From the NCBI RefSeq assembly GCF_900115225.1, contig NZ_FOVR01000003.1, forward strand, positions 126,017 to 190,016: a DNA stretch of 64,000 bases. The letters are read 5' to 3'. A program made the position numbers and the translations under genes. The stretch is from Cohaesibacter marisflavi (GTDB lineage Bacteria > Pseudomonadota > Alphaproteobacteria > Rhizobiales > Cohaesibacteraceae). Shown here in pieces: positions 1-64,000 of the stretch (position 1 is its first letter; each line of letters starts with the position of its first letter). The notes beneath the pieces are model-generated. The model was given only the letters and a program-made list of their open reading frames with translations. It was not told the DNA's origin and did no database searches.

Positions 1-93
1 AGCAACAATGGCAAGAGCAATGCCAACAGCAACGCGTCAAGCAACAACGGCAAGAGCAATGCCAACAGCAACGCGTCAAGCAACAATGGCAAG
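1..93 (+). repeat. 39-bp in-frame tandem repeat
   Basis: Copies at 1-39 and 40-78 differ at one silent base (aat/aac Asn codon at position 9 versus 48). A partial third copy runs from 79 to 93. The unit is a multiple of three, so copy-number change would lengthen or shorten the protein without a frameshift. More copies probably lie to the left of the window. Confidence 0.85.
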
Positions 94-111
94 TCGGGCA
101 AAAACAAATAG
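1..111 (+). CDS. C-terminal end of a low-complexity Asn/Ser/Gly/Lys repeat protein (partial)
   Basis: An open frame enters from the left edge and ends at TAG 109-111. The 36 visible residues are two full copies of a 13-residue unit, SNNGKSNANSNAS, plus a partial third copy and a basic tail ending SGKNK. Such Asn/Ser-rich tails are usually disordered and are common on surface or secreted proteins, but nothing visible gives a function. The gene converges on glyQ and a strong terminator separates them. That it is coding rests on the open frame, the exact 39-bp (in-frame) period and the terminator just after the stop. The start and the rest of the protein lie outside the window. Confidence 0.6.
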   Translation, partial: SNNGKSNANSNASSNNGKSNANSNASSNNGKSGKNK

Positions 112-133
112 ACCGACGCCATCGCTTGAGAAC

Positions 134-169
134 AAAAAACCGGCCTCAATCACCTGAGGCCGGTTTTTT
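134..169. terminator. Bidirectional rho-independent terminator
   Basis: A perfect 15-bp stem (six A, then CCGGCCTCA, pairing with TGAGGCCGG and six T) closes a six-base loop. It has A-tracts on one side and T-tracts on the other, so it can stop both the rightward repeat-protein gene and the leftward glyQ transcript. Confidence 0.9.
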
Positions 170-201
170 GTATCAATCCTGTTTGCTGATATCGGTCGCG
201 A

Positions 202-1149
202 TCAGCTCTCGTAGCCAAGGCCACCGGCTTTGGTCTTGAGGAAAGCTTCACCGCAAGACTTGGCCAATTCCCGCACGCGTAGAATATAGCTCTGACGTTC
301 AGTCACCGAGATAACGCCACGCGCATCAAGCAGGTTGAAGACGTGGGATGCCTTGATGCACTGATCATAAGCTGGGAAAACGCAGTAATGCATGCCAGCT
401 TCACTGCCTGCTTTCTCGCCCTGCTCAAGAAGAGACCGGCATTCAGCTTCCGCATCCTTAAAATGCTGGAACAACATTTCGGTGTTGGCATATTCGAAGT
501 TATGGCGGGAATATTCCTGCTCGGTTTGCAGGAAGACATCACCGTAGGTAATCCGCTCGTCGCCATCGCGGCCATTGAAGTTAAGGTCGTAAACATTGTC
601 CACGCCCTGCACATACATGGCCAGGCGCTCCAGCCCATAGGTCAATTCACCAGCGACAGGTGCGCATTCAATGCCGCAGACCTGCTGGAAATAGGTAAAC
701 TGGGAGACCTCCATGCCATCGCACCAGCACTCCCAACCAAGGCCCCATGCACCAAGGGTAGGGCTTTCCCAGTCGTCTTCCACGAAGCGGATATCATGGA
801 TGGAGCTATCAATACCGATCGCCTTCAGAGAGCCAAGATAAAGATCCTGAAGATTTTCCGGGCTTGGCTTCAGCAAGACCTGAAACTGGTAATAATGCTG
901 CAGACGGTTCGGGTTTTCACCATAGCGCCCGTCAGTTGGGCGGCGCGATGGCTGCACATAGGCTGCGCGCCACGGACGCGGACCAAGCGCACGCAAGGTG
1001 GTCGATGGATGGAACGTACCGGCACCGACTTCCATATCATAAGGCTGGAGAACTGCGCAGCCGTAATCGGCCCAATATTTCTGCAGCGCCAGGATCATGC
1101 CCTGAAAAGAACGTTCCGGCTGCATGTGAGGGGCAAGAATGTCGGTCAT
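202..1149 (-). CDS. glyQ: Glycine--tRNA ligase alpha subunit
   Basis: Catalytic alpha chain of the bacterial alpha2-beta2 glycyl-tRNA synthetase, which charges tRNA-Gly in the cytoplasm. The 315-residue length matches the family. The N-terminal block ([18 protein letters not shown]) and the class II core with [14 protein letters not shown] (about residues 79-92) and [18 protein letters not shown] (about 173-190) are very well conserved. The start has an AGGAAG ribosome-binding site a few bases upstream. In many relatives glyS, for the beta chain, lies just downstream, sometimes after one small gene. Here a convergent gene and a terminator follow at once, so glyS must be elsewhere or on the far side of the convergent gene. 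Confidence 0.98.
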
Positions 1150-1911
1150 CTTCCTAAAGTGTCTCTTTTAAAGTGGAAAAATTCAGTACTCGGTGTCCCG
1201 AAGGCTCGAGCGGACCCTAATGCAATCGGGATCATAAGAAAAGCGCGATTTTGCGCTGTGATTATCTTCTCGCATCCACCGACCGCTTAGGGCGCAGGAA
1301 TATAGCGAATTTCCGCTGGACCAGCACAAATATATTCGCTACGCTCTCATTTAAGCAACATCCCCTTGCTTTTCGATGCCAATATGAACGCTAAATGAAT
1401 GATGCACTCAGATTTCATTCAGGTTCGATGCATTATAAGGCCGCCAACGCGATCAGGAGATGCGGCGTTTGCTGATCCGACAAGAAACTTACTCCCAATA
1501 GCCACGAACTTCTTGGTCCGGTTGTCCTTGCTGACAGCCGAGCCAGCGATCCGCCTTTGGCTCCGCTTAGACTATGCAACAGCTTTCGTCGTCCCCAATG
1601 TGATAGCTGACGCGCACTGGTTTCGCGGTGAAATTGCCCTTCCAAGCGTCCCCCAAACGCGCAATGTTCCGAAGGTGGATCGCAACAACTCTTTTTGGTC
1701 TAGCTCGTGGGCCCACTTTGGCGCCTAGGCCTGCCCCCTTCCCCGATTACACTCATTCCGATAGCCAGATATCTGCTTCGCCCGGCGTTTTGAGCAAGGC
1801 AGCAATGACGAAGTCGCTTTTTGAATATTTCTTCTGGTATCCATTGCGTGTTTTCTTTAGATGCACAGGAAACAAGTTCTATAAGCCCATTTCCACGGAT
1901 GCCAATCGGCC
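1150..1911. other. Intergenic stretch without a recognisable gene
   Basis: About 760 bases between divergent glyQ and the yitT-like gene. It holds an 8-bp inverted repeat (TAGCGAAT at 1303-1310, ATTCGCTA at 1334-1341) that could be an operator. Two open frames of about 100 codons (1399-1728 and 1628-1915) have no clear ribosome-binding site, no recognisable domain and unconvincing amino-acid composition, so I do not call them. Confidence 0.5.
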
Positions 1912-2553
1912 ATGACCAACAAAAAGCCCAGCGCAGATAACAAAGATCCCCATAAGAATAGTGAGAAGCATAGCCTTCTGGACGATGTGCAAGGGCTGAC
2001 ATTCGGTGTCTTTGCCTGCTCTCTGGGTATGGTGTTTCTGACCCATCTGGGCTTTCTGACCGGACAGACCGCAGGGCTTGCCCTACTTATTTCCTATTTG
2101 ACGGATTATGATTTCGGCACGGTGTTCTTTCTGGTCAATATTCCTTTCTACTGGTTCACCTATCATCGCATGGGCATGCGCTTCACCATCAAGTCTGTCA
2201 TCTGTGTGGTTGGCATGTCGGCCATGATGAAATTCGTCTCCCCTGCCATCAGCTTTGAGCATCTGGATCCACTTGTTGGCATTCTCGCCTTCGGCGCCAT
2301 GGTGGGGGCCGGGCTTCTGGCCATCATTCGCCATGAAGGCAGCTTGGGCGGCGTTGGAGCGATGGCCGTGACCATTCAGGAATTCACCGGCTTTCGGGCT
2401 GGCTATGTGCAGCAATTGCTGGATCTGGCGATTTTCGCCACCGCATTGTTTTTCTTCCCATGGCCCATCATTGCCTGGTCGGTTCTTGGCTCTATCGTGC
2501 TCAATTCCATCATCGCCATCAATCACCGGCGAGATCGCTATATCGGGCGCTAG
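1912..2553 (+). CDS. YitT-family (DUF161) integral membrane protein
   Basis: A 213-residue inner-membrane protein. A hydrophilic, lysine-rich N-terminus of about 25 residues is followed by roughly six hydrophobic helices, consistent with the YitT/DUF161 membrane domain (LTFGVFACSLGMVFLTHLG, then GLTGQT-like FLTGQTAGLALLISY). It lacks the C-terminal cytoplasmic DUF2179 domain found in longer Firmicute YitT proteins, which fits the short proteobacterial form. No transport substrate is established for the family. It is followed by moaB on the same strand after 125 bases, probably unrelated. The ribosome-binding site before this ATG is weak, so the exact start is less certain. Confidence 0.8.
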   Translation: MTNKKPSADNKDPHKNSEKHSLLDDVQGLTFGVFACSLGMVFLTHLGFLTGQTAGLALLISYLTDYDFGTVFFLVNIPFYWFTYHRMGMRFTIKSVICVVGMSAMMKFVSPAISFEHLDPLVGILAFGAMVGAGLLAIIRHEGSLGGVGAMAVTIQEFTGFRAGYVQQLLDLAIFATALFFFPWPIIAWSVLGSIVLNSIIAINHRRDRYIGR

Positions 2554-2678
2554 GTTGGTATCGAGTGGGCGTCGGAGCTCTCTGGCCATGCTTTGCATCT
2601 TGACAGGACAAGCTGTTAGGCCATTCAATCGGCTCACGCTTGATACCGATTTGCCAAAGACCGACAGGAAAGACACCC

Positions 2679-3248
2679 ATGGCCTATACCCATTCTCCCG
2701 ATTCCGATGCGCCCCGCTCTTTCATTCCGATGAAAATTGCCATCATGACGGTGTCCGATACGCGCACGCTGGCAGATGACAAATCCGGTCAGACCCTCGT
2801 TGACCGTTTGCAGGCTGCGGGGCATAGCCTCGCTGACAGAGCCATCGTGAAAGACGATGTCGAGGCCATTCAGGCGCAAGCCAAGGCGTGGATTGCCGAT
2901 GAGGGCGTGGATGTCATCATTTCAACGGGAGGTACCGGCTTTACCGGCCGCGACGTCACGCCGGAAGCCATGACCCCGCTGTTTGACAAACAGATGGATG
3001 GCTTTTCGTGGCTGTTCCACAAGATCTCGTTTGAAACAATCGGCACATCGACCATCCAGTCTCGAGCAACAGCAGGACTGGCCGGCACGACCTTCATTTT
3101 CTGCATTCCCGGCTCAAGCGGTGCCTGCAAGGATGCATGGGATGGTATCCTCGTCCATCAGCTGGATTACCGCCATCAACCGTGCAATTTTGTAGAAATC
3201 ATGCCCCGCCTTGATGAGCATCTCAAACGGGCCAAGCTGCGCTCATGA
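2679..3248 (+). CDS. moaB: Molybdenum cofactor biosynthesis protein B
   Basis: A 189-residue MoaB/Mog-family protein for molybdopterin handling; family members bind or adenylylate molybdopterin before metal insertion. Visible hallmarks are [18 protein letters not shown] near the N-terminus, [18 protein letters not shown] in the middle (the GGTG molybdopterin-binding loop) and [19 protein letters not shown] towards the end. I chose ATG 2679 because AGGAA lies 8 bases upstream; an ATG 39 bases earlier lacks such a site. The stop overlaps the edge of a hairpin serving the convergent gene. No other molybdenum cofactor genes are in this window. Confidence 0.95.
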
Positions 3249-3269
3249 AAAAGGCCCCGAATGGGGCCT
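3247..3269 (-). terminator. Rho-independent terminator (minus strand)
   Basis: A 7-bp stem (AGGCCCC with GGGGCCT, four-base loop) is followed on the minus strand by TTTTT. It ends the transcript of the small gene at 3314-3649 and sits right at the moaB stop codon. Confidence 0.75.
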
Positions 3270-3313
3270 ATCCTCTACAAGACTTACTGCCGGTCCTTTG
3301 GGCCGGCGGCGCG

Positions 3314-3649
3314 TCAGGCAACCTCGCGCAAGGCTGCGCCCATGCGGCGGATCGCATCAAAATCGCTGAGCGGTGTATTCATTTGCGGGAAGGCTTCCAT
3401 GCTGGCTGCGGTCATGGCTACATAGAAGCTGTCGACCTGTTCATTCTGCTCCAAATCGCGCAGGGTTTGCAGAGCTTCCGTGATATTCTGACAATCGGAA
3501 TAGCAAGGTGTACCAGATTGCGTGCACCAGGCCAGCTTCACATAGGCGCCAAAGCGTGGCCCTGAAAGATCGCCTTCATCGATCTGCTTTTTGGCAAAAT
3601 CAGCGATGTCTGCAACCAATGAATCCAGTACAAGCAAGTCCGTCGACAT
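3314..3649 (-). CDS. Conserved-looking hypothetical protein, 111 aa
   Basis: I do not recognise this family. The protein is acidic and soluble-looking, with no signal peptide and no membrane segment. It begins MSTDLLVLDSLVADIADFAK and is probably mostly helical. Two cysteines lie close together (TPCYSDCQN, about residues 47-51). Coding is supported by a clean open frame, typical codon use, and its own terminator downstream at 3247-3269. It sits alone between moaB and ygfZ; the 216 bases upstream show nothing that names its role. Confidence 0.65.
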   Translation of the reverse strand: MSTDLLVLDSLVADIADFAKKQIDEGDLSGPRFGAYVKLAWCTQSGTPCYSDCQNITEALQTLRDLEQNEQVDSFYVAMTAASMEAFPQMNTPLSDFDAIRRMGAALREVA

Positions 3650-3866
3650 TTTAGCAATCCTTCGTCCCCAATAGCTTTCAGCCTAAGGAGAGATGCTTAA
3701 TAAAGCATTGAAGGATACCCATGCCTTGTATTTTTGTTAAGCATGGACCAAAAATAGAGGTGTAATCTGGCTTTTCCGCAACCGAACCCGCGCAAAAGAC
3801 CGTCATCACCAAAGAAGCAATGACGGCCTCATGCAAATTGCAACAAGAGTTGGCATAAAGCCACAC

Positions 3867-4706
3867 TCAGGCGGGGAGAGAAAAGTCGGCATAATCTGGC
3901 AACTCAATGCGCAAGGGCACGCTGCCTGCCGTCAGAGCCAATCCATCCTTGAGGGCATCGGCCACCCGATCCAGCCGCACAATGGCCAGAGCGCGTTTGT
4001 CGAGCATAGCCCCGACTTCGCCGACCGGTTTTTCTCCGGCAAGGATTTTGGTACCAGTCGGGGGAATCGGCATATCCGCTTCAAGGCGCACCAGACGTTT
4101 GCGGGCGGTGCCTCGATGCTGCATGCGTGAGACCACCTCCTGCCCGATATAGCACCCTTTGCCAAAATCAAGACCACCCAGCGCGTCCATATTGATGTCA
4201 TGAGGAAATGCATCATCAAGAGAGAAATCAAGACCGGCCTGAGGCACAATGGCCGCGATATGGCGGGCCAGATAGGCATTTTCCAATTCGGGTGAGGTTT
4301 GCCACTGGGCGCCCTCACCATAAAGCCGCCAGCCAAGTTGATCGGACCGGGTGTCACGTAGCGCGCGCGCATCCTTGTCAGCATCGGCTACAAAGGCCAC
4401 ACCAACGCGTTCGCTGCTTTCCTCTATCGTCACATCGGAGCGCATCCGATAAAGCGTCATCTTCTTGATAAAGGTGCCCAGCTGCTCCCTGTCCAGATCA
4501 AAGCGGAACTGTCCGTCGTCTCGCGAGAGCAGAAAATCGATGGTGATTTTCCCCTGCGGCGTCAGCAAGGCTCCGTGACGAAGCTCCCCCTGTTTCAGAT
4601 CATCCAGATCGATCGTGATAAGCCGTTGCAGCAGACTTTCCGCCTCGGAGCCGGAAAGTTGAACCACAACACGATTGGCGAGATGAAAGATCTGATCCTG
4701 AGGCAT
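3867..4706 (-). CDS. ygfZ: YgfZ/GcvT-domain folate-binding protein (iron-sulfur maintenance)
   Basis: Related to the glycine-cleavage T protein. YgfZ-type proteins bind folate and support assembly or repair of some Fe-S enzymes. The diagnostic loop GKGCYIGQEVVSRMQHRG (about residues 182-199 from the chosen start) contains the conserved KGCYxGQE motif with its functional Cys. The N-terminal LQRLITIDLDDL and TPQGKITIDFLL segments fit the folate-binding fold. I chose ATG 4706 because AAGGA lies about 8 bases upstream; the frame runs 13 codons further without a better site. It is read in the same direction as the HAD gene upstream, with a gap of about 110 bases. Confidence 0.92.
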   Translation of the reverse strand: MPQDQIFHLANRVVVQLSGSEAESLLQRLITIDLDDLKQGELRHGALLTPQGKITIDFLLSRDDGQFRFDLDREQLGTFIKKMTLYRMRSDVTIEESSERVGVAFVADADKDARALRDTRSDQLGWRLYGEGAQWQTSPELENAYLARHIAAIVPQAGLDFSLDDAFPHDINMDALGGLDFGKGCYIGQEVVSRMQHRGTARKRLVRLEADMPIPPTGTKILAGEKPVGEVGAMLDKRALAIVRLDRVADALKDGLALTAGSVPLRIELPDYADFSLPA

Positions 4707-4817
4707 AACACGTTCCTTTTCCTGTCGGCGCATTACGGCCCGCAAGCCGCATTCTAAACAGGAATATAGGATAGACGAGCGGTCAATCCAACCGCCCGTT
4801 CAAAGAGGATGCTGCTC

Positions 4818-5675
4818 TTACCAGGCTAGGCGTGTCATGAAGCCGACCGTTTCCACGTCCTCATGGGTCAGACGCAGGCTGACGCGATCATCATCAGGCG
4901 CATCCATGGGGCCGAAATCCTGCGCATGAATGCCCGCTGTGATGAACAGGGCATCAATCTTCTGATAATGGCCACCGCGCATATCCGTCGGCATGGCGTC
5001 GCCAATGATCAGAATGTCGGACTTGGCAATCGGCGCTCCGTTGATCTCGGTAAACTTGGCAAGAGACGCCTCATAGATCGGGGCTTCAGGTTTGCCTGCC
5101 ATGACGATTTCACCGCCATAGGCCTCATAACGGTCGGCCAATGCACCAGCGCAATAGACCAGTTTGCCGCCCTGATCGGCAATCCTGTCGGGATTGGCGC
5201 AGACAAAGGGCAGATGCCGTTTGGCAAGGCGATGCAGAAGGGCGTCGTAATCGTCCGGCGTCTCAGTGAGATTGTCCAGAAGACTGGTGCAGCAGATCAT
5301 CTCTGCTTCGTCTTCCCCTACGAGTTCCAGCCCGAGGCCTTCAAACAGCGGCAGATTGCGCTCGTGGCCCAGATGGAACACCTTCTTTTTGCCGATCTTG
5401 GTAAGCTCGGCTCTTGTCACATCGCCCGAGGTGACGACCGCATCATAGCAGTCACGCGGCACGCCGAGGCTATCGAGCTGCTCGCAAATCTGGGCAGAAG
5501 GGCGCGGCGCGTTGGTGATCAGAATCACCTTGCCAAAGTCTTTGCGGAAGTTGCCGAGCGCTTCGACGGTGCAGTCGTTGACAGTTTGCCCGTTGTGCAG
5601 AACACCCCAGATGTCGGACAATAGTCCCTTGTAATTCGGCGCAATGGCTGACAGGCCAGCGATGCGGGAAGACAT
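4818..5675 (-). CDS. HAD-superfamily hydrolase, class IIA (TIGR01459-type)
   Basis: A 285-residue phosphatase-like protein. Motif I is degenerate in the usual way for this subfamily (LLSDIWGVLHNG, about residues 18-29, keeping the nucleophile Asp). Motif II is VILITNAPRPS (about 50-60), and motif IV is DILIIGDAMPTDMRGG (about 222-237) after a conserved MAGKPEAPIYE Lys loop. Members are related to NagD and 4-nitrophenylphosphatases; the physiological substrate is unknown. In alphaproteobacteria it is often found near ribF, but here ribF is 41 kb away. Likely cytoplasmic. Confidence 0.9.
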   Translation of the reverse strand: MSSRIAGLSAIAPNYKGLLSDIWGVLHNGQTVNDCTVEALGNFRKDFGKVILITNAPRPSAQICEQLDSLGVPRDCYDAVVTSGDVTRAELTKIGKKKVFHLGHERNLPLFEGLGLELVGEDEAEMICCTSLLDNLTETPDDYDALLHRLAKRHLPFVCANPDRIADQGGKLVYCAGALADRYEAYGGEIVMAGKPEAPIYEASLAKFTEINGAPIAKSDILIIGDAMPTDMRGGHYQKIDALFITAGIHAQDFGPMDAPDDDRVSLRLTHEDVETVGFMTRLAW

Positions 5676-5818
5676 GGCAATCCCTTCATGTCGAGAAGTG
5701 GTTTCAGGTTCTCCCTCTTGTCTCTTGTTAAAAATACAAGGTCAAGAGGCAGATGATGCCCTCTATCGCAAACATGTGCGCAAAAATGCCGCGCCTCATC
5801 GATGTCACCTGAGGGCGA

Positions 5819-7918
5819 TCAGGACACTTCAATATATTGGCCGCGATCCGTTCCCGTTTTCAGGCCGAAATCATCGGCCGCAGGCAGGCGATCAGACTGG
5901 CCTGCGCTGCGTTGTGGCTGCATGCGATCCTGAGCGGCGGCGCGAACGGTTGGCGCAGCTCCGTCACCGGTCTGCCCCGATGCTTCGCCCGGAGCAATCA
6001 GGCCTGCGGCCTCGGCCAGAACGGCGCGGAAGTGATCGCGAGTTTCGCTGTTGTTGGTATCCTCGGCGGCCATGGCGCGCAGGGCCTCGGCTATGCGCGG
6101 ATTTTCTCCCAGCGTACGCTCAGCCCCGTTGCTCCCTGCTCCGGCCGTCGGCTCGTTGGAAAAGGAAGCCGGTTGAGATGGTCGTTGTGGCGCGCGTTGC
6201 GCCCCTGAGCCATTTGACATACGCGATGACGTGGCCGATCGGGAGGACGGGGCCGAAGGCGCCTGTAGGCGGGATTGCTCGGGGAACTGGGACAGGCGAT
6301 CAACAGGCGAAGCACGGTTTGGTGTCGGTTCATTGCCGCCCCCAGACATGCGCGCCACCTGCGAGGGGCGTATCGCCGGACGAGGGGCTGCAGCGGCCTG
6401 TTGCTGCTGAGAGACGGTTCCTGCTTGCAAGGGGCCTCGCATCGTGGCCGGATTGCCCTTCAGTGCCTTGGCTGGCGCGAAATGATCCCCTTGGGCCAGA
6501 TGCACATTATAGTCGATCAGATTGACCAGATCGCGCTCGCTTTCAACATGGGTGACAATCAGGTCCATGCCTTTGCGTGAAAGCAGGCGAGAAAAGTCGG
6601 CAGGGTGAATATCAAGCCCGCGACCGGCTTCCCGATGGGTCAGGATCGGCGCGGCGATCTTGGCGAATTTGACGCCTTTCTGGGCGAACTCGTCAAAGCC
6701 GGCAGCCAGATTGGTGACGCGGTCTACCGAGAAGCGGAAGCCCATGGAGCTGAGCAGCTTCAGGGTCTCTTCTTCCATCAACCCGAATTTGCGCAGATCA
6801 GCCTGCGAGAATTCAAGAATCACATGGGGGGCCAGATCACGGTTCTGATCGAACAGATCCCGCATCAGGGCAAAGAAATCGCTATCGGCAAGGCTCTCCA
6901 GCGCGAGATTGCAGAACAGCTCCACCGGATGGCCCCGATCTGACAGACGGCGCAACAGGCGGAATGCCTCATTGACGGCCAATCGATCCAACATGGGCAG
7001 GAAGCCGTTCTGGCGACAGACCGGCAAGAAGATGTCTGGCGTAATCACCTCGCCATCGTCGGTCTTCAGCCGTGTCAGGGCTTCGTAATATTGCGGTTTG
7101 CGCATAGGCAGGGCAACGATCGGCTGCATGAACAGTTCGATATGGCCAAGGGCCAGAGCACGACGCACCTTGGCTTCGTCTTCCGACGTCACCGGTTGTT
7201 CCCTCGTCTCTGCAAATGGGCCAGTTGGACCTCCATCTGTCGCTGCGGGTGGCGGCGACGGGCGGTTCCCCTGCTCCTCGGCATAAGGTTGGACATGAGA
7301 TTGGGTTGGCGCTGGTTGTTCCTCGGGTTCATCATACCGACGCGCGGGCTCGGAATAGCTCGGTGCAACGGGCTGGGCCACAGGCTGGACGGGCTTCTCA
7401 GCCGGTCTTTCATGTCTTGCGGACAGAGAGCGCGCGTTGGCGCGCAGATGTTCCTCCAATTCCTTTACGGAACTGGTGGCGGCAATCAGCTTGGCGTTGA
7501 CCTCGGCCACCTGCCCTTCGCCCTGCTGCATACGCTCATCAAGATCAGCGCAGCTCTCGGCCAGTTGCTTGACCAGCGTACCTATCACATCCAGCTCTGC
7601 CAGAATGGGTTCCACCTCTTTTTCAAGGCGGCTAGCTACGGTGCTATCGAGCTCGCGCGCCATTTCGCGCACATCCTGCACTTCCTTGGTCAGGGCCAGT
7701 TTGAGGCGAGTAAGATCATCCATCTGCTCATCGAGCATCATGCGATCACGCACGCGGGAAATCTGGTAATGCACCAACAGCAGCGTCAGCAGAATACCGA
7801 AGGAAAAAGGCGAGGCCTCAGTTATGGACAACCCGAGTTTGAAATGCAAAATGGCGCCGACAGACAAAGAGATGGCGACCATACAAATGGCGATAAAAAC
7901 GGCCCCTAGCCTTTGCAT
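5819..7918 (-). CDS. Membrane-anchored protein with coiled coil and degenerate EAL domain
   Basis: 699 residues. Two hydrophobic helices (about 5-30 and 38-52) are followed by a coiled coil (about 60-165), a Pro/Gln/Glu-rich linker (about 170-250), an EAL-like domain (about 255-500) and a long Ser/Pro/Ala/Gln-rich tail. EAL domains hydrolyse cyclic-di-GMP with a set of acidic metal ligands. Here the EAL residues themselves (YYEALTRLK), an Asn (FCNLALES), a Glu (ILEFSQ) and a later Glu (THVESE) remain. The usual DDFG loop reads SVDRVTN, losing the second Asp and the FG. This suggests a c-di-GMP sensor or scaffold rather than an active phosphodiesterase. The coiled coil suggests oligomerisation. 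It stands alone with long non-coding sequence upstream. Confidence 0.82.
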   Translation of the reverse strand: MQRLGAVFIAICMVAISLSVGAILHFKLGLSITEASPFSFGILLTLLLVHYQISRVRDRMMLDEQMDDLTRLKLALTKEVQDVREMARELDSTVASRLEKEVEPILAELDVIGTLVKQLAESCADLDERMQQGEGQVAEVNAKLIAATSSVKELEEHLRANARSLSARHERPAEKPVQPVAQPVAPSYSEPARRYDEPEEQPAPTQSHVQPYAEEQGNRPSPPPAATDGGPTGPFAETREQPVTSEDEAKVRRALALGHIELFMQPIVALPMRKPQYYEALTRLKTDDGEVITPDIFLPVCRQNGFLPMLDRLAVNEAFRLLRRLSDRGHPVELFCNLALESLADSDFFALMRDLFDQNRDLAPHVILEFSQADLRKFGLMEEETLKLLSSMGFRFSVDRVTNLAAGFDEFAQKGVKFAKIAAPILTHREAGRGLDIHPADFSRLLSRKGMDLIVTHVESERDLVNLIDYNVHLAQGDHFAPAKALKGNPATMRGPLQAGTVSQQQQAAAAPRPAIRPSQVARMSGGGNEPTPNRASPVDRLSQFPEQSRLQAPSAPSSRSATSSRMSNGSGAQRAPQRPSQPASFSNEPTAGAGSNGAERTLGENPRIAEALRAMAAEDTNNSETRDHFRAVLAEAAGLIAPGEASGQTGDGAAPTVRAAAQDRMQPQRSAGQSDRLPAADDFGLKTGTDRGQYIEVS

Positions 7919-8351
7919 GTTTTCATCTCCGTTACAGGCATTTCGTGGCCCCGCTGCTTTACTAGTTACATCTTCAGCTTCGCGGGGCGATCCAATCGCC
8001 TTACTCGCTGCCGCTACTCATCAGGCACGAAGCCCATACTATCCAAATTCCAGCCAGCCCTGCGCCGCTGCAAAAGCCCTGTTCGAGTGCCCAAGGCGAC
8101 GAATCAAACCATTAACACTTCGTTAGCGTAGTATGCCGGAGGGGCAGAGAAAAGTGTTTCACGAGAGGGTGTGGGCTATTTGCGAATGCTTGCACGCTTT
8201 TTCGCTTGCCTCAGAATATAAAGTTGGTGATCTAGGCCCACATTTTTCGCCTCAGCAGCTGCGTCTGACGGAGCACGACCTCATGAGAAAAGCTGAAACG
8301 GGAGAGGACAAGCAGGCCGGGTCTTCTATTGCTGCAAAGCAGTTAAGCTCT
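7919..8351. other. Intergenic stretch, no gene recognised
   Basis: The upstream region of the EAL-like gene. Short open frames here (for example 8133-8354) lack ribosome-binding sites and domain similarity. I see no clear promoter consensus. The neighbouring segment 8352-8470 carries a structured RNA candidate listed separately. Confidence 0.4.
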
Positions 8352-8470
8352 TGAAAAAATAAGCTGCCCCGATCAAACCGCCAAACGGCGATTGAAACGG
8401 GGCAGCTGGAGGCGCAGTGAAGGGAAGCCACATTCACCGCGCAACAGGAACGATGCGGCGTGTCCCTGCT
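8352..8470 (-). ncRNA. Candidate small RNA with three stem-loops and terminator
   Basis: Read on the minus strand, three hairpins follow each other. The first is CAGGGA/TTCCTG (8463-8468 with 8445-8450). The second is GCGCGGTGAA/TTCACTGCGC (8433-8442 with 8412-8421, one G-U pair). The third is a long hairpin at 8363-8406 with three stacked stems: GCTGCCCCG/CGGGGCAGC, a TCAA/TTGA pairing and CGCC/GGCG. The last is followed by TTATTTTTT, a typical terminator end. A second terminator-like hairpin lies just upstream at 8481-8500, so this block would be its own transcript of about 110-120 nt. I cannot match it to a named RNA family. A TATAG element near 8470 could be part of a -10 box. Confidence 0.4.
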
Positions 8471-8480
8471 ATAACCCTTT

Positions 8481-8500
8481 TAAAAACCGGAAAAACCGGT
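8481..8500 (-). terminator. Probable terminator of the radical SAM gene
   Basis: On the minus strand, ACCGG, a five-T loop and CCGGT form a short hairpin followed by TTTTA. It lies about 200 bases after the stop of the radical SAM gene and just before the candidate small RNA. The stem is only 5 bp, so efficiency is uncertain. Confidence 0.4.
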
Positions 8501-8705
8501 CCATTAACCTAATCGGGTTGGCTCCTAAAGTGATTCCGTAGAGAGTACAAATGATATCTTGGGCTAAAGATAGAACATTTTTAATTTGCTCACACTTATC
8601 CAAAAATATCTCACTTAATCATGTGTTAAAGACGCCTGCTGCCAAATATAAGTATACTGAATATCGAGTATTGTTATGCAGAAGACACTTTAAGCAATGC
8701 TCCTG

Positions 8706-9869
8706 TCAGAATAGAGATAATTGGGCCTCGTTTCTTTTTGGGGCTGCAAAATGTTTCAAGGATAGCCGTGTGCGTCGGGTGTTATAACCAAGCTTTCTGC
8801 ACACAACATCAACGCGCTTATGAAGAAGCTCAGCAAAAGGCCCTGTTCCTTTCATGCGCTGCCCCATTCGACTGTCATAGTCCTTGCCACCCCGCATGGA
8901 GCGCAAGACATTCATTACATGGCGGTAGCGATCAGGATAGTGATGCAGCAGCCAATCCTGAAAGAGCGGACTGACTTCATTGGGCAGGCGCAACAGAATG
9001 GTGCCTGCTTCCCGCGCCCCGGCTTCATAGGCTGCAGTGAGAATGGTTTCTACCTCATTGTCATTGAGCGCAGGAATGACAGGTGCAACCAGGACTGATG
9101 TGGGAATGCCCGCTTCAGCCAGCCGCGAGATGGTTTCAAGGCGTCGTTTCGGGCTCGCGGCACGCGGCTCCATGGCGCGGGACAGGCGATTGTCCATCGT
9201 CGTCACAGACAGAGCCACCTTGACGAGATTGCGTTCATTGAGCGCCTTTAGTTTGTCCAGATCGCGCAGGATCAGCGCAGACTTGGTGACAATCGCCACC
9301 GGATGGCCCGTTTCCTCCAGCACATCAAGAATATCGGGCATCAGGCGATACTCGCGCTCCACTGGCTGATAGGGATCGGTGTTGGTGCCAATGGCAATCG
9401 GGCGCGGTCGATAACCAGGGGCCGAGAGTTCCTTCTTCAGCTGATTGGCAGCATCGGGCTTGACGAAAAGCTTGCTTTCGAAATCAAGCCCCGGCGACAG
9501 CCCCATATAGGCGTGGGTCGGACGGGCGAAGCAATAGATACAGCCATGCTCGCAGCCGCGGTAAGGGTTGATCGAGCGGTCGAAAGGGATGTCCGGCGAG
9601 TCATTACGCGTAATGATGGTGCGGGCCTTCTCTTCCTGCACCTCCGTGCGCAGAGGCGGCAGCGGCTCTTCCCCATCCGGGTAAGACCAGCCGTCATCGA
9701 CCGGTTCTGTCTGGTAGGGCTCGAACCGTCCCGTCTTGTTGGAACGGGTTCCCCTGCCGCGAATGCGTTTGCCCTTATGCAGGCCGGGGTCGACCTGAAA
9801 ACCGACAAAGGGATCTACGTCCTCCAAACCTTGTTTGCGAGCGGTTGCTTTGGCGGCGGCCATGCTCAT
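8706..9869 (-). CDS. PA0069/SPL-family radical SAM protein
   Basis: A 387-residue radical SAM enzyme of the spore-photoproduct-lyase-like PA0069 family; its reaction in non-sporulating bacteria is not settled. The cluster motif is C106-EHG-C110-IY-C113, the C-x3-C-x2-C form. It is preceded by SINPYRGCEHGC and followed by the SAM-binding strand region (GTNTDPYQPVEREYRL, about residues 162-177). The N-terminal 90 residues are basic and probably disordered. The last residues, EAQLSLF, form a QLSLF pentapeptide that fits the bacterial sliding-clamp-binding consensus; with the kinship to DNA-repair SPL this hints at a DNA-linked role (inference). Start: M1 or M3. Confidence 0.9.
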   Translation of the reverse strand: MSMAAAKATARKQGLEDVDPFVGFQVDPGLHKGKRIRGRGTRSNKTGRFEPYQTEPVDDGWSYPDGEEPLPPLRTEVQEEKARTIITRNDSPDIPFDRSINPYRGCEHGCIYCFARPTHAYMGLSPGLDFESKLFVKPDAANQLKKELSAPGYRPRPIAIGTNTDPYQPVEREYRLMPDILDVLEETGHPVAIVTKSALILRDLDKLKALNERNLVKVALSVTTMDNRLSRAMEPRAASPKRRLETISRLAEAGIPTSVLVAPVIPALNDNEVETILTAAYEAGAREAGTILLRLPNEVSPLFQDWLLHHYPDRYRHVMNVLRSMRGGKDYDSRMGQRMKGTGPFAELLHKRVDVVCRKLGYNTRRTRLSLKHFAAPKRNEAQLSLF

Positions 9870-10018
9870 CAGTCTCCATCGCGTCTCGCGTGCGCTTGCG
9901 AGCGCCCGTCGATTCTGTTAGCGTTTTGTTCTGAGAGAATGATGCGGCAGAAGATAGAACATAGCAAGAACAAATTTTTGTCTTGCATCGCTGATGCACT
10001 GTCGATGCGCTGCTGATG

Positions 10019-10040
10019 CAAAAAAGGGGCCGCAGCCCCT
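10019..10040 (-). terminator. Rho-independent terminator (minus strand)
   Basis: AGGGGC and GCCCCT form a 6-bp stem with a four-base loop, followed on the minus strand by six T. It ends the small secreted-protein gene that stops at 10075. Confidence 0.8.
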
Positions 10041-10074
10041 CTTCTCACCATGCCTTTATTTCGTAGGCTTTGCC

Positions 10075-10404
10075 CTATTCACCGAAGGTGAAAGTGCCGA
10101 TCTTGCAGACATCGATATTTTCCTGTGTAACCCGGTCGTCATCTTCAAACACGGCAAGAAAATCGAACATGCAGTTTCCGGTTCCGTCATCAAAGTTGAT
10201 TTCAACGGCTTCTCCATGATTGAGTCGCTGACCTGCCAGAATATTTTCTTCCCATTCATTCGTGCCGCTGTTGGAGCCATAGAATTCAACGATGGCATAT
10301 CCGGTCTGGTTTTTGATGGTTACGTTTCTGTCTGCCGCAAAGGCATAGCTTGTCGCAGCGAGGGTCAGGCCGGCAATCGTGGCAGCAAGAAAATTGACTT
10401 TCAT
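10075..10404 (-). CDS. Small secreted (periplasmic) protein, function unknown
   Basis: 109 residues with a clear Sec signal peptide (MKVNFLAATIAGLTLAATSYAFA, cleavage before AD) and a mature part of about 86 residues. The mature part is mostly beta-strand in character: a RNVTIKNQTGYAIVEFY strand, then a NFDDGTGNCMFDFLAVFEDDD turn and ENIDVCKIGTFTF. The two mature cysteines (in GNCMFD and DVCKIG) could form a disulphide. I chose ATG 10404 because GGGAGAG lies just upstream and the signal peptide begins there; the frame extends 21 codons further without support. I recall similar small secreted proteins in other alphaproteobacteria but no assigned function. It is monocistronic, with its own terminator. 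Confidence 0.75.
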   Translation of the reverse strand: MKVNFLAATIAGLTLAATSYAFAADRNVTIKNQTGYAIVEFYGSNSGTNEWEENILAGQRLNHGEAVEINFDDGTGNCMFDFLAVFEDDDRVTQENIDVCKIGTFTFGE

Positions 10405-10820
10405 GATTATACTCTCCCATTCCGGAAGATGCGGTCTGCGCTGCCGCACAATTCCGGATGTTTTCAAATAAGGACGATCCGCTGTTCAAGAACAGATTAG
10501 TAAGTAGAAAAGCTCTAAAAAACAGAGATTTAGATTAGAGTGCGTCCAGTAGATTCCACAAATCCGGCATTTCATCAACCGGTTTCTCGGTTTTTGTTGC
10601 AAGACGTTAATGGGCTCTTGCCCGATTGAACCTTCATGTCCTTCATCCGCAAACAACCATGCAAACTACAGCGTAGGGATGAAGCGCCATTTTGTTGCAT
10701 CGATAAAAGGACTTGTTCACGAGTTGTTATTAAGGTGGGCGCGAACTATGTTTGATTCGACGCCCGGTTTGCGCCAAATGCCAAAAGGGCAAAGTCAATT
10801 GCCAGATGGGAGTTCGCACC
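10405..10820. other. Divergent promoter region
   Basis: Separates the leftward secreted-protein gene from the rightward ClpP-like gene, so it must hold both promoters. I see no open frame with coding character, no strong hairpin and no operator-like repeat. Confidence 0.4.
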
Positions 10821-11402
10821 ATGAGCGAAGAAAATGAAAAAAAGTCGGAAGACTCTATGGGCAAGGATGCGGCCGAGGCCCTGTTCAAATCCCGATCCGT
10901 CTTCATTTACGGTGAAGTGACGCAGGAAATGGCCCAGAAGGTGAGCGCCCAGTTGCTCGCCATGGCAGCCACAAGCGACGAAGACATCAAGGTCTTCATC
11001 AATTCTCCAGGTGGCCATGTCGAGTCTGGCGACTGCATGCATGACATCATCAAATTCATCAAACCGAAGGTCTGGATCATCGGAACCGGTTGGGTCGCCT
11101 CTGCGGGTGCTCTTATCTATATTTCCGTTCCGGTAGAGCGCCGCGTTTGCCTGCCAAACACACGCTTCCTGCTGCACCAACCATCGGGCGGTGCGCGCGG
11201 TATGGCCTCTGACATCGAGATTCAGGCACGCGAAATCATCAAGATGAATGAGCGCCTCAACAAGCTCTTCTCGGAAGCAACAGGCCAGCCGATTGAAAAA
11301 ATCGCAGCCGATACCGACCGCGATTACTGGCTTTCTTCTGAAGAAGCCAAAGAGTATGGCCTCGTTTCCAAAATCATCACCTCACACACCGAAATCGGCT
11401 AA
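10821..11402 (+). CDS. ClpP-like serine peptidase (Clp protease proteolytic subunit family)
   Basis: 193 residues of the ClpP/crotonase fold. All three catalytic residues are recognisable: Ser in [11 protein letters not shown] (the usual family motif is AASMGA, here the residue after Ser is Ala), His in [10 protein letters not shown] and Asp in DTDRDYWLS. The oxyanion region [13 protein letters not shown] is intact, and [17 protein letters not shown] matches the handle helix. It differs from housekeeping ClpP in its charged N-terminus and lacks clpX or lon alongside, so it is probably a second, accessory ClpP-type subunit. ATG 10821 is chosen for the GGGAG 8 bases upstream; an ATG 15 bases earlier is possible. 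Transcription ends at the hairpin at 11463-11498. Confidence 0.88.
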
Positions 11403-11462
11403 TGGGGGACTTGCATCGTGGGCCGGCTCCGGCGTGCGAGGCAATGATTTGATTGAATTGCT

Positions 11463-11498
11463 TTTCTGGCAGGTCTCAGGCCTGCCAGAAATATTTTG
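11463..11498. terminator. Convergent terminator hairpin
   Basis: A perfect 11-bp stem (TTTCTGGCAGG with CCTGCCAGAAA) and seven-base loop, followed by TATTTT on the plus strand. The stop codon of the DUF1127 gene lies in its loop, so the same hairpin closes both convergent genes. Confidence 0.75.
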
Positions 11499-11730
11499 AG
11501 GCTTCCTTTTCCGCCTCATGCCGGGTCATACCGCAATCTTCCAGCACAGCATCGTTAAAGCCGATCGTTTTAAGATCGCGCCGCATCTGCTGACGTTCCT
11601 TGCGGCGGCCACGCCACAGAGCCAGCGTCTGTCTCAAGCTTCTTTGCCACTTTGGCCCATAGTTGGCGATCAAAGCCAGTGCTTCATGATGGCTCATGCG
11701 ATTGAAATCGCCCTCAAAGCTCGTCTTCAT
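11476..11730 (-). CDS. DUF1127 (YjiS-like) small basic protein
   Basis: 84 residues. The C-terminal half carries the DUF1127 pattern: RRKERQQMRRDLKTIGFNDAVLEDCGMTRHEAEKE around residues 42-76, where a basic helix is followed by a D-x-L-x-D-x-G-turn-helix. Small DUF1127 proteins in Rhizobiales are known to act in small-RNA turnover and in phosphate or stress responses, and are typically induced under stress; which role applies here cannot be read from sequence. The N-terminal part (MSHHEALALIANYGPKW) is extra compared with the 45-residue minimal proteins. It stands alone and converges on the ClpP-like gene. Confidence 0.82.
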   Translation of the reverse strand: MKTSFEGDFNRMSHHEALALIANYGPKWQRSLRQTLALWRGRRKERQQMRRDLKTIGFNDAVLEDCGMTRHEAEKEASKYFWQA

Positions 11731-11870
11731 GGCCTTCTCTCCTTCATTGTTTTTGTTATCTTTTGCTATCGGATTCGTCTCGCCCGAGCTAGTGCAATTA
11801 TTGCGTCTTTTTGGCTGTAATAAAATTGAAAAATACGCACCTTATATGTGAGGAAAAGTGACATGATCCC

Positions 11871-12833
11871 ATGCCCTCACATAAGCCGGAGCTTCCACAA
11901 TCCATGGCGCAATTGCCACCCCTAGCCTCCCTGCTGGCCTTTGAAGCGCTGTACCACAGCGGCTCGGTGACGGGAGCGGCCAACAGGCTTGGCCGGACCC
12001 ACAGTGCAGTAAGCAAGCAGCTTCATCAGTTGCAAGACCATGCAGGAACGCCGCTTTTCGAGAAGCATGGCTCGGGCATCAAGCTCACGCCTCAAGGGCA
12101 GAAATTTGCCTCGATCGTTGCGGATGGTCTGTCCGATATTCGCAAGGGCTATGACAGTTTGCGCCTTGAGCGGACGCAGCATAAAGTCTCCATCAAGGTT
12201 AGTTCAACCTTTGCCCGCGTCTGGGCCATTCCCATTGTCGCGCGTTTCAACCGGCATCATCCGGATATCGAGATCCAGATAACCCTGACCATCCCGCTCA
12301 ATTCCCACTCCTTCGACGGCTCGGTAGATCTGGTGCTTTCATGGGATCGCTTTGTGAGCCCAGAAGAAGCCCACCCGAATGGCACCACCTTGGGGGATGT
12401 CCATATCGGGCCGGTGCTATCATCTTCCTACCCGCATCATCTTGAAGACGGACATTTGGCCTTCAAGAACCGCCTTGACCGACGTGGCTCGGAAAGTGGC
12501 TGGGCGCAATGGTCGGAGATGACCGGTCTCACGCTATCCTGCGAAAGCCAGCAGACCTTCGAGCTGGCGGGGCTCGCCTATGAGGCTGCCGAGCGGGGCA
12601 TGGGCGTGGCACTGGCCCCCAAATTTCTCATCGAGAAAGAGCTGAAAAGTGGCACGCTGATAGCGCCTGCCGGCTTCTATTGTTTCAAGGAAGGCCTCAT
12701 TGTGCGTCCTTCCTCGGAGCGCCCCCAGCCCAGCCAGAGTGCGATGATCTTTCTCGACTGGCTCGCCAGATATGGTCGTCTCGGTGACGATGGCTATCTG
12801 GTCGCCGACGTGCTCGACCCGCTATGCGGATAA
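11871..12833 (+). CDS. LysR-family transcriptional regulator
   Basis: 320 residues. The winged helix-turn-helix sits at about 15-75: LLAFEALYHSGSVTGAANRLGRTHSAVSKQLHQLQ with the usual LFEKHGSGIKLTPQG wing. The LysR substrate-binding domain follows (KVSIKVSSTFARVWAIPIVARF, about residues 104-125, is its first strand and helix). The ligand is unknown. It converges on an AEC transporter gene whose end is 37 bases from its stop; LysR regulators often control a neighbouring gene, but here the target promoter would have to be at the far end of the transporter gene. ATG 11871 is the only good start before the HTH. Confidence 0.92.
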   Translation: MPSHKPELPQSMAQLPPLASLLAFEALYHSGSVTGAANRLGRTHSAVSKQLHQLQDHAGTPLFEKHGSGIKLTPQGQKFASIVADGLSDIRKGYDSLRLERTQHKVSIKVSSTFARVWAIPIVARFNRHHPDIEIQITLTIPLNSHSFDGSVDLVLSWDRFVSPEEAHPNGTTLGDVHIGPVLSSSYPHHLEDGHLAFKNRLDRRGSESGWAQWSEMTGLTLSCESQQTFELAGLAYEAAERGMGVALAPKFLIEKELKSGTLIAPAGFYCFKEGLIVRPSSERPQPSQSAMIFLDWLARYGRLGDDGYLVADVLDPLCG

Positions 12834-12870
12834 GTGAGCACCCTCGCCATTGCCCGCCCGTTTTTACCCG

Positions 12871-13809
12871 CTAGATGGTAGGATGGAACCCCAAATAGAT
12901 GGCAAACAGCGCAAGGCTTACCACGGTGGATACCGCCAGCGCATTGATCACATAAGCCCTTTCACTTTCAGGTGCCTTCTGCATGAAGAGTGGAATGATG
13001 AAGGGGGGTGGCAATATCAGCAGGGTGAAGAAAGCCATCTGGAAGGGTTCGCCAAGGCCGAGCAGGCCATCCAGCACAAACATATTGAGCAGAAGCGCCA
13101 ATGGCACCAGAATGCCGTAGCGCAGGGCGACCATTTTCAAAACATCGCCCAGCCCCTCGCGATGGATGCGAATGCCATAGCCCACCACCAGCAGGATGAG
13201 CGGAATGGCCATACCAGCCAGCAGCTTCATGGTGCCATAGAGGCTTGAGAAAACTGGCGTCGTCTTGATGAAATCCGACAGGCCGAGGCCATTGCACACC
13301 AGACCGGCGACCAGGGCGATAACCACCGGCGAGGTTGCAAACATTTTCAGGATCGTTGCCGGATCGCTCTGTCCGTCGCGGCGGATCATCAGCATGGGCG
13401 CGAAAATGAACCAGATAAACAGCTCGTGAGCCAGATCGACCACGGCGATATAGCCCACCGCCTGCAATCCATAAGCGCCACCGAACAGGCTGACCCCGAG
13501 CATGCCATATTCAAAGCCGGTCATCAGAAAGGGGAAATAAGGATGGTTGGGAGCCAGTTTCGGCCCGACGATCCGCCCCAGCGCATAAAGCCCGCCGCAA
13601 ATGGCGGCCGTTACCACGAAGACACCCAGATAGGAGGCCTTCATCGCCATATCCAGAAAGACCGTGAACAGCACACTGGGCAAAACCAGATTGACCACAA
13701 GCTTGGTCAGGCCTTCCATGATCTGCGGCGACAGGACATTAAACAGGCGCAGCGACATGCCCGCCAGAATGAGAAACAGAATTGGCAGAATTTGATCAAG
13801 AACCGACAT
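12871..13809 (-). CDS. AEC-family (auxin efflux carrier) transporter
   Basis: A 312-residue inner-membrane carrier with about ten hydrophobic helices in two five-helix halves: an N-terminal half (ILPILFLILAGMSLRL through the helix before residue 135), a short loop (MIRRDGQSDPATILKM) and a C-terminal half (SPVVIALVAGLVCNGLGL to the end). The family includes malonate, malate and other carboxylate carriers, so export or import of a small organic acid is the likeliest job, but the substrate is not visible. The convergent LysR gene may be its regulator (inference). Confidence 0.88.
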   Translation of the reverse strand: MSVLDQILPILFLILAGMSLRLFNVLSPQIMEGLTKLVVNLVLPSVLFTVFLDMAMKASYLGVFVVTAAICGGLYALGRIVGPKLAPNHPYFPFLMTGFEYGMLGVSLFGGAYGLQAVGYIAVVDLAHELFIWFIFAPMLMIRRDGQSDPATILKMFATSPVVIALVAGLVCNGLGLSDFIKTTPVFSSLYGTMKLLAGMAIPLILLVVGYGIRIHREGLGDVLKMVALRYGILVPLALLLNMFVLDGLLGLGEPFQMAFFTLLILPPPFIIPLFMQKAPESERAYVINALAVSTVVSLALFAIYLGFHPTI

Positions 13810-14050
13810 GATGACGCCCCTCCCCCACAGGCGACGCTCACCCGCATGACGAGTGTGAGCCCATCAATGCTATTGGTCAGCCGGTTCTTTTGGCAAGAGC
13901 CTGCCTTAGCCCATTGGTAGACAAAGCGCTCAGGCAGCTGTTAGCAGCAGGTAAAGGACCGGTTTCTCCATATCAGTGCTCACAGGTGCTTGCACAAACT
14001 GTGCATGCTTGGTGGAGAAAGGGCGAAAAATCCACATACCCCAACAAAGA

Positions 14051-14090
14051 AAAAGGGAGCAAGCCGATATCGGTGCGCTCGCTCCCTTTT
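14051..14090 (-). terminator. Rho-independent terminator for the S49 peptidase unit
   Basis: A 10-bp stem (AAAAGGGAGC with GCTCCCTTTT) encloses a 20-base loop that itself contains the palindrome CCGATATCGG. On the minus strand it ends in five T. It follows the small membrane-protein gene at 14183-14416 by about 90 bases. An A-tract on the other side would let it also block rightward readthrough. Confidence 0.75.
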
Positions 14091-14182
14091 CCTTTGTTTC
14101 ATGATTCTTGGCCGTGAGGATAAGTCAAAAACTTATCCCTCCTGCGAGACCCGCCGGAACTGTCAAACGTGTCCTTGCAGCT

Positions 14183-14416
14183 TTATCGCTTTTCGCGGAA
14201 ATCACCGGTTTCGGGATCCTGCTCCAGATCGATGATATCTGCCTCGCGCTTTGCCTTTTCGCTCTCTTGCTTTAGGGCTTCAGCTTTCTGGCGCATCAGT
14301 TCGGCCTGACGACGGCGGTTCAACTCTGTGCCCTGCGCGCGAATTTTCGTTAGCAGCTTTGAAAAGATCCAGAGGGCGGCCAGCGCGGCCAGCATTACCA
14401 TTAACTTCGCGATCAA
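14183..14416 (-). CDS. Small single-pass membrane protein with charged coiled coil
   Basis: 77 residues. One N-terminal transmembrane helix (MIAKLMVMLAALAALWIFSKLL) is followed by a strongly charged helix rich in Arg, Glu, Lys and Gln (about 25-60), likely a coiled coil, and an acidic tail LEQDPETGDFREKR. Function unknown. It is read in the same direction as the S49 peptidase upstream with a gap of 55 bases and shares its terminator, so the two are probably co-transcribed; a helper role to the peptidase is possible but only by association. Confidence 0.65.
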   Translation of the reverse strand: MIAKLMVMLAALAALWIFSKLLTKIRAQGTELNRRRQAELMRQKAEALKQESEKAKREADIIDLEQDPETGDFREKR

Positions 14417-14471
14417 CTGCCCTGTTCCTTTCAGCGCGCCCCTTCAAGGATCATCAGAATCCTTGGTGTGA

Positions 14472-15392
14472 TTACAATCCGATGCGGGACCATAATGCGC
14501 GTTCTTCAAGGCTTGCAAGGATTTTGTCAGCTGACAGCCCTGCCGCGATGCGATCAACAGGATCGCCCACAGAAGCGTTGTGACTTGCCCCCATGGAAAG
14601 CGAACTAGAATGGAACAGGCTGAAGAAACCGGAAGACTGGGAAATCAGCTTCAGCTTGGTATCTTCGCCAAAGCGGCGCTTGAGATAGCTGTTCATGTCG
14701 CCCAGCTCATCAACGAGGCCATAGTCCAGCGCCTTGTTGCCGGTCCAGAAAGCACCTGTAAAGAGCTTGTCCTCGGATTCGGTCAGCTTGTCGCCGCGGC
14801 GCCCCCGCACCAGCTCCTTGAAGCTTTCGAACAGATCCTGAAGCAATTCATCCAGATGAGCCAGATGCTCTGGATTTTCCGGCTTGAAGGGGTCAAGCAT
14901 CGCTTTTTGCGTGCCTGCCGTATAGATGCGCCGTTCGATGCCGAGCTTTTCGATGGCATCGACAAAGCCGAAACCGCCAGACACAACACCGATAGATCCA
15001 ACAATGGAGCTGGGGTCAGCAACGATAACATCGCCAGCAACAGCGATCATGTAACCTCCGGACGCAGCCGCGTCTTCACAAAAGACGATGACGTCCTTTT
15101 CCTTCTCGATGGCCAACTGCCGGATGCGCTCATGAATGAGACGGCTTTGCACCGGCGAGCCACCGGGACTGTTGATGGCAATCGCCACAGCGGGCGCGTC
15201 CTTGATATCGAAGGCTTTTTGCAAAGGCCCTGCGATGGAGGCCATATTCAGATGCGACCGCATCGGACCGCCCTGATTGACCATGATAGGGCCAACCATG
15301 CGCACCACAGGGATGACTACCGGCTCTTTCGTCCATTTTTCAGGGAGAATGCTGTTGGGAATGGCTTTCCTGATATATTTCATGATTTTCAC
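14472..15392 (-). CDS. S49-family (SppA/SohB-type) peptidase
   Basis: About 306 residues. S49 peptidases use a Ser-Lys dyad to cut signal peptides or membrane proteins. The Ser lies in EDAAASGGYMIAVAGD and a conserved Lys in the downstream YTAGTQKAMLDPFKP segment; AIAINSPGGSPVQS is the oxyanion strand. The short form with one catalytic domain resembles SohB/short SppA rather than the two-domain E. coli SppA. Only a weak N-terminal hydrophobic patch is visible, so membrane attachment is uncertain. I chose GTG 15392 because GAGG lies 9 bases upstream; the in-frame ATG at 15401 touches that same site and is unlikely, and ATG 15383 is too far from it. Confidence 0.88.
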   Translation of the reverse strand: MKIMKYIRKAIPNSILPEKWTKEPVVIPVVRMVGPIMVNQGGPMRSHLNMASIAGPLQKAFDIKDAPAVAIAINSPGGSPVQSRLIHERIRQLAIEKEKDVIVFCEDAAASGGYMIAVAGDVIVADPSSIVGSIGVVSGGFGFVDAIEKLGIERRIYTAGTQKAMLDPFKPENPEHLAHLDELLQDLFESFKELVRGRRGDKLTESEDKLFTGAFWTGNKALDYGLVDELGDMNSYLKRRFGEDTKLKLISQSSGFFSLFHSSSLSMGASHNASVGDPVDRIAAGLSADKILASLEERALWSRIGL

Positions 15393-15681
15393 GGCAAACA
15401 TCCTCTGGTTACTTGCGGTCGAGGCACAACAAATCTTTTAATAGCTTTTACTTAGGCGGCTGCGGTTGCTATTTCCAGCCCCATCAGAATGATTCTTGTC
15501 ATAAGCGCAGAGCTGTTGAGGTTTGGTTTCGAAATCCGCTTATTGCATGCCAATTTCCTGTCTTTCCAACAGTCTGCTGTGCTTTTCCCTTTCTTTTGCC
15601 TCGTTTGGGTCTTTAGAGTGAGACTTGATCAATCGGTCATCACAACACCGAAACAAGAAGCAAACGTGGATAATTGAAGAT

Positions 15682-16887
15682 ATGAGCACACAGCTGACCA
15701 ATTCCGAAATCAACCATCTGGTGACTTTCCGGCAGGCGCTGCATCGCCGTCCGGATCTGTCGGGCTTTGAGAAGGCAACAGCGCAGACGGTCATTGAGGA
15801 ATTGCAGAAGCTGTCACCGGACAGCATCGTGACGGGGCTCGGCCCGTGGACAGAGCCGGACGGCACATTGCTTGGCGGCACGGGCATCGCGGCGACCTTT
15901 GACTCGGGGCAAGATGGCCCCACCCTGCTATTCCGCTGTGAACTGGACGGATTGCCCATTCAGGAACAATCCGATCTTGCCTATCGCTCCGAGCTGGAAA
16001 CCAAGGCCCATCTGTGTGGTCATGATGGGCATATGGCCATTCTTCTGGCTCTGGCCATGCGCCTTTCCCGTCAGCGCCCGGCATCCGGACGGGTCGTGCT
16101 TCTGTTCCAGCCGGCCGAGGAAACCGGCAAGGGCGCGTCTGCCCTGCTGCGCGATCCAGTATTTGAGGGTCAGGTGCCCAAACCGGATATGGCTTTTGCC
16201 CTTCATAACCTGCCCGGCCTGCCGCTTGGCACGGTGGCGCTCAAATCAGGAGCCATGTGCTGTGCCTCTCGCGGCATCCGCATTCTGCTGGAAGGCAAGC
16301 CTTCCCACGCCTCCATGCCGCAGGATGGCATCTCGCCGGTCGAAGCGATGATGACAATCGCCGCAGGCCTCAATGCCCTAACCAATGGTCTTGACGCCGG
16401 ACAGGCCCTTGATGACAGCTACAAGCTGGTCACTATCACCCATATGAGCGTTGGCGAGCCCTGCTTCGGGGTTGCCCCCGGCACGGGGCAAATATGGGCC
16501 ACGCTGCGCACCGTCAGTGACGATGTGATGGGCAGTCTGGTGGCGTCCGCCGAGCAGTTGGCAACTGTCGCGGCAAGAGAGGCTGGTCTTACCCTTCAGA
16601 TCGAACAGGACGACATATTCGCAGCCTGCACCAATGCGCCCGAGACCACAGATCTGGTTGCCAAGGCCCTTGAGGCTGAGGGCATCACAACAGAAGAGCA
16701 GAGCGAGCCCATGCGCTGGTCTGAGGATTTCGGCCAGTTCGGCCATCATTGCCCCTCTACCCTGTTCGTGCTCGGGTCGGGAGAAAGCCAGCCACAATTG
16801 CATAACCCGGATTTCGACTTCCCCGACAGCCTGACGCCCAGCGGGGCCCGAATCTTCGAGCGCATCCTCCGCGACCGGTTGGGCTGA
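15682..16887 (+). CDS. M20-family amidohydrolase (hippurate hydrolase/IAA-amino-acid hydrolase type)
   Basis: A 401-residue metallo-hydrolase that removes an acyl or amino-acid group from an amide. Metal-binding and catalytic elements are clear: AHLCGHDGHMA (Cys and two His), FQPAEETGKGA (Glu pair), a His in AFALHNLPGLP and a C-terminal His in QLHNPDFDFPD. The dimerisation (lid) domain occupies about residues 180-300, starting near GIRILLEGKPSHASMPQDG. The substrate is not predictable; members cleave N-acetyl or N-benzoyl amino acids and similar amides. ATG 15682 begins the conserved part; an earlier in-frame ATG lacks support. The next gene's start codon overlaps this stop codon, indicating translational coupling. 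Confidence 0.9.
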   Translation: MSTQLTNSEINHLVTFRQALHRRPDLSGFEKATAQTVIEELQKLSPDSIVTGLGPWTEPDGTLLGGTGIAATFDSGQDGPTLLFRCELDGLPIQEQSDLAYRSELETKAHLCGHDGHMAILLALAMRLSRQRPASGRVVLLFQPAEETGKGASALLRDPVFEGQVPKPDMAFALHNLPGLPLGTVALKSGAMCCASRGIRILLEGKPSHASMPQDGISPVEAMMTIAAGLNALTNGLDAGQALDDSYKLVTITHMSVGEPCFGVAPGTGQIWATLRTVSDDVMGSLVASAEQLATVAAREAGLTLQIEQDDIFAACTNAPETTDLVAKALEAEGITTEEQSEPMRWSEDFGQFGHHCPSTLFVLGSGESQPQLHNPDFDFPDSLTPSGARIFERILRDRLG

Positions 16888-17411
16888 TGGCAATACGCGT
16901 GGCCAAGCAGGATGATGCCGGCGCACTGGCAGCGCTCAGCATCGAGGTCTGGCTGCATACCTATTGCCGCCCCGGTATTCCTCCGGTTTTTGCGGCTTAT
17001 GCGCAGGAGACCTTCACGCCTGATAACATGGCAGCTCTGATTGCGGACAAAGACCAGCATTTGCTCGTTGATGGGGTGGACTATGCCGGGCAGGAAGGCC
17101 TGCGCGGTTATTTACGCTGGAGCTGTCCTTCAAAGCGACCACTCCCAGCCTGCCCTGCAGCGGAAATCGACACGCTTTATGTGCGCGAGCGCCATAAGGG
17201 GCAAGGCATTGGGACGACTCTGCTAGAGGCCAGCTACGCCGACATGCGCAAGGCCGGACATGACGCAGCCTTTCTCGTCGTCAATGCCGAGAATGAGGAA
17301 GCGGTTTCCTACTATCTTCGCAAGGGCTTCAAGACACTCGGGGAAAGCTGGTTCGAAATTGAGGACGGGCGCTATCTTAATTTCGTCATGCAGAAAGAAT
17401 TTGGTATTTAG
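16887..17411 (+). CDS. GNAT-family N-acetyltransferase
   Basis: 174 residues with the GNAT fold. Motif A is IDTLYVRERHKGQGIGTTLLEASYADM (RxxGxG as RHKGQGIG, acetyl-CoA pyrophosphate loop). The later strand AFLVVNAENEEAVSYYLRKGFKTLG is motif B, with the typical Asn and the Y-x-K-x-G-F end. Its ATG overlaps the stop of the upstream amidohydrolase by one base, so the two are coupled. One enzyme removes an acyl group from an amide and the other adds an acetyl group to an amine, which suggests they work on related small amines or amino acids (inference). Possible substrates also include a protein N-terminus or an antibiotic. Confidence 0.88.
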   Translation: MAIRVAKQDDAGALAALSIEVWLHTYCRPGIPPVFAAYAQETFTPDNMAALIADKDQHLLVDGVDYAGQEGLRGYLRWSCPSKRPLPACPAAEIDTLYVRERHKGQGIGTTLLEASYADMRKAGHDAAFLVVNAENEEAVSYYLRKGFKTLGESWFEIEDGRYLNFVMQKEFGI

Positions 17412-17494
17412 AGCCCATCTGAAACCTGCACGACCCAATCAGAAGTGCGGCTCTCCTGCATTCCGATAGAAGAGCTGTGCCCTTTGTTGGGCAA

Positions 17495-18334
17495 TCACCC
17501 CAACTCAATCGCCGCACCATGGCGGTGAACGGCTTCTATCTGTGCGCCGGGGGTGTCCGAGCCAGCATCATGCAGGGCGATTGTTGGTAACAGGCGGAAC
17601 GGTGCACGGGATTGCTTTCTGCCCTGAATAACCACCCGATGGGCAGCCTCGCCTTCTCGCGCCGAGAAAGGCTGCACGGTGATGCCGCCAAAGCGCCCTT
17701 CCATCAGTTTAAGCAGCGTGGGCAATTCATCTGCCCGTTGGACGACGGTGAAAGTGCCTTTGCTCTTGAGGATGGAAACGGCGGTTCGGAACCACGGCTC
17801 CATACCCTCATCGGTCAACATATGCGCCGTGGCGCGTGCCTCATTGGGGGAGGTCTGAAATTTCTCAGGCCGGTAGTAAGGCGGATTGGCGATGACATGG
17901 TCGGCGAGATTTTCGACGAGTCCCGCTTCTTTGCGCGGGTCGCCCCGCAAGGCGACATCACAACTGATGACCGAAGCCTCAGCGAGAAAGGCCTTGGAGC
18001 GGGCCATGTTGGCCGCAGCGATGGCGGCAATTTCTGGATCGATTTCAACGGCAAGCAGGCGAAGGCCACCGATCCGCGCCGCCACACAGAGGCCCGCAGC
18101 GCCCACCCCCGAGCCCAGATCGACCACCAGATCGCCCGGTTTTGCGGGCGTGCAGGCCGCCAGCAACACGGCATCCGTACCCGAGCGATGATGCCCCTTT
18201 CTCGGCTGCAGGAGCGAAATGCGCCCGCCGAGAAAGTCATCCTCACTCATTGCGACATCCGCCGGAAGGCCTGCGGCTGCCACAGTCGGCACGTTGGTCA
18301 ACAAGGGAGCGGGCGCGGCTGAGTTGGAAGGCAT
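17495..18334 (-). CDS. TrmN6-like tRNA (adenine-N6) methyltransferase
   Basis: About 279 residues. The SAM-binding Rossmann core holds VVDLGSGVGAAGLCVAARIGG (motif I) and LLAVEIDPE, and the N6-adenine catalytic motif NPPYYRP confirms an amino-methyltransferase. The preceding GGRISLLQPRKGHHRSGTDAVLLA segment is typical of the TrmN6/YfiC group, which modifies A37 of tRNA1-Val in E. coli. The alphaproteobacterial form normally sits, as here, next to DUF2007 and divergent to a polyprenyl synthase. The start is uncertain: ATG 18334 has a modest site, and an internal ATG before SEDDFLGG would remove a disordered N-terminus. It lies downstream of DUF2007 on the same strand. Confidence 0.85.
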   Translation of the reverse strand: MPSNSAAPAPLLTNVPTVAAAGLPADVAMSEDDFLGGRISLLQPRKGHHRSGTDAVLLAACTPAKPGDLVVDLGSGVGAAGLCVAARIGGLRLLAVEIDPEIAAIAAANMARSKAFLAEASVISCDVALRGDPRKEAGLVENLADHVIANPPYYRPEKFQTSPNEARATAHMLTDEGMEPWFRTAVSILKSKGTFTVVQRADELPTLLKLMEGRFGGITVQPFSAREGEAAHRVVIQGRKQSRAPFRLLPTIALHDAGSDTPGAQIEAVHRHGAAIELG

Positions 18335-18381
18335 GGCCTGTCTTTCTGATATGTCTTGCAAAATGCGTTTGTGCGAGAGGC

Positions 18382-18618
18382 CTACTCGCCGAGCGACCAA
18401 TCCGCTTCCTTTTCCAGATCAGCATCGCGCAACAGCTGACGGGCGCGTTCCAGATAATCGGAATCCACCAGAATGCGGCGCGCAATGGAATTGAGAGTGT
18501 TGCCGTAAAGCGTGCTCATATTGTGATCAAGAGACTGATAGGGAATACCGGCATCCTTGAGCAGGGCTTCCACGAAGGAAAGGGTCACAGGATTGTTTGT
18601 CTTGATGAGTTCTTCCAC
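18382..18618 (-). CDS. DUF2007 domain protein
   Basis: 78 residues matching the small DUF2007 fold (putative signal-transducing protein): MEELIKTNNPVTLSFVEALLKDAGIPYQ, then an ARRILVDSDYLERARQLL segment characteristic of the family. The family's biochemical role is not known. It is read together with the methyltransferase gene, 47 bases apart, and is divergent from the polyprenyl synthase, an arrangement repeated in many alphaproteobacteria. The divergent spacer (18619-18914) must carry both promoters; I see no clear consensus in it. Confidence 0.88.
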   Translation of the reverse strand: MEELIKTNNPVTLSFVEALLKDAGIPYQSLDHNMSTLYGNTLNSIARRILVDSDYLERARQLLRDADLEKEADWSLGE

Positions 18619-18914
18619 GCCAGTATCCTTGTGCTGGGACCATTGAAATCAGCTTTGCAGATGGGCCGAACCATAAATTGAAAAGCTTGGGGAGAAAAGA
18701 GACTTATAGGCTGGCCAAGCGCCTTTGCAGGATGTTCTCCGGCCTGATTGCCCCTGATCCGGTACATTGGTCCAAGGATGCGCAAGAAAAATGCAGACAA
18801 AGGAATAATTTTCAACGTGATTCCGTAACAATTCCGCGCCTGCCCCTTGTCGTTGTCCGGTGACCCGCCTATTCTCGCGACCGAAAAGAAAAGACACAAA
18901 ATTGGAGCCGCCGC

Positions 18915-19943
18915 GTGAGCGTTGTCCCACCTCTCAATGAGACAAATAAATCCCAAGCCAGCATTCAGCCGCTTATCGACCTGGTGAAACAGGATATGAG
19001 CCGCGTGAATGATCTGATTCTCGAAAAAGCTGGCTCGGATGTCGAAATGATTCCGGAAGTGGCCAAGCATCTGATCGATTCAGGGGGCAAGCGCCTGCGT
19101 CCGATGCTGACCCTTGCCGCAGCCAACATGTGCGGCTATGACGACACCACCTCTGCAGGTCATGTCAAGCTGGCCATGGCTGTTGAGTTCATGCATACAG
19201 CCACGCTGCTTCATGATGATGTGGTCGACGAGAGCGACATGCGCCGGGGCAAACTCGCCGCCCGTATGCTCTGGGGCAACCAGGCCAGCGTTCTGGTGGG
19301 CGACTTCCTGCTTGGTCAGGCCTTCCGCGTGATGGTGGATGTCGGCTCTATCCGGGCGCTCGACGTGCTTTCTACGGCAGCTTGTGTCATCGCTGAGGGC
19401 GAGGTTTTGCAGCTGTCCGTGGCTCAGAATATGAAGACCACGGTAGACGATTACATGCAGGTCATCCGCTCCAAGACCGCAGCCCTGTTTGCAGCGGCCT
19501 GTGAAGTGGGTCCGATCATTGCGGCAAGCGATGAAGCCAAGATCACGGCCCTGCGCGACTATGGCATGGAACTGGGCAACGCCTTCCAGCTGATCGATGA
19601 TGCGCTGGATTATGGTGGATCGGCAGCCGCACTTGGCAAGAATGTCGGCGACGATTTCCGCGAAGGCAAGATCACCCTGCCGGTGATCATGGCCTATGAG
19701 CGTGGCTCGGAAGAGGACAAGGCTTTCTGGAAGCGGGTGATGGAAGAGCGCAAGGATGTCACAGACGGTGCGCTAGACTTTGCCATGGGGCTTCTGAAAA
19801 AAACCAACGCGCTGGAAGACACGCTCAAACAGGCCCGCACCCACGGCGCCACGGCTATTGCCGCTCTGGATGTGTTCGAGGATAGCGCCTATAAGTCAGC
19901 GCTTATAGATGCGGTGGAATTCTGCATTGCGCGTGGGCACTGA
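18915..19943 (+). CDS. ispB: All-trans polyprenyl diphosphate synthase (octa/decaprenyl type)
   Basis: 342 residues, GTG start. It elongates farnesyl diphosphate with isopentenyl diphosphate to make the long side chain of ubiquinone. The first aspartate-rich motif is LLHDDVVDESDMRRG (about residues 96-110), preceded by SGGKRLRPML, and the second is QLIDDALDYGG. The product length (C40 or C50; Q10 is usual in alphaproteobacteria) cannot be read with certainty. The 296-base divergent region upstream contains its promoter. It shares the isoprenoid theme with ispE, 3 kb downstream on the same strand. Confidence 0.95.
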   Translation: MSVVPPLNETNKSQASIQPLIDLVKQDMSRVNDLILEKAGSDVEMIPEVAKHLIDSGGKRLRPMLTLAAANMCGYDDTTSAGHVKLAMAVEFMHTATLLHDDVVDESDMRRGKLAARMLWGNQASVLVGDFLLGQAFRVMVDVGSIRALDVLSTAACVIAEGEVLQLSVAQNMKTTVDDYMQVIRSKTAALFAAACEVGPIIAASDEAKITALRDYGMELGNAFQLIDDALDYGGSAAALGKNVGDDFREGKITLPVIMAYERGSEEDKAFWKRVMEERKDVTDGALDFAMGLLKKTNALEDTLKQARTHGATAIAALDVFEDSAYKSALIDAVEFCIARGH

Positions 19944-20483
19944 TTTGCTCGGAGAGAGGTGAGCCTTTCCCTTTGCAGACCACAAAAGCGATGGAACGGC
20001 GCTTGACAGCTGCTGTCTTTCCAATGATCGGACTGATCTCTGGCCCACAGGGCAAGAGCCACACCGTCCGCATTGACGAATGCAAAGGGTATCCGTTGCA
20101 GATCAAACGGTAAAACGGCGATGAGGTTGCCCCTTGAAGACCAATCCACTAGCAAAAATGAGTCTACTTTTTTCAAAAGGTCAAATTTCTGCCACCCGGG
20201 TGGGGCATTTTGGTTATTGATTTTTAACATTCTTTATTATGTACAGGGCTAAAGAGTGGGGCTTGCGACAGGGCCTCAAAAAAGCCATGCTACATTCCTA
20301 ATTCGCTATGAGCCGCATGAATAACGGGTCACAGCCATGACTGAGCGAACCGCGCAAACAATTGCTTGTTTGATTGCTCCGGGCGCTTCTTTGCTTGCAA
20401 GCAGCAAGAAAGCGCATTGCTCGCCGTCGTCATGGCGCTATGGTTACAATCGCTACGGATTGCGCAACAACAAGGCTGACTAA
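19944..20483. other. Intergenic stretch, no gene recognised
   Basis: 540 bases between the polyprenyl synthase and the TPR gene. A 40-codon plus-strand frame (19991-20113) and a longer minus-strand frame overlap here. Neither has a ribosome-binding site or a recognisable domain, so neither is called. No strong terminator hairpin follows the polyprenyl synthase gene. Confidence 0.4.
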
Positions 20484-22406
20484 ATGCACTTTCGATTTTC
20501 CCTCAAGATGTTTCGAAAACACTTCCTGACCGGCGTCGTAGGATTTGCCTTGTTGATAGGACCGGCCTCTCTGGCCGGAGCGACCACCGAAGCGCCTGAG
20601 AGCACGCCGGAATCCATTCCCGAGGCCTTGTCTGATGTGCAGACCACCCTGACGGGCACTTATCTTTCGGCGCGTCTGGCACAGGATGAGCAGGATCTGG
20701 AGCTGGCCGCGCATTTCTATGCACAGGCCCTTGAGAAAGATCCCGAGAATTTACTGCTACTGGAACGCAACTTTGCCCTGATGCTGGCAACCGGTCGCCA
20801 TGATGAAGCCTTCTCCCTTGCAGACAAGATGGCTGCCATGAGCAATCATCCTGCTGCCAAGAAAGCGAAGGATGCCACGGATGCGCAAGAGGAAGAAGTC
20901 TCTGCCGAGACCAGCGAGCTGAACGCACGCATCGCCCCGATGATCCATCTGGCTCTTGGCGTGAAGGCCCTCAAGGGCCGGAATTATTCCAGTGCGTCAA
21001 TCCAGTTCCAGAATGGCGTGAAGATCATGCAGGACAATCCAGTCCAGTTGATCGCGCGTTCGCCACTACGGCGGAACCTCAATGATCCGCGCCTGCTGAG
21101 TGCCTCCGCGCAATATGGCCCCTTTGCCCTCATCTCCCAGACCGTTCTGGAAGCATGGGCGAGCATCGGGCAGGATCGGGGCAATCTTCCCAAAGCTCTG
21201 GAAATGCTCAAGGCTGATGAAGAGAGCGAGGTCAACCAGTTCTTCTTCTCGCTTCATGCCGGGCTTGTGGCATCTTATGCCAAGGATTACACCAAGGCGA
21301 CATCCCTGCTTCAGCAGAGTCTTGATGCCGACCCCAATTCTCTGGCAACGGCCACGGCCCTCGTCAACAATCTTCTCAAGGCCGGCAATGAAAAACGGGC
21401 CAGTCAGGTTATTGAGGAATTTGCTGCCAGCGCCGCTGACGTTGAAGAGAAACAATGGCTGATGACCACCTTCTCTGCAATGAAGCCGATCGCCAGCACC
21501 ATTCGCACGCCACAAGACGGTGCGGCAGAATATTTCTCGACCCTTGGCAATGCGCTGACCGAAGAAGGAGCCATTGAAGGTGGGGCGCTCTATTTGCAAT
21601 TTGCCGACTATCTGCGCCCGAATAATGACATGACCAGTTTTTCCTTGGCGCGGCTGCTAGAGCGCGTTGAAAAGAATGAACTGGCCCTTGCCCGCTATGA
21701 CACAATCAAAACCGGTAGCCCGGTCTATCGCAAGGCCCAGCGTCGTGGTGCCTTTGTTCTGGCGCGACTGGATCGCCCCGACGAGGCTATTGATCGGCTC
21801 AAAACTCTGCTGGAAGGAGATTTTTCCGATCTTGAAACCGTTTCGGTGCTTTCGCGGATCTATCAGTCCGAAAGGCGCTTTCAGGAGTCGATTGATATTC
21901 TGACCCACGGGCTGGATAGCATCAAGGTCAAGCGGGACATCCACTGGTCGCTCTACTTCCTGCGCGGCTCTGCCTATGATCAGCTCAAAGACTGGGACAA
22001 AACCGAACAAGACATGCTGTCGGCGCTCAAGCTGTTCCCCAATCAGCCAACGGTGCTGAACTATCTGGGCTATAGCTGGGTGGATCGCGGCATCAATCTG
22101 GACAAAGCCATCGAAATGATCCGTCAGGCCGTGGCGTTGCGCCCGTTTGATGGCTTCTTCGTGGATTCTCTCGGCTGGGCCCATTACCGCCTCGAACAAT
22201 ATGAAGAGGCGGTCAACTTCCTTGAAAGGGCGGTAGAACTGCGCCCTGAAGATCCCACCATCACGGACCATCTGGGCGACGCCTATTGGCGGGCTGGTCG
22301 CAAGAACGAGGCCACCTTCCAGTGGCAGCGCGTCAAGACCATGCAGCCTGATGAAGACCTGCTTAAATCGGTCGATGACAAGATTGCCAACGGCCTTGCT
22401 GACTGA
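20484..22406 (+). CDS. Secreted/periplasmic tetratricopeptide-repeat protein
   Basis: 640 residues. An N-terminal signal peptide (basic MHFRFSLKMFRKHF, hydrophobic LTGVVGFALLIGPASLAGA) is followed by helical TPR units along the whole chain, for example LAAHFYAQALEKDPENLLLLERNFAL (about 73-98) and the last two consensus repeats (AIEMIRQAVALRPFDGFFVDSLGWAHYRLEQYEEAVNFLERAVELRPEDPTITDHLGDAY). TPR proteins mediate protein contacts; no enzyme domain is visible. In alphaproteobacteria this type of gene commonly sits directly before ispE, as here, though the functional reason is unclear. A terminator at 22431 ends its transcript. Confidence 0.85.
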   Translation: MHFRFSLKMFRKHFLTGVVGFALLIGPASLAGATTEAPESTPESIPEALSDVQTTLTGTYLSARLAQDEQDLELAAHFYAQALEKDPENLLLLERNFALMLATGRHDEAFSLADKMAAMSNHPAAKKAKDATDAQEEEVSAETSELNARIAPMIHLALGVKALKGRNYSSASIQFQNGVKIMQDNPVQLIARSPLRRNLNDPRLLSASAQYGPFALISQTVLEAWASIGQDRGNLPKALEMLKADEESEVNQFFFSLHAGLVASYAKDYTKATSLLQQSLDADPNSLATATALVNNLLKAGNEKRASQVIEEFAASAADVEEKQWLMTTFSAMKPIASTIRTPQDGAAEYFSTLGNALTEEGAIEGGALYLQFADYLRPNNDMTSFSLARLLERVEKNELALARYDTIKTGSPVYRKAQRRGAFVLARLDRPDEAIDRLKTLLEGDFSDLETVSVLSRIYQSERRFQESIDILTHGLDSIKVKRDIHWSLYFLRGSAYDQLKDWDKTEQDMLSALKLFPNQPTVLNYLGYSWVDRGINLDKAIEMIRQAVALRPFDGFFVDSLGWAHYRLEQYEEAVNFLERAVELRPEDPTITDHLGDAYWRAGRKNEATFQWQRVKTMQPDEDLLKSVDDKIANGLAD

Positions 22407-22430
22407 CCCGCTTGCAAGTTAAAATAGCTG

Positions 22431-22467
22431 AACGCTGCGCCGGATTTTCCGCGCAGCGTTTTTCTTT
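22431..22467 (+). terminator. Rho-independent terminator
   Basis: A perfect 10-bp stem (AACGCTGCGC with GCGCAGCGTT), ten-base loop and TTTCTTT tract, 25 bases after the TPR gene's stop. Confidence 0.88.
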
Positions 22468-22913
22468 GCCCTGTTCATGTCTCTGAAACCATCTCCGACA
22501 GTAAGGGCCAAAAACAAGCGACAGCCTCTGATCGCTCACAGCAATTATGCTAGTGTCTAATACGTATTTAGCCAGGCTTCCGCAAACGATCTGGACAAGC
22601 TCAATTGATGTCCATATGCTTGTGATTTGAAGGGAAAATTCATCTGGCGCAAAGGCTTGCTCACCTTCTTCTGCGAGGTTTCAAGTTATTTGCCTATCAG
22701 GTTGGCGACAGCGGGGTGAGAATCATCTTATGGTTGCGCCGGGTGAGCAGATCAAGCCAGATGCTTGGAAAACGCAGCGATACCGGACAGGCTCACACAG
22801 CTTAACAGCGCCGGCAAAAAGCGCCTTCAGGCAAAGCAGAGATCTTTCCCCAGTAACAGCAATGGAACCCAGAGATCGCGCACCTTCAAACCACTTGAGA
22901 CAGACTGCTTGTA
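22468..22913. other. Intergenic stretch upstream of ispE
   Basis: 446 bases with no supported open frame. It must hold the ispE promoter, since a terminator closes the upstream gene; I see no clear -35/-10 pair and no operator-like repeat. Confidence 0.4.
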
Positions 22914-23798
22914 ATGACCAAAACGGCAACAGACCAATCCATCCTCACCTTGACCGCACCAGCGAAGATCAATCTCGCGTTGCATATCACGGGTCAGAGG
23001 GACGATGGTTATCACTTGCTGGAATCTCTGGTGGTTTTTGGCGGAGCGGAAGATCGCATCCAGTTCAAGCCTTCGCGGCATTTGCATCTGTCGGTCAAGG
23101 GGTCCTTTGCCGAAGGCCTGCGGCAGGAGCCGGACAATCTGATGGTCCGGGCTGCGCGTCTACTGGCAGCAGAACTCAAATGCAAGCCAGAAGCAGATAT
23201 GACGCTGGATAAATCCCTGCCCATTTCTGCGGGTATCGGCGGCGGCTCTTCAGATGCGGCGGCGACGCTGCTGGGTCTCTTGCGTCTGTGGCAGCGGACG
23301 ATCAATGATGACAAGCTGCGCATGATTGCCCTTAAGCTAGGCGCGGATGTGCCCATGTGTCTTGAAGGGTCCTGCCTCATTGCAGGTGGTGTCGGCGACG
23401 AGCTGAGCCCGGGGCCCCGATTGCCCAAGAATCTGGGCATGGTGCTGATCAATCCGCGCGTACCGATTTCCACGCCAAGCATTTTCAAAAGCCTCAAGCG
23501 TAAAGACAACAAGCCTATGGGGCCTGTGCCCTCTGCCTTTCTCTCGGCGGTTGCTCTGGCAGACTGGCTGGACGATCAGCGCAACGATCTGGAGATGGCG
23601 GCCATTGAACAGGCCCCGGTCATCGAGACTGTTTTGCAAGCACTGGAAGATGATGGCGACTGCCTGTTTGCGCGCATGTCTGGCTCGGGGGCGACCTGCT
23701 TTGGACTGTTCGCAAGTGTCAAACATGCCGAATATGCAGCCCGCCGCCTCGCCTTTTCCCACCCCAACTGGTGGGTCAGCCATGGCGGCGTGCAATAG
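22914..23798 (+). CDS. ispE: 4-diphosphocytidyl-2-C-methyl-D-erythritol kinase
   Basis: A 294-residue GHMP kinase of the MEP isoprenoid pathway, phosphorylating CDP-methylerythritol with ATP in the cytoplasm. Hallmarks: LTAPAKINLALHITGQRDDGYHLL (substrate-binding N-terminus with catalytic Lys), PISAGIGGGSSDAAATLLGL (the GHMP ATP loop, about residues 103-122), GADVPMCLEG (catalytic Asp) and MSGSGATCFGLF (third GHMP motif). Its end converges on DUF3422 with a gap of 34 bases. It feeds precursors to the polyprenyl synthase upstream. Confidence 0.96.
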   Translation: MTKTATDQSILTLTAPAKINLALHITGQRDDGYHLLESLVVFGGAEDRIQFKPSRHLHLSVKGSFAEGLRQEPDNLMVRAARLLAAELKCKPEADMTLDKSLPISAGIGGGSSDAAATLLGLLRLWQRTINDDKLRMIALKLGADVPMCLEGSCLIAGGVGDELSPGPRLPKNLGMVLINPRVPISTPSIFKSLKRKDNKPMGPVPSAFLSAVALADWLDDQRNDLEMAAIEQAPVIETVLQALEDDGDCLFARMSGSGATCFGLFASVKHAEYAARRLAFSHPNWWVSHGGVQ

Positions 23799-23832
23799 AC
23801 ATTTCTGAGCGGACAGAAGCCAAGAGCCGGAC

Positions 23833-25197
23833 TTAATCGCCCTTGCCTGTTTTGCGAATAAGCCGCTTTTTGAGCCGGTTCATCGAAAGCCAGATGAGAG
23901 CCACGACAGGGACAACGAGGGCAGCAGCCATCGTGGTTTTTTCCAGATGGATGGCCTTGGCAAGGGGCGTGAGCAAGTAGGTGAGCAAGCTGACGGCATA
24001 ATAGGAAATGGCCACCACAGACAGGCCTTCCACCGTTTCCTGCAAGCGGATCTGAAGCGCGGCCCGCCGATCCATCTGGGCCAGCAGTTGCCGGTTCTGA
24101 TCGGTGGTAGTCACCTGTACGCGCGTGCCCAGCAATTCAGAGGCGTGGGCGGCGCGAAAGGTCATGTCGTCGAGCTGATATTGTGCCGAACGACAGGTAC
24201 GCATGCTGGGCATGTAGCGCCGCTTCATGAATTCGGAAAAGAGCTGCCGATCCAGAATGCGCTTTTCGCGCAAAAGCTCGATGCGCTGCATGACCAGGTC
24301 TTCATAGGCGCGACCGGCATTGAAGCGTGAGGAGCTGCTGGTGGACAGGAGCGAAAGGTCCGCAGAGATGCCCAGCAATTCGTCGAGCACCACCTTGTCA
24401 CTTTCCTTCTCGTCACCGATCCGGGCGACGGTCTGGCTGAGCTTTATATTCAGATCCTTGATGTTGCCAAGCACATGGCGCGCGGCTGGCAGCGTCAACA
24501 TGGACATGGCACGGTAGGTTTCCACCTCCAGAAAGCGCTGGATGATGCGCCCCAGACGGCTGGAACTGACTTCGCTGCAAGCCAAAACCACCAACCTGAT
24601 TTGCCCTCTGTGGTCCAGATCGAAATCAGCCGCAATGGCCGCATCGCCATCGCTGACATAAGCAGCGGCAAAGCTTGAAGCCGAGCCGAACCAGCTATGA
24701 GCCACACCGGAGATCTGTTCTTCAAGCGCGATCTGATTCTGCACCTTTTCAATGCGGGCCGAAACCGAAGAGACAATCCGGCCAGGGAAGGCCTCCAGCC
24801 ATTCGATGGTGAAATGATCATGCAGATCCGTGGCAAAGCTGTCCGGCCCAAGATGATCAGGTCGGGGTGCGTAGCTATAGAGTGTATAGGTGGCGAATTC
24901 GGAGTGGTTTTCCCACTTCAGAATCATCCCCTCCTCTTCCTCGCCGATTTGGGCAATGTGATAGACGGCATCATCGCGCGGATGCTCCACACCGAATTGA
25001 TCGAGAAAGGCTATCAACTGCTTGCGGGCCAGAGCCGGAGTGTGAGTGCCATCCTCTTCCGGCTTGAGCGCAATGAAGGCCAGCCGGCTGGGTGCTCCCA
25101 GTTTGAGGAAAGGGCGCGCATGCATTTCGGCAATCATCGGCGCGCGCTGACTGTGATTGAGGCGCGCCTTGGCCAGTCTGGTCTGTGTGTCAGCCAC
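23833..25197 (-). CDS. DUF3422 family membrane protein
   Basis: 454 residues. A large soluble N-terminal part (about 1-385) includes a helical section around 150-380, and two C-terminal transmembrane helices follow (about residues 395-415 and 420-440) with a basic cytoplasmic tail RLKKRLIRKTGKGD. Family features are the opening HARPFLKLGAPSRLAFIAL, the mid segment HSWFGSASSFAAAYVSDGD and the late TCRSAQYQLDDMTFRAAHASELLGTRVQV. No function is established for DUF3422. The two C-terminal helices make it look vaguely like a CorA-type arrangement, but the CorA GMN motif is absent, so I do not infer transport. Confidence 0.85.
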   Translation of the reverse strand: MADTQTRLAKARLNHSQRAPMIAEMHARPFLKLGAPSRLAFIALKPEEDGTHTPALARKQLIAFLDQFGVEHPRDDAVYHIAQIGEEEEGMILKWENHSEFATYTLYSYAPRPDHLGPDSFATDLHDHFTIEWLEAFPGRIVSSVSARIEKVQNQIALEEQISGVAHSWFGSASSFAAAYVSDGDAAIAADFDLDHRGQIRLVVLACSEVSSSRLGRIIQRFLEVETYRAMSMLTLPAARHVLGNIKDLNIKLSQTVARIGDEKESDKVVLDELLGISADLSLLSTSSSSRFNAGRAYEDLVMQRIELLREKRILDRQLFSEFMKRRYMPSMRTCRSAQYQLDDMTFRAAHASELLGTRVQVTTTDQNRQLLAQMDRRAALQIRLQETVEGLSVVAISYYAVSLLTYLLTPLAKAIHLEKTTMAAALVVPVVALIWLSMNRLKKRLIRKTGKGD

Positions 25198-25364
25198 GGG
25201 TTTGGTCCTTTATCCCTGGTGTCTGCTCCCTGCTTTCAAGTAAGCCGATCACCGCTGTTTTGGTCAAGACAGAATAGCAGTCACTTGTAACAAGTCTTTG
25301 GGCAACGCATGCAAGAGCCTGTCGCAAGGGGCCCTAGACGGAGCCACCGCGCAGGCGGGCTGTC

Positions 25365-26027
25365 CTATTTTTGTTCAAGCACCAGTTTGACCAACGGCAG
25401 AACGAGAAAAACCGCGAGCAACTGACACATGGCAAAGACAAGGCCATCTTGTAGTCTGAGACCTGCATATGTATCCGAGAAGGCCCGTCCGATAGACACT
25501 GCCGGGTTTGCAAAACAGGTGGATGAGGTAAACCAGATCGCGGCCGTCACATAAAGCGTAACGGCAGGCGGGATCGATTGAGGTTTGGTTTGCATGCAGA
25601 CAAGGATAGTGAGCAACAGCCCTCCGGTGGCAACCAGCTCACCCACCCATTGCTGAGGGCCGAAGCGTTGATAGGTTGCCATGGAAATAAGCGGTTCGCT
25701 GAACATGAAGTTGGCCAACATGGTTCCTGCGACGGCACCCAGAAGCTGCATGGCGACGAACATCAGCGCCTTGCGCGCCGGGAACTCCCTACGCACGACG
25801 AAAGTCAGCGTCACCGCCGGGTTGAAATGCGCACCCGAAATCGGGGCAAAGATGGTGATGAGGACAAACAGGATCGCAGCCGGTGGCACTGTGTTGCCAA
25901 AAAGCGCGACGCCTGCATTGTCTGGAGAAAGGCTGCCGGTCATGATGCCGGAGCCGATGATGGTACAAAGAAGTATTCCTGTGCCCAAGAATTCAGCCAA
26001 CAGCTGAGCCCTCAGAGTATAAGCCAT
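25365..26027 (-). CDS. aqpS: AqpS-type aquaglyceroporin of the arsenic operon
   Basis: A 220-residue MIP channel with six hydrophobic helices and two NPA boxes at residues 69-71 (AHFNPAVT) and 174-176 (FANPAVSIG). The residue after the second NPA is Val rather than the filter Arg of water-selective aquaporins, giving a wider pore. In rhizobial arsenic operons such channels let arsenite (or methylated arsenicals) leave the cell down its gradient in place of an ArsB or Acr3 pump. Its ATG overlaps the arsC stop by one base (TAATG), so the two proteins are translationally coupled. Confidence 0.92.
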   Translation of the reverse strand: MAYTLRAQLLAEFLGTGILLCTIIGSGIMTGSLSPDNAGVALFGNTVPPAAILFVLITIFAPISGAHFNPAVTLTFVVRREFPARKALMFVAMQLLGAVAGTMLANFMFSEPLISMATYQRFGPQQWVGELVATGGLLLTILVCMQTKPQSIPPAVTLYVTAAIWFTSSTCFANPAVSIGRAFSDTYAGLRLQDGLVFAMCQLLAVFLVLPLVKLVLEQK

Positions 26028-26533
26028 TAAATGTGGTCTCCGGTTGCTCCCGAAAGATTGCCGATCTCTTGCATTGCCTGCCGCAAGGTTTCCGCATCCA
26101 TACTTTCGATGGGCAGAGCGACAAAGCGGCCGATACGATCGGACAGGTGCGCATAGGCCGTCAGGAAAGCCAGTTGCATATCCTTGTCGTCCCCCACTTC
26201 AGCAGCAGGGTCGGCAATGCCCCAATGCGCAGTGGCGGGGTTGCCGGGCCAGACGGGGCAGGTTTCACCCGCCGCCCTGTCACAGACCGTGATGATATGA
26301 TCCATCTGCGGACATCCCGGACGGCTATATTCGCTCCAGTTTTTCGAGCGCAGCCGACAGATCTGATAGCCAAACTGCTCAAGCAACTGAATGGCCCACG
26401 GGTTGGGCTGGCCGGCAGGCTGACTGCCTGCGGAGAAAGTCTTGAAACGCCCCTTCCCCATGCGCCCCAGAATGGCCTCGGCCATAAGAGAGCGGGATGA
26501 ATTGCCGGTACATAGAAATAGCACATTCTGCAT
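26027..26533 (-). CDS. arsC: Arsenate reductase, thioredoxin-coupled (LMW-phosphatase fold)
   Basis: 168 residues. It reduces arsenate to arsenite using a relay of cysteines. The P-loop is C8-TGNSSRS, and the resolving pair is C84 and C92 in ITVCDRAAGETCPVWPG, the pattern of the thioredoxin-linked ArsC group. Two further Cys (59, 74) may be structural. The product, arsenite, would leave through the co-translated aquaporin. Second gene of arsR-arsC-aqpS; 139 bases separate it from arsR. I saw no arsenite pump, arsH or arsM nearby. Confidence 0.93.
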   Translation of the reverse strand: MQNVLFLCTGNSSRSLMAEAILGRMGKGRFKTFSAGSQPAGQPNPWAIQLLEQFGYQICRLRSKNWSEYSRPGCPQMDHIITVCDRAAGETCPVWPGNPATAHWGIADPAAEVGDDKDMQLAFLTAYAHLSDRIGRFVALPIESMDAETLRQAMQEIGNLSGATGDHI

Positions 26534-26672
26534 TTGGGGTCCTTCGCAGGGGGCGATACTGAGGGTGGCCCTGAGGGTAATATTGGGGCGGGATCGTCCC
26601 TTGCCACATTAGGAAGATAGGCAGGCAAACACCACACTTTTTTAGCGATTGGGCGGGATCTGGTGGATTAGA

Positions 26673-27020
26673 TCACGCTTCTTTTACCGCCATCTCGTCT
26701 TCCCCAGCGGGCATGGCTTGCGGGCATTCATCCTGCAGAAAGGCCATGAGGTCGGTGAGGCAATCCTGCAAGCCAAAATAGATGATGTTCCGGCCCTGAC
26801 GTTCGGAGCGGATGAGGCCGGCCCGTTGCAGAATCGAGAGATGGGTGGAAAGCGTGTTGTGCGGAACGCCCAGCGCCTTGGCGATTGAGCCAGCGCCCAT
26901 GCCGTCATGCCCTGCCTGGGACAGAAGACGGAAAACTTCCAGCCGCGTTTCCTGCGCCAGTGCGGACAGAATGATTTGCGCGCGCGATTGCGCATTCCAA
27001 ATGTCGGATGCCGTATACAT
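26673..27020 (-). CDS. arsR: ArsR-family metalloregulatory repressor
   Basis: A 115-residue winged-helix repressor. The recognition region is AGSIAKALGVPHNTLSTHLSILQRAGLIRSERQGR (about residues 43-77). The As(III)-binding CxC in the first recognition helix of the E. coli-type ArsR is absent here (sequence KALGVPHNTLSTH). The only cysteines are C87 and C99 in the C-terminal helix, which could form a different arsenite site across the dimer, as known for several proteobacterial ArsR subgroups. First gene of the arsenic operon; a candidate operator lies 34 bases upstream of its start codon. Confidence 0.92.
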   Translation of the reverse strand: MYTASDIWNAQSRAQIILSALAQETRLEVFRLLSQAGHDGMGAGSIAKALGVPHNTLSTHLSILQRAGLIRSERQGRNIIYFGLQDCLTDLMAFLQDECPQAMPAGEDEMAVKEA

Positions 27021-27053
27021 TGCAAACCTGCCTGAAGCCCAAAAATTGAAAAA

Positions 27054-27071
27054 TGATACGATACAATATCA
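27054..27071. promoter_or_regulatory. Candidate ArsR operator
   Basis: TGATA at 27054-27058 and TATCA at 27067-27071 form a 5-bp inverted repeat with an eight-base spacer, just upstream of arsR in an AT-rich promoter region. ArsR proteins usually bind imperfect palindromes at such positions. No other operator-like repeat is visible between arsR and ppdK. Confidence 0.45.
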
Positions 27072-27286
27072 AGGCCCTTGGAAGAGAAGACCGAATATAG
27101 GTCGAAAACTATCGACGGCTAATGACATTGCCATGACAGCAAGCAGGAAAGTTACGGCAACGCACCGCAATTTTGGCCCTTTGAATGCACCGACATGCAG
27201 AAAAATAGAGGTGGACCCCAGTTTCACCTTGATCTGAGCGTTGGGAAAGGTACTAAGGACTCATAACGCAGAAGGAATGGAAGAAA

Positions 27287-29956
27287 ATGGTTCTGGCATC
27301 TCATTGGGTTTACAATTTTGGCGGCAGTGAAGCAGACGGGAATGCGCGGATGCGCAACCTGCTGGGCAGCAAAGGCGCGAACCTGGCTGAAATGACCAAT
27401 ATGGGCCTGCCGGTGCCCCCCGGCTTCACCATCACGACCGAACTCTGCAACAGCTATTTTGCCATGGGGCATGTCTACCCCGCGAACCTGAAGAGCGAAG
27501 TGGATGTTGCCATCGAGCGCATTTGCGCGCTGACGGGCCGTCGCCTTGGCGATCCGGAAAAGCCGCTTTTGCTTTCCATCCGCTCCGGGGCTCGCATTTC
27601 CATTCCCGGCATGATGGAGGCTATCCTCAATCTCGGCCTTAATGACCAAACGGTGGAGGCACTCGCCCGCGAGACCGGTGACGAACGCTTTGCCTATGAC
27701 AATTACCGCCGCTTCATCCAGAAATACAGCGATGTCGTGCTGGGCATAGACCAGATTGCCTTTGAAGAAATCATTGAGGATTACAAGGACGAGCGCGATA
27801 TCCTTTTTGATGCGGACCTCAGCGCAGAAGACTGGAAGGCTATCATCGAGCAGTTCAAGGCCATGGTGCAGGATGAGCTGGATGAGCCCTTCCCGCAGGA
27901 TATCCAGAAGCAGCTCTGGGGGGCGATCAGTTCCGTCTTTTCATCATGGATGAATGCCCGCGCCATCACCTATCGTCATCTTCATGATATCCCGGAAGAC
28001 TGGGGCACATCGGCCAACGTTCAGGCCATGGTGTTCGGCAATCTTGATGATAATTCCGCGGTCGGGGTTGCCTTCACGCGCAGTCAGGATACCGGCGAGA
28101 AGACCCTCGAAGGCAGCTTCTTGCCCCGGGCCCATGGCGAGGATATGGAATCAAGCTCCGCCAAGCCCCTGCCCCTCATCCGCTCGGAAGGGTCTGACGT
28201 CAAGAGCATGGAAGAGCTGATGCCAGATATCTTCAGCAAATTTCTTACCCTCTGCGATCGGCTGGAAACACACTATATGGACATGATGAAGCTCGGCTTC
28301 ACCATCGAGAAGGGCAAATTGTGGATGCTGCAGGCCCGCGCGGCAACCCGCACCCCCAAGGCGGCCCTTCGGGTTGCAGTCGATCTGGCCAAGGAAGGGC
28401 TCATCACGGAATCCGAGGCGGTTGCCCGCGTCGATCCGCGCTCGCTGGACCAGTTGCTGCATCCGACTATTTCCGACAGCGAAAAGCGTGTGGTCTTTGC
28501 CAAGGGCATGGCTGCCTCTCCGGGGGCGGCCTCCGGTCATTTGGTGTTTCGCACGCAGGACGCGGAAGAATTTGTCAGCCATGGACGACAGGTCATTCTG
28601 ATGCGCGTGGAGACCAGTCCGGAAGACGTGCACGGCATGCATGTGGCCCGCGGTATCGTGACCGCACGTGGCGGCATGACGAGCCACGCTGCCGTTGTTG
28701 CGCGCGGTATGGGCATTCCCTGCGTCACCGGCGCTGGCGCAATGCATATCGATTATAAGCAAGAAAGCGTCACCGTGGGCTCCGTCGTGCTCCGCAAGGG
28801 CGATCTCATCACCATTGATGGCAGCTCGGGCGATGTGCTCAATGGCGATGTGCAGATGCAGAATCCGGAGCTAAGCGAAGAATTCGCCACGCTGATGGGA
28901 TGGGTCGACAAGATCCGCCGCCTCAAGGTGCGTTGCAATGCGGACACGCCGCAAGACGCCAAGGCTGCCCGGGAGTTCGGCGCCGAGGGCATCGGCCTTT
29001 GCCGCACCGAGCATATGTTCTTTCAGGATGATCGCATCTTCGATATCCGCGCCATGATCATTGCCACCAGCGAAGAAGATCGCCGCCGCTCGATGGACAA
29101 GCTATTGCCATTGCAGCGGGCCGACTTCGAAGCCCTGTTTGAAACCATGGCCGGGCTACCGGTCACCATCCGCCTGCTTGATCCGCCGCTGCACGAATTC
29201 CTGCCGAACAATCGCCACGACATTGCGGCCATGGCGCATGCGCTCAAGATTGACGAAGACAGCCTGACAAGCCGCATCCATGCCATGCATGAGTTCAACC
29301 CGATGCTCGGCCATCGCGGGTGCCGCCTCGCCATTTCCAAGCCGGAAGTGGTGGAAATGCAGGCCAGGGCCATTTTCGAGGCAGCCGTCTCGGCGGGAGA
29401 AAAGACGGGCGCACCGGTTCAGCCGGAAATCATGGTGCCGCTGGTCTCCATCCGCGAGGAACTGGAATTCGTCAAGGCCCGTATTGATTCGACCGCCAAA
29501 GCGGTGATGAAGGAAATGGGCCACGAGATCGATTATCGCGTCGGCACCATGATCGAGTTGCCACGGGCGGCCCTTCAGGCCCGCAAGATCGCTGAATCGG
29601 CCGAATTCTTCTCCTTCGGCACCAACGATCTGACGCAGACCACTTACGGTATCAGCCGTGATGACGCGGCCCGCTTCATTGCCGACTATATCAAGGCTGG
29701 TGTACTGGAACAGGATCCCTTCATCTCGATTGATATCGAGGGCGTGGGCGAATTGATCGAAATCGCCTCCGAGCGCGGGCGCTTTGCCCGCCCAGATATC
29801 ACGTTGGGCATCTGCGGCGAGCATGGCGGCGACCCGGTTTCCATCGAGTTCTGTGAACGGGTCGGGCTCGACTATGTTTCCTGCTCACCCTATCGCGTGC
29901 CCATTGCCCGCCTCTCTGCCGCGCAGGCCACCCTGCGGCGCCATCAACGGATCTGA
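27287..29956 (+). CDS. ppdK: Pyruvate, phosphate dikinase
   Basis: An 889-residue cytosolic enzyme that interconverts pyruvate, ATP and phosphate with phosphoenolpyruvate, AMP and pyrophosphate, linking glycolysis and gluconeogenesis. Domains in order: the N-terminal nucleotide-binding region (GSKGANLAEMTNMGLPVPPGF; SIRSGARISIPGMMEAILNLG near residue 100), the swivelling phosphohistidine domain with H467 in TARGGMTSHAAVVARGMG, and the C-terminal PEP barrel with GLCRTEHMFF, LPPLHEFLP-like LDPPLHEFLP and catalytic C843 in GICGEHGGDP. The residue before the phosphohistidine is Ser (TSH), as in typical PPDK. ATG 27287 is preceded by AAGGAATGGAAG. No regulator gene adjoins it; a hairpin at 30194 may end its transcript. 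Confidence 0.97.
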   Translation: MVLASHWVYNFGGSEADGNARMRNLLGSKGANLAEMTNMGLPVPPGFTITTELCNSYFAMGHVYPANLKSEVDVAIERICALTGRRLGDPEKPLLLSIRSGARISIPGMMEAILNLGLNDQTVEALARETGDERFAYDNYRRFIQKYSDVVLGIDQIAFEEIIEDYKDERDILFDADLSAEDWKAIIEQFKAMVQDELDEPFPQDIQKQLWGAISSVFSSWMNARAITYRHLHDIPEDWGTSANVQAMVFGNLDDNSAVGVAFTRSQDTGEKTLEGSFLPRAHGEDMESSSAKPLPLIRSEGSDVKSMEELMPDIFSKFLTLCDRLETHYMDMMKLGFTIEKGKLWMLQARAATRTPKAALRVAVDLAKEGLITESEAVARVDPRSLDQLLHPTISDSEKRVVFAKGMAASPGAASGHLVFRTQDAEEFVSHGRQVILMRVETSPEDVHGMHVARGIVTARGGMTSHAAVVARGMGIPCVTGAGAMHIDYKQESVTVGSVVLRKGDLITIDGSSGDVLNGDVQMQNPELSEEFATLMGWVDKIRRLKVRCNADTPQDAKAAREFGAEGIGLCRTEHMFFQDDRIFDIRAMIIATSEEDRRRSMDKLLPLQRADFEALFETMAGLPVTIRLLDPPLHEFLPNNRHDIAAMAHALKIDEDSLTSRIHAMHEFNPMLGHRGCRLAISKPEVVEMQARAIFEAAVSAGEKTGAPVQPEIMVPLVSIREELEFVKARIDSTAKAVMKEMGHEIDYRVGTMIELPRAALQARKIAESAEFFSFGTNDLTQTTYGISRDDAARFIADYIKAGVLEQDPFISIDIEGVGELIEIASERGRFARPDITLGICGEHGGDPVSIEFCERVGLDYVSCSPYRVPIARLSAAQATLRRHQRI

Positions 29957-30193
29957 GATCAGTGGGGGGGGGGAGATCTCTTCCCCCATTCTGACACGCA
30001 CAGCGCTTTTGGCCTTGTCTGCGCGCCGTAAATTATTCGGCCAGATGACAGTGATCCACAGGCATTTCCGCAATTTTTGCGGAAAAATTTTCTATTTCCG
30101 TCACAGCTACTGCTCACACCATAACTGACAATAATTTATTGCTTAAAGCTGAATTCCATCCCTAAAATATCCGGTGTAGCTTGCCCATTTACT

Positions 30194-30235
30194 CCTCTTT
30201 CTGTGGCAAGACGCAAAGCAGAAAGAGGCCTTTTT
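30194..30235 (+). terminator. Hairpin with T-tract immediately before lysE-type gene (terminator or attenuator)
   Basis: A perfect 10-bp stem (CCTCTTTCTG at 30194-30203 with CAGAAAGAGG at 30219-30228), 15-base loop, then CCTTTTT. It lies 238 bases after ppdK and its U-tract ends only about ten bases before the ATG of the next gene. The likely Shine-Dalgarno sequence of that gene (AAGAGG, 30223-30228) is the 3' arm of the stem. It may be a simple ppdK terminator, or a leader that controls the LysE-type gene. Confidence 0.7.
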
Positions 30236-30243
30236 ATAGCCGG

Positions 30244-30882
30244 ATGATCATGATGAGCAGCGTTTATCTTCAGGGGATTGTGATTGGCCTTGCCATAGCG
30301 GCACCCGTTGGCCCGATCGGACTGTTATGCATCCGTCGCACCTTGCGCGAGGGACGTTTGATGGGACTTGCCACCGGCATGGGCGCGGCAACTGCTGACG
30401 GTTTATATGGTATTCTCGCGGCCACCGGGCTTGCCGTGTCGGGCCTGCTGGTCAGTCACGGTGACTGGATGCGGCTGGCCGGTGGACTGCTGATCCTTTA
30501 TCTGGGGGTGACAACCTTTCGGCGCGGTTTTGAGGCCCAGCCTCATGAGCCGGCTGCGGCCCCTTCCGTGCACGCACCACTCAAGGCTTATGCAACGACC
30601 TTTCTGCTCACGCTATCCAACCCGGCGACCATCATCGCTTTCATCGGCATGATCTCGGGTCTTTCCAGGGGAGCCGAGAGTGGCCCCGATGCGGCTTTCT
30701 GGCTGGTCTTCGGAGTTTTCTGCGGTTCGGCGCTCTGGTGGTGCATCCTTGTCGGATTGACGGCGCTGGTGCGCGAAAGGGTGCCGGACCGCTTTATGCA
30801 GGCAGTCGATTTCATTTCAGGGAGCATTCTTTCCCTTTGGGGCGCGCGCCTCATCTGGCAAGCCGCGCGGTTTCTCTTCTAA
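30244..30882 (+). CDS. LysE-family translocator (amino-acid exporter)
   Basis: About 212 residues from ATG 30244 (ATGs at 30250 and 30253 are also possible). Family features: the first helix VIGLAIAAPVGPIGLLCIRRTLREGRLMGLATGMGAATADGLYG, including the conserved G-P-x-G-L segment, and a second half beginning FLLTLSNPATIIAFIGMISGL (LNPxxxxF-like element). Six hydrophobic helices are predicted by eye. The family exports lysine/arginine, threonine, homoserine lactone or similar; substrate unknown. It starts right after a strong hairpin that overlaps the ribosome-binding region, suggesting leader control. Confidence 0.85.
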   Translation: MIMMSSVYLQGIVIGLAIAAPVGPIGLLCIRRTLREGRLMGLATGMGAATADGLYGILAATGLAVSGLLVSHGDWMRLAGGLLILYLGVTTFRRGFEAQPHEPAAAPSVHAPLKAYATTFLLTLSNPATIIAFIGMISGLSRGAESGPDAAFWLVFGVFCGSALWWCILVGLTALVRERVPDRFMQAVDFISGSILSLWGARLIWQAARFLF

Positions 30883-31076
30883 GAAGCACTCTCTTTCTGA
30901 AGCCGCTGTTAGCGCCTCGCTTTGCTGGCTTCTCTTTGTTAGTTTCCCTTTTCTGGCCGTCTCTTTTCTGCTCCTCTGCGCCTCTCCTAGCCTTCCCGCC
31001 TAAGTCTAACGTCTGTCTGGCGGCATTGCGTGCGTATGCTAAGCGATATGGAACGCTAAATCATCAATGGAGCCCC

Positions 31077-32060
31077 ATGCGCAACCTGTTCAGCTCGACG
31101 AACCAGACATCTTCCCTTTCCCTTTCGGACATCCGCAAGGGGGGCAAGCGTGCATTGGCGCGGGCGCTTAGCGCATTGGAAGCCGAAGAAGGCAATGAAG
31201 CCATCGCACAGCTGCTCGATGAGGCAACCCGCAATGCACAGGCCCATGTCGTAGGGCTCACCGGCCCGCCGGGTGTGGGCAAATCCACATTGACCAACAG
31301 CCTCATCCGACATTGGCGAGCAAAAGGCGAGCGCGTGGGCGTTGTTGCTGTAGACCCCTCTTCCCGCTTCTCCCGTGGGGCACTGCTGGGAGACCGGACT
31401 CGTCTGGATACAGACCCGACCGACAAGGATGTATTCGTCCGCTCAATGGCTGCGCGCGACCGGCTGGGCGGCCTTTCTCATGAGACGGTAGCTGCCATCG
31501 TGCTGATGCGAGCGCTGTTTGATCGGGTGCTTGTGGAAACAGTGGGGATTGGGCAATCAGAATCAGACATCGCCTTTGCCACCGATAGCGTGGTGCTCTG
31601 CATCCAGCCCGGTTCGGGCGATAGCCTGCAATTCATGAAAGCGGGGGTCATGGAACTTCCGGACATCATAGTCGTTACCAAAGCAGATGTCGGAGTTCTA
31701 GCAAGACGAGCCAAGGCCGATGTGGACGGAGCCCTTTCTCTCACCATGCGCAAGGACAAGAACTGGTCCGTACCGGTCTTGCTGGTGTCGGCCATGGACG
31801 ATACAGGGTTACAACAACTTATAGAGGCAATCGACGCTCATCGTGGCAGTTTGCTGGAAAGCGATCATTTCATGTCATTTCGCCAAGATCAGGCGACAGT
31901 TTGGCTACTGGATCGCATTAGAAGAAAATTTGGAGAGATAGGCTTGGCCCAGATCAACCCAGCTTCCGAAATCAGGCAGGCTGGAGGTCCTTTCATGGCG
32001 GATCACATCATCACCAAAGAATTGGAGCGCCGCCTGACAGATACAATCAGGACTAAATAA
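31077..32060 (+). CDS. meaB: MeaB/ArgK-family GTPase (methylmalonyl-CoA mutase chaperone)
   Basis: 327 residues. A G3E-type P-loop GTPase that protects and reloads B12-dependent acyl-CoA mutases. Walker A is GLTGPPGVGKSTLTNSL (about residues 58-74); VVAVDPSSRFSRGALLGDRTRL is the family switch region; VETVGIGQSESDIA is the Walker B/switch II segment; and VVTKADVG is the base-specificity motif. The C-terminal region would form the dimer arm. I start it at ATG 31077 with GGAG just upstream; the open frame extends far further upstream over the lysE-type gene without meaning. No methylmalonyl-CoA mutase gene is within the window, so its partner is elsewhere. Confidence 0.92.
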   Translation: MRNLFSSTNQTSSLSLSDIRKGGKRALARALSALEAEEGNEAIAQLLDEATRNAQAHVVGLTGPPGVGKSTLTNSLIRHWRAKGERVGVVAVDPSSRFSRGALLGDRTRLDTDPTDKDVFVRSMAARDRLGGLSHETVAAIVLMRALFDRVLVETVGIGQSESDIAFATDSVVLCIQPGSGDSLQFMKAGVMELPDIIVVTKADVGVLARRAKADVDGALSLTMRKDKNWSVPVLLVSAMDDTGLQQLIEAIDAHRGSLLESDHFMSFRQDQATVWLLDRIRRKFGEIGLAQINPASEIRQAGGPFMADHIITKELERRLTDTIRTK

Positions 32061-32319
32061 AACGCACTAACAACAATTCACCTGAAACGCTTCCATACAT
32101 GGACTATATCGAGAATTATTGATATGAAACAAAACTGACCAATTGTTAATAAACTATTCGCTACGAACACTTGCGTCTGATGATGTAAGATACAAATCAA
32201 ATGAAAAATTTTTCTATTCATAACTTTTTCCTATTGGACATTTGGTAAATTGGATAAATTAAAAAGCGAAAAACATCACTTTTGGGGTGATTTAATATTC
32301 ATTTCCAGTTAGATTTAGA
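32061..32319. other. AT-rich intergenic stretch
   Basis: The 259 bases after meaB are distinctly AT-rich compared with the neighbouring genes and contain a short hairpin ATCAC/GTGAT near 32275-32291. No coding frame is supported. It precedes the candidate small RNA at 32320-32507 and could hold its promoter. Confidence 0.4.
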
Positions 32320-32507
32320 TTGCTTGTATGTGTGCTCAGGAGAGCGTCACCTTATTTGGCTCTAGGTGTAGTGCGGACATTCTGCGGGGACTGTTCTGAC
32401 ATTCGCCTCCTACGTTTTCGGTTCTTTGCTGGTTTGAACCAAACGGAAGGGCAGATATACAGGTATTACTTGCCCGGACCCTTCATTGGGCTCCGGGCAT
32501 TTTTTTA
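32320..32507 (+). ncRNA. Candidate small RNA ending in a strong terminator
   Basis: The segment ends in a clear rho-independent terminator although no supported gene lies in the 400 bases before it. Upstream of the terminator are AGAGC/GCTCT (or alternatively CACCT/AGGTG) pairings and a 10-bp hairpin interrupted by a two-base bulge (CGTTT and GGTTC at 32413-32424 with GAACC and AAACG at 32436-32445). Immediately before that hairpin is CGCCTCCTA (32404-32412), probably unpaired and complementary to Shine-Dalgarno sequences, as in several alphaproteobacterial trans-acting sRNAs. The overlapping 86-codon frame lacks coding character. The 5' end is a guess. Confidence 0.4.
32472..32507 (+). terminator. 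Rho-independent terminator
   Basis: Stem GCCCGGA with TCCGGGC plus an inner CCC/GGG pairing, followed by ATTTTTTTAT. It marks the 3' end of an untranslated transcript candidate. Confidence 0.85.
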
Positions 32508-32898
32508 TGCTCAGCCGAGGGGTATTCTGTCCGCTACCCGTTTGATAGCACGCAGTCTCCACAACCAGAAATGTGCATAGGCGACCAGAACGGTCCTGGG
32601 CTTTTTACGGAGCAAACCGTTGCAATTTGCCCCAGTCCTCCACACATTCCCGTAGTCAAATTGGTCATATTGTCAAATTTGCTTAGAGAAAAATTTTCCT
32701 GCCCAAGCTTCGCCTCAATAACGCTTTACCGGCTATTTACCGTCGAGCGTGTCGTTAACGCTCTCTCAAGGTTAATGGTGCATTATTCTCTCTTGAACCG
32801 GTCAGTTCGCCGGTTGTTCTGCGTGCGCGGTCCCGTTTGCGAGTATCACCGGGATACGCGATAGAGTGTAATAGTTGCGTTGTGTAATTGGTGACAGA
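32508..32898. other. Upstream region of the SleB-type hydrolase gene
   Basis: 391 bases without a supported gene. It must carry the promoter of the wall hydrolase gene; I see no distinct operator. Several short pyrimidine-rich runs are present. Confidence 0.4.
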
Positions 32899-34554
32899 AT
32901 GTCGAAATCCCTACTGGGCCAGAAGAGCCTTGGTCTGACCACCTGTCTGATGATAAGCACCGGTCTGGTCCTTTCTTTCACTCAATCTCTCGACGAGGAC
33001 AGATCTGCAGCCGTTTCACTGGCTGACCTGCGCGAGCAGGGCTGGACCGGAGAGATATTCACCCAGACAACCACTCCGGAGCAGGCTGTGGCGCGCCTGA
33101 AGGCAAGCACACAGCCCACCATTCCCCCGGTTCCTAAGGCGTTGAGTGCTGCGAGGCAGTTTAATAAGGGCACCTACATCCAGATGTCCGAGCCTTCCGG
33201 CAAGGACAAGCTGCTCAAAACGCGTGAAACCTATCAAATAGCCAAATATTCCGATTTGGAGGAAACCTTCAACGTCAACAATGACGGCAAGGGGGATCGC
33301 CGCCGCCGTTGGTCATTCGAACCTTTCAAGGTTTCCCATGGTCGGCGCGACATCGCCATGAACTGGTCCGGCTCGGTTTGGCATATGGCCAGCCCGATGG
33401 CCGAGGAAAGCAACGACGCCCTGCCCAAACTGGTTTTTGCGCCAGCTGACGATTTGCGTCTGGTGATGGCGGATGCCCACCAATTCCTGAAGACGGAGAC
33501 CATCACTACAGGTCCGGCTATCATGGTCGCTCAGAATGGCGTTGCAGATCCGGCCATGCAGGACACCGATCCAATGGTTACAGGCTCGACTGCCATGGCC
33601 TATGCACCGACCGGGGACAGCACCGAAGCGCCGTTTGAAGCCATTCTGACAGAACAGCGCAAGGGGGCTATCAGCGAGGACAATCAAGTCACCGTGCTTG
33701 ATGCCATCGACGATCTCAACTCCGTGGACGAGAACGAAGCAGCTGAAGAAGAAACCACTCAGGCACCTGTGCTTGCTTCCATTGCCCCGATCAATGCCCT
33801 GCCCCGCGTGCGCGTTCCCTTCTCCGGTTCATCGGATGACAGCAGCCAGAATGCCAAGGTCAGCAAGCCGCTTGATATTTCGCCCATTGTTGCAGAAGCC
33901 GAAAAGCGAGAACAGCAGGTGGCCGACTCAAAGGATGAGGAAGACATTCCTCCAACTCTGGCTCTCAGCCGCGAGCGCCACGCCGAGTTGAAGCTCGCCA
34001 GGCTTGCTGATGATGACAAGGAAGAAAAGACCAAGAAGAAATCTCGTTGGGCGAGCTGGTTCAACTTCTCCAGCAAGAAAGCCAAGATTGACGCACGGGG
34101 CGAGCACGCCTGGGTGACGAACAAACTGCCAAAATCGTCCTATACGAAAAAGCAGAAGACCTGCCTTGCCAATGCAATCTATTTCGAAAGTCGCTCCGAG
34201 CCGGAAGATGGTCAGATCGCTGTGGGCCAAGTGGTCTTGAACAGGGTCAAGAACCCGGCCTATCCAAACTCTATCTGTGGTGTGGTCTACCAGAACCAGC
34301 ATAAGCGCAATGCCTGCCAGTTTTCCTTTGCCTGTGATGGCATTCCAGATCGTGTCCGCTCCAAGAAGGCATGGGAACTTGCTCAGAAGCTGGCTGATGA
34401 AGTCGTGAATGAAGAGGTCTGGCTCAAATCCGTTGGTTCTTCCACGCACTATCACGCCACCTATGTGCATCCCAAATGGGCGCGCACCATGAAGAAGCGC
34501 AAGAAAATCGGCTTGCATATCTTCTACAAGACTTATGGTGGCGGCTGGAGCTGA
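32899..34554 (+). CDS. Cell-wall hydrolase with C-terminal SleB (Hydrolase_2) domain
   Basis: 551 residues. A short basic N-terminus and hydrophobic helix (about residues 10-28) serve as signal or anchor. A long, acidic, poorly conserved region follows (about 30-400), ending in a Lys/Asp/Glu-rich stretch around 370-395. The C-terminal 130 residues are the SleB-type domain: CLANAIYFESRSEPEDGQIAVGQVVLNRV, with the catalytic Glu in YFESR, then YPNSICGVVYQNQHKRNACQFSFACDG and STHYHATYVHPKWA. SleB-type enzymes are lytic transglycosylases cutting peptidoglycan. ATG 32899 has GGTGA upstream; a TTG 24 bases earlier is unlikely. Probable role: wall remodelling in the periplasm. Confidence 0.88.
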   Translation: MSKSLLGQKSLGLTTCLMISTGLVLSFTQSLDEDRSAAVSLADLREQGWTGEIFTQTTTPEQAVARLKASTQPTIPPVPKALSAARQFNKGTYIQMSEPSGKDKLLKTRETYQIAKYSDLEETFNVNNDGKGDRRRRWSFEPFKVSHGRRDIAMNWSGSVWHMASPMAEESNDALPKLVFAPADDLRLVMADAHQFLKTETITTGPAIMVAQNGVADPAMQDTDPMVTGSTAMAYAPTGDSTEAPFEAILTEQRKGAISEDNQVTVLDAIDDLNSVDENEAAEEETTQAPVLASIAPINALPRVRVPFSGSSDDSSQNAKVSKPLDISPIVAEAEKREQQVADSKDEEDIPPTLALSRERHAELKLARLADDDKEEKTKKKSRWASWFNFSSKKAKIDARGEHAWVTNKLPKSSYTKKQKTCLANAIYFESRSEPEDGQIAVGQVVLNRVKNPAYPNSICGVVYQNQHKRNACQFSFACDGIPDRVRSKKAWELAQKLADEVVNEEVWLKSVGSSTHYHATYVHPKWARTMKKRKKIGLHIFYKTYGGGWS

Positions 34555-34613
34555 TTACGCGCTTAGAATTGGCCCCACACCAAGTCGCGGGCACATTGCA
34601 TTGCATATTCGGA

Positions 34614-34642
34614 AAAGCGGGTCTTTTGAGGCCCGCTTTTTT
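34614..34642 (+). terminator. Rho-independent terminator
   Basis: AAAGCGGG and CCCGCTTT form an 8-bp stem over a ten-base loop, followed by more T. It closes the SleB-type hydrolase gene. Confidence 0.88.
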
Positions 34643-34937
34643 AGTTGACCTGTGACAAGAAATCGCACTGGTGGCTGCACATGGGCAATTCGGAATTTTT
34701 ATAAAATTTGCATTTTTTTGTGGCGATAGAATAAAGTTGCAATACAACTATAACAAATCAAAGCACAACTATTTGTAGTTTTCACAATGCTAACGAAGAA
34801 ATATATTCCAACAATGACCCAATTCGGGAATACATTATAATATTCCTATTTGTGTCGTAAATTATTTTTTTAGATCCTTCTGACAATATGCAACCCGATC
34901 CACGTCTCTCGAATTTTCACAATAGTTCGGTGTTCCC
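34643..34937. other. AT-rich upstream region of the chemoreceptor gene
   Basis: 295 AT-rich bases holding only the promoter region of the chemoreceptor. I see no convincing sigma-28 or sigma-54 consensus and no second gene. Confidence 0.4.
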
Positions 34938-36923
34938 ATGTTTAAGAAGTCCGCTCGGTTTCTCAAATTTTCTCAATCGTTGAAAATTTCCCATCGCATC
35001 ATTGCCCTGACAGTCGTTTGTTTGCTGGGTGTCGTGATCCTCGGTACGACCAACTATGTTGGTTCGAATATGCGTACTGCAGCCATCAAGGAAGGGGAAG
35101 TCGCCAATTCCATCAAGGATATTGTGCAGCAGGTCAACCTGTCGGTTCTGAACATGCGCAGCAACGCCAGCTCCTTCCAGACCGTAAATGACCGCAAATT
35201 TGCCGTCCGCTTCGATCTGGCTTACGAGGATGCCGTCAACCTGCTCGACCAGATCAACGAGGTCGACATCTACGGCACGACCAACGAATCCGTCGCAGAA
35301 TTGCGAGAGGCACTGGCAGACGATCAGAAGAGCTTTCACAAGATCGTAGAAAAGACCAAGGAAATCGGCTTTTCCGATTATAGCGGAATGCGTGGTGAGC
35401 TGAACGCGATTGCATCGGATGTTGACAAAACCATCCGCAACACACGAAGCCAGCAATTGCTGGTGCTTCAGCTCGAGATGCGCCATCTGGAAAAGGACTA
35501 TCTGAAAACAGGTGCGGCCGACATCCTTTCCGATCTGAAAGACAAGCAGAAGGAAATGAACAACACGCTGGCGACCGCGATGTTGTCTTCAGAGGTGCGT
35601 GCGTCCATTACCAAGGATGTGACAAGCTACACCGAGACGATCAGTAACATTCAGACAGCCAACAATGATCTCTTCAGAATGACTGCAGAGATGAACTCGC
35701 TCTATAACACCATGTCGTTCAAATTCGCGACCATTCGCGAGCTGGCTAACAAAAGCAGCGAACAGGCAGAGCACAAACTGAGCCAGATCGACAAGCAGGT
35801 CACGCTGATCTTCATCTCCACCCTGTTTGGATCTGCTGTTCTGACCATTCTGTTGGCCTTCTTCCTTGGTCGCAGCATCGTCGTACCAATCCGCAATATT
35901 ATCAGTTCCATGAACAATCTGGCAGAAGGGGACAGACAGTCAGAAATTCCTTATGCCGGTCTACGCAACGAAATTGGTGATATTGCGAAAGCTGTGGAAG
36001 TCTTCCGCCAGAATGCAATCGAGCGTGAACGTCTGAAAACGACCACCGAGAAAGAACAGGAAGAACGACTGCGTCGTCAGCAGCGCATGGAAGAGCTTAT
36101 CGAACAGTTCCGAGAACTGGCTCAGCATGCCATGCAGGCCGTTGCCAACAAGACCAAGGGCATGGAAGAAATCGCCAGCACCCTATCTGCCAACTCCACC
36201 CAGACCTCAACGCAGGCAGACACCGTGGAACGGTCTTCCAATGAGGCTCAGGAGCATTTTCAGGCTGTGGCTGCCGCTGCAGAACAGCTTACTGCTTCGA
36301 TCAACGAAATCGGCCGTCAGACCGAAAGCTCCTCAACAGTCATCCAGAAGGCCGTCAGCACTGCTACGGCAGCCGATCAGAAGATCTCCAGTCTGGCTAA
36401 TGCGGCTCAGCAGGTTGGCGAAGTGGTGACGATGATTCAGAATATTGCCGAGCAGACCAATCTACTTGCCCTGAACGCCACAATCGAGGCTGCTCGCGCT
36501 GGCGAAGCGGGCCGCGGCTTCGCTGTTGTGGCTGCTGAAGTCAAAGAGCTGGCAAACCAGACCAGCAAGGCGACCGAAGAAATCTCAGGGCAGATTTCAG
36601 CCATTCAATCTGAAACCAATGATGCGGTTGAAGCCATCCGCGCCATCACCCAGACAATGACCGAAGTCGGCTCAACCTCGAACACCATTGCAGCCGCCGT
36701 CGAAGAACAGGGCAGCGCAACGGAGAATATCAGTGAGAATGTCCAGCGCGCTGCCGCTGGCGCAGCTAACATTACCGAAAATATCGGCAGCGTGGCAGAA
36801 GCTGCAAGCGCCAACTTGGACTCGGCCCAGAGTGTTTTGACTGTTTCCCATGAGATGCTGCAACAGACCGACGAATTGCAGACGCTGGTCAATCAATTCC
36901 TCGATGATGTCGCTGCGGCGTAA
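34938..36923 (+). CDS. Methyl-accepting chemotaxis protein with long helical periplasmic domain
   Basis: 661 residues. TM1 spans about 20-42. A helical periplasmic domain of about 240 residues (43-285) contains [11 protein letters not shown], consistent with a helical bimodular (HBM-like) sensor. TM2 lies at about 286-310, HAMP at about 311-365 ([21 protein letters not shown]...[29 protein letters not shown]) and the signalling hairpin at about 420-660, with its tip [37 protein letters not shown] at about 502-538. HBM sensors bind small organic acids or amines; the ligand is unknown. No C-terminal CheR/CheB pentapeptide is visible. cheY and cheZ lie 4-5 kb downstream on the other strand. Confidence 0.94.
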
Positions 36924-36944
36924 TGCCATTTCATAACGACAAAC

Positions 36945-36984
36945 AAAAAGGCCGTGCCGGAGCGTTCCGACACGGCCTTTTTCT
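36945..36984 (+). terminator. Rho-independent terminator
   Basis: A perfect 12-bp stem (AAAAAGGCCGTG with CACGGCCTTTTT) around a 14-base loop, 20 bases after the chemoreceptor stop. Its A-rich 5' arm would also stop leftward transcription from the Excalibur gene. Confidence 0.9.
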
Positions 36985-37049
36985 ATTTCAAACAAGCTCA
37001 CTGATATTGTAAAACAGGAGTGCGAAGCCCAAAAAGCAGCGCTTCGCAA

Positions 37050-37295
37050 TCACTTCCCTGCAGCCAATCTCTCTTTATATTGCTTCATGGTTTTGCCGCA
37101 CAGTTTTTCGCACGGAATCCCATCCCTGTCCCTATCTCGCGCTTTGTGACCGCACACTTTTAGAAAATAGGTCGCTTCTTTGCAGCTTTTCATCTGCGTG
37201 CAGGTTTTCTTCGGCGTACAGCTCTGGGCATGGGCCGTCGTTTGCACAATGGCCAAAGCGACAAAAACAATCAGTAGCCGAATAACAAGAGACAT
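37050..37295 (-). CDS. Secreted Excalibur-domain protein
   Basis: 81 residues with a Sec signal peptide (MSLVIRLLIVFVALAIVQTTAHA, cleavage before QS). The mature part is Cys-rich (C26, C32, C38, C48, C62, C66), with CKEATYFLKVCG followed by DRDRDGIPCEKLC at about 54-66. That last element is the Excalibur calcium-binding loop (DxDxDGxxCE), related to EF-hands. Three disulphides are possible. Family members are extracellular or periplasmic; function unknown, presumably Ca-stabilised binding. It is on its own transcription unit with the bidirectional hairpin at 36945 on its downstream side. Confidence 0.88.
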   Translation of the reverse strand: MSLVIRLLIVFVALAIVQTTAHAQSCTPKKTCTQMKSCKEATYFLKVCGHKARDRDRDGIPCEKLCGKTMKQYKERLAAGK

Positions 37296-37373
37296 TCTGG
37301 AATGCTATCACAGAGCCCATTGCTAAAAAAGCGACAGGCGCACAAAGCTGATCTAGATCGAACCAATTATGCT

Positions 37374-38309
37374 TCAGCGAAGCGATTCCAATTTTGCGAC
37401 CACTTCCAGCAGATCTTGCCAGGCTGCGCGCTTTTGCGCCGGGGTGCGCAGTAGGAAGGCCGGATGCAAAGTGGGCATGGCGGGAATATCGCGTTTTGGC
37501 TTGTCTTGCCCGCCGATAGAATAAGTCTGCCAGCGCCCACGCAGGCGCATGATGCCATCCTTGCTGCCGAGCAATTGCTGGGCAGATGTGCCCCCCAGAA
37601 AGACCAAAATCTTGGGATTGACCAGTTCGATATGCCGATGAATGAAGGGCTGCATCAGGTTTTGTTCATCAAGGCTCGGCTTGCGGTTGCCCGGTGGACG
37701 CCATGGCAGAATGTTGGTGATGTAACTGCTGCTGCGATCCATATTGATAGCCGCCATCATCTTGTCTAGCAGTTGCCCTGCCCGACCGACAAAAGGCACA
37801 CCTTGCAAATCCTCGTCCCGCCCCGGCGCTTCGCCGATGAACATGACGTCTGCATTGGGGTTGCCATCTCCGAATACAAGATTTTTCGCGGAGAATTTCA
37901 GACTGCAGCCTTCAAAGGATGCCAGTGTTTGGCGCAATTGATCCAGACTGCTGGCCTGCAGCGCCAGTGCTCTTGCGTTTTCAACGGCGCCCTGTGCATT
38001 GGTGGGCAATCCCCCCGGCGCTCCGGCGGCCGAAGCATTGTGCGATGCAGCATTGGACGAAGGATGGGATTGATTGCCCGCACCCGCTGGCGTAGATCTA
38101 TTAGTAGGACTTTGAGGGGAAAAAGGCCGGTTTTGTTGAGAATCCTGCGCTGGTCGCGCTTTCTGGCGCGCTTGGGCCTGTCGCAGGCTTTCAGCAAAGC
38201 GATCTTGCGGCGCAGCATCAACAGCACAATCCACGCCCATCGCCTCGTACCAGTCGAGGAGGGCTTTCAGATCATGAGATGTTGTCACCACGTTATGCAT
38301 ATTGAACAC
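37374..38309 (-). CDS. Uracil-DNA glycosylase, family 4-like, without Fe-S cysteines
   Basis: 311 residues. The glycosylase domain (about 125-311) has motif [25 protein letters not shown] (159-182), [13 protein letters not shown] (199-211) and the LHPAFLLR loop (281-288), all typical of family 4 and related enzymes removing uracil from DNA. Only two cysteines exist in the whole protein (28 and 135), so the four-Cys iron-sulfur site of classical family 4 enzymes cannot form. A short N-terminal helix region (1-50) is joined to the catalytic part by a long Asn/Gln/Ser/Ala/Pro-rich linker (about 50-105), likely disordered. Divergent from ETF-QO with a 103-base gap. Confidence 0.88.
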
Positions 38310-38412
38310 TTGGATTCGGGCTACTTTTTCCGCTAATGATACTCCTTATAGGGCCAACTGCGATAAGTGTCGATAGAAAGCCTTTCGACCGTATAATGAA
38401 AAGGACCTTCAC

Positions 38413-40104
38413 ATGACAGAGTCGAACGGAACTGAAGTGAGCGAACTTCCTGAACGCGAAAGCATGGAATTCGACGTGGTGATCGTTGGTGCAGGGCCTG
38501 CCGGGCTGTCTGCCGCCATTCGCATCAAGCAACAGGCAGCCGAGAAGAATGAAGACATTTCGGTAGTGGTTCTGGAAAAGGGCTCGGAAGTGGGCGCGCA
38601 TATTCTTTCCGGCGCGGTGATTGATCCGGTGGCACTCAGTCGCCTTATCCCCGACTGGAAAGAAGATGAAAGCTGCCCGGTGAAAGTGGCTGTCAAGAAA
38701 GACAAGTTCCGCCTGCTCGGACCTGCCGGCGCGATCGGGCTTCCCGGCTTCATCATGCCGCCGCTGATGCATAACCACGGCAACTATATCATTTCTCTTG
38801 GCAATCTGTGCCGCTGGCTGGCCGAAAAGGCCGAAGAGATGGGCGTGGAAGTCTATCCCGGTTTTGCCGCCGCAGAATTGCTCTATGACGACAAGGGCGC
38901 GTTGCGCGGGGTCGCCACCGGTGACATGGGCCTTGGCAAGGATGGCCAGCCCAAGGACACTTACATGCGCGGCATGGAGCTTTTGGGCAAATATACATTC
39001 ATCAGCGAAGGCGTGCGCGGGTCGCTGGCCAAGCAGTTGATTGCCAAATATGCCCTGGACAACGATTGCGATGTGCCGAAGTTCGGCCTTGGCATCAAGG
39101 AAATATGGGAAGTCGATCCGGCCAAGCATCAGGAAGGTCTGATCGAACACACCTTCGGCTGGCCACTGGACAGCTCCACAGGCGGCGGCTCCTTCCTCTA
39201 TCACATGGAAGACAATCAGGTTGCCGTAGGTCTTGTGGTCTATCTCAACTACAAGAACCCGTATCTTTCCCCGTTTGAAGAATTCCAGCGCTTCAAGACC
39301 CATCCGACAGTCCAGCCACTGTTTGAAGGGGGCAAGCGCCTTTCCTATGGCGCCCGCTGTATCGCCGAAGGCGGCTATCAGTCCGTGCCGCGCCTCACCT
39401 TCCCCGGTGGAGCGCTGATCGGATGTGCGGCAGGCTTTGTCAATGTTCCGCGCATCAAGGGCATTCATAATGCCATGGATTCGGGCATATTTGCAGCAAA
39501 CGCCGTTGTTAATGCCTTGATTGAAGGACGCGCCAATGACGAGCTTGTCACCTTCGAGGAAAGCTGGCGCAAGGGCCCGATTGGCAAGGATCTGTTCAAG
39601 GTACGCAACGTCAAGCCACTTTGGGCCAAACTGGGTCTGTTTCTCGGCGTCGGCCTTGGTGGTCTCGACATGTGGACCAACACACTGTTCGGATTCTCAT
39701 TCTTTGGCACACTGGCTCATGGCAAAACGGACGCGAAGGCCACCCTGCCCTCAGCCCAGTGCAAACCAATCGACTATCCCAAACCGGATGGCGCTATCAC
39801 CTTTGATCGCCTGAGTTCGGTTTATCTCTCGGGTGCCAACCACGAGGAAGATCAACCTTGCCATCTGGTGGTTGCCGACGAGGCCCTGCAGAAAAGTTCC
39901 GAGCATGATGTCTATGCCGGTCTTTCCCAGCGCTTCTGTCCGGCGGCGGTTTATGAATGGGATGAAAGCGGCGATGAGCCGAGCTATGTCATCAACGCCG
40001 CCAACTGCGTCCATTGCAAGACTTGTGACATCAAGGACCCGAACGGCAACATTACATGGACCGTACCGGAAGGCGGTGGAGGGCCAACTTATCCGAACAT
40101 GTAA
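38413..40104 (+). CDS. Electron transfer flavoprotein-ubiquinone oxidoreductase
   Basis: A 563-residue inner-membrane-associated enzyme that passes electrons from ETF (fatty-acid and amino-acid oxidation) to ubiquinone. The FAD-binding loop is DVVIVGAGPAGLSAA (about 20-34). A central catalytic/ubiquinone region includes GVRGSLAKQLI. The 4Fe-4S ligands are C509, C532, C535 and C538 (RFCPA and NCVHCKTC). The C-terminal tail after C538 is DIKDPNGNITWTVPEGGGGPTYPNM. AAGGA precedes the ATG. The gene is complete and in full-length agreement with the family. The tail coding sequence with its stop is repeated downstream in a 143-bp tandem array beginning inside the C538 codon. Confidence 0.96.
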   Translation: MTESNGTEVSELPERESMEFDVVIVGAGPAGLSAAIRIKQQAAEKNEDISVVVLEKGSEVGAHILSGAVIDPVALSRLIPDWKEDESCPVKVAVKKDKFRLLGPAGAIGLPGFIMPPLMHNHGNYIISLGNLCRWLAEKAEEMGVEVYPGFAAAELLYDDKGALRGVATGDMGLGKDGQPKDTYMRGMELLGKYTFISEGVRGSLAKQLIAKYALDNDCDVPKFGLGIKEIWEVDPAKHQEGLIEHTFGWPLDSSTGGGSFLYHMEDNQVAVGLVVYLNYKNPYLSPFEEFQRFKTHPTVQPLFEGGKRLSYGARCIAEGGYQSVPRLTFPGGALIGCAAGFVNVPRIKGIHNAMDSGIFAANAVVNALIEGRANDELVTFEESWRKGPIGKDLFKVRNVKPLWAKLGLFLGVGLGGLDMWTNTLFGFSFFGTLAHGKTDAKATLPSAQCKPIDYPKPDGAITFDRLSSVYLSGANHEEDQPCHLVVADEALQKSSEHDVYAGLSQRFCPAAVYEWDESGDEPSYVINAANCVHCKTCDIKDPNGNITWTVPEGGGGPTYPNM

Positions 40105-40496
40105 GGATGTCACAATTCCTTTTGCCGATAAGCTTATCTCGCGGGCGAGCCTCGCGAGGCTTATCTGGTGACATCAAGGACCCGAACGGCAACATTACAT
40201 GGACCGCACCGGAAGGTGGCGGCGGGCCGACATACCCCAATATGTAAGGATGTCACAATCCCTTTTGCCGATAAGCTTATCTCGCGGGCGAGCCTCGCGA
40301 GGCTTATCTGGTGACATCAAGGACCCGAACGGCAACATTACATGGACCGCACCGGAAGGTGGCGGCGGGCCGACTTATCCGAACATGTAATGGTCCATGC
40401 TTTCCTGACGATAGGCTTCTCATGCGGGAACCCCGCATGGCCTATCTGATGACCGCCCCAGAAGGCGGAGGCGGACCGACATACCCAAATATGTGA
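40025..40496 (+). repeat. 143-bp tandem array of the ETF-QO 3' end with hairpin spacers
   Basis: Copies begin at 40025 (the gene's own end), 40168 and 40311, each starting GTGACATCAAGG. The first two units are exactly 143 bases; the third is about 138 and leads into a shortened fourth copy of the tail (about 40449-40496). Each copy encodes the last residues of ETF-QO up to PEGGGGPTYPNM and a stop codon (40102, 40245, 40388, 40494). The first 39 bases are identical in copies 1-3. Spacers 1 and 2 differ at one base; spacer 3 is diverged but keeps the same nested hairpin. Copies 2-4 have no own ribosome-binding site or start and lie in other frames than the gene, so they are not called as genes. 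Confidence 0.95.
40127..40165. repeat. Nested stem-loop in spacer 1 of the array (repeated at 40270-40308 and, diverged, at 40410-40446)
   Basis: Outer stem GATAAGC/GCTTATC and inner stem CTCGCG/CGCGAG. A still more distant pairing, GATGTCAC (40106-40113) with GTGACATC (40168-40175), encloses both. The version at 40270 is the same. The version at 40410 has GATAGGC/GCCTATC and CATGCGGG/CCCGCATG, so three paired positions have changed on both sides while pairing is kept. No T-tract follows, so it is not a standard terminator. Confidence 0.85.
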
Positions 40497-40516
40497 TGGT
40501 ATCTCTGCTTTTGCAC

Positions 40517-40547
40517 AAAGAAAAAGCCGAGCTTGTTGCCCGGCTTT
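40517..40547 (-). terminator. Rho-independent terminator of cheZ (minus strand)
   Basis: AAAGCCG and CGGCTTT pair around an 11-base loop and the minus-strand product ends in TTTTTCTTT. It lies 43 bases after the cheZ stop. A second, shorter hairpin (GCCTGCG/CGCAGGC) lies nearer the stop at about 40571-40588. Confidence 0.75.
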
Positions 40548-40589
40548 GCAAGTCTTACCTGAAATCATAGCCTGCGAAGCGCAGGCTGC

Positions 40590-41318
40590 CTAGCCGAACA
40601 GGGCGTCAATATCGTCCTGACTGCTGTCTTCTTCGTCCTTCAGTTTTTTATTGCTGAAGTCCAGATCTGCCAACATGGCATCCACTTCGTCCTGTTCAAC
40701 CCCTTCGCCAGCATGCTGCGGACCATGAAGGATTAATTCGCGTTTGCGACGATCTTCATCGGATTCAACTTCGTCATAGCTGGCATCCTCCAAATCCGTC
40801 ATTTTCATGCGCTCAACGAAAGTGGTGACCCGTTTGTCGATCACATTGAGAGCATGCACGACCTTGGAGATACGCTGGCCCGTAATATCCTGGAAGGAAC
40901 AAGCCTCGAAAATCTCGATGACCTTGTCATTGACCAACGCCTGATAAGCCTCAGAGTCGCTTGGATCAGCGCCCATGATTTCTTCAGCGGAGGACATGAT
41001 GATGTTTGTTGCATTTTCCGTCGCTTCGACGACGGCGTCCAGTTCGCGCCCGGCATCTGGGATGGCGGCATGACGCATTTGCGAAGGTCGCAAGGCGGCA
41101 ATTTCATCTTTCATGGATGAAATTTCAGTCGCGATGGACGTGAATTCTTCATACAGGGTCTTGTCCATGGCTTGCAAATAGGAATCAAGGCTGTTCGCCA
41201 TGACCTCTGCCAGAGCCATGATGTCATTAAGAGAGACGGCTTCTCCCTTGTTCTTTTCTAGAAAAGCAACGAGTTGTGCGACTTTTTCTGCACTTAGCTG
41301 TTCTGCTTCTGCTGCCAT
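40590..41318 (-). CDS. cheZ: CheZ-type CheY-phosphate phosphatase
   Basis: 242 residues, mostly helical. The catalytic segment is EACSFQDITGQRISKVVHAL with D144 and Q148, the residues that in CheZ position Mg and the attacking water on phospho-CheY. A long four-helix-bundle arm precedes it and an acidic, flexible tail follows (about 175-242). The tail holds two short amphipathic motifs, QDEVDAMLADLDF (209-221) and SQDDIDALF (233-241). The first resembles the CheY-binding C-terminus of E. coli CheZ; the second resembles the CheY-binding peptide of FliM. Read downstream of cheY (347-base gap), probably as a separate or loosely coupled unit. Confidence 0.92.
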   Translation of the reverse strand: MAAEAEQLSAEKVAQLVAFLEKNKGEAVSLNDIMALAEVMANSLDSYLQAMDKTLYEEFTSIATEISSMKDEIAALRPSQMRHAAIPDAGRELDAVVEATENATNIIMSSAEEIMGADPSDSEAYQALVNDKVIEIFEACSFQDITGQRISKVVHALNVIDKRVTTFVERMKMTDLEDASYDEVESDEDRRKRELILHGPQHAGEGVEQDEVDAMLADLDFSNKKLKDEEDSSQDDIDALFG

Positions 41319-41665
41319 TTCATCTTCCCCTTGGGTCTGATTTCAGAAATTTGACCGACTTGATCGCCTTATCATTTCAAATTGTTTCTGCAACCACATC
41401 GCTCAAAGCGCCTATATGTTTTATTTCCCGTCAGAGGCGAGATTTGCGGTAGGCGCTCCCGTAGACCGCGGGAGAAACCCTGCGGCGAAGTCCCCTGTCA
41501 TCATTTTCAAGGGGGAATCGGGTGGCTTTTGGCACTCATTGCTTAAAGCCCAATGTCTAGCCGAGGAGCTTGCCGGGCATGAAGCCCGGCACTGCGGCCC
41601 AACCAAACAATCATCATCCTGCATTCCTCTTCCCTTTCGGGAGGATAGCAATGCGAGTGATCGAC
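41319..41665. other. Gap between cheY and cheZ with hairpin
   Basis: 347 bases with no supported gene. A perfect 7-bp hairpin GCCGGGC/GCCCGGC with five-base loop lies at 41572-41590, about 75 bases after cheY. No T-tract follows on either strand, so it may slow readthrough or mark an mRNA processing site rather than terminate. Confidence 0.5.
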
Positions 41666-42049
41666 CTAGCTATCGAAGACAGCGTCAATCTTGGTTTTGA
41701 GCGTTGCGGCGTTGAATGGCTTCACGATGTAGTTGTTTACACCGGCCTTCTTGGCTGCAATCACGTTTTCGGTCTTGGATTCGGCTGTCACCATGATGAA
41801 CGGTGTCTTGGACAGGGAATCGCTTGCGCGAACCTGCTTGAGAAGCTCGTAACCGGTCATTGGCTCCATATTCCAGTCGGAAATGACAAGGCCATAACGG
41901 CGATCCTGCATTTTCGCCAGAGCTTCGGTTCCATCAGCAGCATCATCTACATCTTCAAAACCAAGCTGCTTGAGCAGGTTCTTGATGATGCGGATCATGG
42001 TTTTATAGTCATCGACTACCAGTACCGGCATAGAAAGATCGAGGGCCAT
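41666..42049 (-). CDS. cheY: Chemotaxis response regulator CheY
   Basis: A 127-residue single receiver domain. The acidic pair is VDDY (about 12-15), the phosphorylation site is the Asp in LVISDWNMEPMTGYELL, the Thr is in IMVTAESKTENV and the conserved Lys is in NYIVKPFNAATL. The WNMP-like sequence WNMEPMTG after the phospho-Asp is the true CheY signature rather than that of a generic receiver. It acts by binding the flagellar switch and is reset by CheZ, encoded next. No other che or flagellar genes are in the window apart from a receptor. Confidence 0.94.
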   Translation of the reverse strand: MALDLSMPVLVVDDYKTMIRIIKNLLKQLGFEDVDDAADGTEALAKMQDRRYGLVISDWNMEPMTGYELLKQVRASDSLSKTPFIMVTAESKTENVIAAKKAGVNNYIVKPFNAATLKTKIDAVFDS

Positions 42050-42730
42050 TTGTTTACTCCAAACTCACACTGCATTACCGCCTTTATCAGCGGAATTTTC
42101 GACTTTTCAGACTGTTGGTTTTTTGTGCTCGGGAATTCTGAGTTCCCTGACATGGTGAGCAGACTATCTCAAGGGTTTAAAAAAGCGGTTAACTGGCAAA
42201 AGGCGGGGTAAGTCCAAATTCCTAACAAACAGCCTGTTTTGTTAGGAAATCATCGAAATTTGCTTCAATATTTACCTAGCTGCAGTATTTTATTCAGCCT
42301 TTACTAACCTTTATATCGATTAACCATAAAGAGACCGGTTTGATCACAGCCCTGAGGTCCGATTTGGGCCTGCGCGTCTTGACACGGCTCCCCAATACAG
42401 GTGGGCAGGTGCACTTCATCGCTCTTGGTAAAAGTAACAAGCATGAGAATGCTTCAGCTTCCAACTGTCTCTCTTTCCCTCTTTTCTCCCACTTTGGCTC
42501 AATAGACCTATGCCGTGTTGACGTCAGCGCGTTTGTTGCACATGCTCAATTATGCTGCATTGCAAAATTTCGCGGCCGGATGTAGACCTCTTCCAAAAGG
42601 GATTTTTACCAAGGGCCAAGAATAGGTCCATGGCACAGTGTTGACAGAGTGACTGCAGACGGTGTGTGGAATGAACAGGGAAATGAGCCACCGGGGGATT
42701 ATGGCTCAAATGGCCAGGGGAGGACGAAGA
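42050..42730. other. Divergent region between cheY and the MaoC-type gene
   Basis: 681 bases. It contains a perfect 11-bp inverted repeat (listed separately) and two TTGACA elements (about 42379 and 42643) that could be -35 boxes for the rightward gene, the second lying close to its 5' end. No open frame has coding character. Confidence 0.4.
42219..42248. promoter_or_regulatory. Perfect 11-bp inverted repeat upstream of cheY
   Basis: TTCCTAACAAA (42219-42229) and TTTGTTAGGAA (42238-42248) with an eight-base loop, about 170 bases upstream of the cheY start. No U-tract of useful length follows. It could be a regulator-binding site for cheY or a hairpin at the start of a transcript. Confidence 0.5.
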
Positions 42731-43183
42731 ATGACCGCACCGCTTGAAGGCGTCGCACCACGGACAATCTATTATGAGGATATGCAGATCGGGCAGCAGG
42801 AAAGCTTGATCCATACGGTAACGGAAAGTGATATTTCAGCTTTTGCCGATCTGACCGGTGACCACAACCCTATTCATATAGACAAGGCTCATGGCGCAGC
42901 TAGCCGATTTGGCAGCAACATAGCGCACGGTATCTACACCGCCAGTCTGCTCTCTGCCATTCTGGGTATGCGCCTTCCCGGGCCTGGTTCGATCTATGTC
43001 TCCCAGACGCTACAGTTCAAGGCACCGGTTCGTCCGGGCGACACGGTGACGGTCACAGCCACTGTGAAGGACCTGCAAGACAAGGGCCGCCGCGTTACGC
43101 TTGATTGCGCTGCCGAAGTGGATGGCCTTGCCGTGATGTCCGGGGAGGCCGTTGTCATGGCGCCCAAGAAGCCGACGGCCTGA
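42731..43183 (+). CDS. MaoC-family (R)-specific enoyl-CoA hydratase-like protein
   Basis: A 150-residue hot-dog-fold hydratase. The catalytic loop is FADLTGDHNPIHIDKAHGAASRFGSNIAHGIY with the Asp and His of the hydratase 2 motif. GSIYVSQTLQFKAPVRPGDTVTVTATV is the typical following strand pair. Such enzymes hydrate trans-2-enoyl-CoA to (R)-3-hydroxyacyl-CoA, feeding polyhydroxyalkanoate or fatty-acid routes; the chain-length preference is unknown. ATG 42731 has GGAGG about 9 bases upstream; earlier in-frame ATGs are less well placed. No PHA synthase or beta-oxidation gene is adjacent. Its transcript probably ends at the hairpin at 43318-43365. Confidence 0.9.
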   Translation: MTAPLEGVAPRTIYYEDMQIGQQESLIHTVTESDISAFADLTGDHNPIHIDKAHGAASRFGSNIAHGIYTASLLSAILGMRLPGPGSIYVSQTLQFKAPVRPGDTVTVTATVKDLQDKGRRVTLDCAAEVDGLAVMSGEAVVMAPKKPTA

Positions 43184-43215
43184 TTAATCCAGCCAATCTT
43201 TCTTACAGCTTTTTC

Positions 43216-43365
43216 TGGCCGCGTCTTTGCGCGGTGGCTTCCGGACATGCGTTTTTGATCATCCTCCCACTAGGAGGATAGTGTGCCCACGATAGAAAGC
43301 GTTTTCCCTGAAGCTTGCCTGAGTTTTCTTGCGACCCAGTCGTTTAGAAACTCAGGCCTCTTTTT
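43216..43365 (+). ncRNA. Candidate 3'-UTR-derived small RNA
   Basis: Three hairpins follow the MaoC gene: GCCGCG/CGCGG (about 43217-43233), a perfect ATCCTCC/GGAGGAT hairpin at 43261-43279 with a five-base loop, and the terminator below. The CCTCC/GGAGG stem pairs an anti-Shine-Dalgarno with a Shine-Dalgarno-like sequence. Nothing here encodes protein. It may be only a long 3' UTR, or an sRNA released from it. Confidence 0.3.
43318..43365 (+). terminator. Rho-independent terminator
   Basis: CCTGAGTTTTCT (43318-43329) pairs with AGAAACTCAGG (43346-43356) with one bulged base, then CCTCTTTTT. It is the end of the MaoC transcript or of the small RNA candidate before it. Confidence 0.85.
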
Positions 43366-43419
43366 ATGCGCTCGCATATACGGGTAGCACGAGCCTGAAG
43401 GCGTTGCCATTATGGCAAG

Positions 43420-44034
43420 CTATGCAATAGAGAGACCGGTGCGCGTCCAGTCGAAATCCATTTGCCGCGAGGTCCTCTTTGCCAGTTCCTCAGAGCCAAG
43501 ACGCGCCACCATTTGCAGGGCCATATCGATGCCGGCGGAAATGCCTGCCGAGCTGATCAATGCCCCATCTTCCACCCAGCGTACATTCCGAGCGCAGTCA
43601 ATGGCAGGGTAGCGTTCGCGAAAATCGGGAATGTCTTCCCAATGGGTGGTCATTGTCTTGCCGGAGCAGCAGCCCGCTTCAGCCAGAATGAAGGCCCCGG
43701 TGCAAACCGATGCAAGCAGGGAAACCTTTGGGGCCTCGGTTTTGACCCAGCCCAGCAGTTGATCATCATCAAGCAGCGGCTCATGCACCCCACCGGGCAC
43801 AAGTAGGATGTCCAGAGCAGGATGAGAGGCAAAATCGTGATCCGGCAACACCCTGTAGTTCGCCCGCGCATGCACCGGCTGCAAGCTTGAAGCAATAAGC
43901 AGGGGTGAATAGGCAAAGGTCTCACCATCCTTTTCGGCCACCCGCCGCGCGGTCGTAAAAACCTCGAAGGGCCCCGAAAAGTCCAGCACCTCAACGCCTT
44001 CATAAAGAAGGATACCGATATACCGTTCCTGCAT
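43420..44034 (-). CDS. DJ-1/PfpI family protein
   Basis: 204 residues with the glutamine-amidotransferase-like fold. The nucleophile elbow is SVCTGAFILAEAG with C111, a conserved acid is in YEGVEVLDFSGPFEVF, and TTHWEDIPDF (about 129-138) supplies the His-containing loop typical of the AraC-regulator-like/isonitrile-hydratase-like branch. Enzymatic activity cannot be assigned from the sequence; relatives include isonitrile hydratase and glyoxalase/deglycase-type proteins. No DNA-binding domain follows, so it is not an AraC regulator. Co-directional with the MATE gene upstream, 31 bases apart, so probably one operon. Confidence 0.88.
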   Translation of the reverse strand: MQERYIGILLYEGVEVLDFSGPFEVFTTARRVAEKDGETFAYSPLLIASSLQPVHARANYRVLPDHDFASHPALDILLVPGGVHEPLLDDDQLLGWVKTEAPKVSLLASVCTGAFILAEAGCCSGKTMTTHWEDIPDFRERYPAIDCARNVRWVEDGALISSAGISAGIDMALQMVARLGSEELAKRTSRQMDFDWTRTGLSIA

Positions 44035-44065
44035 TTGCTTCTCCCCTGTTTGCCAAATCGCTGCT

Positions 44066-45529
44066 CTAGCTCAGTTCTGGAACCTCCAAAACCACTCTGT
44101 TTGAAAATTTGACCAGCCCTAAGCGCTCACGATTAACGAAGCGATAAGTCAGCGATGCAGCCGTAATGGCAAGGCCGGACGCCAGCCCCAACCAGATCCC
44201 CTCGCCTTCCCAGCCCAGAATGAAGCCGCAGAAATAGGAGATAGGCAAGCCGCAAACCCAATAGCCCACAATGGCAATCAGCATTGGCACATTCGTGTCA
44301 CTCAACCCGCGCAAGGCTCCTGCCATCGTGGCCTGAAGACCATCGACCAACTGGAACAGACCGGCATAGGCCAGATAGCTAACAGCCAGCGCGAAGGGCA
44401 CGCTGTTGGCAGCAACAGTCGGATCCAGATAGAGGCCGACGAGAAAATGCGGGAACAGCAAGAAGCTGGCGCAGCTGATCGAGTTGAACAGCGCCGAGAT
44501 CAGCACAGACACCCAGCCCGCCCGGTGGATGCCTTCAAGGCAGCGCGCGCCATAAGCAAGTCCGGTGCGTACCGTTGTCGCCTGACTAAGACCAAGAGGC
44601 ACCATGAAGGCCAGAGAGGCCAGCTGCACGGCAACCGTATGTGCGGCCAGCGCATCGGTGCCGATCCAGCCCATGAGGAACACAGCGGCAGCAAACAGCC
44701 CCACTTCCACCATCACCATCAGGCCGATGGGAATACCAATGCGGAACAGCTCGAAAAAGCGTGGCCAGTCCGGCTTCCAGAAGCGCGCGAGCAGGTCGTA
44801 TTTGCGATAGCTCTTTTTGAAAACCACATAGAGTGCCAGAAAGATGAAGACAAAGGTCTGCACAACAGAGGTGGAGATACCAGCGCCAGCCAGACCGAGC
44901 GCAGGAAAGCCGAACTTGCCGAACATCAGCAGGTAGTTGCCTGCGAAATTGACAAAGAAGCTCGCGATGGTCGTCACCAGAATGATGCGGGTTTCGCTAT
45001 GGGCCGTCACCACAGACCGCAGGGCAACAAAGCCCAGCGAGGGGAACACGCCGATGGCAGCAAAATTCAAATATCTGGCGGCCTCGGCGGACAGGCCGGG
45101 CATCTGGCCACCAAGAGCGTAAATATGCTGGCTCTGATAGAGCAAAATCATAATCAGGATCGAGATGACAAACGCCACCCATATGCCCTGACGGGCAGAG
45201 CGGCGCACAGAGGTATAGTCCTTCGCGCCAATTGCCTGCGCAACCATGGGGCTCACGGCAGACAGGGCCCCGATACCGAAGACGACAACCGGATGCAGAA
45301 GCGCAGCAGCCAGCGAGCCAGCAGCCAGTGCCTCACGCCCCAGCCACCCCATCATGATCACATCGGTGATCTGAAGGGAGAATTGCGCCAACTGCGCCAG
45401 AACAAGCGGCCAGGCGAGCGCCAGCGTGGCCGCGATTTCCTCGCGCCAGGAAATAGGCGTTCCCTGTTTTACGGTGGTTTGGTCAGAGACCGGGCTCTGT
45501 CCATCCAGCACCGGTGGCTGGTCTTGCAT
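44066..45529 (-). CDS. MATE-family multidrug efflux transporter
   Basis: 487 residues, about twelve hydrophobic helices in two six-helix bundles. MATE features: LAWPLVLAQLAQFSLQITDVIMMGWLGREALAAGSLA in the first helices and the matching second half LFRIGIPIGLMVMVEVGLFAAAVFLMGWIGTDALAAHTVAVQLASL. Such pumps export cationic drugs or metabolites with Na+ or H+. ATG 45529 has GGTGA upstream and gives the normal family length; the open frame runs 45 codons further without family similarity. First gene of a two-gene unit with the DJ-1/PfpI gene. Confidence 0.93.
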   Translation of the reverse strand: MQDQPPVLDGQSPVSDQTTVKQGTPISWREEIAATLALAWPLVLAQLAQFSLQITDVIMMGWLGREALAAGSLAAALLHPVVVFGIGALSAVSPMVAQAIGAKDYTSVRRSARQGIWVAFVISILIMILLYQSQHIYALGGQMPGLSAEAARYLNFAAIGVFPSLGFVALRSVVTAHSETRIILVTTIASFFVNFAGNYLLMFGKFGFPALGLAGAGISTSVVQTFVFIFLALYVVFKKSYRKYDLLARFWKPDWPRFFELFRIGIPIGLMVMVEVGLFAAAVFLMGWIGTDALAAHTVAVQLASLAFMVPLGLSQATTVRTGLAYGARCLEGIHRAGWVSVLISALFNSISCASFLLFPHFLVGLYLDPTVAANSVPFALAVSYLAYAGLFQLVDGLQATMAGALRGLSDTNVPMLIAIVGYWVCGLPISYFCGFILGWEGEGIWLGLASGLAITAASLTYRFVNRERLGLVKFSNRVVLEVPELS

Positions 45530-46112
45530 GCTATCACCAGAATTATGAAAATGGTCCGGTCCCCAAAAATCGGGATTTGCAGGCCACTCTGGGGGCATTG
45601 ATCCGCCATGCCTATTTTCGGCCCCATAACAGGGGCTTAAAATGAGAGCCTGACGGTGCGCCATAAGCGTTCCCCACCGAACCGGATTGTTGATCGGACC
45701 GGCACCCTAGCCTCGCCGCTCGCATAAGTATAGTGTGAATCTTGCCTCATGGTGCTTTTCCCTTAGGTGCCCCGCCTGTTGCTGCCAAAGCCAGATCATA
45801 CTGCGTTGGTTTTGGCATCCAGATAACGGTCCCATTTTGGCTCCTCACTCCTTTTAGGGACACTCACCCACATTTTAGGGTCTGGCAACGCCCGCAGCGG
45901 CTTTTGATCCGGACTGACGAAAAAGAACTGGTCACAGCTCCGGTCCCGTTATAAAACGGGGCACGCACGCATTGTTTTTGCATTTCCAACGACGGGGTCA
46001 TTTCAGACCGATTTTTCGGGCACATTTTTACAGTGTCTCTCTTTGCGGTTTGGCTCTTGTCTTTCGGATTGAGTATCCGCCTGCCCTTCCACGCGTACCT
46101 TGAGAGGTTGTC
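45530..46112. other. Divergent intergenic region
   Basis: 583 bases between the MATE gene and the lipoprotein gene. A short perfect palindrome (CCCGTT-ATAA-AACGGG, 45945-45960) lies about 150 bases before the lipoprotein start and could be an operator. No coding frame is supported. Confidence 0.4.
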
Positions 46113-46640
46113 ATGATTGACTTCAAGACCGCATCCCTGCCCGCCCTGTTTCTGCTGACCGCACTTGCCGGTTGCCGCTCTGTAACAATGGGGATGGATG
46201 AGATCGGCGATATGCTGCCGTCCAGCGAAGGGGTCTCCGGCGAAGTGCAGTGGGATTTTGCAGCAACAAATGGCGATGTTGTGCTGGTGGGGCTGCAAGA
46301 TGGCGCAGGCATACTCAAGGAAACCAGAGTGATCCCGACCCCGGGTGTCAAACATGTTGATTTTGACCTATCCGTCACCAAGAATGACCGAACCAAATGT
46401 GCGTCTCGCGGCTCCTGCCGTTATTCGGCGCAGCTGGTGTCCGGAGACAATGTCAAAGCCAGTGGATTTGCCTATTACACCCCCACATCACACCCGACCA
46501 TTCTGCTGAACAGCGTAGGCTCTGCAGCGCATGGTGCAATGACAGCATCAGGCCAAGCCATAGCGGCACAGCAACCACAAGCCACGCAAGGCGGACAGGC
46601 TGTGACTCGCCAAACCTTGCCAAAGCCGGTCTATCGATGA
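46113..46640 (+). CDS. Lipoprotein of unknown function
   Basis: 175 residues. The signal peptide MIDFKTASLPALFLLTALAG ends in a lipobox LAG-C21, so the mature protein is lipid-anchored. Positions 22-24 are Arg-Ser-Val, with no Asp at +2, consistent with outer-membrane sorting. The mature part has a beta-rich segment (GDVVLVGLQDGAGILKETRVIP and DFDLSVTKNDRTKCASRGSCRYSAQLVSG) with two nearby Cys that may pair, and a Gln/Ala/Thr-rich tail. The layout faintly resembles YbaY-type lipoproteins, but I would not assign it. Ribosome-binding site GAGAGG lies upstream. Confidence 0.75.
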   Translation: MIDFKTASLPALFLLTALAGCRSVTMGMDEIGDMLPSSEGVSGEVQWDFAATNGDVVLVGLQDGAGILKETRVIPTPGVKHVDFDLSVTKNDRTKCASRGSCRYSAQLVSGDNVKASGFAYYTPTSHPTILLNSVGSAAHGAMTASGQAIAAQQPQATQGGQAVTRQTLPKPVYR

Positions 46641-46866
46641 CGTAAAGATCATTTCCGTCATGAAGCCCTGACAAGAGAAGGTCATGCCATGAAGCACGAA
46701 ACTCTCTTGATGTGGATTGTCCGGGCTCTATATTAACGAGAGTTCTTGACCTCATCCACGAGGTTGGGCACCCTCCCGCCAAACCTTTTACGCATATCCA
46801 TCTGGCTATGCTCGACTATTTTCAACCCTGCCGGTCTTTTCGCCGGTTACAAGGAGTTGCCTTAAA

Positions 46867-47859
46867 ATGATGACCCCAGCCGCGTCCTTTGTTGACATCC
46901 GATATCCTGAGCAGCCTTTGCCGGATTCGCTCAGAGGCGGCGTTGTTGCGATTGGCAATTTCGATGGCATGCATCGCGGGCATCAGGCCGTGTTGGAAGA
47001 TGCCGTCAAGGAAGCGCGCGCCTCTGGCCTCAAGGCCGTGATGCTGACCTTTGAACCTCACCCGCGCACCCTGTTCCGGCCCAACTATCCGGTCTTTCGC
47101 CTCACCCCCCACGAGGAAAAAGCGATGATCGCGCGGGCGCTCGGGCTCGATGGCATGGTGTCTCTGACCTTTGATGCGGCCTTTGCCAGCCAGTCTCCGG
47201 ACCTGTTCATCACCGACATGCTGATCGACAAGCTTGATGCCAAGAAGGCCATTGCAGGCTATGACTTCCATTTCGGCAAGGATCGCACGGGCACGCCAGA
47301 CTTTCTGCAGGAAAAAGGCGAAGCGTTGGGCATCGGCGTTACCATCGTCGATATGAAAACCGATCGTTCTGGCGATGCCGTATCCTCGACCCGCATCCGG
47401 CAGGCACTGGAAGACGGCGCGGTCGCTCCGGCCAACCGGTTGCTGGGCTATCGCCATTTCTTTTCTGGCGTGGTGGTCCACGGTGCCAAGAATGGCCGCA
47501 AGCTTGGCTATCCGACGGCCAACATGACCCTGCCGGACAACAGCCGCCTGCGCGAAGGGGTGTATGCGGTCAAGTTTGTTCGCTCCGATGGCTCTCAGCA
47601 TGATGGTGTCGCCAGCTTTGGCCGTCGCCCGATGTTTGACAATGGCCCCCGCGTGTTCGAGGTGCATGTCTTTGACTTCGACGACAATCTTTATGATGAA
47701 GACGTGCGGGTCGTGCTCTATTCCTATTTGCGCGAGGAAATGAAATTCGATGGTCTTGAGGCTCTGATCAACCAGATGGATGCAGACAGCGTTCAGGCGC
47801 GAGCCATTCTGCGCTATGCCGAACCGCTCTCGGAAGTAGAAAGCCGGATTTGGGACTAG
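46867..47859 (+). CDS. ribF: Bifunctional riboflavin kinase/FAD synthetase
   Basis: A 330-residue cytoplasmic enzyme that phosphorylates riboflavin to FMN and adenylylates FMN to FAD. The N-terminal nucleotidyltransferase has VAIGNFDGMHRGHQAVLE (the GxFDGxHxGH motif) and a SSTRIRQALEDG element near residue 178. The C-terminal kinase begins GVVVHGAKNGRKLGYPTANM (GxPTAN motif) and ends in DxEVHVFDFDDNLYDEDVRV-like sequence. No FMN riboswitch is evident upstream. GAGTTG-type spacing before the ATG is modest; an ATG one codon later is equally possible. A strong terminator follows at 47906. Confidence 0.96.
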   Translation: MMTPAASFVDIRYPEQPLPDSLRGGVVAIGNFDGMHRGHQAVLEDAVKEARASGLKAVMLTFEPHPRTLFRPNYPVFRLTPHEEKAMIARALGLDGMVSLTFDAAFASQSPDLFITDMLIDKLDAKKAIAGYDFHFGKDRTGTPDFLQEKGEALGIGVTIVDMKTDRSGDAVSSTRIRQALEDGAVAPANRLLGYRHFFSGVVVHGAKNGRKLGYPTANMTLPDNSRLREGVYAVKFVRSDGSQHDGVASFGRRPMFDNGPRVFEVHVFDFDDNLYDEDVRVVLYSYLREEMKFDGLEALINQMDADSVQARAILRYAEPLSEVESRIWD

Positions 47860-47905
47860 TCCAACCGCGCGCGGTTTGGGCTAAGGTTTCCCAACATGAC
47901 ATTAT

Positions 47906-47935
47906 AAAAGAGGCTCAATCCGGAGCCTCTTTTTT
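47906..47935. terminator. Bidirectional terminator
   Basis: An 11-bp stem (AAAAGAGGCTC with GAGCCTCTTTT), six-base loop, T-tract on the plus strand and A-tract on the other. It closes ribF and the convergent amidase gene. Confidence 0.9.
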
Positions 47936-47966
47936 GTTTGTGGTCATTTTATTGCGATCAGGCGCT

Positions 47967-48821
47967 CTAATCCAGATCGATCAGAGTGCCGTTAACCCAG
48001 CCTTGCTGATCGCCAGCGTCTACTAGATGCCACAGTTCGGCATGGCCCAGCGGCTTGTAATGGCCCGAGCGGATGATGGTCAGAGGCGTTCCTTTCTCAA
48101 GCACGCGAATGACATTGTCCGCATAGGAAGGCCAGCGTCGCAGATTGGCGTCGGCAATCACCATTGGGCCACCCTGCTCGCCCTTGGCTCCGAGCAGCGC
48201 ATTGCGCAAGGGCTCAAGTGGAAAGAGCGGGTTTGGATCGATCTTGCGCCCGGGCGCAATCTCCCAATGGCCCGCTATGAAGGAGAGCTGATATTTTTCA
48301 ATGAGGCTCTGGGCGATCGCCGTCACCGTTCTAATCTGGGCGGCGGAATAATCCAGCCACCAGCCTTTGCCATGGGCGCGACTGGCAGCAAAGGCAAAGT
48401 GAAGGCCATCGGTTCCATCACGATAATCGCCCTTGAACCAAGGCTGAATGGAACCATCACGCAGCTTGTTGCATCTGCCCAGATTGACCATCTCGATGCC
48501 GAAGGCAAAGGCGTTAACGCCTTCTTCGCCGCGATAGCAGCTCTTGCCTGCATGCCATGCACGACGATTGAAGGCCACCTGCTGGGTCACCGAGCCATCC
48601 CGCTCGATGGTGAGATGGGCAGATGCCTTGGCCTCGGGTTTGAGAAACCAGTTGACCGCATTGCCCTTTTCAAGCCGACCGGCCGTGTCATGCAGAATGA
48701 TGCCGCGCGGCGAGAAATCACCAGACTGATTGGGCGAGCGCTCAAAGGGCACCGGCGCCTCATTGGCACAGAGCATATGGTTGCGGATTGTGTAGGCAGA
48801 GTGCGGAGAAATATCGAACAT
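47967..48821 (-). CDS. N-acetylmuramoyl-L-alanine amidase (Amidase_2) with SH3-like C-terminus
   Basis: 284 residues. The Amidase_2 domain (about 15-205) shows the zinc ligands: His in GIILHDTAG, His in AGHWEIAPGRKIDP and its Asp. SAHLTIERDGSVTQQVAFNRRAWHAG is the typical central segment. It cuts the bond between muramic acid and L-Ala in peptidoglycan fragments. The last 70 residues (MVIADANLRRWPSYADNVIRVLEKGTPLTIIR...WHLVDAGDQQGWVNGTLI) look like a bacterial SH3 domain, often wall-binding. No signal peptide is visible, so it may act on imported muropeptides in the cytoplasm like AmpD, or be exported another way (for example phage- or toxin-like release). Confidence 0.9.
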   Translation of the reverse strand: MFDISPHSAYTIRNHMLCANEAPVPFERSPNQSGDFSPRGIILHDTAGRLEKGNAVNWFLKPEAKASAHLTIERDGSVTQQVAFNRRAWHAGKSCYRGEEGVNAFAFGIEMVNLGRCNKLRDGSIQPWFKGDYRDGTDGLHFAFAASRAHGKGWWLDYSAAQIRTVTAIAQSLIEKYQLSFIAGHWEIAPGRKIDPNPLFPLEPLRNALLGAKGEQGGPMVIADANLRRWPSYADNVIRVLEKGTPLTIIRSGHYKPLGHAELWHLVDAGDQQGWVNGTLIDLD

Positions 48822-49433
48822 GGATGGTCCTTCCTTGTTGTTGATGCATCACCCTGCGGGCTTGGAGAGCATTGCCAGCAGGAAGCATGGCCACAGGGTC
48901 GCATGGCTTTCACGAAGGGGGACCGGGGGGATTTGTCGAGCATCTCTATGCCGCGTTATGATTGCGCAAGGGTGCAAAGGGCCGACGAGGGAGAGCCGCG
49001 CGCCCGAAGCTGAATTTTTCAGGAAAGTAACGCTCTGGGGGGGCTTGTACTTGGCTCGGGCTTGAATTAATGTCGCGCGCGAGAAAAAGGCAACCGAGAT
49101 GCTTATGAGACATGCCCTGCGCATGAAACCAGATATGAGATTTGCCACGTTACGGTATTTCGCACCACCCGCCCGAGGCTGTATTGGGCCGATAGCCAGT
49201 CGAATTACTGGCCCGGCCTTCGTGTGACTGGCGCAACTGACGCGCCCACGAGGGACCGGGACGACCACGAGGCCGGGCTGCCTTTCTGCTGCCTGATGCC
49301 TTTTCCCACGAATTCAATAGCTTGACCGATCCGGACCAAGCCGCAAACCATATGCCCAAGGCATATTCCTCCCCGCGGCTTTTGCTCTCAAAGAGCCTGT
49401 CACGATGGCCGAGCTTCACGGAAGTGATAGATA
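48822..49433. other. Intergenic region upstream of ileS
   Basis: 612 bases between the amidase (leftward) and ileS (rightward). No open frame has a recognisable domain and I see no T-box-like or other named leader. It must hold both promoters. Confidence 0.4.
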
Positions 49434-52352
49434 ATGACTGAAGAACGCGATTATTCCGAAACGCTTTATTTGCCCAAGACCGACTTTCCCATGCGTGCGG
49501 GGCTGCCCAAGAATGAGCCAAAGATCCTGAAACGCTGGGAGGACATGAATCTCTACAAAGCCCTGCGTGAACGCTCTGCTGGCCGCGAGAAATATGTGCT
49601 GCATGACGGCCCTCCCTATGCCAACGGCAACCTGCATATTGGTCATGCGCTCAACAAGATCCTCAAGGACCTCATCACCCGCTCGTTCCAGATGCGCGGC
49701 TATGATTCCAACTATGTTCCCGGCTGGGATTGCCACGGTCTGCCGATTGAGTGGAAGATCGAGGAAAAATATCGCAAGAAGGGCAAGAACAAGGATGCCG
49801 TGCCAGTCAAGGAATTCCGTCAGGAATGCCGCGAATTCGCACAGCACTGGATCGGCGTTCAGTCTGACGAATTCAAGCGTCTTGGCGTGGTGGGTGATTT
49901 CGAGACCCCATATCGCACCATGACCTTCGATGCAGAAGCCCGCATCGCCAACGAATTGATGAAATTCGCCATGTCTGGCCAGCTCTTCCAGGGCTCCAAG
50001 CCGGTCATGTGGTCCATCGTCGAGAAAACCGCTCTGGCAGAGGCCGAAGTGGAATATCACGACCACACCTCCTTCACCATCTGGGTGCGCTTCCCAATCA
50101 CGGGTCTGCACGGCACTGTCGATCCGGACAAGATGGATGATCTGCTGGATGCGGATGTGGTGATCTGGACCACCACGCCATGGACTATCCCGGGCAACCG
50201 CGCAATCTGCTTTAACCCATCCATCAGCTACGGCCTTTATGAGATCACCGAAGCGGCCGATGATAACTGGGGCAAGGTTGGCGACAAGCTGATCATGGCT
50301 GATACGCTGGCAGCCGAAGTCTTCAAGGCCGCCCGTGTGGATGGCTACGAACGCAAGTTCGATGTCGATCCATCCCAGATTTCCGAATGCGCCCATCCGT
50401 TCGCCGAAGAAGAAGGCGCCGACGGCTATTATGATTTCGACGTTCCGATGCTGCCGGGTGACCATGTGACCGAAGAAGCCGGTACCGGCTTTGTCCATAC
50501 GGCTCCAGGCCATGGCGCCGATGACTATGAGGTCTTTGTTGCCAACCGCGAACGCTTTGAAGAATGCGGCACGCCGGAAATCCCGCATACCGTGATGGAA
50601 GACGGTGCTTACTTCCCGCATGTGCCATTGTTCCAAGGCAACTATATTCTCAACCGCAAAGGCGGCGAAGGCACCACCAACGGAGCCGTCATCGACAAAC
50701 TGGTTGAAGTGGGCTCCCTGCTCGCACGCGGCAAGATCAAGCATAGCTACCCGCACAGCTGGCGCTCCAAGGCGCCGCTCATCTTCCGCAACACGCCGCA
50801 ATGGTTCATTGCCATGGATCGCAACATCGATGGCGAAGGCGATACTCTGCGCAAGCGTGCCCTTAATGCGATTGATGCCACCCGCTTTGTTCCGAAATCC
50901 GGCCAGACCCGTCTGCGCTCGATGATCGAAACCCGCCCGGACTGGGTTATCTCCCGTCAGCGCGCATGGGGTGTGCCGATCACCATCTTCATCAAGAAGG
51001 ATGATCCGACGGTTGTTCTGCAGGATAGCTCTGTCAACAGCCGTATCTTTGATGCTTTCATGAAGGAAGGCGCAGATGCATGGTTCGCCGATGACGCCAA
51101 AGAGCGCTTCCTCGGGGCAGACTATGACGCTGAAGAATGGACGCAGGTGACTGACATTCTGGACGTTTGGTTTGACTCTGGCTCAACCCATGCTTTCTGT
51201 CTGGAACAGCGTGGCGACATGAAATGGCCTGCCGATCTGTATCTGGAAGGCTCCGACCAGCATCGCGGCTGGTTCCATTCCTCGCTGCTGGAAAGCTGCG
51301 GCACACGCGGTCGTGCGCCTTATGATGCGGTTCTCACCCATGGCTTCACCATGGATGAACAGGGCCGAAAGATGTCCAAATCCATCGGCAACACCATCGC
51401 GCCACAGGATATCATCAAGCAATATGGTGCTGATATCCTGCGTATGTGGGTGGCCAGTGCCGACTATTCGGACGATCAGCGCATCGGGCCGGAAATCCTC
51501 AAGACCATCGCCGATGCCTATCGCAAGATGCGCAACACCATCCGTTGGATGCTGGGCTCTCTGGCCCATTTCGATGGCACCGAGATTGCTCCTTCCGATA
51601 TGCCTGAACTGGAGCGGCTGATGCTGCACCGGATCCATGAGCTGGATCACATGGTCAGGGACGCCTATGACAATTTCGACTTCAAGCGCATCATGCATGA
51701 ACTCAACTATTTCATGGGTATCGAGCTTTCAGCCTTCTATTTCGATGTGCGCAAGGATGCTCTTTATTGTGATGCACCAAGCTCCATGCGCCGCAAAGCA
51801 GCGCTCTATGTCATCCATGAGCTGTTCATTCATTTGACAGCTTGGCTTGCCCCGATCCTTCCATTCACCATGGAAGAAACATGGCAGAGCCGCTATCCGA
51901 ATGCAGATGATTCGGTACACTTCCGTCAGTTCCCGGACGTTCCGGGCGACTGGAAAGATGATGAGTTGGCTGCCAAGTGGGATAAAGTGAAAGCGCTGCG
52001 CCGCGTTGTCACCGGGGCACTTGAAGTCGAGCGCCGGGAAAAGCGCATCGGGTCTTCATTGGAAGCAGCTCCGAAGGTCTATGTCTCAGATGAGGCCATT
52101 CTCAAAGCGATGGACGGCATCGATCTGGCCGAAATCTCCATCACGTCGCAGGCCGAGTTGATCAAGGGCGAAGCGCCTGAAGGGGCCTTCACCATTGAAG
52201 AGGTGGCTGGTGTAGGTGTTGTTCCGGCTCTGGCAGAAGGCAAGAAATGTCAGCGCAGCTGGAAGATCCTGCCCGAAGTTGGCACGGATCCGGCTTATCC
52301 AGACCTGTCGCTTCGCGATGCAGCAGCCATCCGCGAAATTGATGCCGCCTAA
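49434..52352 (+). CDS. ileS: Isoleucine--tRNA ligase
   Basis: 972 residues, class I synthetase charging tRNA-Ile. The HIGH motif is H68-IGH ([15 protein letters not shown]), the KMSKS loop begins at K646 ([10 protein letters not shown]), and the editing domain lies between (about 190-410, with [13 protein letters not shown] and [17 protein letters not shown]). The anticodon-binding region follows. The C-terminal zinc site of E. coli-type enzymes is degenerate: the segment reads [14 protein letters not shown], with one Cys where a pair would be, as is usual in alphaproteobacteria. It is followed by a terminator and then lspA, the common ileS-lspA order. Confidence 0.98.
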
Positions 52353-52377
52353 CGGCCGCATTTAGAGCTATAGTGAA

Positions 52378-52415
52378 GCCGGGGTCTGGCGCTGTCCGGA
52401 CCCCGGCTTTTCTTT
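52378..52415 (+). terminator. Rho-independent terminator between ileS and lspA
   Basis: GCCGGGGTC and GACCCCGGC form a 9-bp stem with further inner pairing, followed by TTTTCTTT. It should separate much of the ileS and lspA transcription, or reduce readthrough into lspA. Confidence 0.88.
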
Positions 52416-52449
52416 ACAGGCCCGAAAGCGGGCTGGATGTGGGTCCAAC

Positions 52450-53004
52450 ATGGTTTGGAGAACAGGCTTGTCTGCACGGTCTTTGGGATATCTCGTTGCC
52501 TTGATTGGCTTTGTCGTTGATCAGGCGTTCAAGCTCTGGATGCTTTTCGGCTTCCAGATCGATGCGGTCATGCGTTTCGAAGGGCCAGTCAGAATCACGC
52601 CATTTTTTGATTTGGTGCTTGTCTGGAACCGAGGCATCTCCTACGGCCTGTTTCAGCAGGATGATGATCTTGGCCGCTATATGCTTATTGGTCTTGCGGG
52701 CATCGCTGCCATTGCGCTGGGCATCTGGATCTGGAAAAGTCATGACAAGCTGACGACCCTTGCCCTCGGCCTTATCATGGGCGGCGCTCTTGGCAATGGC
52801 CTTGACCGCATTCTTCATGGCGCCGTGGTAGACCTGTTTCATTTTCACGTAGGAAGCTTCAGCTGGTATATTTTCAATCTGGCTGACGTCTGGATCGTTG
52901 TCGGGGCGGCTCTTCTGGTTCTGGAGAGTCTGTTTGGCGGGCGGAAAGCAGGAAAGCTGAAAAAAGCGCCCGATTCCAGCCGCAAAGATGCCGCAAATGA
53001 ATGA
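52450..53004 (+). CDS. lspA: Lipoprotein signal peptidase (signal peptidase II)
   Basis: A 184-residue inner-membrane aspartyl protease that cleaves prolipoprotein signal peptides after lipid attachment. Four hydrophobic helices; catalytic Asp residues lie in GGALGNGLDRILHGAVVDLFHFHV (GNxxDR) and IFNLADVWIVVGAALL (NxADxxI). VVDQAFKLWM and VWNRGISYGLF are the other conserved segments. A basic C-terminal tail is cytoplasmic. Directly downstream is a lipoprotein gene, a likely client. Confidence 0.95.
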   Translation: MVWRTGLSARSLGYLVALIGFVVDQAFKLWMLFGFQIDAVMRFEGPVRITPFFDLVLVWNRGISYGLFQQDDDLGRYMLIGLAGIAAIALGIWIWKSHDKLTTLALGLIMGGALGNGLDRILHGAVVDLFHFHVGSFSWYIFNLADVWIVVGAALLVLESLFGGRKAGKLKKAPDSSRKDAANE

Positions 53005-53195
53005 TTAGTGGCAAAAGCAGCAATATTTCCAGCAATCCGGGGCATTTGTCTTTGCCCAAAGACAAGCTTCTCTTGATCTACGGCCCCATTAGGAAGTATG
53101 TCTAAATCTAATTGGCACATTTTTAACGATGTGCCCGAGGTGGTTTGCGTAAGAGCATTCATGAGAATGCCCGAATATCAAAAGGCGAGATCGTC

Positions 53196-53984
53196 ATGAC
53201 AGTCAGCAGGTGCAAGGACATTTTCCTTTCCGGTGCCGAAACTTTCAAAAGCCGTGCGGCTCAGCCTTCAGGCCTGATTGCCATGGTCATGCTGGGGACC
53301 CTCAGCATGGGGCTTTCAGCATGTTCAGGGATTTCCTCTTCAACCTATGGCACCGGCGAAACCCACGAGCGGGAGTTGCTGGACGATGTCACAGGTTTGC
53401 TGGGCGCTCTGCCCAACGACAAGAAGCGCCAGACAATCGACTATTCCGCGCGCGCTGGGCTTGTTTTGCCCCCAGAAGGCGCGCCTCTGCCAACGCCTGA
53501 CGATGGAAAACGCCTGCCCGCCTATGCGCAAGCTGACTGGCCGCAGGACCCTGACAAACTGCGCGAGATCTATAATGAGCGCATGGAAAATATGAGCGAC
53601 GAAGAACGCGCGCAATTGCTGGAAGCCATTCGTCGTCTACCGCCGGAACAGCGTGATTCCATTATCAAGAACAACACCGCCTCTGCCAACTTTGCTCGAC
53701 AGATCAAAGAACCTGATTATAGCAAAGGACCAGTCAGTCCTGCTGAGTTGAAAGAATATGATAGGCAGGTCAAGGAGCGTCTTGCCCTGATCCGAGCCCA
53801 GAAGCATGGAGAAAAAGGCAAACGAACCTATCTGACCCAGCCGCCAGAGCGCTTTACCGATGTAACCCCAGAGGTGGCATCGCAGATGGAACAGCTCAAG
53901 CAGCAGGAAAATTCAGGCAAAAAGAAACGCTTCTTCTCGCGTATCTGGCCATTCGGCAAGAAAGATTCAGATTCGGACTCGTAA
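53196..53984 (+). CDS. Lipoprotein of unknown function downstream of lspA
   Basis: 262 residues. After a long basic n-region the hydrophobic stretch PSGLIAMVMLGTLSMGLSAC ends in lipobox LSA-C43, followed by a Ser-rich linker. The mature part is hydrophilic and helical: DPDKLREIYNERMENMSDEERAQLLEAIRRLPPEQRDSII (about 122-161) looks like a charged helical hairpin, then a Lys-rich tail GKKKRFFSRIWPFGKKDSDSDS. In other alphaproteobacteria a lipoprotein of the outer-membrane assembly (BamF/DUF3035) follows lspA; this one holds the same place but I cannot confirm that it is the same family. ATG 53196 has an AAGGCGAG site. Confidence 0.78.
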   Translation: MTVSRCKDIFLSGAETFKSRAAQPSGLIAMVMLGTLSMGLSACSGISSSTYGTGETHERELLDDVTGLLGALPNDKKRQTIDYSARAGLVLPPEGAPLPTPDDGKRLPAYAQADWPQDPDKLREIYNERMENMSDEERAQLLEAIRRLPPEQRDSIIKNNTASANFARQIKEPDYSKGPVSPAELKEYDRQVKERLALIRAQKHGEKGKRTYLTQPPERFTDVTPEVASQMEQLKQQENSGKKKRFFSRIWPFGKKDSDSDS

Positions 53985-54016
53985 CGAACCTGTCTTCATC
54001 GCTCACTCTTAATTAT

Positions 54017-54055
54017 AAAACGGCCGCCTCTGCACCAGCAGGAGCGGCCGTTTTT
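54017..54055 (+). terminator. Rho-independent terminator
   Basis: A perfect 11-bp stem (AAAACGGCCGC with GCGGCCGTTTT) around a 16-base loop, then T. It ends the lspA-lipoprotein transcript. Confidence 0.9.
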
Positions 54056-54465
54056 ATTAGGGTTACAAATGGGCGGAATCATCCACTTCATCAATGCAAC
54101 TCGCGTCTATTTGACAGAATCGATTCCCTATTGACCAGCTAAACAGCTTCGAATCCGGTTTTCTTAGTCCCTGCTTGATGCATTTTGTGCTCCGAACGCG
54201 TGGATTTTGAGTCCCCTGACGCCAGATTCCGGATCGAACCACCCGGATAAAATTCCTATTTGCCATTTCATTGCCCACTACAAACGCTCAAAAAGCACGA
54301 GAATACACATAAATCCCGTTAAGAATTCAGTAACGAATTGGCAGAAATCCGGGGCATAGAGCGTATTTTGTGTTTTTTGTGCAACAGTCCTCGCAAAGTG
54401 ATCTCAGCGAAGACGAGAGTCGATTGAACCCGCCGGAGAAACGAGTATTGTCAATCTTGTCGCAA
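54056..54465. other. Upstream region of the porin gene
   Basis: 410 bases without a supported gene. It must include the promoter and part of a long leader of the porin. I see AT-rich segments but no named operator. Confidence 0.4.
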
Positions 54466-54516
54466 GCAGTGAACTACAGTTCTGACTGGACTGGTCACTG
54501 CAAAAATATTTTTTTG
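54466..54516 (+). promoter_or_regulatory. Porin leader hairpin with A/T tract
   Basis: GCAGTGA (54466-54472) and TCACTGC (54495-54501) form a perfect 7-bp stem over a 22-base loop that itself holds a CAGT/ACTG mini-hairpin. AAAAATATTTTTTTG follows, then the porin ribosome-binding site GAAGG at 54527. It could be an attenuator or a structure that protects the mRNA of a highly expressed gene. Confidence 0.55.
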
Positions 54517-54539
54517 TTATGACAATGAAGGTCAGAAAC

Positions 54540-55604
54540 ATGAACATCAAGAGCCTCATCCTTGGCTCCGCAGCTGCTTTGGTAGCTGGCGGTGCAGCAC
54601 AGGCAGCAGACCTGCCAGTAGCAGAACCAGTAGATTACGTTAAAGTATGCGATGCATACGGCGCTGGTTACTTCTTCATCCCAGGTACCGATACCTGCCT
54701 GAAGATCTCTGGTAAAGTTGAATTCGGCATCCAGAACGGCTTCGTTGACTACCGTGGCGTACAGCGCAACACTGTAGACGAAGTTAGCTACTACACCGAA
54801 ACCACCATCGCTTTCGATGCTAAAGAAGAAACCGAATTCGGTACTCTTGCTGCTCACATCGAATATGATGACAACGTAGGTGCTGGCGCAACTTCTGGTG
54901 CAAACGCTGCATTCGATAAAGCTTACCTGCAGCTCGGCGGCCTGTATGCTGGTCTGACCGACTCCATCGTCGACTTCAACGCTGGCCTGTACTATGATGA
55001 CTTCGGCATCGGTCACGGTGACCTGCAGACCATTGGTTATGTTGCTTCCCTGGGTAACGGCGTATCCGCTACCATCGCTCTGGAAGAATACAACGGCACC
55101 GGCATTGCTGGCCTCGCTGGCATGACCGCTCCTTCCCTCGCTGCTCGCTTGGCTGTTAAGCAGGGCTGGGGTTCTGCAAACGTAGCTGGTGCTGTATACC
55201 AGTCTCGTTACTGGAACGGCGCTTTCTCTGCTGACGTTGGCTACATCATCGGTGGTGAAGCTTCCTTCAACCTGATGGAAGGCCTGACCTTCGGTATCGC
55301 TGGTGGCTATGAAGATGGCTACACCAACGACGGCCTGGGCAACACCTGGAGCAAATGGGCTGTTAACGGTGGCTTCGAATACGCCTTCGCTGACAACCTG
55401 GTATTCGGTGTTGACGCTGGTTACGTTGATTTCGACGAAGCAGCTTACAAAACCTGGGGTACTTCCGCTCAGATCACCTACACCCCAGTTGCTAATCTCG
55501 AAATTGGCGCTCGTGTAGGTTACGAAAAAACTGACTTCGACGCAGCAGCTGCAACTGACTGGGACGACGTAGCAGGCAAACTGTACCTGAAACGTTCTTT
55601 CTAA
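54540..55604 (+). CDS. Rhizobiales-type outer-membrane porin (Porin_2/Omp2 family)
   Basis: 354 residues with a signal peptide (MNIKSLILGSAAALVAGGAAQA, cleavage before ADLPV). The mature N-terminus is the family signature DYVKVCDAYGAGYFFIPGTDTCLKISGKVEFG, with a Cys pair likely disulphide-bonded. Alternating beta-strands follow to a C-terminal KLYLKRSF ending in Phe, as outer-membrane barrels require. ATG 54540 has GAAGG at 9 bases; an upstream in-frame ATG is not needed. Codon use is strongly skewed to GCT, GTA, GAA and GGT compared with neighbours, pointing to very high expression. Confidence 0.94.
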   Translation: MNIKSLILGSAAALVAGGAAQAADLPVAEPVDYVKVCDAYGAGYFFIPGTDTCLKISGKVEFGIQNGFVDYRGVQRNTVDEVSYYTETTIAFDAKEETEFGTLAAHIEYDDNVGAGATSGANAAFDKAYLQLGGLYAGLTDSIVDFNAGLYYDDFGIGHGDLQTIGYVASLGNGVSATIALEEYNGTGIAGLAGMTAPSLAARLAVKQGWGSANVAGAVYQSRYWNGAFSADVGYIIGGEASFNLMEGLTFGIAGGYEDGYTNDGLGNTWSKWAVNGGFEYAFADNLVFGVDAGYVDFDEAAYKTWGTSAQITYTPVANLEIGARVGYEKTDFDAAAATDWDDVAGKLYLKRSF

Positions 55605-55640
55605 TCTAAGCTTAGCTTAGACTTGAAGTCCTCGAATTCT

Positions 55641-55671
55641 GGGCCCGAGAGAGATTTCTTTCGGGCCCTTT
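55641..55671 (+). terminator. Rho-independent terminator
   Basis: GGGCCCGA and TCGGGCCC form an 8-bp stem, with a nearby AGA/TCT extension, followed by TTTG. It ends the porin transcript. Confidence 0.75.
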
Positions 55672-55801
55672 GTCATTTGAGGAGTAACGGATGATTTGGC
55701 TGTTGGAAACAGCCTGCCTTCATCGTAGCTCCCAATGATAGCGCAGTCGAGAAACGGGCCGAGCCCGTCTTGTTATCAATGCCAGTCCCGGCTTCTATCT
55801 G

Positions 55802-56623
55802 TCAAAATAGATCCAACTGCGCATCTTCTTCAGGCTGTCCTTTTGGATTTTTCTGCCCCTCCTCCGCCTTGGAAGCCTTTGCTTTGCTCACTTTGATGCT
55901 ATCGCGTGCCGAGATCACCTGCTCGGCGTTTCCCTGAGGGGTCTTTAACGGTTCCACCAAGGATGCATCATCAATGTTTGGATTATTGACGCGATTGGAA
56001 ACAGGGTAAGCCATCAGATCATCTGGTGGAGCACTCCTAAGTAACGGGCGCGCTTCATTAAAACGACCGGAACGGGTGTTCAACCACGTATCATGGTCAT
56101 CAGGTGGAATGATGAGGGGCAACCTCTCGGAAATCGTGCGAAAAGGCTGCTTTGCTGGCGCAGTCAACAACGCGAGCCCATCAAACTCCTCGCCATTGGG
56201 ACCCATCCATGTTTCCCAGATACCAGCAAGCGCAAACAGGCCCTCATTGTCACGCCGGAAGAAATGCGGTATCCCCTCGCCGCTCTCCTTTTGCCGTTGC
56301 CATTCATAAAAGCCGGTCACAGGCACAAGACATCTGCGGTATCGAATTGCGTTTTTGAAGGAAGGCTTCTTCTCGACAGTTTCCATGCGAGCGGTGCTGA
56401 TTTGCGTGAAATCACGCGGATCTTTTACCCAATCGGGCACAAAAGTCCATTTCATCAGCCGAGCGGTGCGTTTGCCATATTCATGGGTGATTGTCAGAAC
56501 CGGAGTGCTCGGTGCGACGTTATGTCTAGGCGGCATTTTGTGCAAACCGGGCAAAAGCTCCGCTACACCGAAAAATTTAATCAATTCAATCTCTTCTGCC
56601 ACAAGATGCAGTCTACCAGTCAT
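55802..56623 (-). CDS. SRAP-family (YedK/HMCES-like) protein with altered active site
   Basis: 273 residues. SRAP proteins crosslink to abasic sites in single-stranded DNA through Cys2 and use an Asn, a Glu and a His. This homologue keeps the fold signatures (NVAPSTPVLTI, MKWTFVPDW, RCLVPVTGFYEWQR with E107, ALLTAPA) but begins MTGRL instead of MCGR, has T77 where the Asn of NAR belongs, and S165 (SERLPLII) where the His of HDRMP belongs. It is therefore unlikely to form the usual thiazolidine crosslink. The extra C-terminal 50 residues are Lys/Glu-rich and end AQLDLF, fitting a sliding-clamp-binding pentapeptide. Confidence 0.88.
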   Translation of the reverse strand: MTGRLHLVAEEIELIKFFGVAELLPGLHKMPPRHNVAPSTPVLTITHEYGKRTARLMKWTFVPDWVKDPRDFTQISTARMETVEKKPSFKNAIRYRRCLVPVTGFYEWQRQKESGEGIPHFFRRDNEGLFALAGIWETWMGPNGEEFDGLALLTAPAKQPFRTISERLPLIIPPDDHDTWLNTRSGRFNEARPLLRSAPPDDLMAYPVSNRVNNPNIDDASLVEPLKTPQGNAEQVISARDSIKVSKAKASKAEEGQKNPKGQPEEDAQLDLF

Positions 56624-56928
56624 GATTGTCCAATTCGATTTCTTCTAAAGGGTTTGCTAAATCTTTATCCTGTTTCATCTTTTTCACCGACCTCAGGCCA
56701 CGTCAAGTATTTGGAAACTATAGCACCTTATGGTTAAGTTGGACCGTCTTTGAGAACCGCTTACTGCATGTATGCGGCAACATTGAGCGGGGATTGAATG
56801 TCTTGCACACTGCCGTGACACTTGCGGTAATTGGCATGAAGATATCACTCCCCAGTTGCCCATAAAGCTGTTTTCGCAGACTGGTCGCGTCGCCTGAATG
56901 CCAATGAAGTTGCGTTGAGAGTCACCCG
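56624..56928. other. Divergent intergenic region
   Basis: 305 bases between the SRAP-like gene and the unknown 56929 gene. No LexA-like operator that I can identify and no open frame worth calling. Confidence 0.4.
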
Positions 56929-57438
56929 ATGTCAGAAATGTCTACCCTTCCTGATGCGAATTTGTTGCTGGACGCCAACATCAATCCATCGACATTGCTT
57001 GCTACTGACTATCTCAACCATTTCAATGAAGTGCTGATGCTGATCGAGATGCTGTCAGCCATGCCCGAATGCGCCGAGGATATCGTTGCCTGGCGCCCCA
57101 TGGGCTATGCGGACTATTTCCAGCAATCAACCTTCAAAGAAAAACAACTCGCCATTTCCCTTTACGATTCAGTGCCGCCGGCAGTCCGTGACCAACTCGA
57201 GTCGCTGGTGCATGAGATCGATGTCAAGATTGAAGGGCTGATCGAACGCATCGTGGATCTGAATGGCGATCTCTCAAACGAGTTTCTCGATAGTGTCGCC
57301 TTCATGGCTTCCACTGAAGTGCGGCCTCTCATTGATCGCGTCAGTGCATTGATCAACGATACAGCCAATGCAACCGACTGGATGCTGGCCATCGATCACC
57401 CGACCGCGCAGGACGAGGTCGACCGTCTGTTCGACTAG
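56929..57438 (+). CDS. Hypothetical helical protein, 169 aa
   Basis: I do not recognise a family. The protein is acidic and almost entirely helical by composition, without signal peptide or membrane helix. Segments with regular heptad-like spacing (DSVPPAVRDQLESLVHEIDVKIEGLIERIVDL, about 82-113) suggest a coiled coil or helical bundle. It begins MSEMSTLPDANLLLDANINPS; an ATG four codons in is an alternative start. Converges on the GST gene with a gap of 73 bases. Coding is supported by length, codon use and a start close to GAGAG. Confidence 0.7.
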   Translation: MSEMSTLPDANLLLDANINPSTLLATDYLNHFNEVLMLIEMLSAMPECAEDIVAWRPMGYADYFQQSTFKEKQLAISLYDSVPPAVRDQLESLVHEIDVKIEGLIERIVDLNGDLSNEFLDSVAFMASTEVRPLIDRVSALINDTANATDWMLAIDHPTAQDEVDRLFD

Positions 57439-57511
57439 CCCGATACGGGCCAATCCCTGTGTAGGCGTGTTTGACCGCCTTTCGCACTCCGGCATACCAA
57501 AGGTCAGAGCA

Positions 57512-58210
57512 TCAGGCTTCGTCTTCTTCAACGACCCAAGGCTCATTCAGGGCCTCTTCTTCCCATTCCTTCCAGGCAGGCAGGGTTTTGATGGCGAAGC
57601 GATAGGCATGGAACACCTCGCTGTCGGTGAGTTCATATTTTTCAAAACGATTGATCACCGGGGCAAACATGGCATCCACCGCGCCAAAGGAACCGAACAG
57701 GAAGGGACCGCCAGAGGCATCAAGGCATTCACGCCAGATCTGTTCGATCCGTTCTACATTCTTGACCACGGCGGCGGCGCTGTAAGGATCCAGATCGAGC
57801 CGTTTGATCTCTCGCCTGATATTCATCGGGCATGAGCCTCTTAGCCCGAAAAATCCGCCATGCATTTCTGCGGCAAAGGCCCGTGCCCTGGCGCGCTCCA
57901 TGACATCGACGGGCCAAAGTCCTGCTTCGGGGAATAGATCTGCAATCACCTCGAGAATAGCCAGGCTTTCGCAAATGATCACAGGCTCCTTGCCCTCTTC
58001 TTCGATTTTCAGAGCCGGCACTTTCTTGGTCGGTGAATATTCGATGAAATGGGCGTGGCCGGTGGCCTCATCAAATTGCAGCAGATGCTCGGTGAAGACG
58101 ATATTCTTGGTCTTCATGGCAATCCAGGGACGCAAAGACCAGGATGAGTAATTCTTGTTGGCGATATACAGCGTCAATTTGAGATGATCAGCGGAAATTT
58201 GGTCGGTCAT
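57512..58210 (-). CDS. Glutathione S-transferase family protein
   Basis: 232 residues. The N-terminal thioredoxin-like domain has LTLYIANKNYSSWSLRPWIAMK, where a Ser of NYSSWS is in the position of the catalytic hydroxyl residue, and the cis-Pro and following ES motif KKVPALKIEEEG...ICESLAILEVIA. The C-terminal helical domain has a conserved GSFGAVDAMFAPVINRF (N-capping/hydrophobic staple SxxD). Substrates unknown. The acidic C-terminus is an extension. Probably cytoplasmic. Confidence 0.9.
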   Translation of the reverse strand: MTDQISADHLKLTLYIANKNYSSWSLRPWIAMKTKNIVFTEHLLQFDEATGHAHFIEYSPTKKVPALKIEEEGKEPVIICESLAILEVIADLFPEAGLWPVDVMERARARAFAAEMHGGFFGLRGSCPMNIRREIKRLDLDPYSAAAVVKNVERIEQIWRECLDASGGPFLFGSFGAVDAMFAPVINRFEKYELTDSEVFHAYRFAIKTLPAWKEWEEEALNEPWVVEEDEA

Positions 58211-58485
58211 CGGCGCACCTTCCCTATAACAATCGGTTTCCTAAAGACTAGGCACAAATCCTTGCGCTGAAAAGTGTACATTCGCATTCCTTGTGCCTTG
58301 CTTGCGCCCTGTGAAAGAGTTATCCATAAAGCGCTTTCTTTTATTCAGCATGACATGTCTGCGCCTTTAACAAGAGCGCGGCCTTCCACCCAAAAGTCCC
58401 GCCATATGGCCGGATGGGTTTTTGTATCCCAATTCTACCTGCTTTTGCGCGCCAACAGCTTGGCGCCTAGTATGGATACCCTGTC

Positions 58486-59328
58486 ATGTATGACCTTCTT
58501 TGCACTATGGCCGAACGTCCGGCCCCCTTTTGCCAATATACCGCTCCAGACCTCTGGACCCGCCCCCATATAGCGGCCAGCATGCTCGCCTTTCACATCG
58601 ATGGCAGCAATGATCTGGCCTCCCGCAAGCAAGAGAGCATCGTCTCGATTGTCGACTGGATTGCCGAACGCTTTGCCGTTGATGGCAAGCGGGTCTGCGA
58701 TCTTGGCTGCGGTCCGGGGCTTTATGCCAATCGGCTGGCCCAAAAAGGGGCGCAAGTCACCGGCGTGGACATTTCCACATCATCGCTTGCCTATGCACGC
58801 GGCCATGCCCCGTCAGCCGCGCCGACTGGTGCACCAAGCTACCGTCTAGCCAATTATCTGGAAGATCCCCTGCCGCAAGAGCAGGATCTGGTCCTGTTGA
58901 TCTATGCTGACTATTGTGCGCTCTCCCCCAGTCAACGCCGCACGCTGCTGGCCCGCATGCGAGCACAGCTTAATCCCGGCGGGGCCATCATCTTTGATGT
59001 CTTCTCTGACCACATGTTCCAGAAGCTTGAACAGAGCACGGTTTTGGAAGCAGACCTCATGGGGGGCTTCTGGGCACCCTCTCCCTATGTTGGCCTCAAG
59101 AAAAGCTGGCTCTGGCCCGAGACGACGACTGGGCTTGATCATTATCTGATCGCATGCCCTGACGAGACATTCGAGATCTATAACTGGATGCAGTATTTCT
59201 CGCCCCATAGCCTCAAAGACGAGCTGCAACAGTGCGGTTTTGATGCTCCGGCCGTGATCGATTTTCAGACGGGGTCAGCTCTGGGGGCTGACTATGGCGA
59301 TGCCTTTGGAGTGATTGTTACAGTTTAG
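58486..59328 (+). CDS. Class I SAM-dependent methyltransferase
   Basis: 280 residues. The SAM-binding motif I is VCDLGCGPGLYANRLAQKGAQVTGVDIS (about 69-97), and DLVLLIYADYCALSPSQR is the motif corresponding to the acidic loop after strand 4. The C-terminal half (WMQYFSPHSLKDELQQCGFDAP) is typical of small-molecule methyltransferases. The N-terminal DLWTRPHIAASMLAFHIDGSNDLASR is found in a group of proteins annotated only as methyltransferase, so the acceptor is unknown. The start codon at 58486 has little ribosome-binding sequence; an ATG (Met8) could also serve. Confidence 0.82.
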   Translation: MYDLLCTMAERPAPFCQYTAPDLWTRPHIAASMLAFHIDGSNDLASRKQESIVSIVDWIAERFAVDGKRVCDLGCGPGLYANRLAQKGAQVTGVDISTSSLAYARGHAPSAAPTGAPSYRLANYLEDPLPQEQDLVLLIYADYCALSPSQRRTLLARMRAQLNPGGAIIFDVFSDHMFQKLEQSTVLEADLMGGFWAPSPYVGLKKSWLWPETTTGLDHYLIACPDETFEIYNWMQYFSPHSLKDELQQCGFDAPAVIDFQTGSALGADYGDAFGVIVTV

Positions 59329-59491
59329 CTGGCATGCCTGCCGCTCGGGCACGCGTGCGATATGCGCTGTGGCCTGAGCGGTGCATCAATTTCCCTTATG
59401 GATGAATTTGCACGATATGTTGGACCCTTGCAGCCCAATGGCGCTATAGTCGCGGCGCAAGAATAGCATGCAGAAAAGCAGGAGACATATC

Positions 59492-59896
59492 ATGGATGAA
59501 ATGCTGACAGGTAGGTGCCTTTGTGGTGCCGTTGAATTCGAGTTTCCCGGTCATGCCAATCCCATGGTGATGTGTCACTGCAAGCAATGTCGCCAATGGG
59601 GCGGCCATGCCTGGCCCAGCATCACGATACAGTTCAGCAATCTGGTGATCAAAAAGGGGCAGGAGGCTCTGGCTTGGTATCAGTCGTCCGAATTTGCGCG
59701 CCGTGGCTTCTGCTCCAAATGCGGCTCGTCGCTCTTCTGGCATGCGGATCGGCATCCTGAATGGCGAGATGAAATTGCTGTCTCTGTGGGCTGCATCGAT
59801 GATGTCCATGGCCGGCGCCTGACCAAGCATATTTTCGCTGCGCACAAAGGTGATTATTACGACATCACCGACAATCTGCCACAAGAAGACGACTAG
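59492..59896 (+). CDS. GFA-family (glutathione-dependent formaldehyde-activating enzyme/CENP-V-like) zinc protein
   Basis: 134 residues. Zinc-binding cysteines are C9 and C11 (GRCLCGAVEFEF), C28, C30 and C33 (VMCHCKQCRQWGG) and C74/C77 (RGFCSKCGSSLFW), the typical arrangement of the Mss4-like fold used by GFA proteins. Most family members have no proven reaction; formaldehyde-glutathione condensation is the classical assignment. ATG 59492 has AGGAG 8 bases upstream; the longer frame start is less likely. Convergent with smc. Confidence 0.9.
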   Translation: MDEMLTGRCLCGAVEFEFPGHANPMVMCHCKQCRQWGGHAWPSITIQFSNLVIKKGQEALAWYQSSEFARRGFCSKCGSSLFWHADRHPEWRDEIAVSVGCIDDVHGRRLTKHIFAAHKGDYYDITDNLPQEDD

Positions 59897-59971
59897 CGCA
59901 GATTTTAATGCTGAATGAAAGGGGCGCGCGTTCTATCGCCGCCCCCTCAACATGGCTAGTGCAAGTCACGT

Positions 59972-62900
59972 TTACGGCTGCGGGTAGCCCGGCGGCACGG
60001 TAGCTATGGCCGCGCGGTTTTCATCTTCTGCGATCAACTCTTCCGCCGCTTCCAGATTGACAGAAACAAGCTGCGAGACGCCACGCTCGGCCATGGTCAC
60101 GCCGAACAGTCGATCCATCCGGGACATGGTGATCGGGTTATGCGTGATGGTGACAAAGCGGGTTTCCGTAAGCGTCCGCATTTCTTCCAGCAGGGCGCAG
60201 AAGCGCTCCACATTGGCGTCATCTAGCGGAGCGTCAACCTCATCGAGCACGCAGATCGGCGCCGGGTTGGTCAGAAAAACCGCAAAGATCAGCGCCATGG
60301 CCGTCAGCGCCTGTTCTCCGCCTGAAAGCAGCGTCATGGTCTGGGGTTTCTTACCCGGTGGACGGGCGATGATATCAAGGCCAGCCTGAAGCGGGTCATC
60401 GGCATCGGTTAAGGTCAGTTCTGCCTCACCGCCGCCGAACAGTTTGGCGAACAGGGATTTGAAATGACTGTTGACCACGTCAAAGGAAGAAAGCAGACGG
60501 GCGCGGGCTTCCTTGTTGAGGTTGAAGATGCCCGTGCGCAGCTTCTTGATGGCTTCAATCAGATCGTCCCGCTCGGTTTCCATGGTGACGAGCTGTTCGG
60601 AAATCTCCCCCGCCTCTTCGTCGGCGCGCAAGTTGACGCCACCGAGCCGCTCACGTTCATTCTTTAGGCGCTCCAGCCGCCCTTCCACCGATGCCATGGC
60701 GGGGAGCGGCGCGTCTTTCTTGAGGCCAGACAAGCCAAAGGTGGCGGCGGGGGCACAATCCATGGCATCGTCTATCTGGCGGGTCAGTTCGTCCTTGCGG
60801 GCCTTGATGCCATTGATGCGTTCATCAGCACGGCTGCGTTCTTCGCGAGTCGAGCTGAGTGCTTCCATGGCGCTCTTGGCAGCCACACCAGCTTCCAGAG
60901 CGGTGCGCTCTGCCTCGGCGAGCTTGTCTCCCGCTTCCTTCTGCGCCTCCTCGGCTTTGGCGATTTCAGACAAGAGGGTGCGGCGCCTGATGGCGATCTC
61001 GTCCGGAGTGTCTGTGAGCTGCTCCCTCTCCTTCTCGGTCTCGGTCAAACGGGCATCGAGTGTGGCGATCTGAGCATCGGCATTTTCTGCGCGGGACACC
61101 CAACTTGAGCGCTCGCGCTCGATTGCGGCCAGCCGCTTGGCTCGCATGATGGCATCACGCACCAGACTATCAGCCTTGGCCCGCGCCTCAGTCAGCAAGC
61201 TGCGTTTTTCACTCTGGATCAGCCGTGCATTGTCCCGCTCACGCTGGAGATGATCGATGGCAGGCAAATCCTTCTGCTGCTTCTCGGCATCTTCGAAGGC
61301 GCTCCTTGCCTCGCCCTCTTCCTCAGTCAACCGGCCGATGGTGGCTTCCAGCGTCGCCTTGCGCGCCAATATCTGGTTAGCGTCGCGCTCGGCTTTGGCC
61401 AGGTTGTCACGCAGGGACGAAAGGCGTTTCTGGGCATCTCGCCAGCGATTGCGCTTGGTCTGTTCTTCCCGCGCCATATCCGAGGCGATGGTGCGCTGTT
61501 CCTCAAAGGCATTACGTGCATCGTTGAGGCGTTCCTCAGCTTCGTCCAGACGGCCTTCCAATTCTTCAAGGCGATTGCGCTGTTCAAGGCGCTGGGCCGC
61601 TGGTGTGGGCGCTCCGGCGCGGATCACCAGACCATCCCAACGCCACAAATCGCCTTCGCGGCTGACCAGTCGTTGGCCCGGCTTCAGGTCTTTCTGCAAG
61701 TTCGCGCCAAGGCTGGCATCAACAATCCCGATTTGGTCAAGGCGGCGGGTCAGGCGCTCGGGGCTGGACACATAAGCGCTCAGGCAAGGCAGATCATGCG
61801 GCATGGCCGGGTCTTCAGCATCGCCCCCCATCTCACCCCAATGACGCGGTGCGGCTGCATCAAGCGGTGCATCAAGATCTTCGCCGAGCGCGGAGGCGAG
61901 CGCCACCTCGTAACCGGCATCCACCTTGAGACTATCAAGCACTGGCGGATAGCGTTTGTCCTGCCCGCCCTCGACGATCTTGGCCAGCGTACGGGCTTCG
62001 GTGTCGAGCCGATTAAAGGCGCTTTCTGCTTCAGCACGCGCACGACGGGCCGTGGTTTCAGCCTCGCGTGCGTCAGCCACGGCGCTGGTGGCAGCTTCCG
62101 TCTCCTCTTCGAGGATCGCCAAAACCTCGGAAGCGCTTTCCACCTGCTCGCGCAAGTCATCCAGCCCGGTATCCTTGTCCAATTGTTCGTTGACGCGATC
62201 CAGATCGCGCTCACTCTGGGCCTTCTGGCTGGACAGGCGCGCCAGACGCCCTCTTGCGGCTTCCGTTGCCTGCTGCAATTGCCGCGCAGAACCTTCAGCT
62301 TCGGCCAGACGGGAGGTCCAGTCGCTGGCAACACTCTCCGCCTTGGCCAGATCCTCTTCGGCCTTTTTGAGCGCTTCATCTGCTGCTTCTTGTGTCTTGG
62401 CTGCGCCCTCATCCTCGGCGGTCAGCTCTGCCCGCTCGTCATCAAGGGTCTTGAGCAGATCCGCATTCTCGTCAAGCATTTGCTTTTCGCGCAGTTTATC
62501 GGCCTTGAGCTGCTCGATGCGACGGGCGAGATCGGCGAGTTTTTCTTCAACACGCTTTTCCTCGTTGTCGAGTTCGCGGGCCGCCAATGTCAGGCGCTGC
62601 AAAGAGGCGGCTTTGGCTGCGGATTCATCGCGCAAAGCTGGTAGGGCATGATTGACCACGGCTTCTTCGCGAGCGGCTGCAGACTGAGCCGTGGTCGCCT
62701 CGGCGACCTTCAGGTCGGCCAGACGCAGGGCTTCCTTTGCTTTTTCCTCTTCGGCCAATATTTCCTGCCAGCGCAGATGATAGAGCGTTGCTTCTGTTGC
62801 GCGGATGTCGGAGGAAAGATTGCGATAACGGCTGGCTTGACGGGCCTGACGCTTGAGTCCCTCAAGCTGGGTCGATATTTGCGCCATGATGTCTTCAAGG

Positions 62901-63478
62901 CGCTCAAGATTGGCCTCAGCGGCCTTCAGACGCAATTCCGCCTCATGACGGCGACTATGCAGCCCGGAGATGCCTGCGGCTTCTTCCAAGAGGCCACGGC
63001 GCTGTGTCGGCTTCTGGCTGATGATCTCGCCAATGCGCCCCTGCCCCACCATCGACGGCGAGCGGGAGCCTGTGGAGGCATCGGCAAACAGCAGCTGGAT
63101 ATCGCGCGCGCGCGCATCCTTGCCATTGATGCGATAATTGGAGCCACTCTCGCGCTCGATGCGGCGGGAAATTTCCAGCTCGTCGCTATCGTTGAAACCG
63201 GCAGGTGCGGTGCGATCGCTGTTGTCGAGATGAACGGTCACCTCGGCGGTGTTGCGTGCCGGCCGGTTGGTGGAGCCAGCAAAGATGACGTCATCCATGC
63301 CGGAGGCGCGCATATTCTTGTAGCTGTTCTCGCCCATGACCCAGCGCAGGGATTCCACCAGATTGGACTTGCCGCAACCATTGGGCCCGACAACACCGGT
63401 GAGCCCCGTCTCGATAATAAAATCCATCGGCTCCACGAAGGATTTGAAGCCCAATAGGCGCAGCTTGGTGAATTTCAT
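59972..63478 (-). CDS. smc: Chromosome segregation protein SMC
   Basis: A 1168-residue condensin ATPase that organises and segregates the chromosome with ScpA and ScpB (not encoded here). The N-terminal head contains KLRLLGFKSFVEPMDF and Walker A GPNGCGKSN (about 32-40). Coiled coil 1 runs about 170-510 and is rich in Glu/Arg/Ala/Leu. The hinge lies around 520-660 (DAGYEVALASALGEDLDAPL onward), then coiled coil 2 to about 1000. The C-terminal head holds the ABC signature LLSGGEQALTAMALIFAVF and Walker B ICVLDEVDAPLDDANV. It lies directly downstream of a dsbA-type gene (150-base gap), the usual order in Rhizobiales. Confidence 0.98.
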   Translation of the reverse strand: MKFTKLRLLGFKSFVEPMDFIIETGLTGVVGPNGCGKSNLVESLRWVMGENSYKNMRASGMDDVIFAGSTNRPARNTAEVTVHLDNSDRTAPAGFNDSDELEISRRIERESGSNYRINGKDARARDIQLLFADASTGSRSPSMVGQGRIGEIISQKPTQRRGLLEEAAGISGLHSRRHEAELRLKAAEANLERLEDIMAQISTQLEGLKRQARQASRYRNLSSDIRATEATLYHLRWQEILAEEEKAKEALRLADLKVAEATTAQSAAAREEAVVNHALPALRDESAAKAASLQRLTLAARELDNEEKRVEEKLADLARRIEQLKADKLREKQMLDENADLLKTLDDERAELTAEDEGAAKTQEAADEALKKAEEDLAKAESVASDWTSRLAEAEGSARQLQQATEAARGRLARLSSQKAQSERDLDRVNEQLDKDTGLDDLREQVESASEVLAILEEETEAATSAVADAREAETTARRARAEAESAFNRLDTEARTLAKIVEGGQDKRYPPVLDSLKVDAGYEVALASALGEDLDAPLDAAAPRHWGEMGGDAEDPAMPHDLPCLSAYVSSPERLTRRLDQIGIVDASLGANLQKDLKPGQRLVSREGDLWRWDGLVIRAGAPTPAAQRLEQRNRLEELEGRLDEAEERLNDARNAFEEQRTIASDMAREEQTKRNRWRDAQKRLSSLRDNLAKAERDANQILARKATLEATIGRLTEEEGEARSAFEDAEKQQKDLPAIDHLQRERDNARLIQSEKRSLLTEARAKADSLVRDAIMRAKRLAAIERERSSWVSRAENADAQIATLDARLTETEKEREQLTDTPDEIAIRRRTLLSEIAKAEEAQKEAGDKLAEAERTALEAGVAAKSAMEALSSTREERSRADERINGIKARKDELTRQIDDAMDCAPAATFGLSGLKKDAPLPAMASVEGRLERLKNERERLGGVNLRADEEAGEISEQLVTMETERDDLIEAIKKLRTGIFNLNKEARARLLSSFDVVNSHFKSLFAKLFGGGEAELTLTDADDPLQAGLDIIARPPGKKPQTMTLLSGGEQALTAMALIFAVFLTNPAPICVLDEVDAPLDDANVERFCALLEEMRTLTETRFVTITHNPITMSRMDRLFGVTMAERGVSQLVSVNLEAAEELIAEDENRAAIATVPPGYPQP

Positions 63479-63597
63479 CGCCTAGCCCCCTGAAGGACGG
63501 CGAGGGGGAGTAGCAGACTATTCAACGCAAAAGGGCGCTGCCCTTGCCCCAGCATGCTCGGCATGGAAGGGGAAAAGGCAGGCGCCCTGAAAGGGTC

Positions 63598-63615
63598 GGC
63601 GGGGGATTCCCCGCC
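63598..63615. other. Hairpin between the DsbA-like gene and smc
   Basis: GGCGGGG and CCCCGCC form a perfect 7-bp stem with four-base loop, 14 bases after the dsbA-type stop. It lacks a T-tract on either strand, so it is not a clear terminator and may be a processing or stability element in a shared transcript. Confidence 0.5.
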
Positions 63616-63628
63616 AACGGATATCAAA

Positions 63629-64000
63629 TTACAGCAATGGCTCCAAAATCTTGTCGAATTCGTCACTCGACAGGGCTCCGATATGCTTTTCACCATTCAC
63701 AAAGAAGGTTGGCGTTGAATTGATTCCGAATTCTTTCTGTCCACGTTCACGTACTGCTTCGATGTCGTCCAGCAATTTATCGTCAGAAACGGCTTTCTCG
63801 AAGCTTTCCTGTGAAAAACCGGCCAATTTGGCAAAACGCTGAAGGTTGCCTACAGGATCATCGGTGAAGGCCCAGTTGCGCTGCTGGCTGAGCAAAAGAT
63901 CGATCATGGCCGTTGCCTTGCCACCGGGCGTCCGGCGGGCCAGCATGGCGCCTGCGGTTGCCAGCGGATCAAGCGGGAATTCACGCAGAATGAAGCGCAT
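63629..64000 (-). CDS. DsbA-family thioredoxin-fold protein, C-terminal part (partial)
   Basis: The frame continues beyond the right edge, so the N-terminus with its CxxC and signal peptide is outside; the Met at 64000 is internal. The visible 123 residues show RFILREFPLDPLATAGAMLAR (the segment following the first strand in DsbA-like proteins), the helical insert, and FGINSTPTFFVNGEKHIGAL with the cis-Pro Thr-Pro. Oxidoreductase of periplasmic disulphides is the likely role. Upstream of smc in the same direction, as is usual in Rhizobiales. Confidence 0.88.
   Translation of the reverse strand: MRFILREFPLDPLATAGAMLARRTPGGKATAMIDLLLSQQRNWAFTDDPVGNLQRFAKLAGFSQESFEKAVSDDKLLDDIEAVRERGQKEFGINSTPTFFVNGEKHIGALSSDEFDKILEPLL

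Follow-up and report, generated by a model that had tools for sequence, protein, structure and literature searches.

The gene for electron transfer flavoprotein-ubiquinone oxidoreductase (ETF-QO) in the window, i.e. the whole stretch of 64,000 nucleotides analysed here, is followed by a tandem array in which the end of the gene is repeated. The array is composed of two kinds of unit, types A and B. An array of this build is best explained, with about even chances in our judgement, by very small units without an ORF of their own which enter protein-coding genes near their 3' ends, are moved or exchanged between alleles and are placed by a short antisense segment.

The array behind the ETF-QO gene

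The entered gene, ETF-QO, occupies 38413-40104 on the + strand, as do all features of the array (ORF with Pfam matches PF05187 and PF21162). Tandem Repeats Finder reported one array here, with a period of 143 at 40025-40390 (93% matches, score 662). Reading of the sequence placed the starts of the tail copies at 40025, 40168 and 40311, their stops at 40102-40104, 40245-40247 and 40388-40390, and a fourth, shortened tail at 40451-40496, 3' of the array delimited by the program. The first-pass annotation of this DNA had proposed the same starts, the 143-bp spacing and a shortened fourth copy ending at 40496, and both program and sequence bear this out. It had also placed the start of the array within the codon of Cys 538 and had noted that 143 is not a multiple of three. 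Both points hold: the first unit starts within TGT at 40024-40026, and in the ORF list the tail copies occupy different frames. Overlooked were the antisense segment, the second unit type and the other genes.

In general, a unit consists of the gene tail with its stop, an antisense copy of the entry site of about 10 nt, a pyrimidine-rich linker of about 10 nt and a hairpin (CGATANGC...GCNTATCT), after which the tail follows again. ETF-QO was entered at two places and each unit type holds the antisense of its own place. The type A entry site, TTGTGACATC, is located at 40023-40032; the tail copies restart within it, at its GTGACATC (40025). The working tail, copy 0, extends from 40025 to 40104. 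The antisense segment GATGTCACAA at 40106-40115 is the exact reverse complement of 40023-40032. It is followed by hairpin 1 (CGATAAGC...GCTTATCT; 40126-40166) and tail copy 1 (40168-40247). The second unit has its antisense segment (GATGTCACAA) at 40249-40258, hairpin 2, identical in sequence to hairpin 1, at 40269-40309, and tail copy 2 at 40311-40390. In the third spacer (40391-40450) the hairpin and the entry point are unlike those of the first two. Here, the type B antisense GGTCCATG (40392-40399) is the reverse complement of CATGGACC (40341-40348), which straddles entry site B. Hairpin 3, of type B (CGATAGGC...GCCTATCT), is at 40409-40447, and the shortened tail copy 3 (40451-40496) restarts further into the tail, at GACCG, and ends with the stop TGA at 40494-40496. 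Strong hairpin folds were predicted in all three spacers (z -3.06, -3.06 and -2.82). By type, the array reads A-A-B in the window's own genome, A-B-A-B in G012, A-B-B-B in G011 and B in G003.

The next gene downstream, on the opposite strand, had a weak CheZ match only (40 bits compared with a cut-off of 257), and no mobile-element gene was among the ORFs listed at 36-44 kb of the window. A separate GC-rich hairpin lies at about 40523-40547, 3' of the last tail copy. At the edge of the window (1-93) an imperfect 39-bp tandem repeat was seen (AGCAACAATGGCAAGAGCAATGCC...).

Several other explanations were considered. An artefact of draft assembly is unlikely because ETF-QO tail copies of the same kind are present in the single-contig genomes G010, G011, G012, G013, G015 and G017. 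The hairpin was rejected as an intrinsic terminator since no T run is directly 3' of it. A search for known RNA families gave two matches only, far below threshold. Rescue of frameshifts by the next tail was discarded: the spacer frame is open in the window, but contains a stop in the spacer of Cohaesibacter celericrescens.

ETF-QO ends in related genomes

The first-pass annotation had suggested an alignment of the regions downstream of ETF-QO in related genomes. In a first scan the closest relative was C. celericrescens (L003, taken as the same assembly as G001). It carries five identical tails with a period of 142, the same entry point and a different spacer; identity of the tails is as expected from slippage or recent homogenisation. 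Across the genus, the ETF-QO end was readable in 16 of 18 genomes, the gene being broken across contigs in G006 and G007, which are outside the counts. A hairpin together with a tail copy was present in 14 of these 16 ends, with a degraded copy in G002. The ETF-QO of G005 has the antisense segment and a degraded hairpin and is devoid of a tail copy; that of G008 is empty, and its entry site reads TGCGATATC. Two genomes from other genera of the family had no unit at ETF-QO. A second ETF-QO gene was noticed in G017 (L103; C1:194372-196060). At the protein level it shares 98% identity with the query; an antisense segment is retained 3' of the stop, hairpin and tail copies are absent.

The hairpin family and other genes with units

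Other genes with repeated 3' ends, a search which the first-pass annotation had also suggested, were indeed found. The pattern of the hairpin foot retrieved more arrays, many of them tandem at 106-114 bp, which adjoin the 3' ends of L-serine dehydratase, a 3-hydroxyisobutyrate-dehydrogenase-like gene (mmsB; its protein was below every NCBIfam cut-off), MsrA and RecQ; the layout behind a DUF1706 gene, with another hairpin, is described below. The repeated gene end starts 24 to 78 nt before the stop, varying with gene and unit type. Judged by sequence, the unit order recurs behind at least six different genes.

In 29 aligned hairpins the lower stem is 100% paired, its variable pair is compensated in 15 of the 29, and the covariation score was 0.428 compared with 0.120 after shuffling. 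On this covariation, the hairpin is a real family. A covariance model yielded 100 matches in 17 of 18 Cohaesibacter genomes. By coordinates, 85 of them are behind five genes, i.e. ETF-QO (34), serine dehydratase (37), mmsB (7), msrA (6) and recQ (1). The remaining 15 are elsewhere, 14 of them in G002, a genome in which intergenic repeats carry dispersed hairpins as well. With strict filters, an order-wide search gave matches in 17 of 297 genomes, ten Cohaesibacter and seven of one other genus. Inspection of seven loci in this other genus disclosed a central intergenic hairpin in five, a hairpin near the start of the stretch in L199 and none in L202.

Occupancy, scored by eye, differed from gene to gene. 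Of 18 genomes, 13 have serine dehydratase filled and G001 retains a degraded remnant; the ends in G005, G006, G007 and G017 are empty. mmsB is filled in nine of the 16 parsed genomes, partial in G009 and empty in six (G013 and G014 were unparsed and are outside the counts). msrA is filled in four of 17 genomes and empty in 12; G001 has a hairpin without a tail. A RecQ unit was observed in one genome.

Two related arrangements were encountered. L157 and L158 (G002 C2:461500-480500 and C3:258500-262500) as well as L197-L201 and L203, from another genus of the order, contain dispersed repeats between genes in which two hairpins succeed each other, CTCACGGC...GCCTGCGAG followed by a CGATACGC or CGATCAGC hairpin. 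The outer arms pair, and the second hairpin resembles that of the gene-end units. In L155, L156, L096 and L098 hairpins are arranged head-to-tail at 47-48 bp with no gene tail between them.

The antisense segment spans the entry point

The longest stretch perfectly complementary to the final 110 nt of the gene had a mean length of 9.2 nt in 30 first units (ETF-QO, mmsB, msrA and recQ), compared with 5.0 nt in letter-shuffled controls. The observed sum of 276 exceeded all 200 shuffled sums, the highest of which was 165. An entry point can be set in 25 of these units; in 24 of them the complement extends across it. Its distance to the hairpin is mostly 8-11 nt. Serine dehydratase is excluded from both figures; its complement is shorter (GCCCGCC) and spans the entry point in three of the seven units for which this point could be set.

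Does the antisense follow the gene of its own species? It fitted the own gene better than the orthologues in ETF-QO (p 0.0012, 14 species), mmsB (p 0.0065, 10 species) and msrA (p 0.009, five species), p values which shared ancestry makes too small. In serine dehydratase no such effect was seen (p 0.88, 14 species). The fourfold-degenerate base before TGT in ETF-QO is instructive: all four bases occur among the 12 type A genomes and, by eye, the antisense is complementary in 11, the exception being G002. In msrA the sites of four species are all different, and the antisense segment matches in each of the four. Counter-examples are mmsB of G015, in which the antisense is un-updated, the degraded mmsB of G008 and the mismatch in ETF-QO of G002. 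Taken together, these alignments show that the antisense segment extends across the entry point and, in three of the four genes tested, corresponds to the gene of its own species.

Silent differences and divergence at the entry site

Between working tail and first downstream copy we counted 115 silent and 18 non-silent differences in 37 species-loci. Expected were 34 silent differences with one neutral copy, and 54 if the working copy changed at silent positions and the other copy freely. The p value of 5e-5 for the silent excess is the floor of 20,000 simulations, which assumed uniform substitution. All copies found gave 234 silent and 52 non-silent differences. The counts miss degraded copies that were read by eye (ETF-QO of G002, serine dehydratase of G016, mmsB of G002). 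Some last copies have lost the stop, their remaining changes being mostly silent. The silent excess speaks against duplication followed by decay; it fits ends which worked in different alleles while these diverged.

A second line of evidence comes from comparisons between species. In ETF-QO of G000 and G017, 10 of 25 codons after the entry site differ silently compared with four of 85 before it, and the last 43 codons upstream of the site have zero differences. In eight close species pairs, filled loci had 97 of 350 silent-different codons in the tail compared with 337 of 1850 upstream (p 5e-5, too small because species are shared between pairs; 'filled' includes pairs with only one species filled). 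Empty loci had 32 of 181 compared with 182 of 919 (p 0.78). The spike is carried by ETF-QO (46/175 vs 78/595) and serine dehydratase (27/70 vs 113/700). Among the close pairs it is absent in mmsB (20/85 vs 119/465) and msrA (4/20 vs 27/90), and single pairs such as G003-G012 are without a spike in ETF-QO as well (1/25 vs 12/85). In ETF-QO and serine dehydratase, therefore, these codon counts show a jump of silent divergence at the entry site.

A check of displaced ends against sister species gave one case. Over 45 nt, the working tail of G000 is 2 nt from downstream copy 1 of G016, 4 nt from the working tail of G016 and 5, 9 and 12 nt from its own copies. These distances are as expected if a new end had entered in front in one of the genomes, and are only suggestive.

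Repeated gene ends beyond the hairpin family

A scan for repeated gene ends that was independent of the hairpin model covered 400 kb of G000, 600 kb of G002 and 200 kb of G012, with 3337 ORFs of at least 100 codons, overlapping frames included. Of nine matches, four were of the unit type: serine dehydratase twice, ETF-QO in G002 and the DUF1706 gene in G002. The other five resemble ordinary repeats or chance frames. The DUF1706 gene has an unrelated hairpin, CCTGCGTGC AGGA GCACGCAGG. Its antisense CCCAGCGC is directly 3' of the stop and is directed against GCGCTGGG; the copy restarts at TGGG and has seven silent differences vs one non-silent.

A repeated ETF-QO tail was present in eight of 79 other Hyphomicrobiales loci, each with an antisense tail copy after the stop (Allorhizobium, two Rhizobium, Paramesorhizobium, two Ochrobactrum/Brucella, Paenochrobactrum and one MAG). 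The inverted-repeat scores were 32.5-48.5 in the eight and at most 30.5 in the other 71. The threshold of the scan misses degraded copies, one of which L080 seems to hold by eye. In this Rhizobium-type form the inverted part covers much of the tail, and a gene-independent hairpin was not seen. First copies had 10 silent and two non-silent differences, all copies 16 and 11. Brucella pseudintermedia (L070) has a single ETF-QO tail followed by sequence like that 3' of the right copy in L049. With strict filters and at E 1e-5, a covariance model of the Rhizobium-type unit matched four of 397 genomes: L338 with antisense and tail copy, L336 with antisense and a degraded copy, L337 and L339 without a clear copy.

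Two further observations concern this group of loci. L049 and L051 contain, after the ETF-QO stop, a further palindrome CATTTCC...GGAAATG in the linker between the antisense and the right tail; it resembles common intergenic repeats of Rhizobiales. In L074 (complement of 7230-7646) the acetate kinase tail is repeated 3' of the stop together with a hairpin, ATGGCCGC AACA GCGGCCAT. It has a complement of only 6 nt and was not counted as a member.

Possible mechanism and alternative explanations

How might such units operate? We infer that a unit brings the tail of another allele or strain. The antisense would pair with the top strand of the gene across the entry point and so position the unit. 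The gene would retain a working end and the old end would be displaced downstream. Repeated entry and unequal exchange would then generate arrays. The joining enzyme would have to act in trans; candidates are a nuclease recognising the conserved foot of the hairpin, or strand-annealing enzymes of the host with single-stranded DNA as substrate. The first-pass annotation had proposed insertion of an element that carries the gene end. This idea fits better than its null of slippage in view of the layout at other genes, the silent differences and the spike in two of four genes; movement, guidance by the antisense and an order of arrival with the leftmost copy as the newest are conjectural parts of our reading. 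Put more broadly, the units may belong to an alphaproteobacterial class of ORF-less mobile units of about 100-150 bp, in which an antisense of about 10 nt spans the insertion point, the last codons of another allele restore the gene, a new antisense is acquired at each site and spread in conserved gene ends is harmless. This we propose tentatively, as the less probable, wider form of the reading.

A reverse transcriptase that tracks the arrays was not found in the 18 genomes: RVT_1 (PF00078) is present in eight and absent from G000 and from the five-unit G001. Y1_Tnp (PF01797) is present in nine of the 18 and absent from the unit-bearing G003, G004, G009, G011, G013 and G014. Self-homing of an mRNA end by a reverse transcriptase, attractive for its geometry, was rejected because G000 has no RVT_1, as was a Y1/RAYT transposase as mover because its presence does not track the arrays.

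Template switching at palindromes is an established process, and the arrays could have arisen from it with no dedicated element at all. A hairpin or palindrome 3' of the stop would stall replication; after snap-back of the nascent strand the tail would be copied first inverted and then direct, giving an order like that of tandem inversion duplications of very small size. The arrays, the continued match of the antisense and the silent differences would be later products of slippage, quasi-palindrome correction and inter-strain recombination. This we regard as a serious possibility, though not a probable one. Both forms are direct-inverted-direct, and in the eight of 79 other Hyphomicrobiales loci the inverted part covers much of the tail and a gene-independent hairpin was not seen, as pure snap-back predicts; the candidate enzymes RVT_1 and Y1_Tnp do not track the arrays, and the tail copies of G001 are identical. 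However, snap-back of a gene's own sequence would not yield the same hairpin foot behind five different genes, and the distance between antisense and hairpin is nearly fixed. The silent excess, furthermore, needs copies that once were working ends of different alleles, so recombination between strains has to be added. Entry of units and snap-back can be mixed.

The two remaining explanations leave the tail copies to slippage. According to one, which we consider improbable, the segment functions as an RNA structure of the 3' untranslated region, in which pairing of the antisense with the coding end of the mRNA would, together with the hairpin, protect the transcript or regulate it; the tail copies would be by-products. 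The predicted mRNA fold does pair antisense and gene end, changes in the stem are compensated, and the Rhizobium-type form has 13 transitions which preserve pairing in the sense of the mRNA, compared with 4 of the opposite kind. Such a structure would sit uneasily with the patchy occupancy of msrA, mmsB and serine dehydratase. It does not predict a silent excess between copies, and nearly every intact hairpin behind these genes has a tail copy, msrA of G001 being the exception. The other, plain tandem duplication by slippage with decay of the silent copies, was the null of the first-pass annotation. An exact tandem period and the five identical tails of G001 agree with it; the 115 silent vs 18 non-silent differences of the first copies, an antisense that follows the gene and the same layout at unrelated genes make it very improbable.

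If units of the proposed kind do enter genes, they would be mobile units pared down to three parts, namely a gene tail, an antisense address and a hairpin, which enter conserved genes without breaking them. The displaced ends would be a readable record of past entries, and strains of these bacteria could exchange gene 3' ends separately from the remainder of the gene. Should snap-back be correct, the arrays would still offer a set of small, naturally occurring direct-inverted-direct rearrangements at recurring sites, on which models of snap-back could be tested.

Comparison with known systems

A description of such bacterial units was not found in searches of an open-access library of papers. 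Integron cassette arrays have attC hairpins and a GTTRRRY core at the crossover point. They are similar in being arrays of units that each end in a folded site with pairing outer arms, and a unit that entered at the front would shift those already present further back. By contrast, the arms here vary from gene to gene and the units hold only a gene tail; by eye, the listed entry sequences contain no GTTRRRY core. Prophages and islands integrate at gene 3' ends and restore the end. There as here the incoming DNA supplies the end of the target gene, but the present units are of about 105-143 bp, have no integrase and contain antisense and hairpin. Tandem inversion duplications formed by snap-back have direct-inverted-direct order, and a related model has reportedly been proposed in yeast (PMC4689423). 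The units have the same order. They differ in being very small, with an inverted part of mostly about 10 nt in Cohaesibacter, and in the hairpin in between, which is common to several genes. Retroelements (group II introns, retrons, DGRs) are defined by a reverse transcriptase, and PF00078 is in only eight of 18 genomes. MITEs are defined by a short target duplication of fixed length, whereas the repeated end begins at the variable distances from the stop given above.

REP/BIME palindromes with their RAYT transposases served as a further comparison (PMC6006769; PMC3733652). The likeness is in short hairpins behind genes, sometimes both dispersed and tandem, as in G002. A GTAG or CGTC tag at the hairpin foot is given there as the defining feature of REPs (PMC3733652); none was among the conserved columns of the 29 aligned hairpins with their flanks. 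The units also differ in their independence of a Y1 transposase and in that each carries the end of its adjoining gene.

The nearest concept found is that of the mobile ORFs (mORFs) of fungal mitochondria, which bring with them a gene end of foreign origin (Allomyces atp6; Glomus atp6, atp9, cox2 and nad3) (PMC3630166). In these, the C-terminal copy of the mORF takes over and the native end is displaced downstream, about 1 kb away; the ends differ in DNA and hardly in protein, and mORFs encode a homing endonuclease (PMC3630166). An endonuclease gene was not seen in the 143-bp units of the window, the ORF list having only frames of about 60 amino acids shared with the tail copies. The Cohaesibacter units thus differ from mORFs, as there described, in their size, in having no ORF of their own, in antisense and hairpin, in their tandem arrays and in being bacterial. 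The likeness is in the relation between the two ends: an incoming and a displaced end that differ in DNA and little in protein, as in the 37 first copies compared here.
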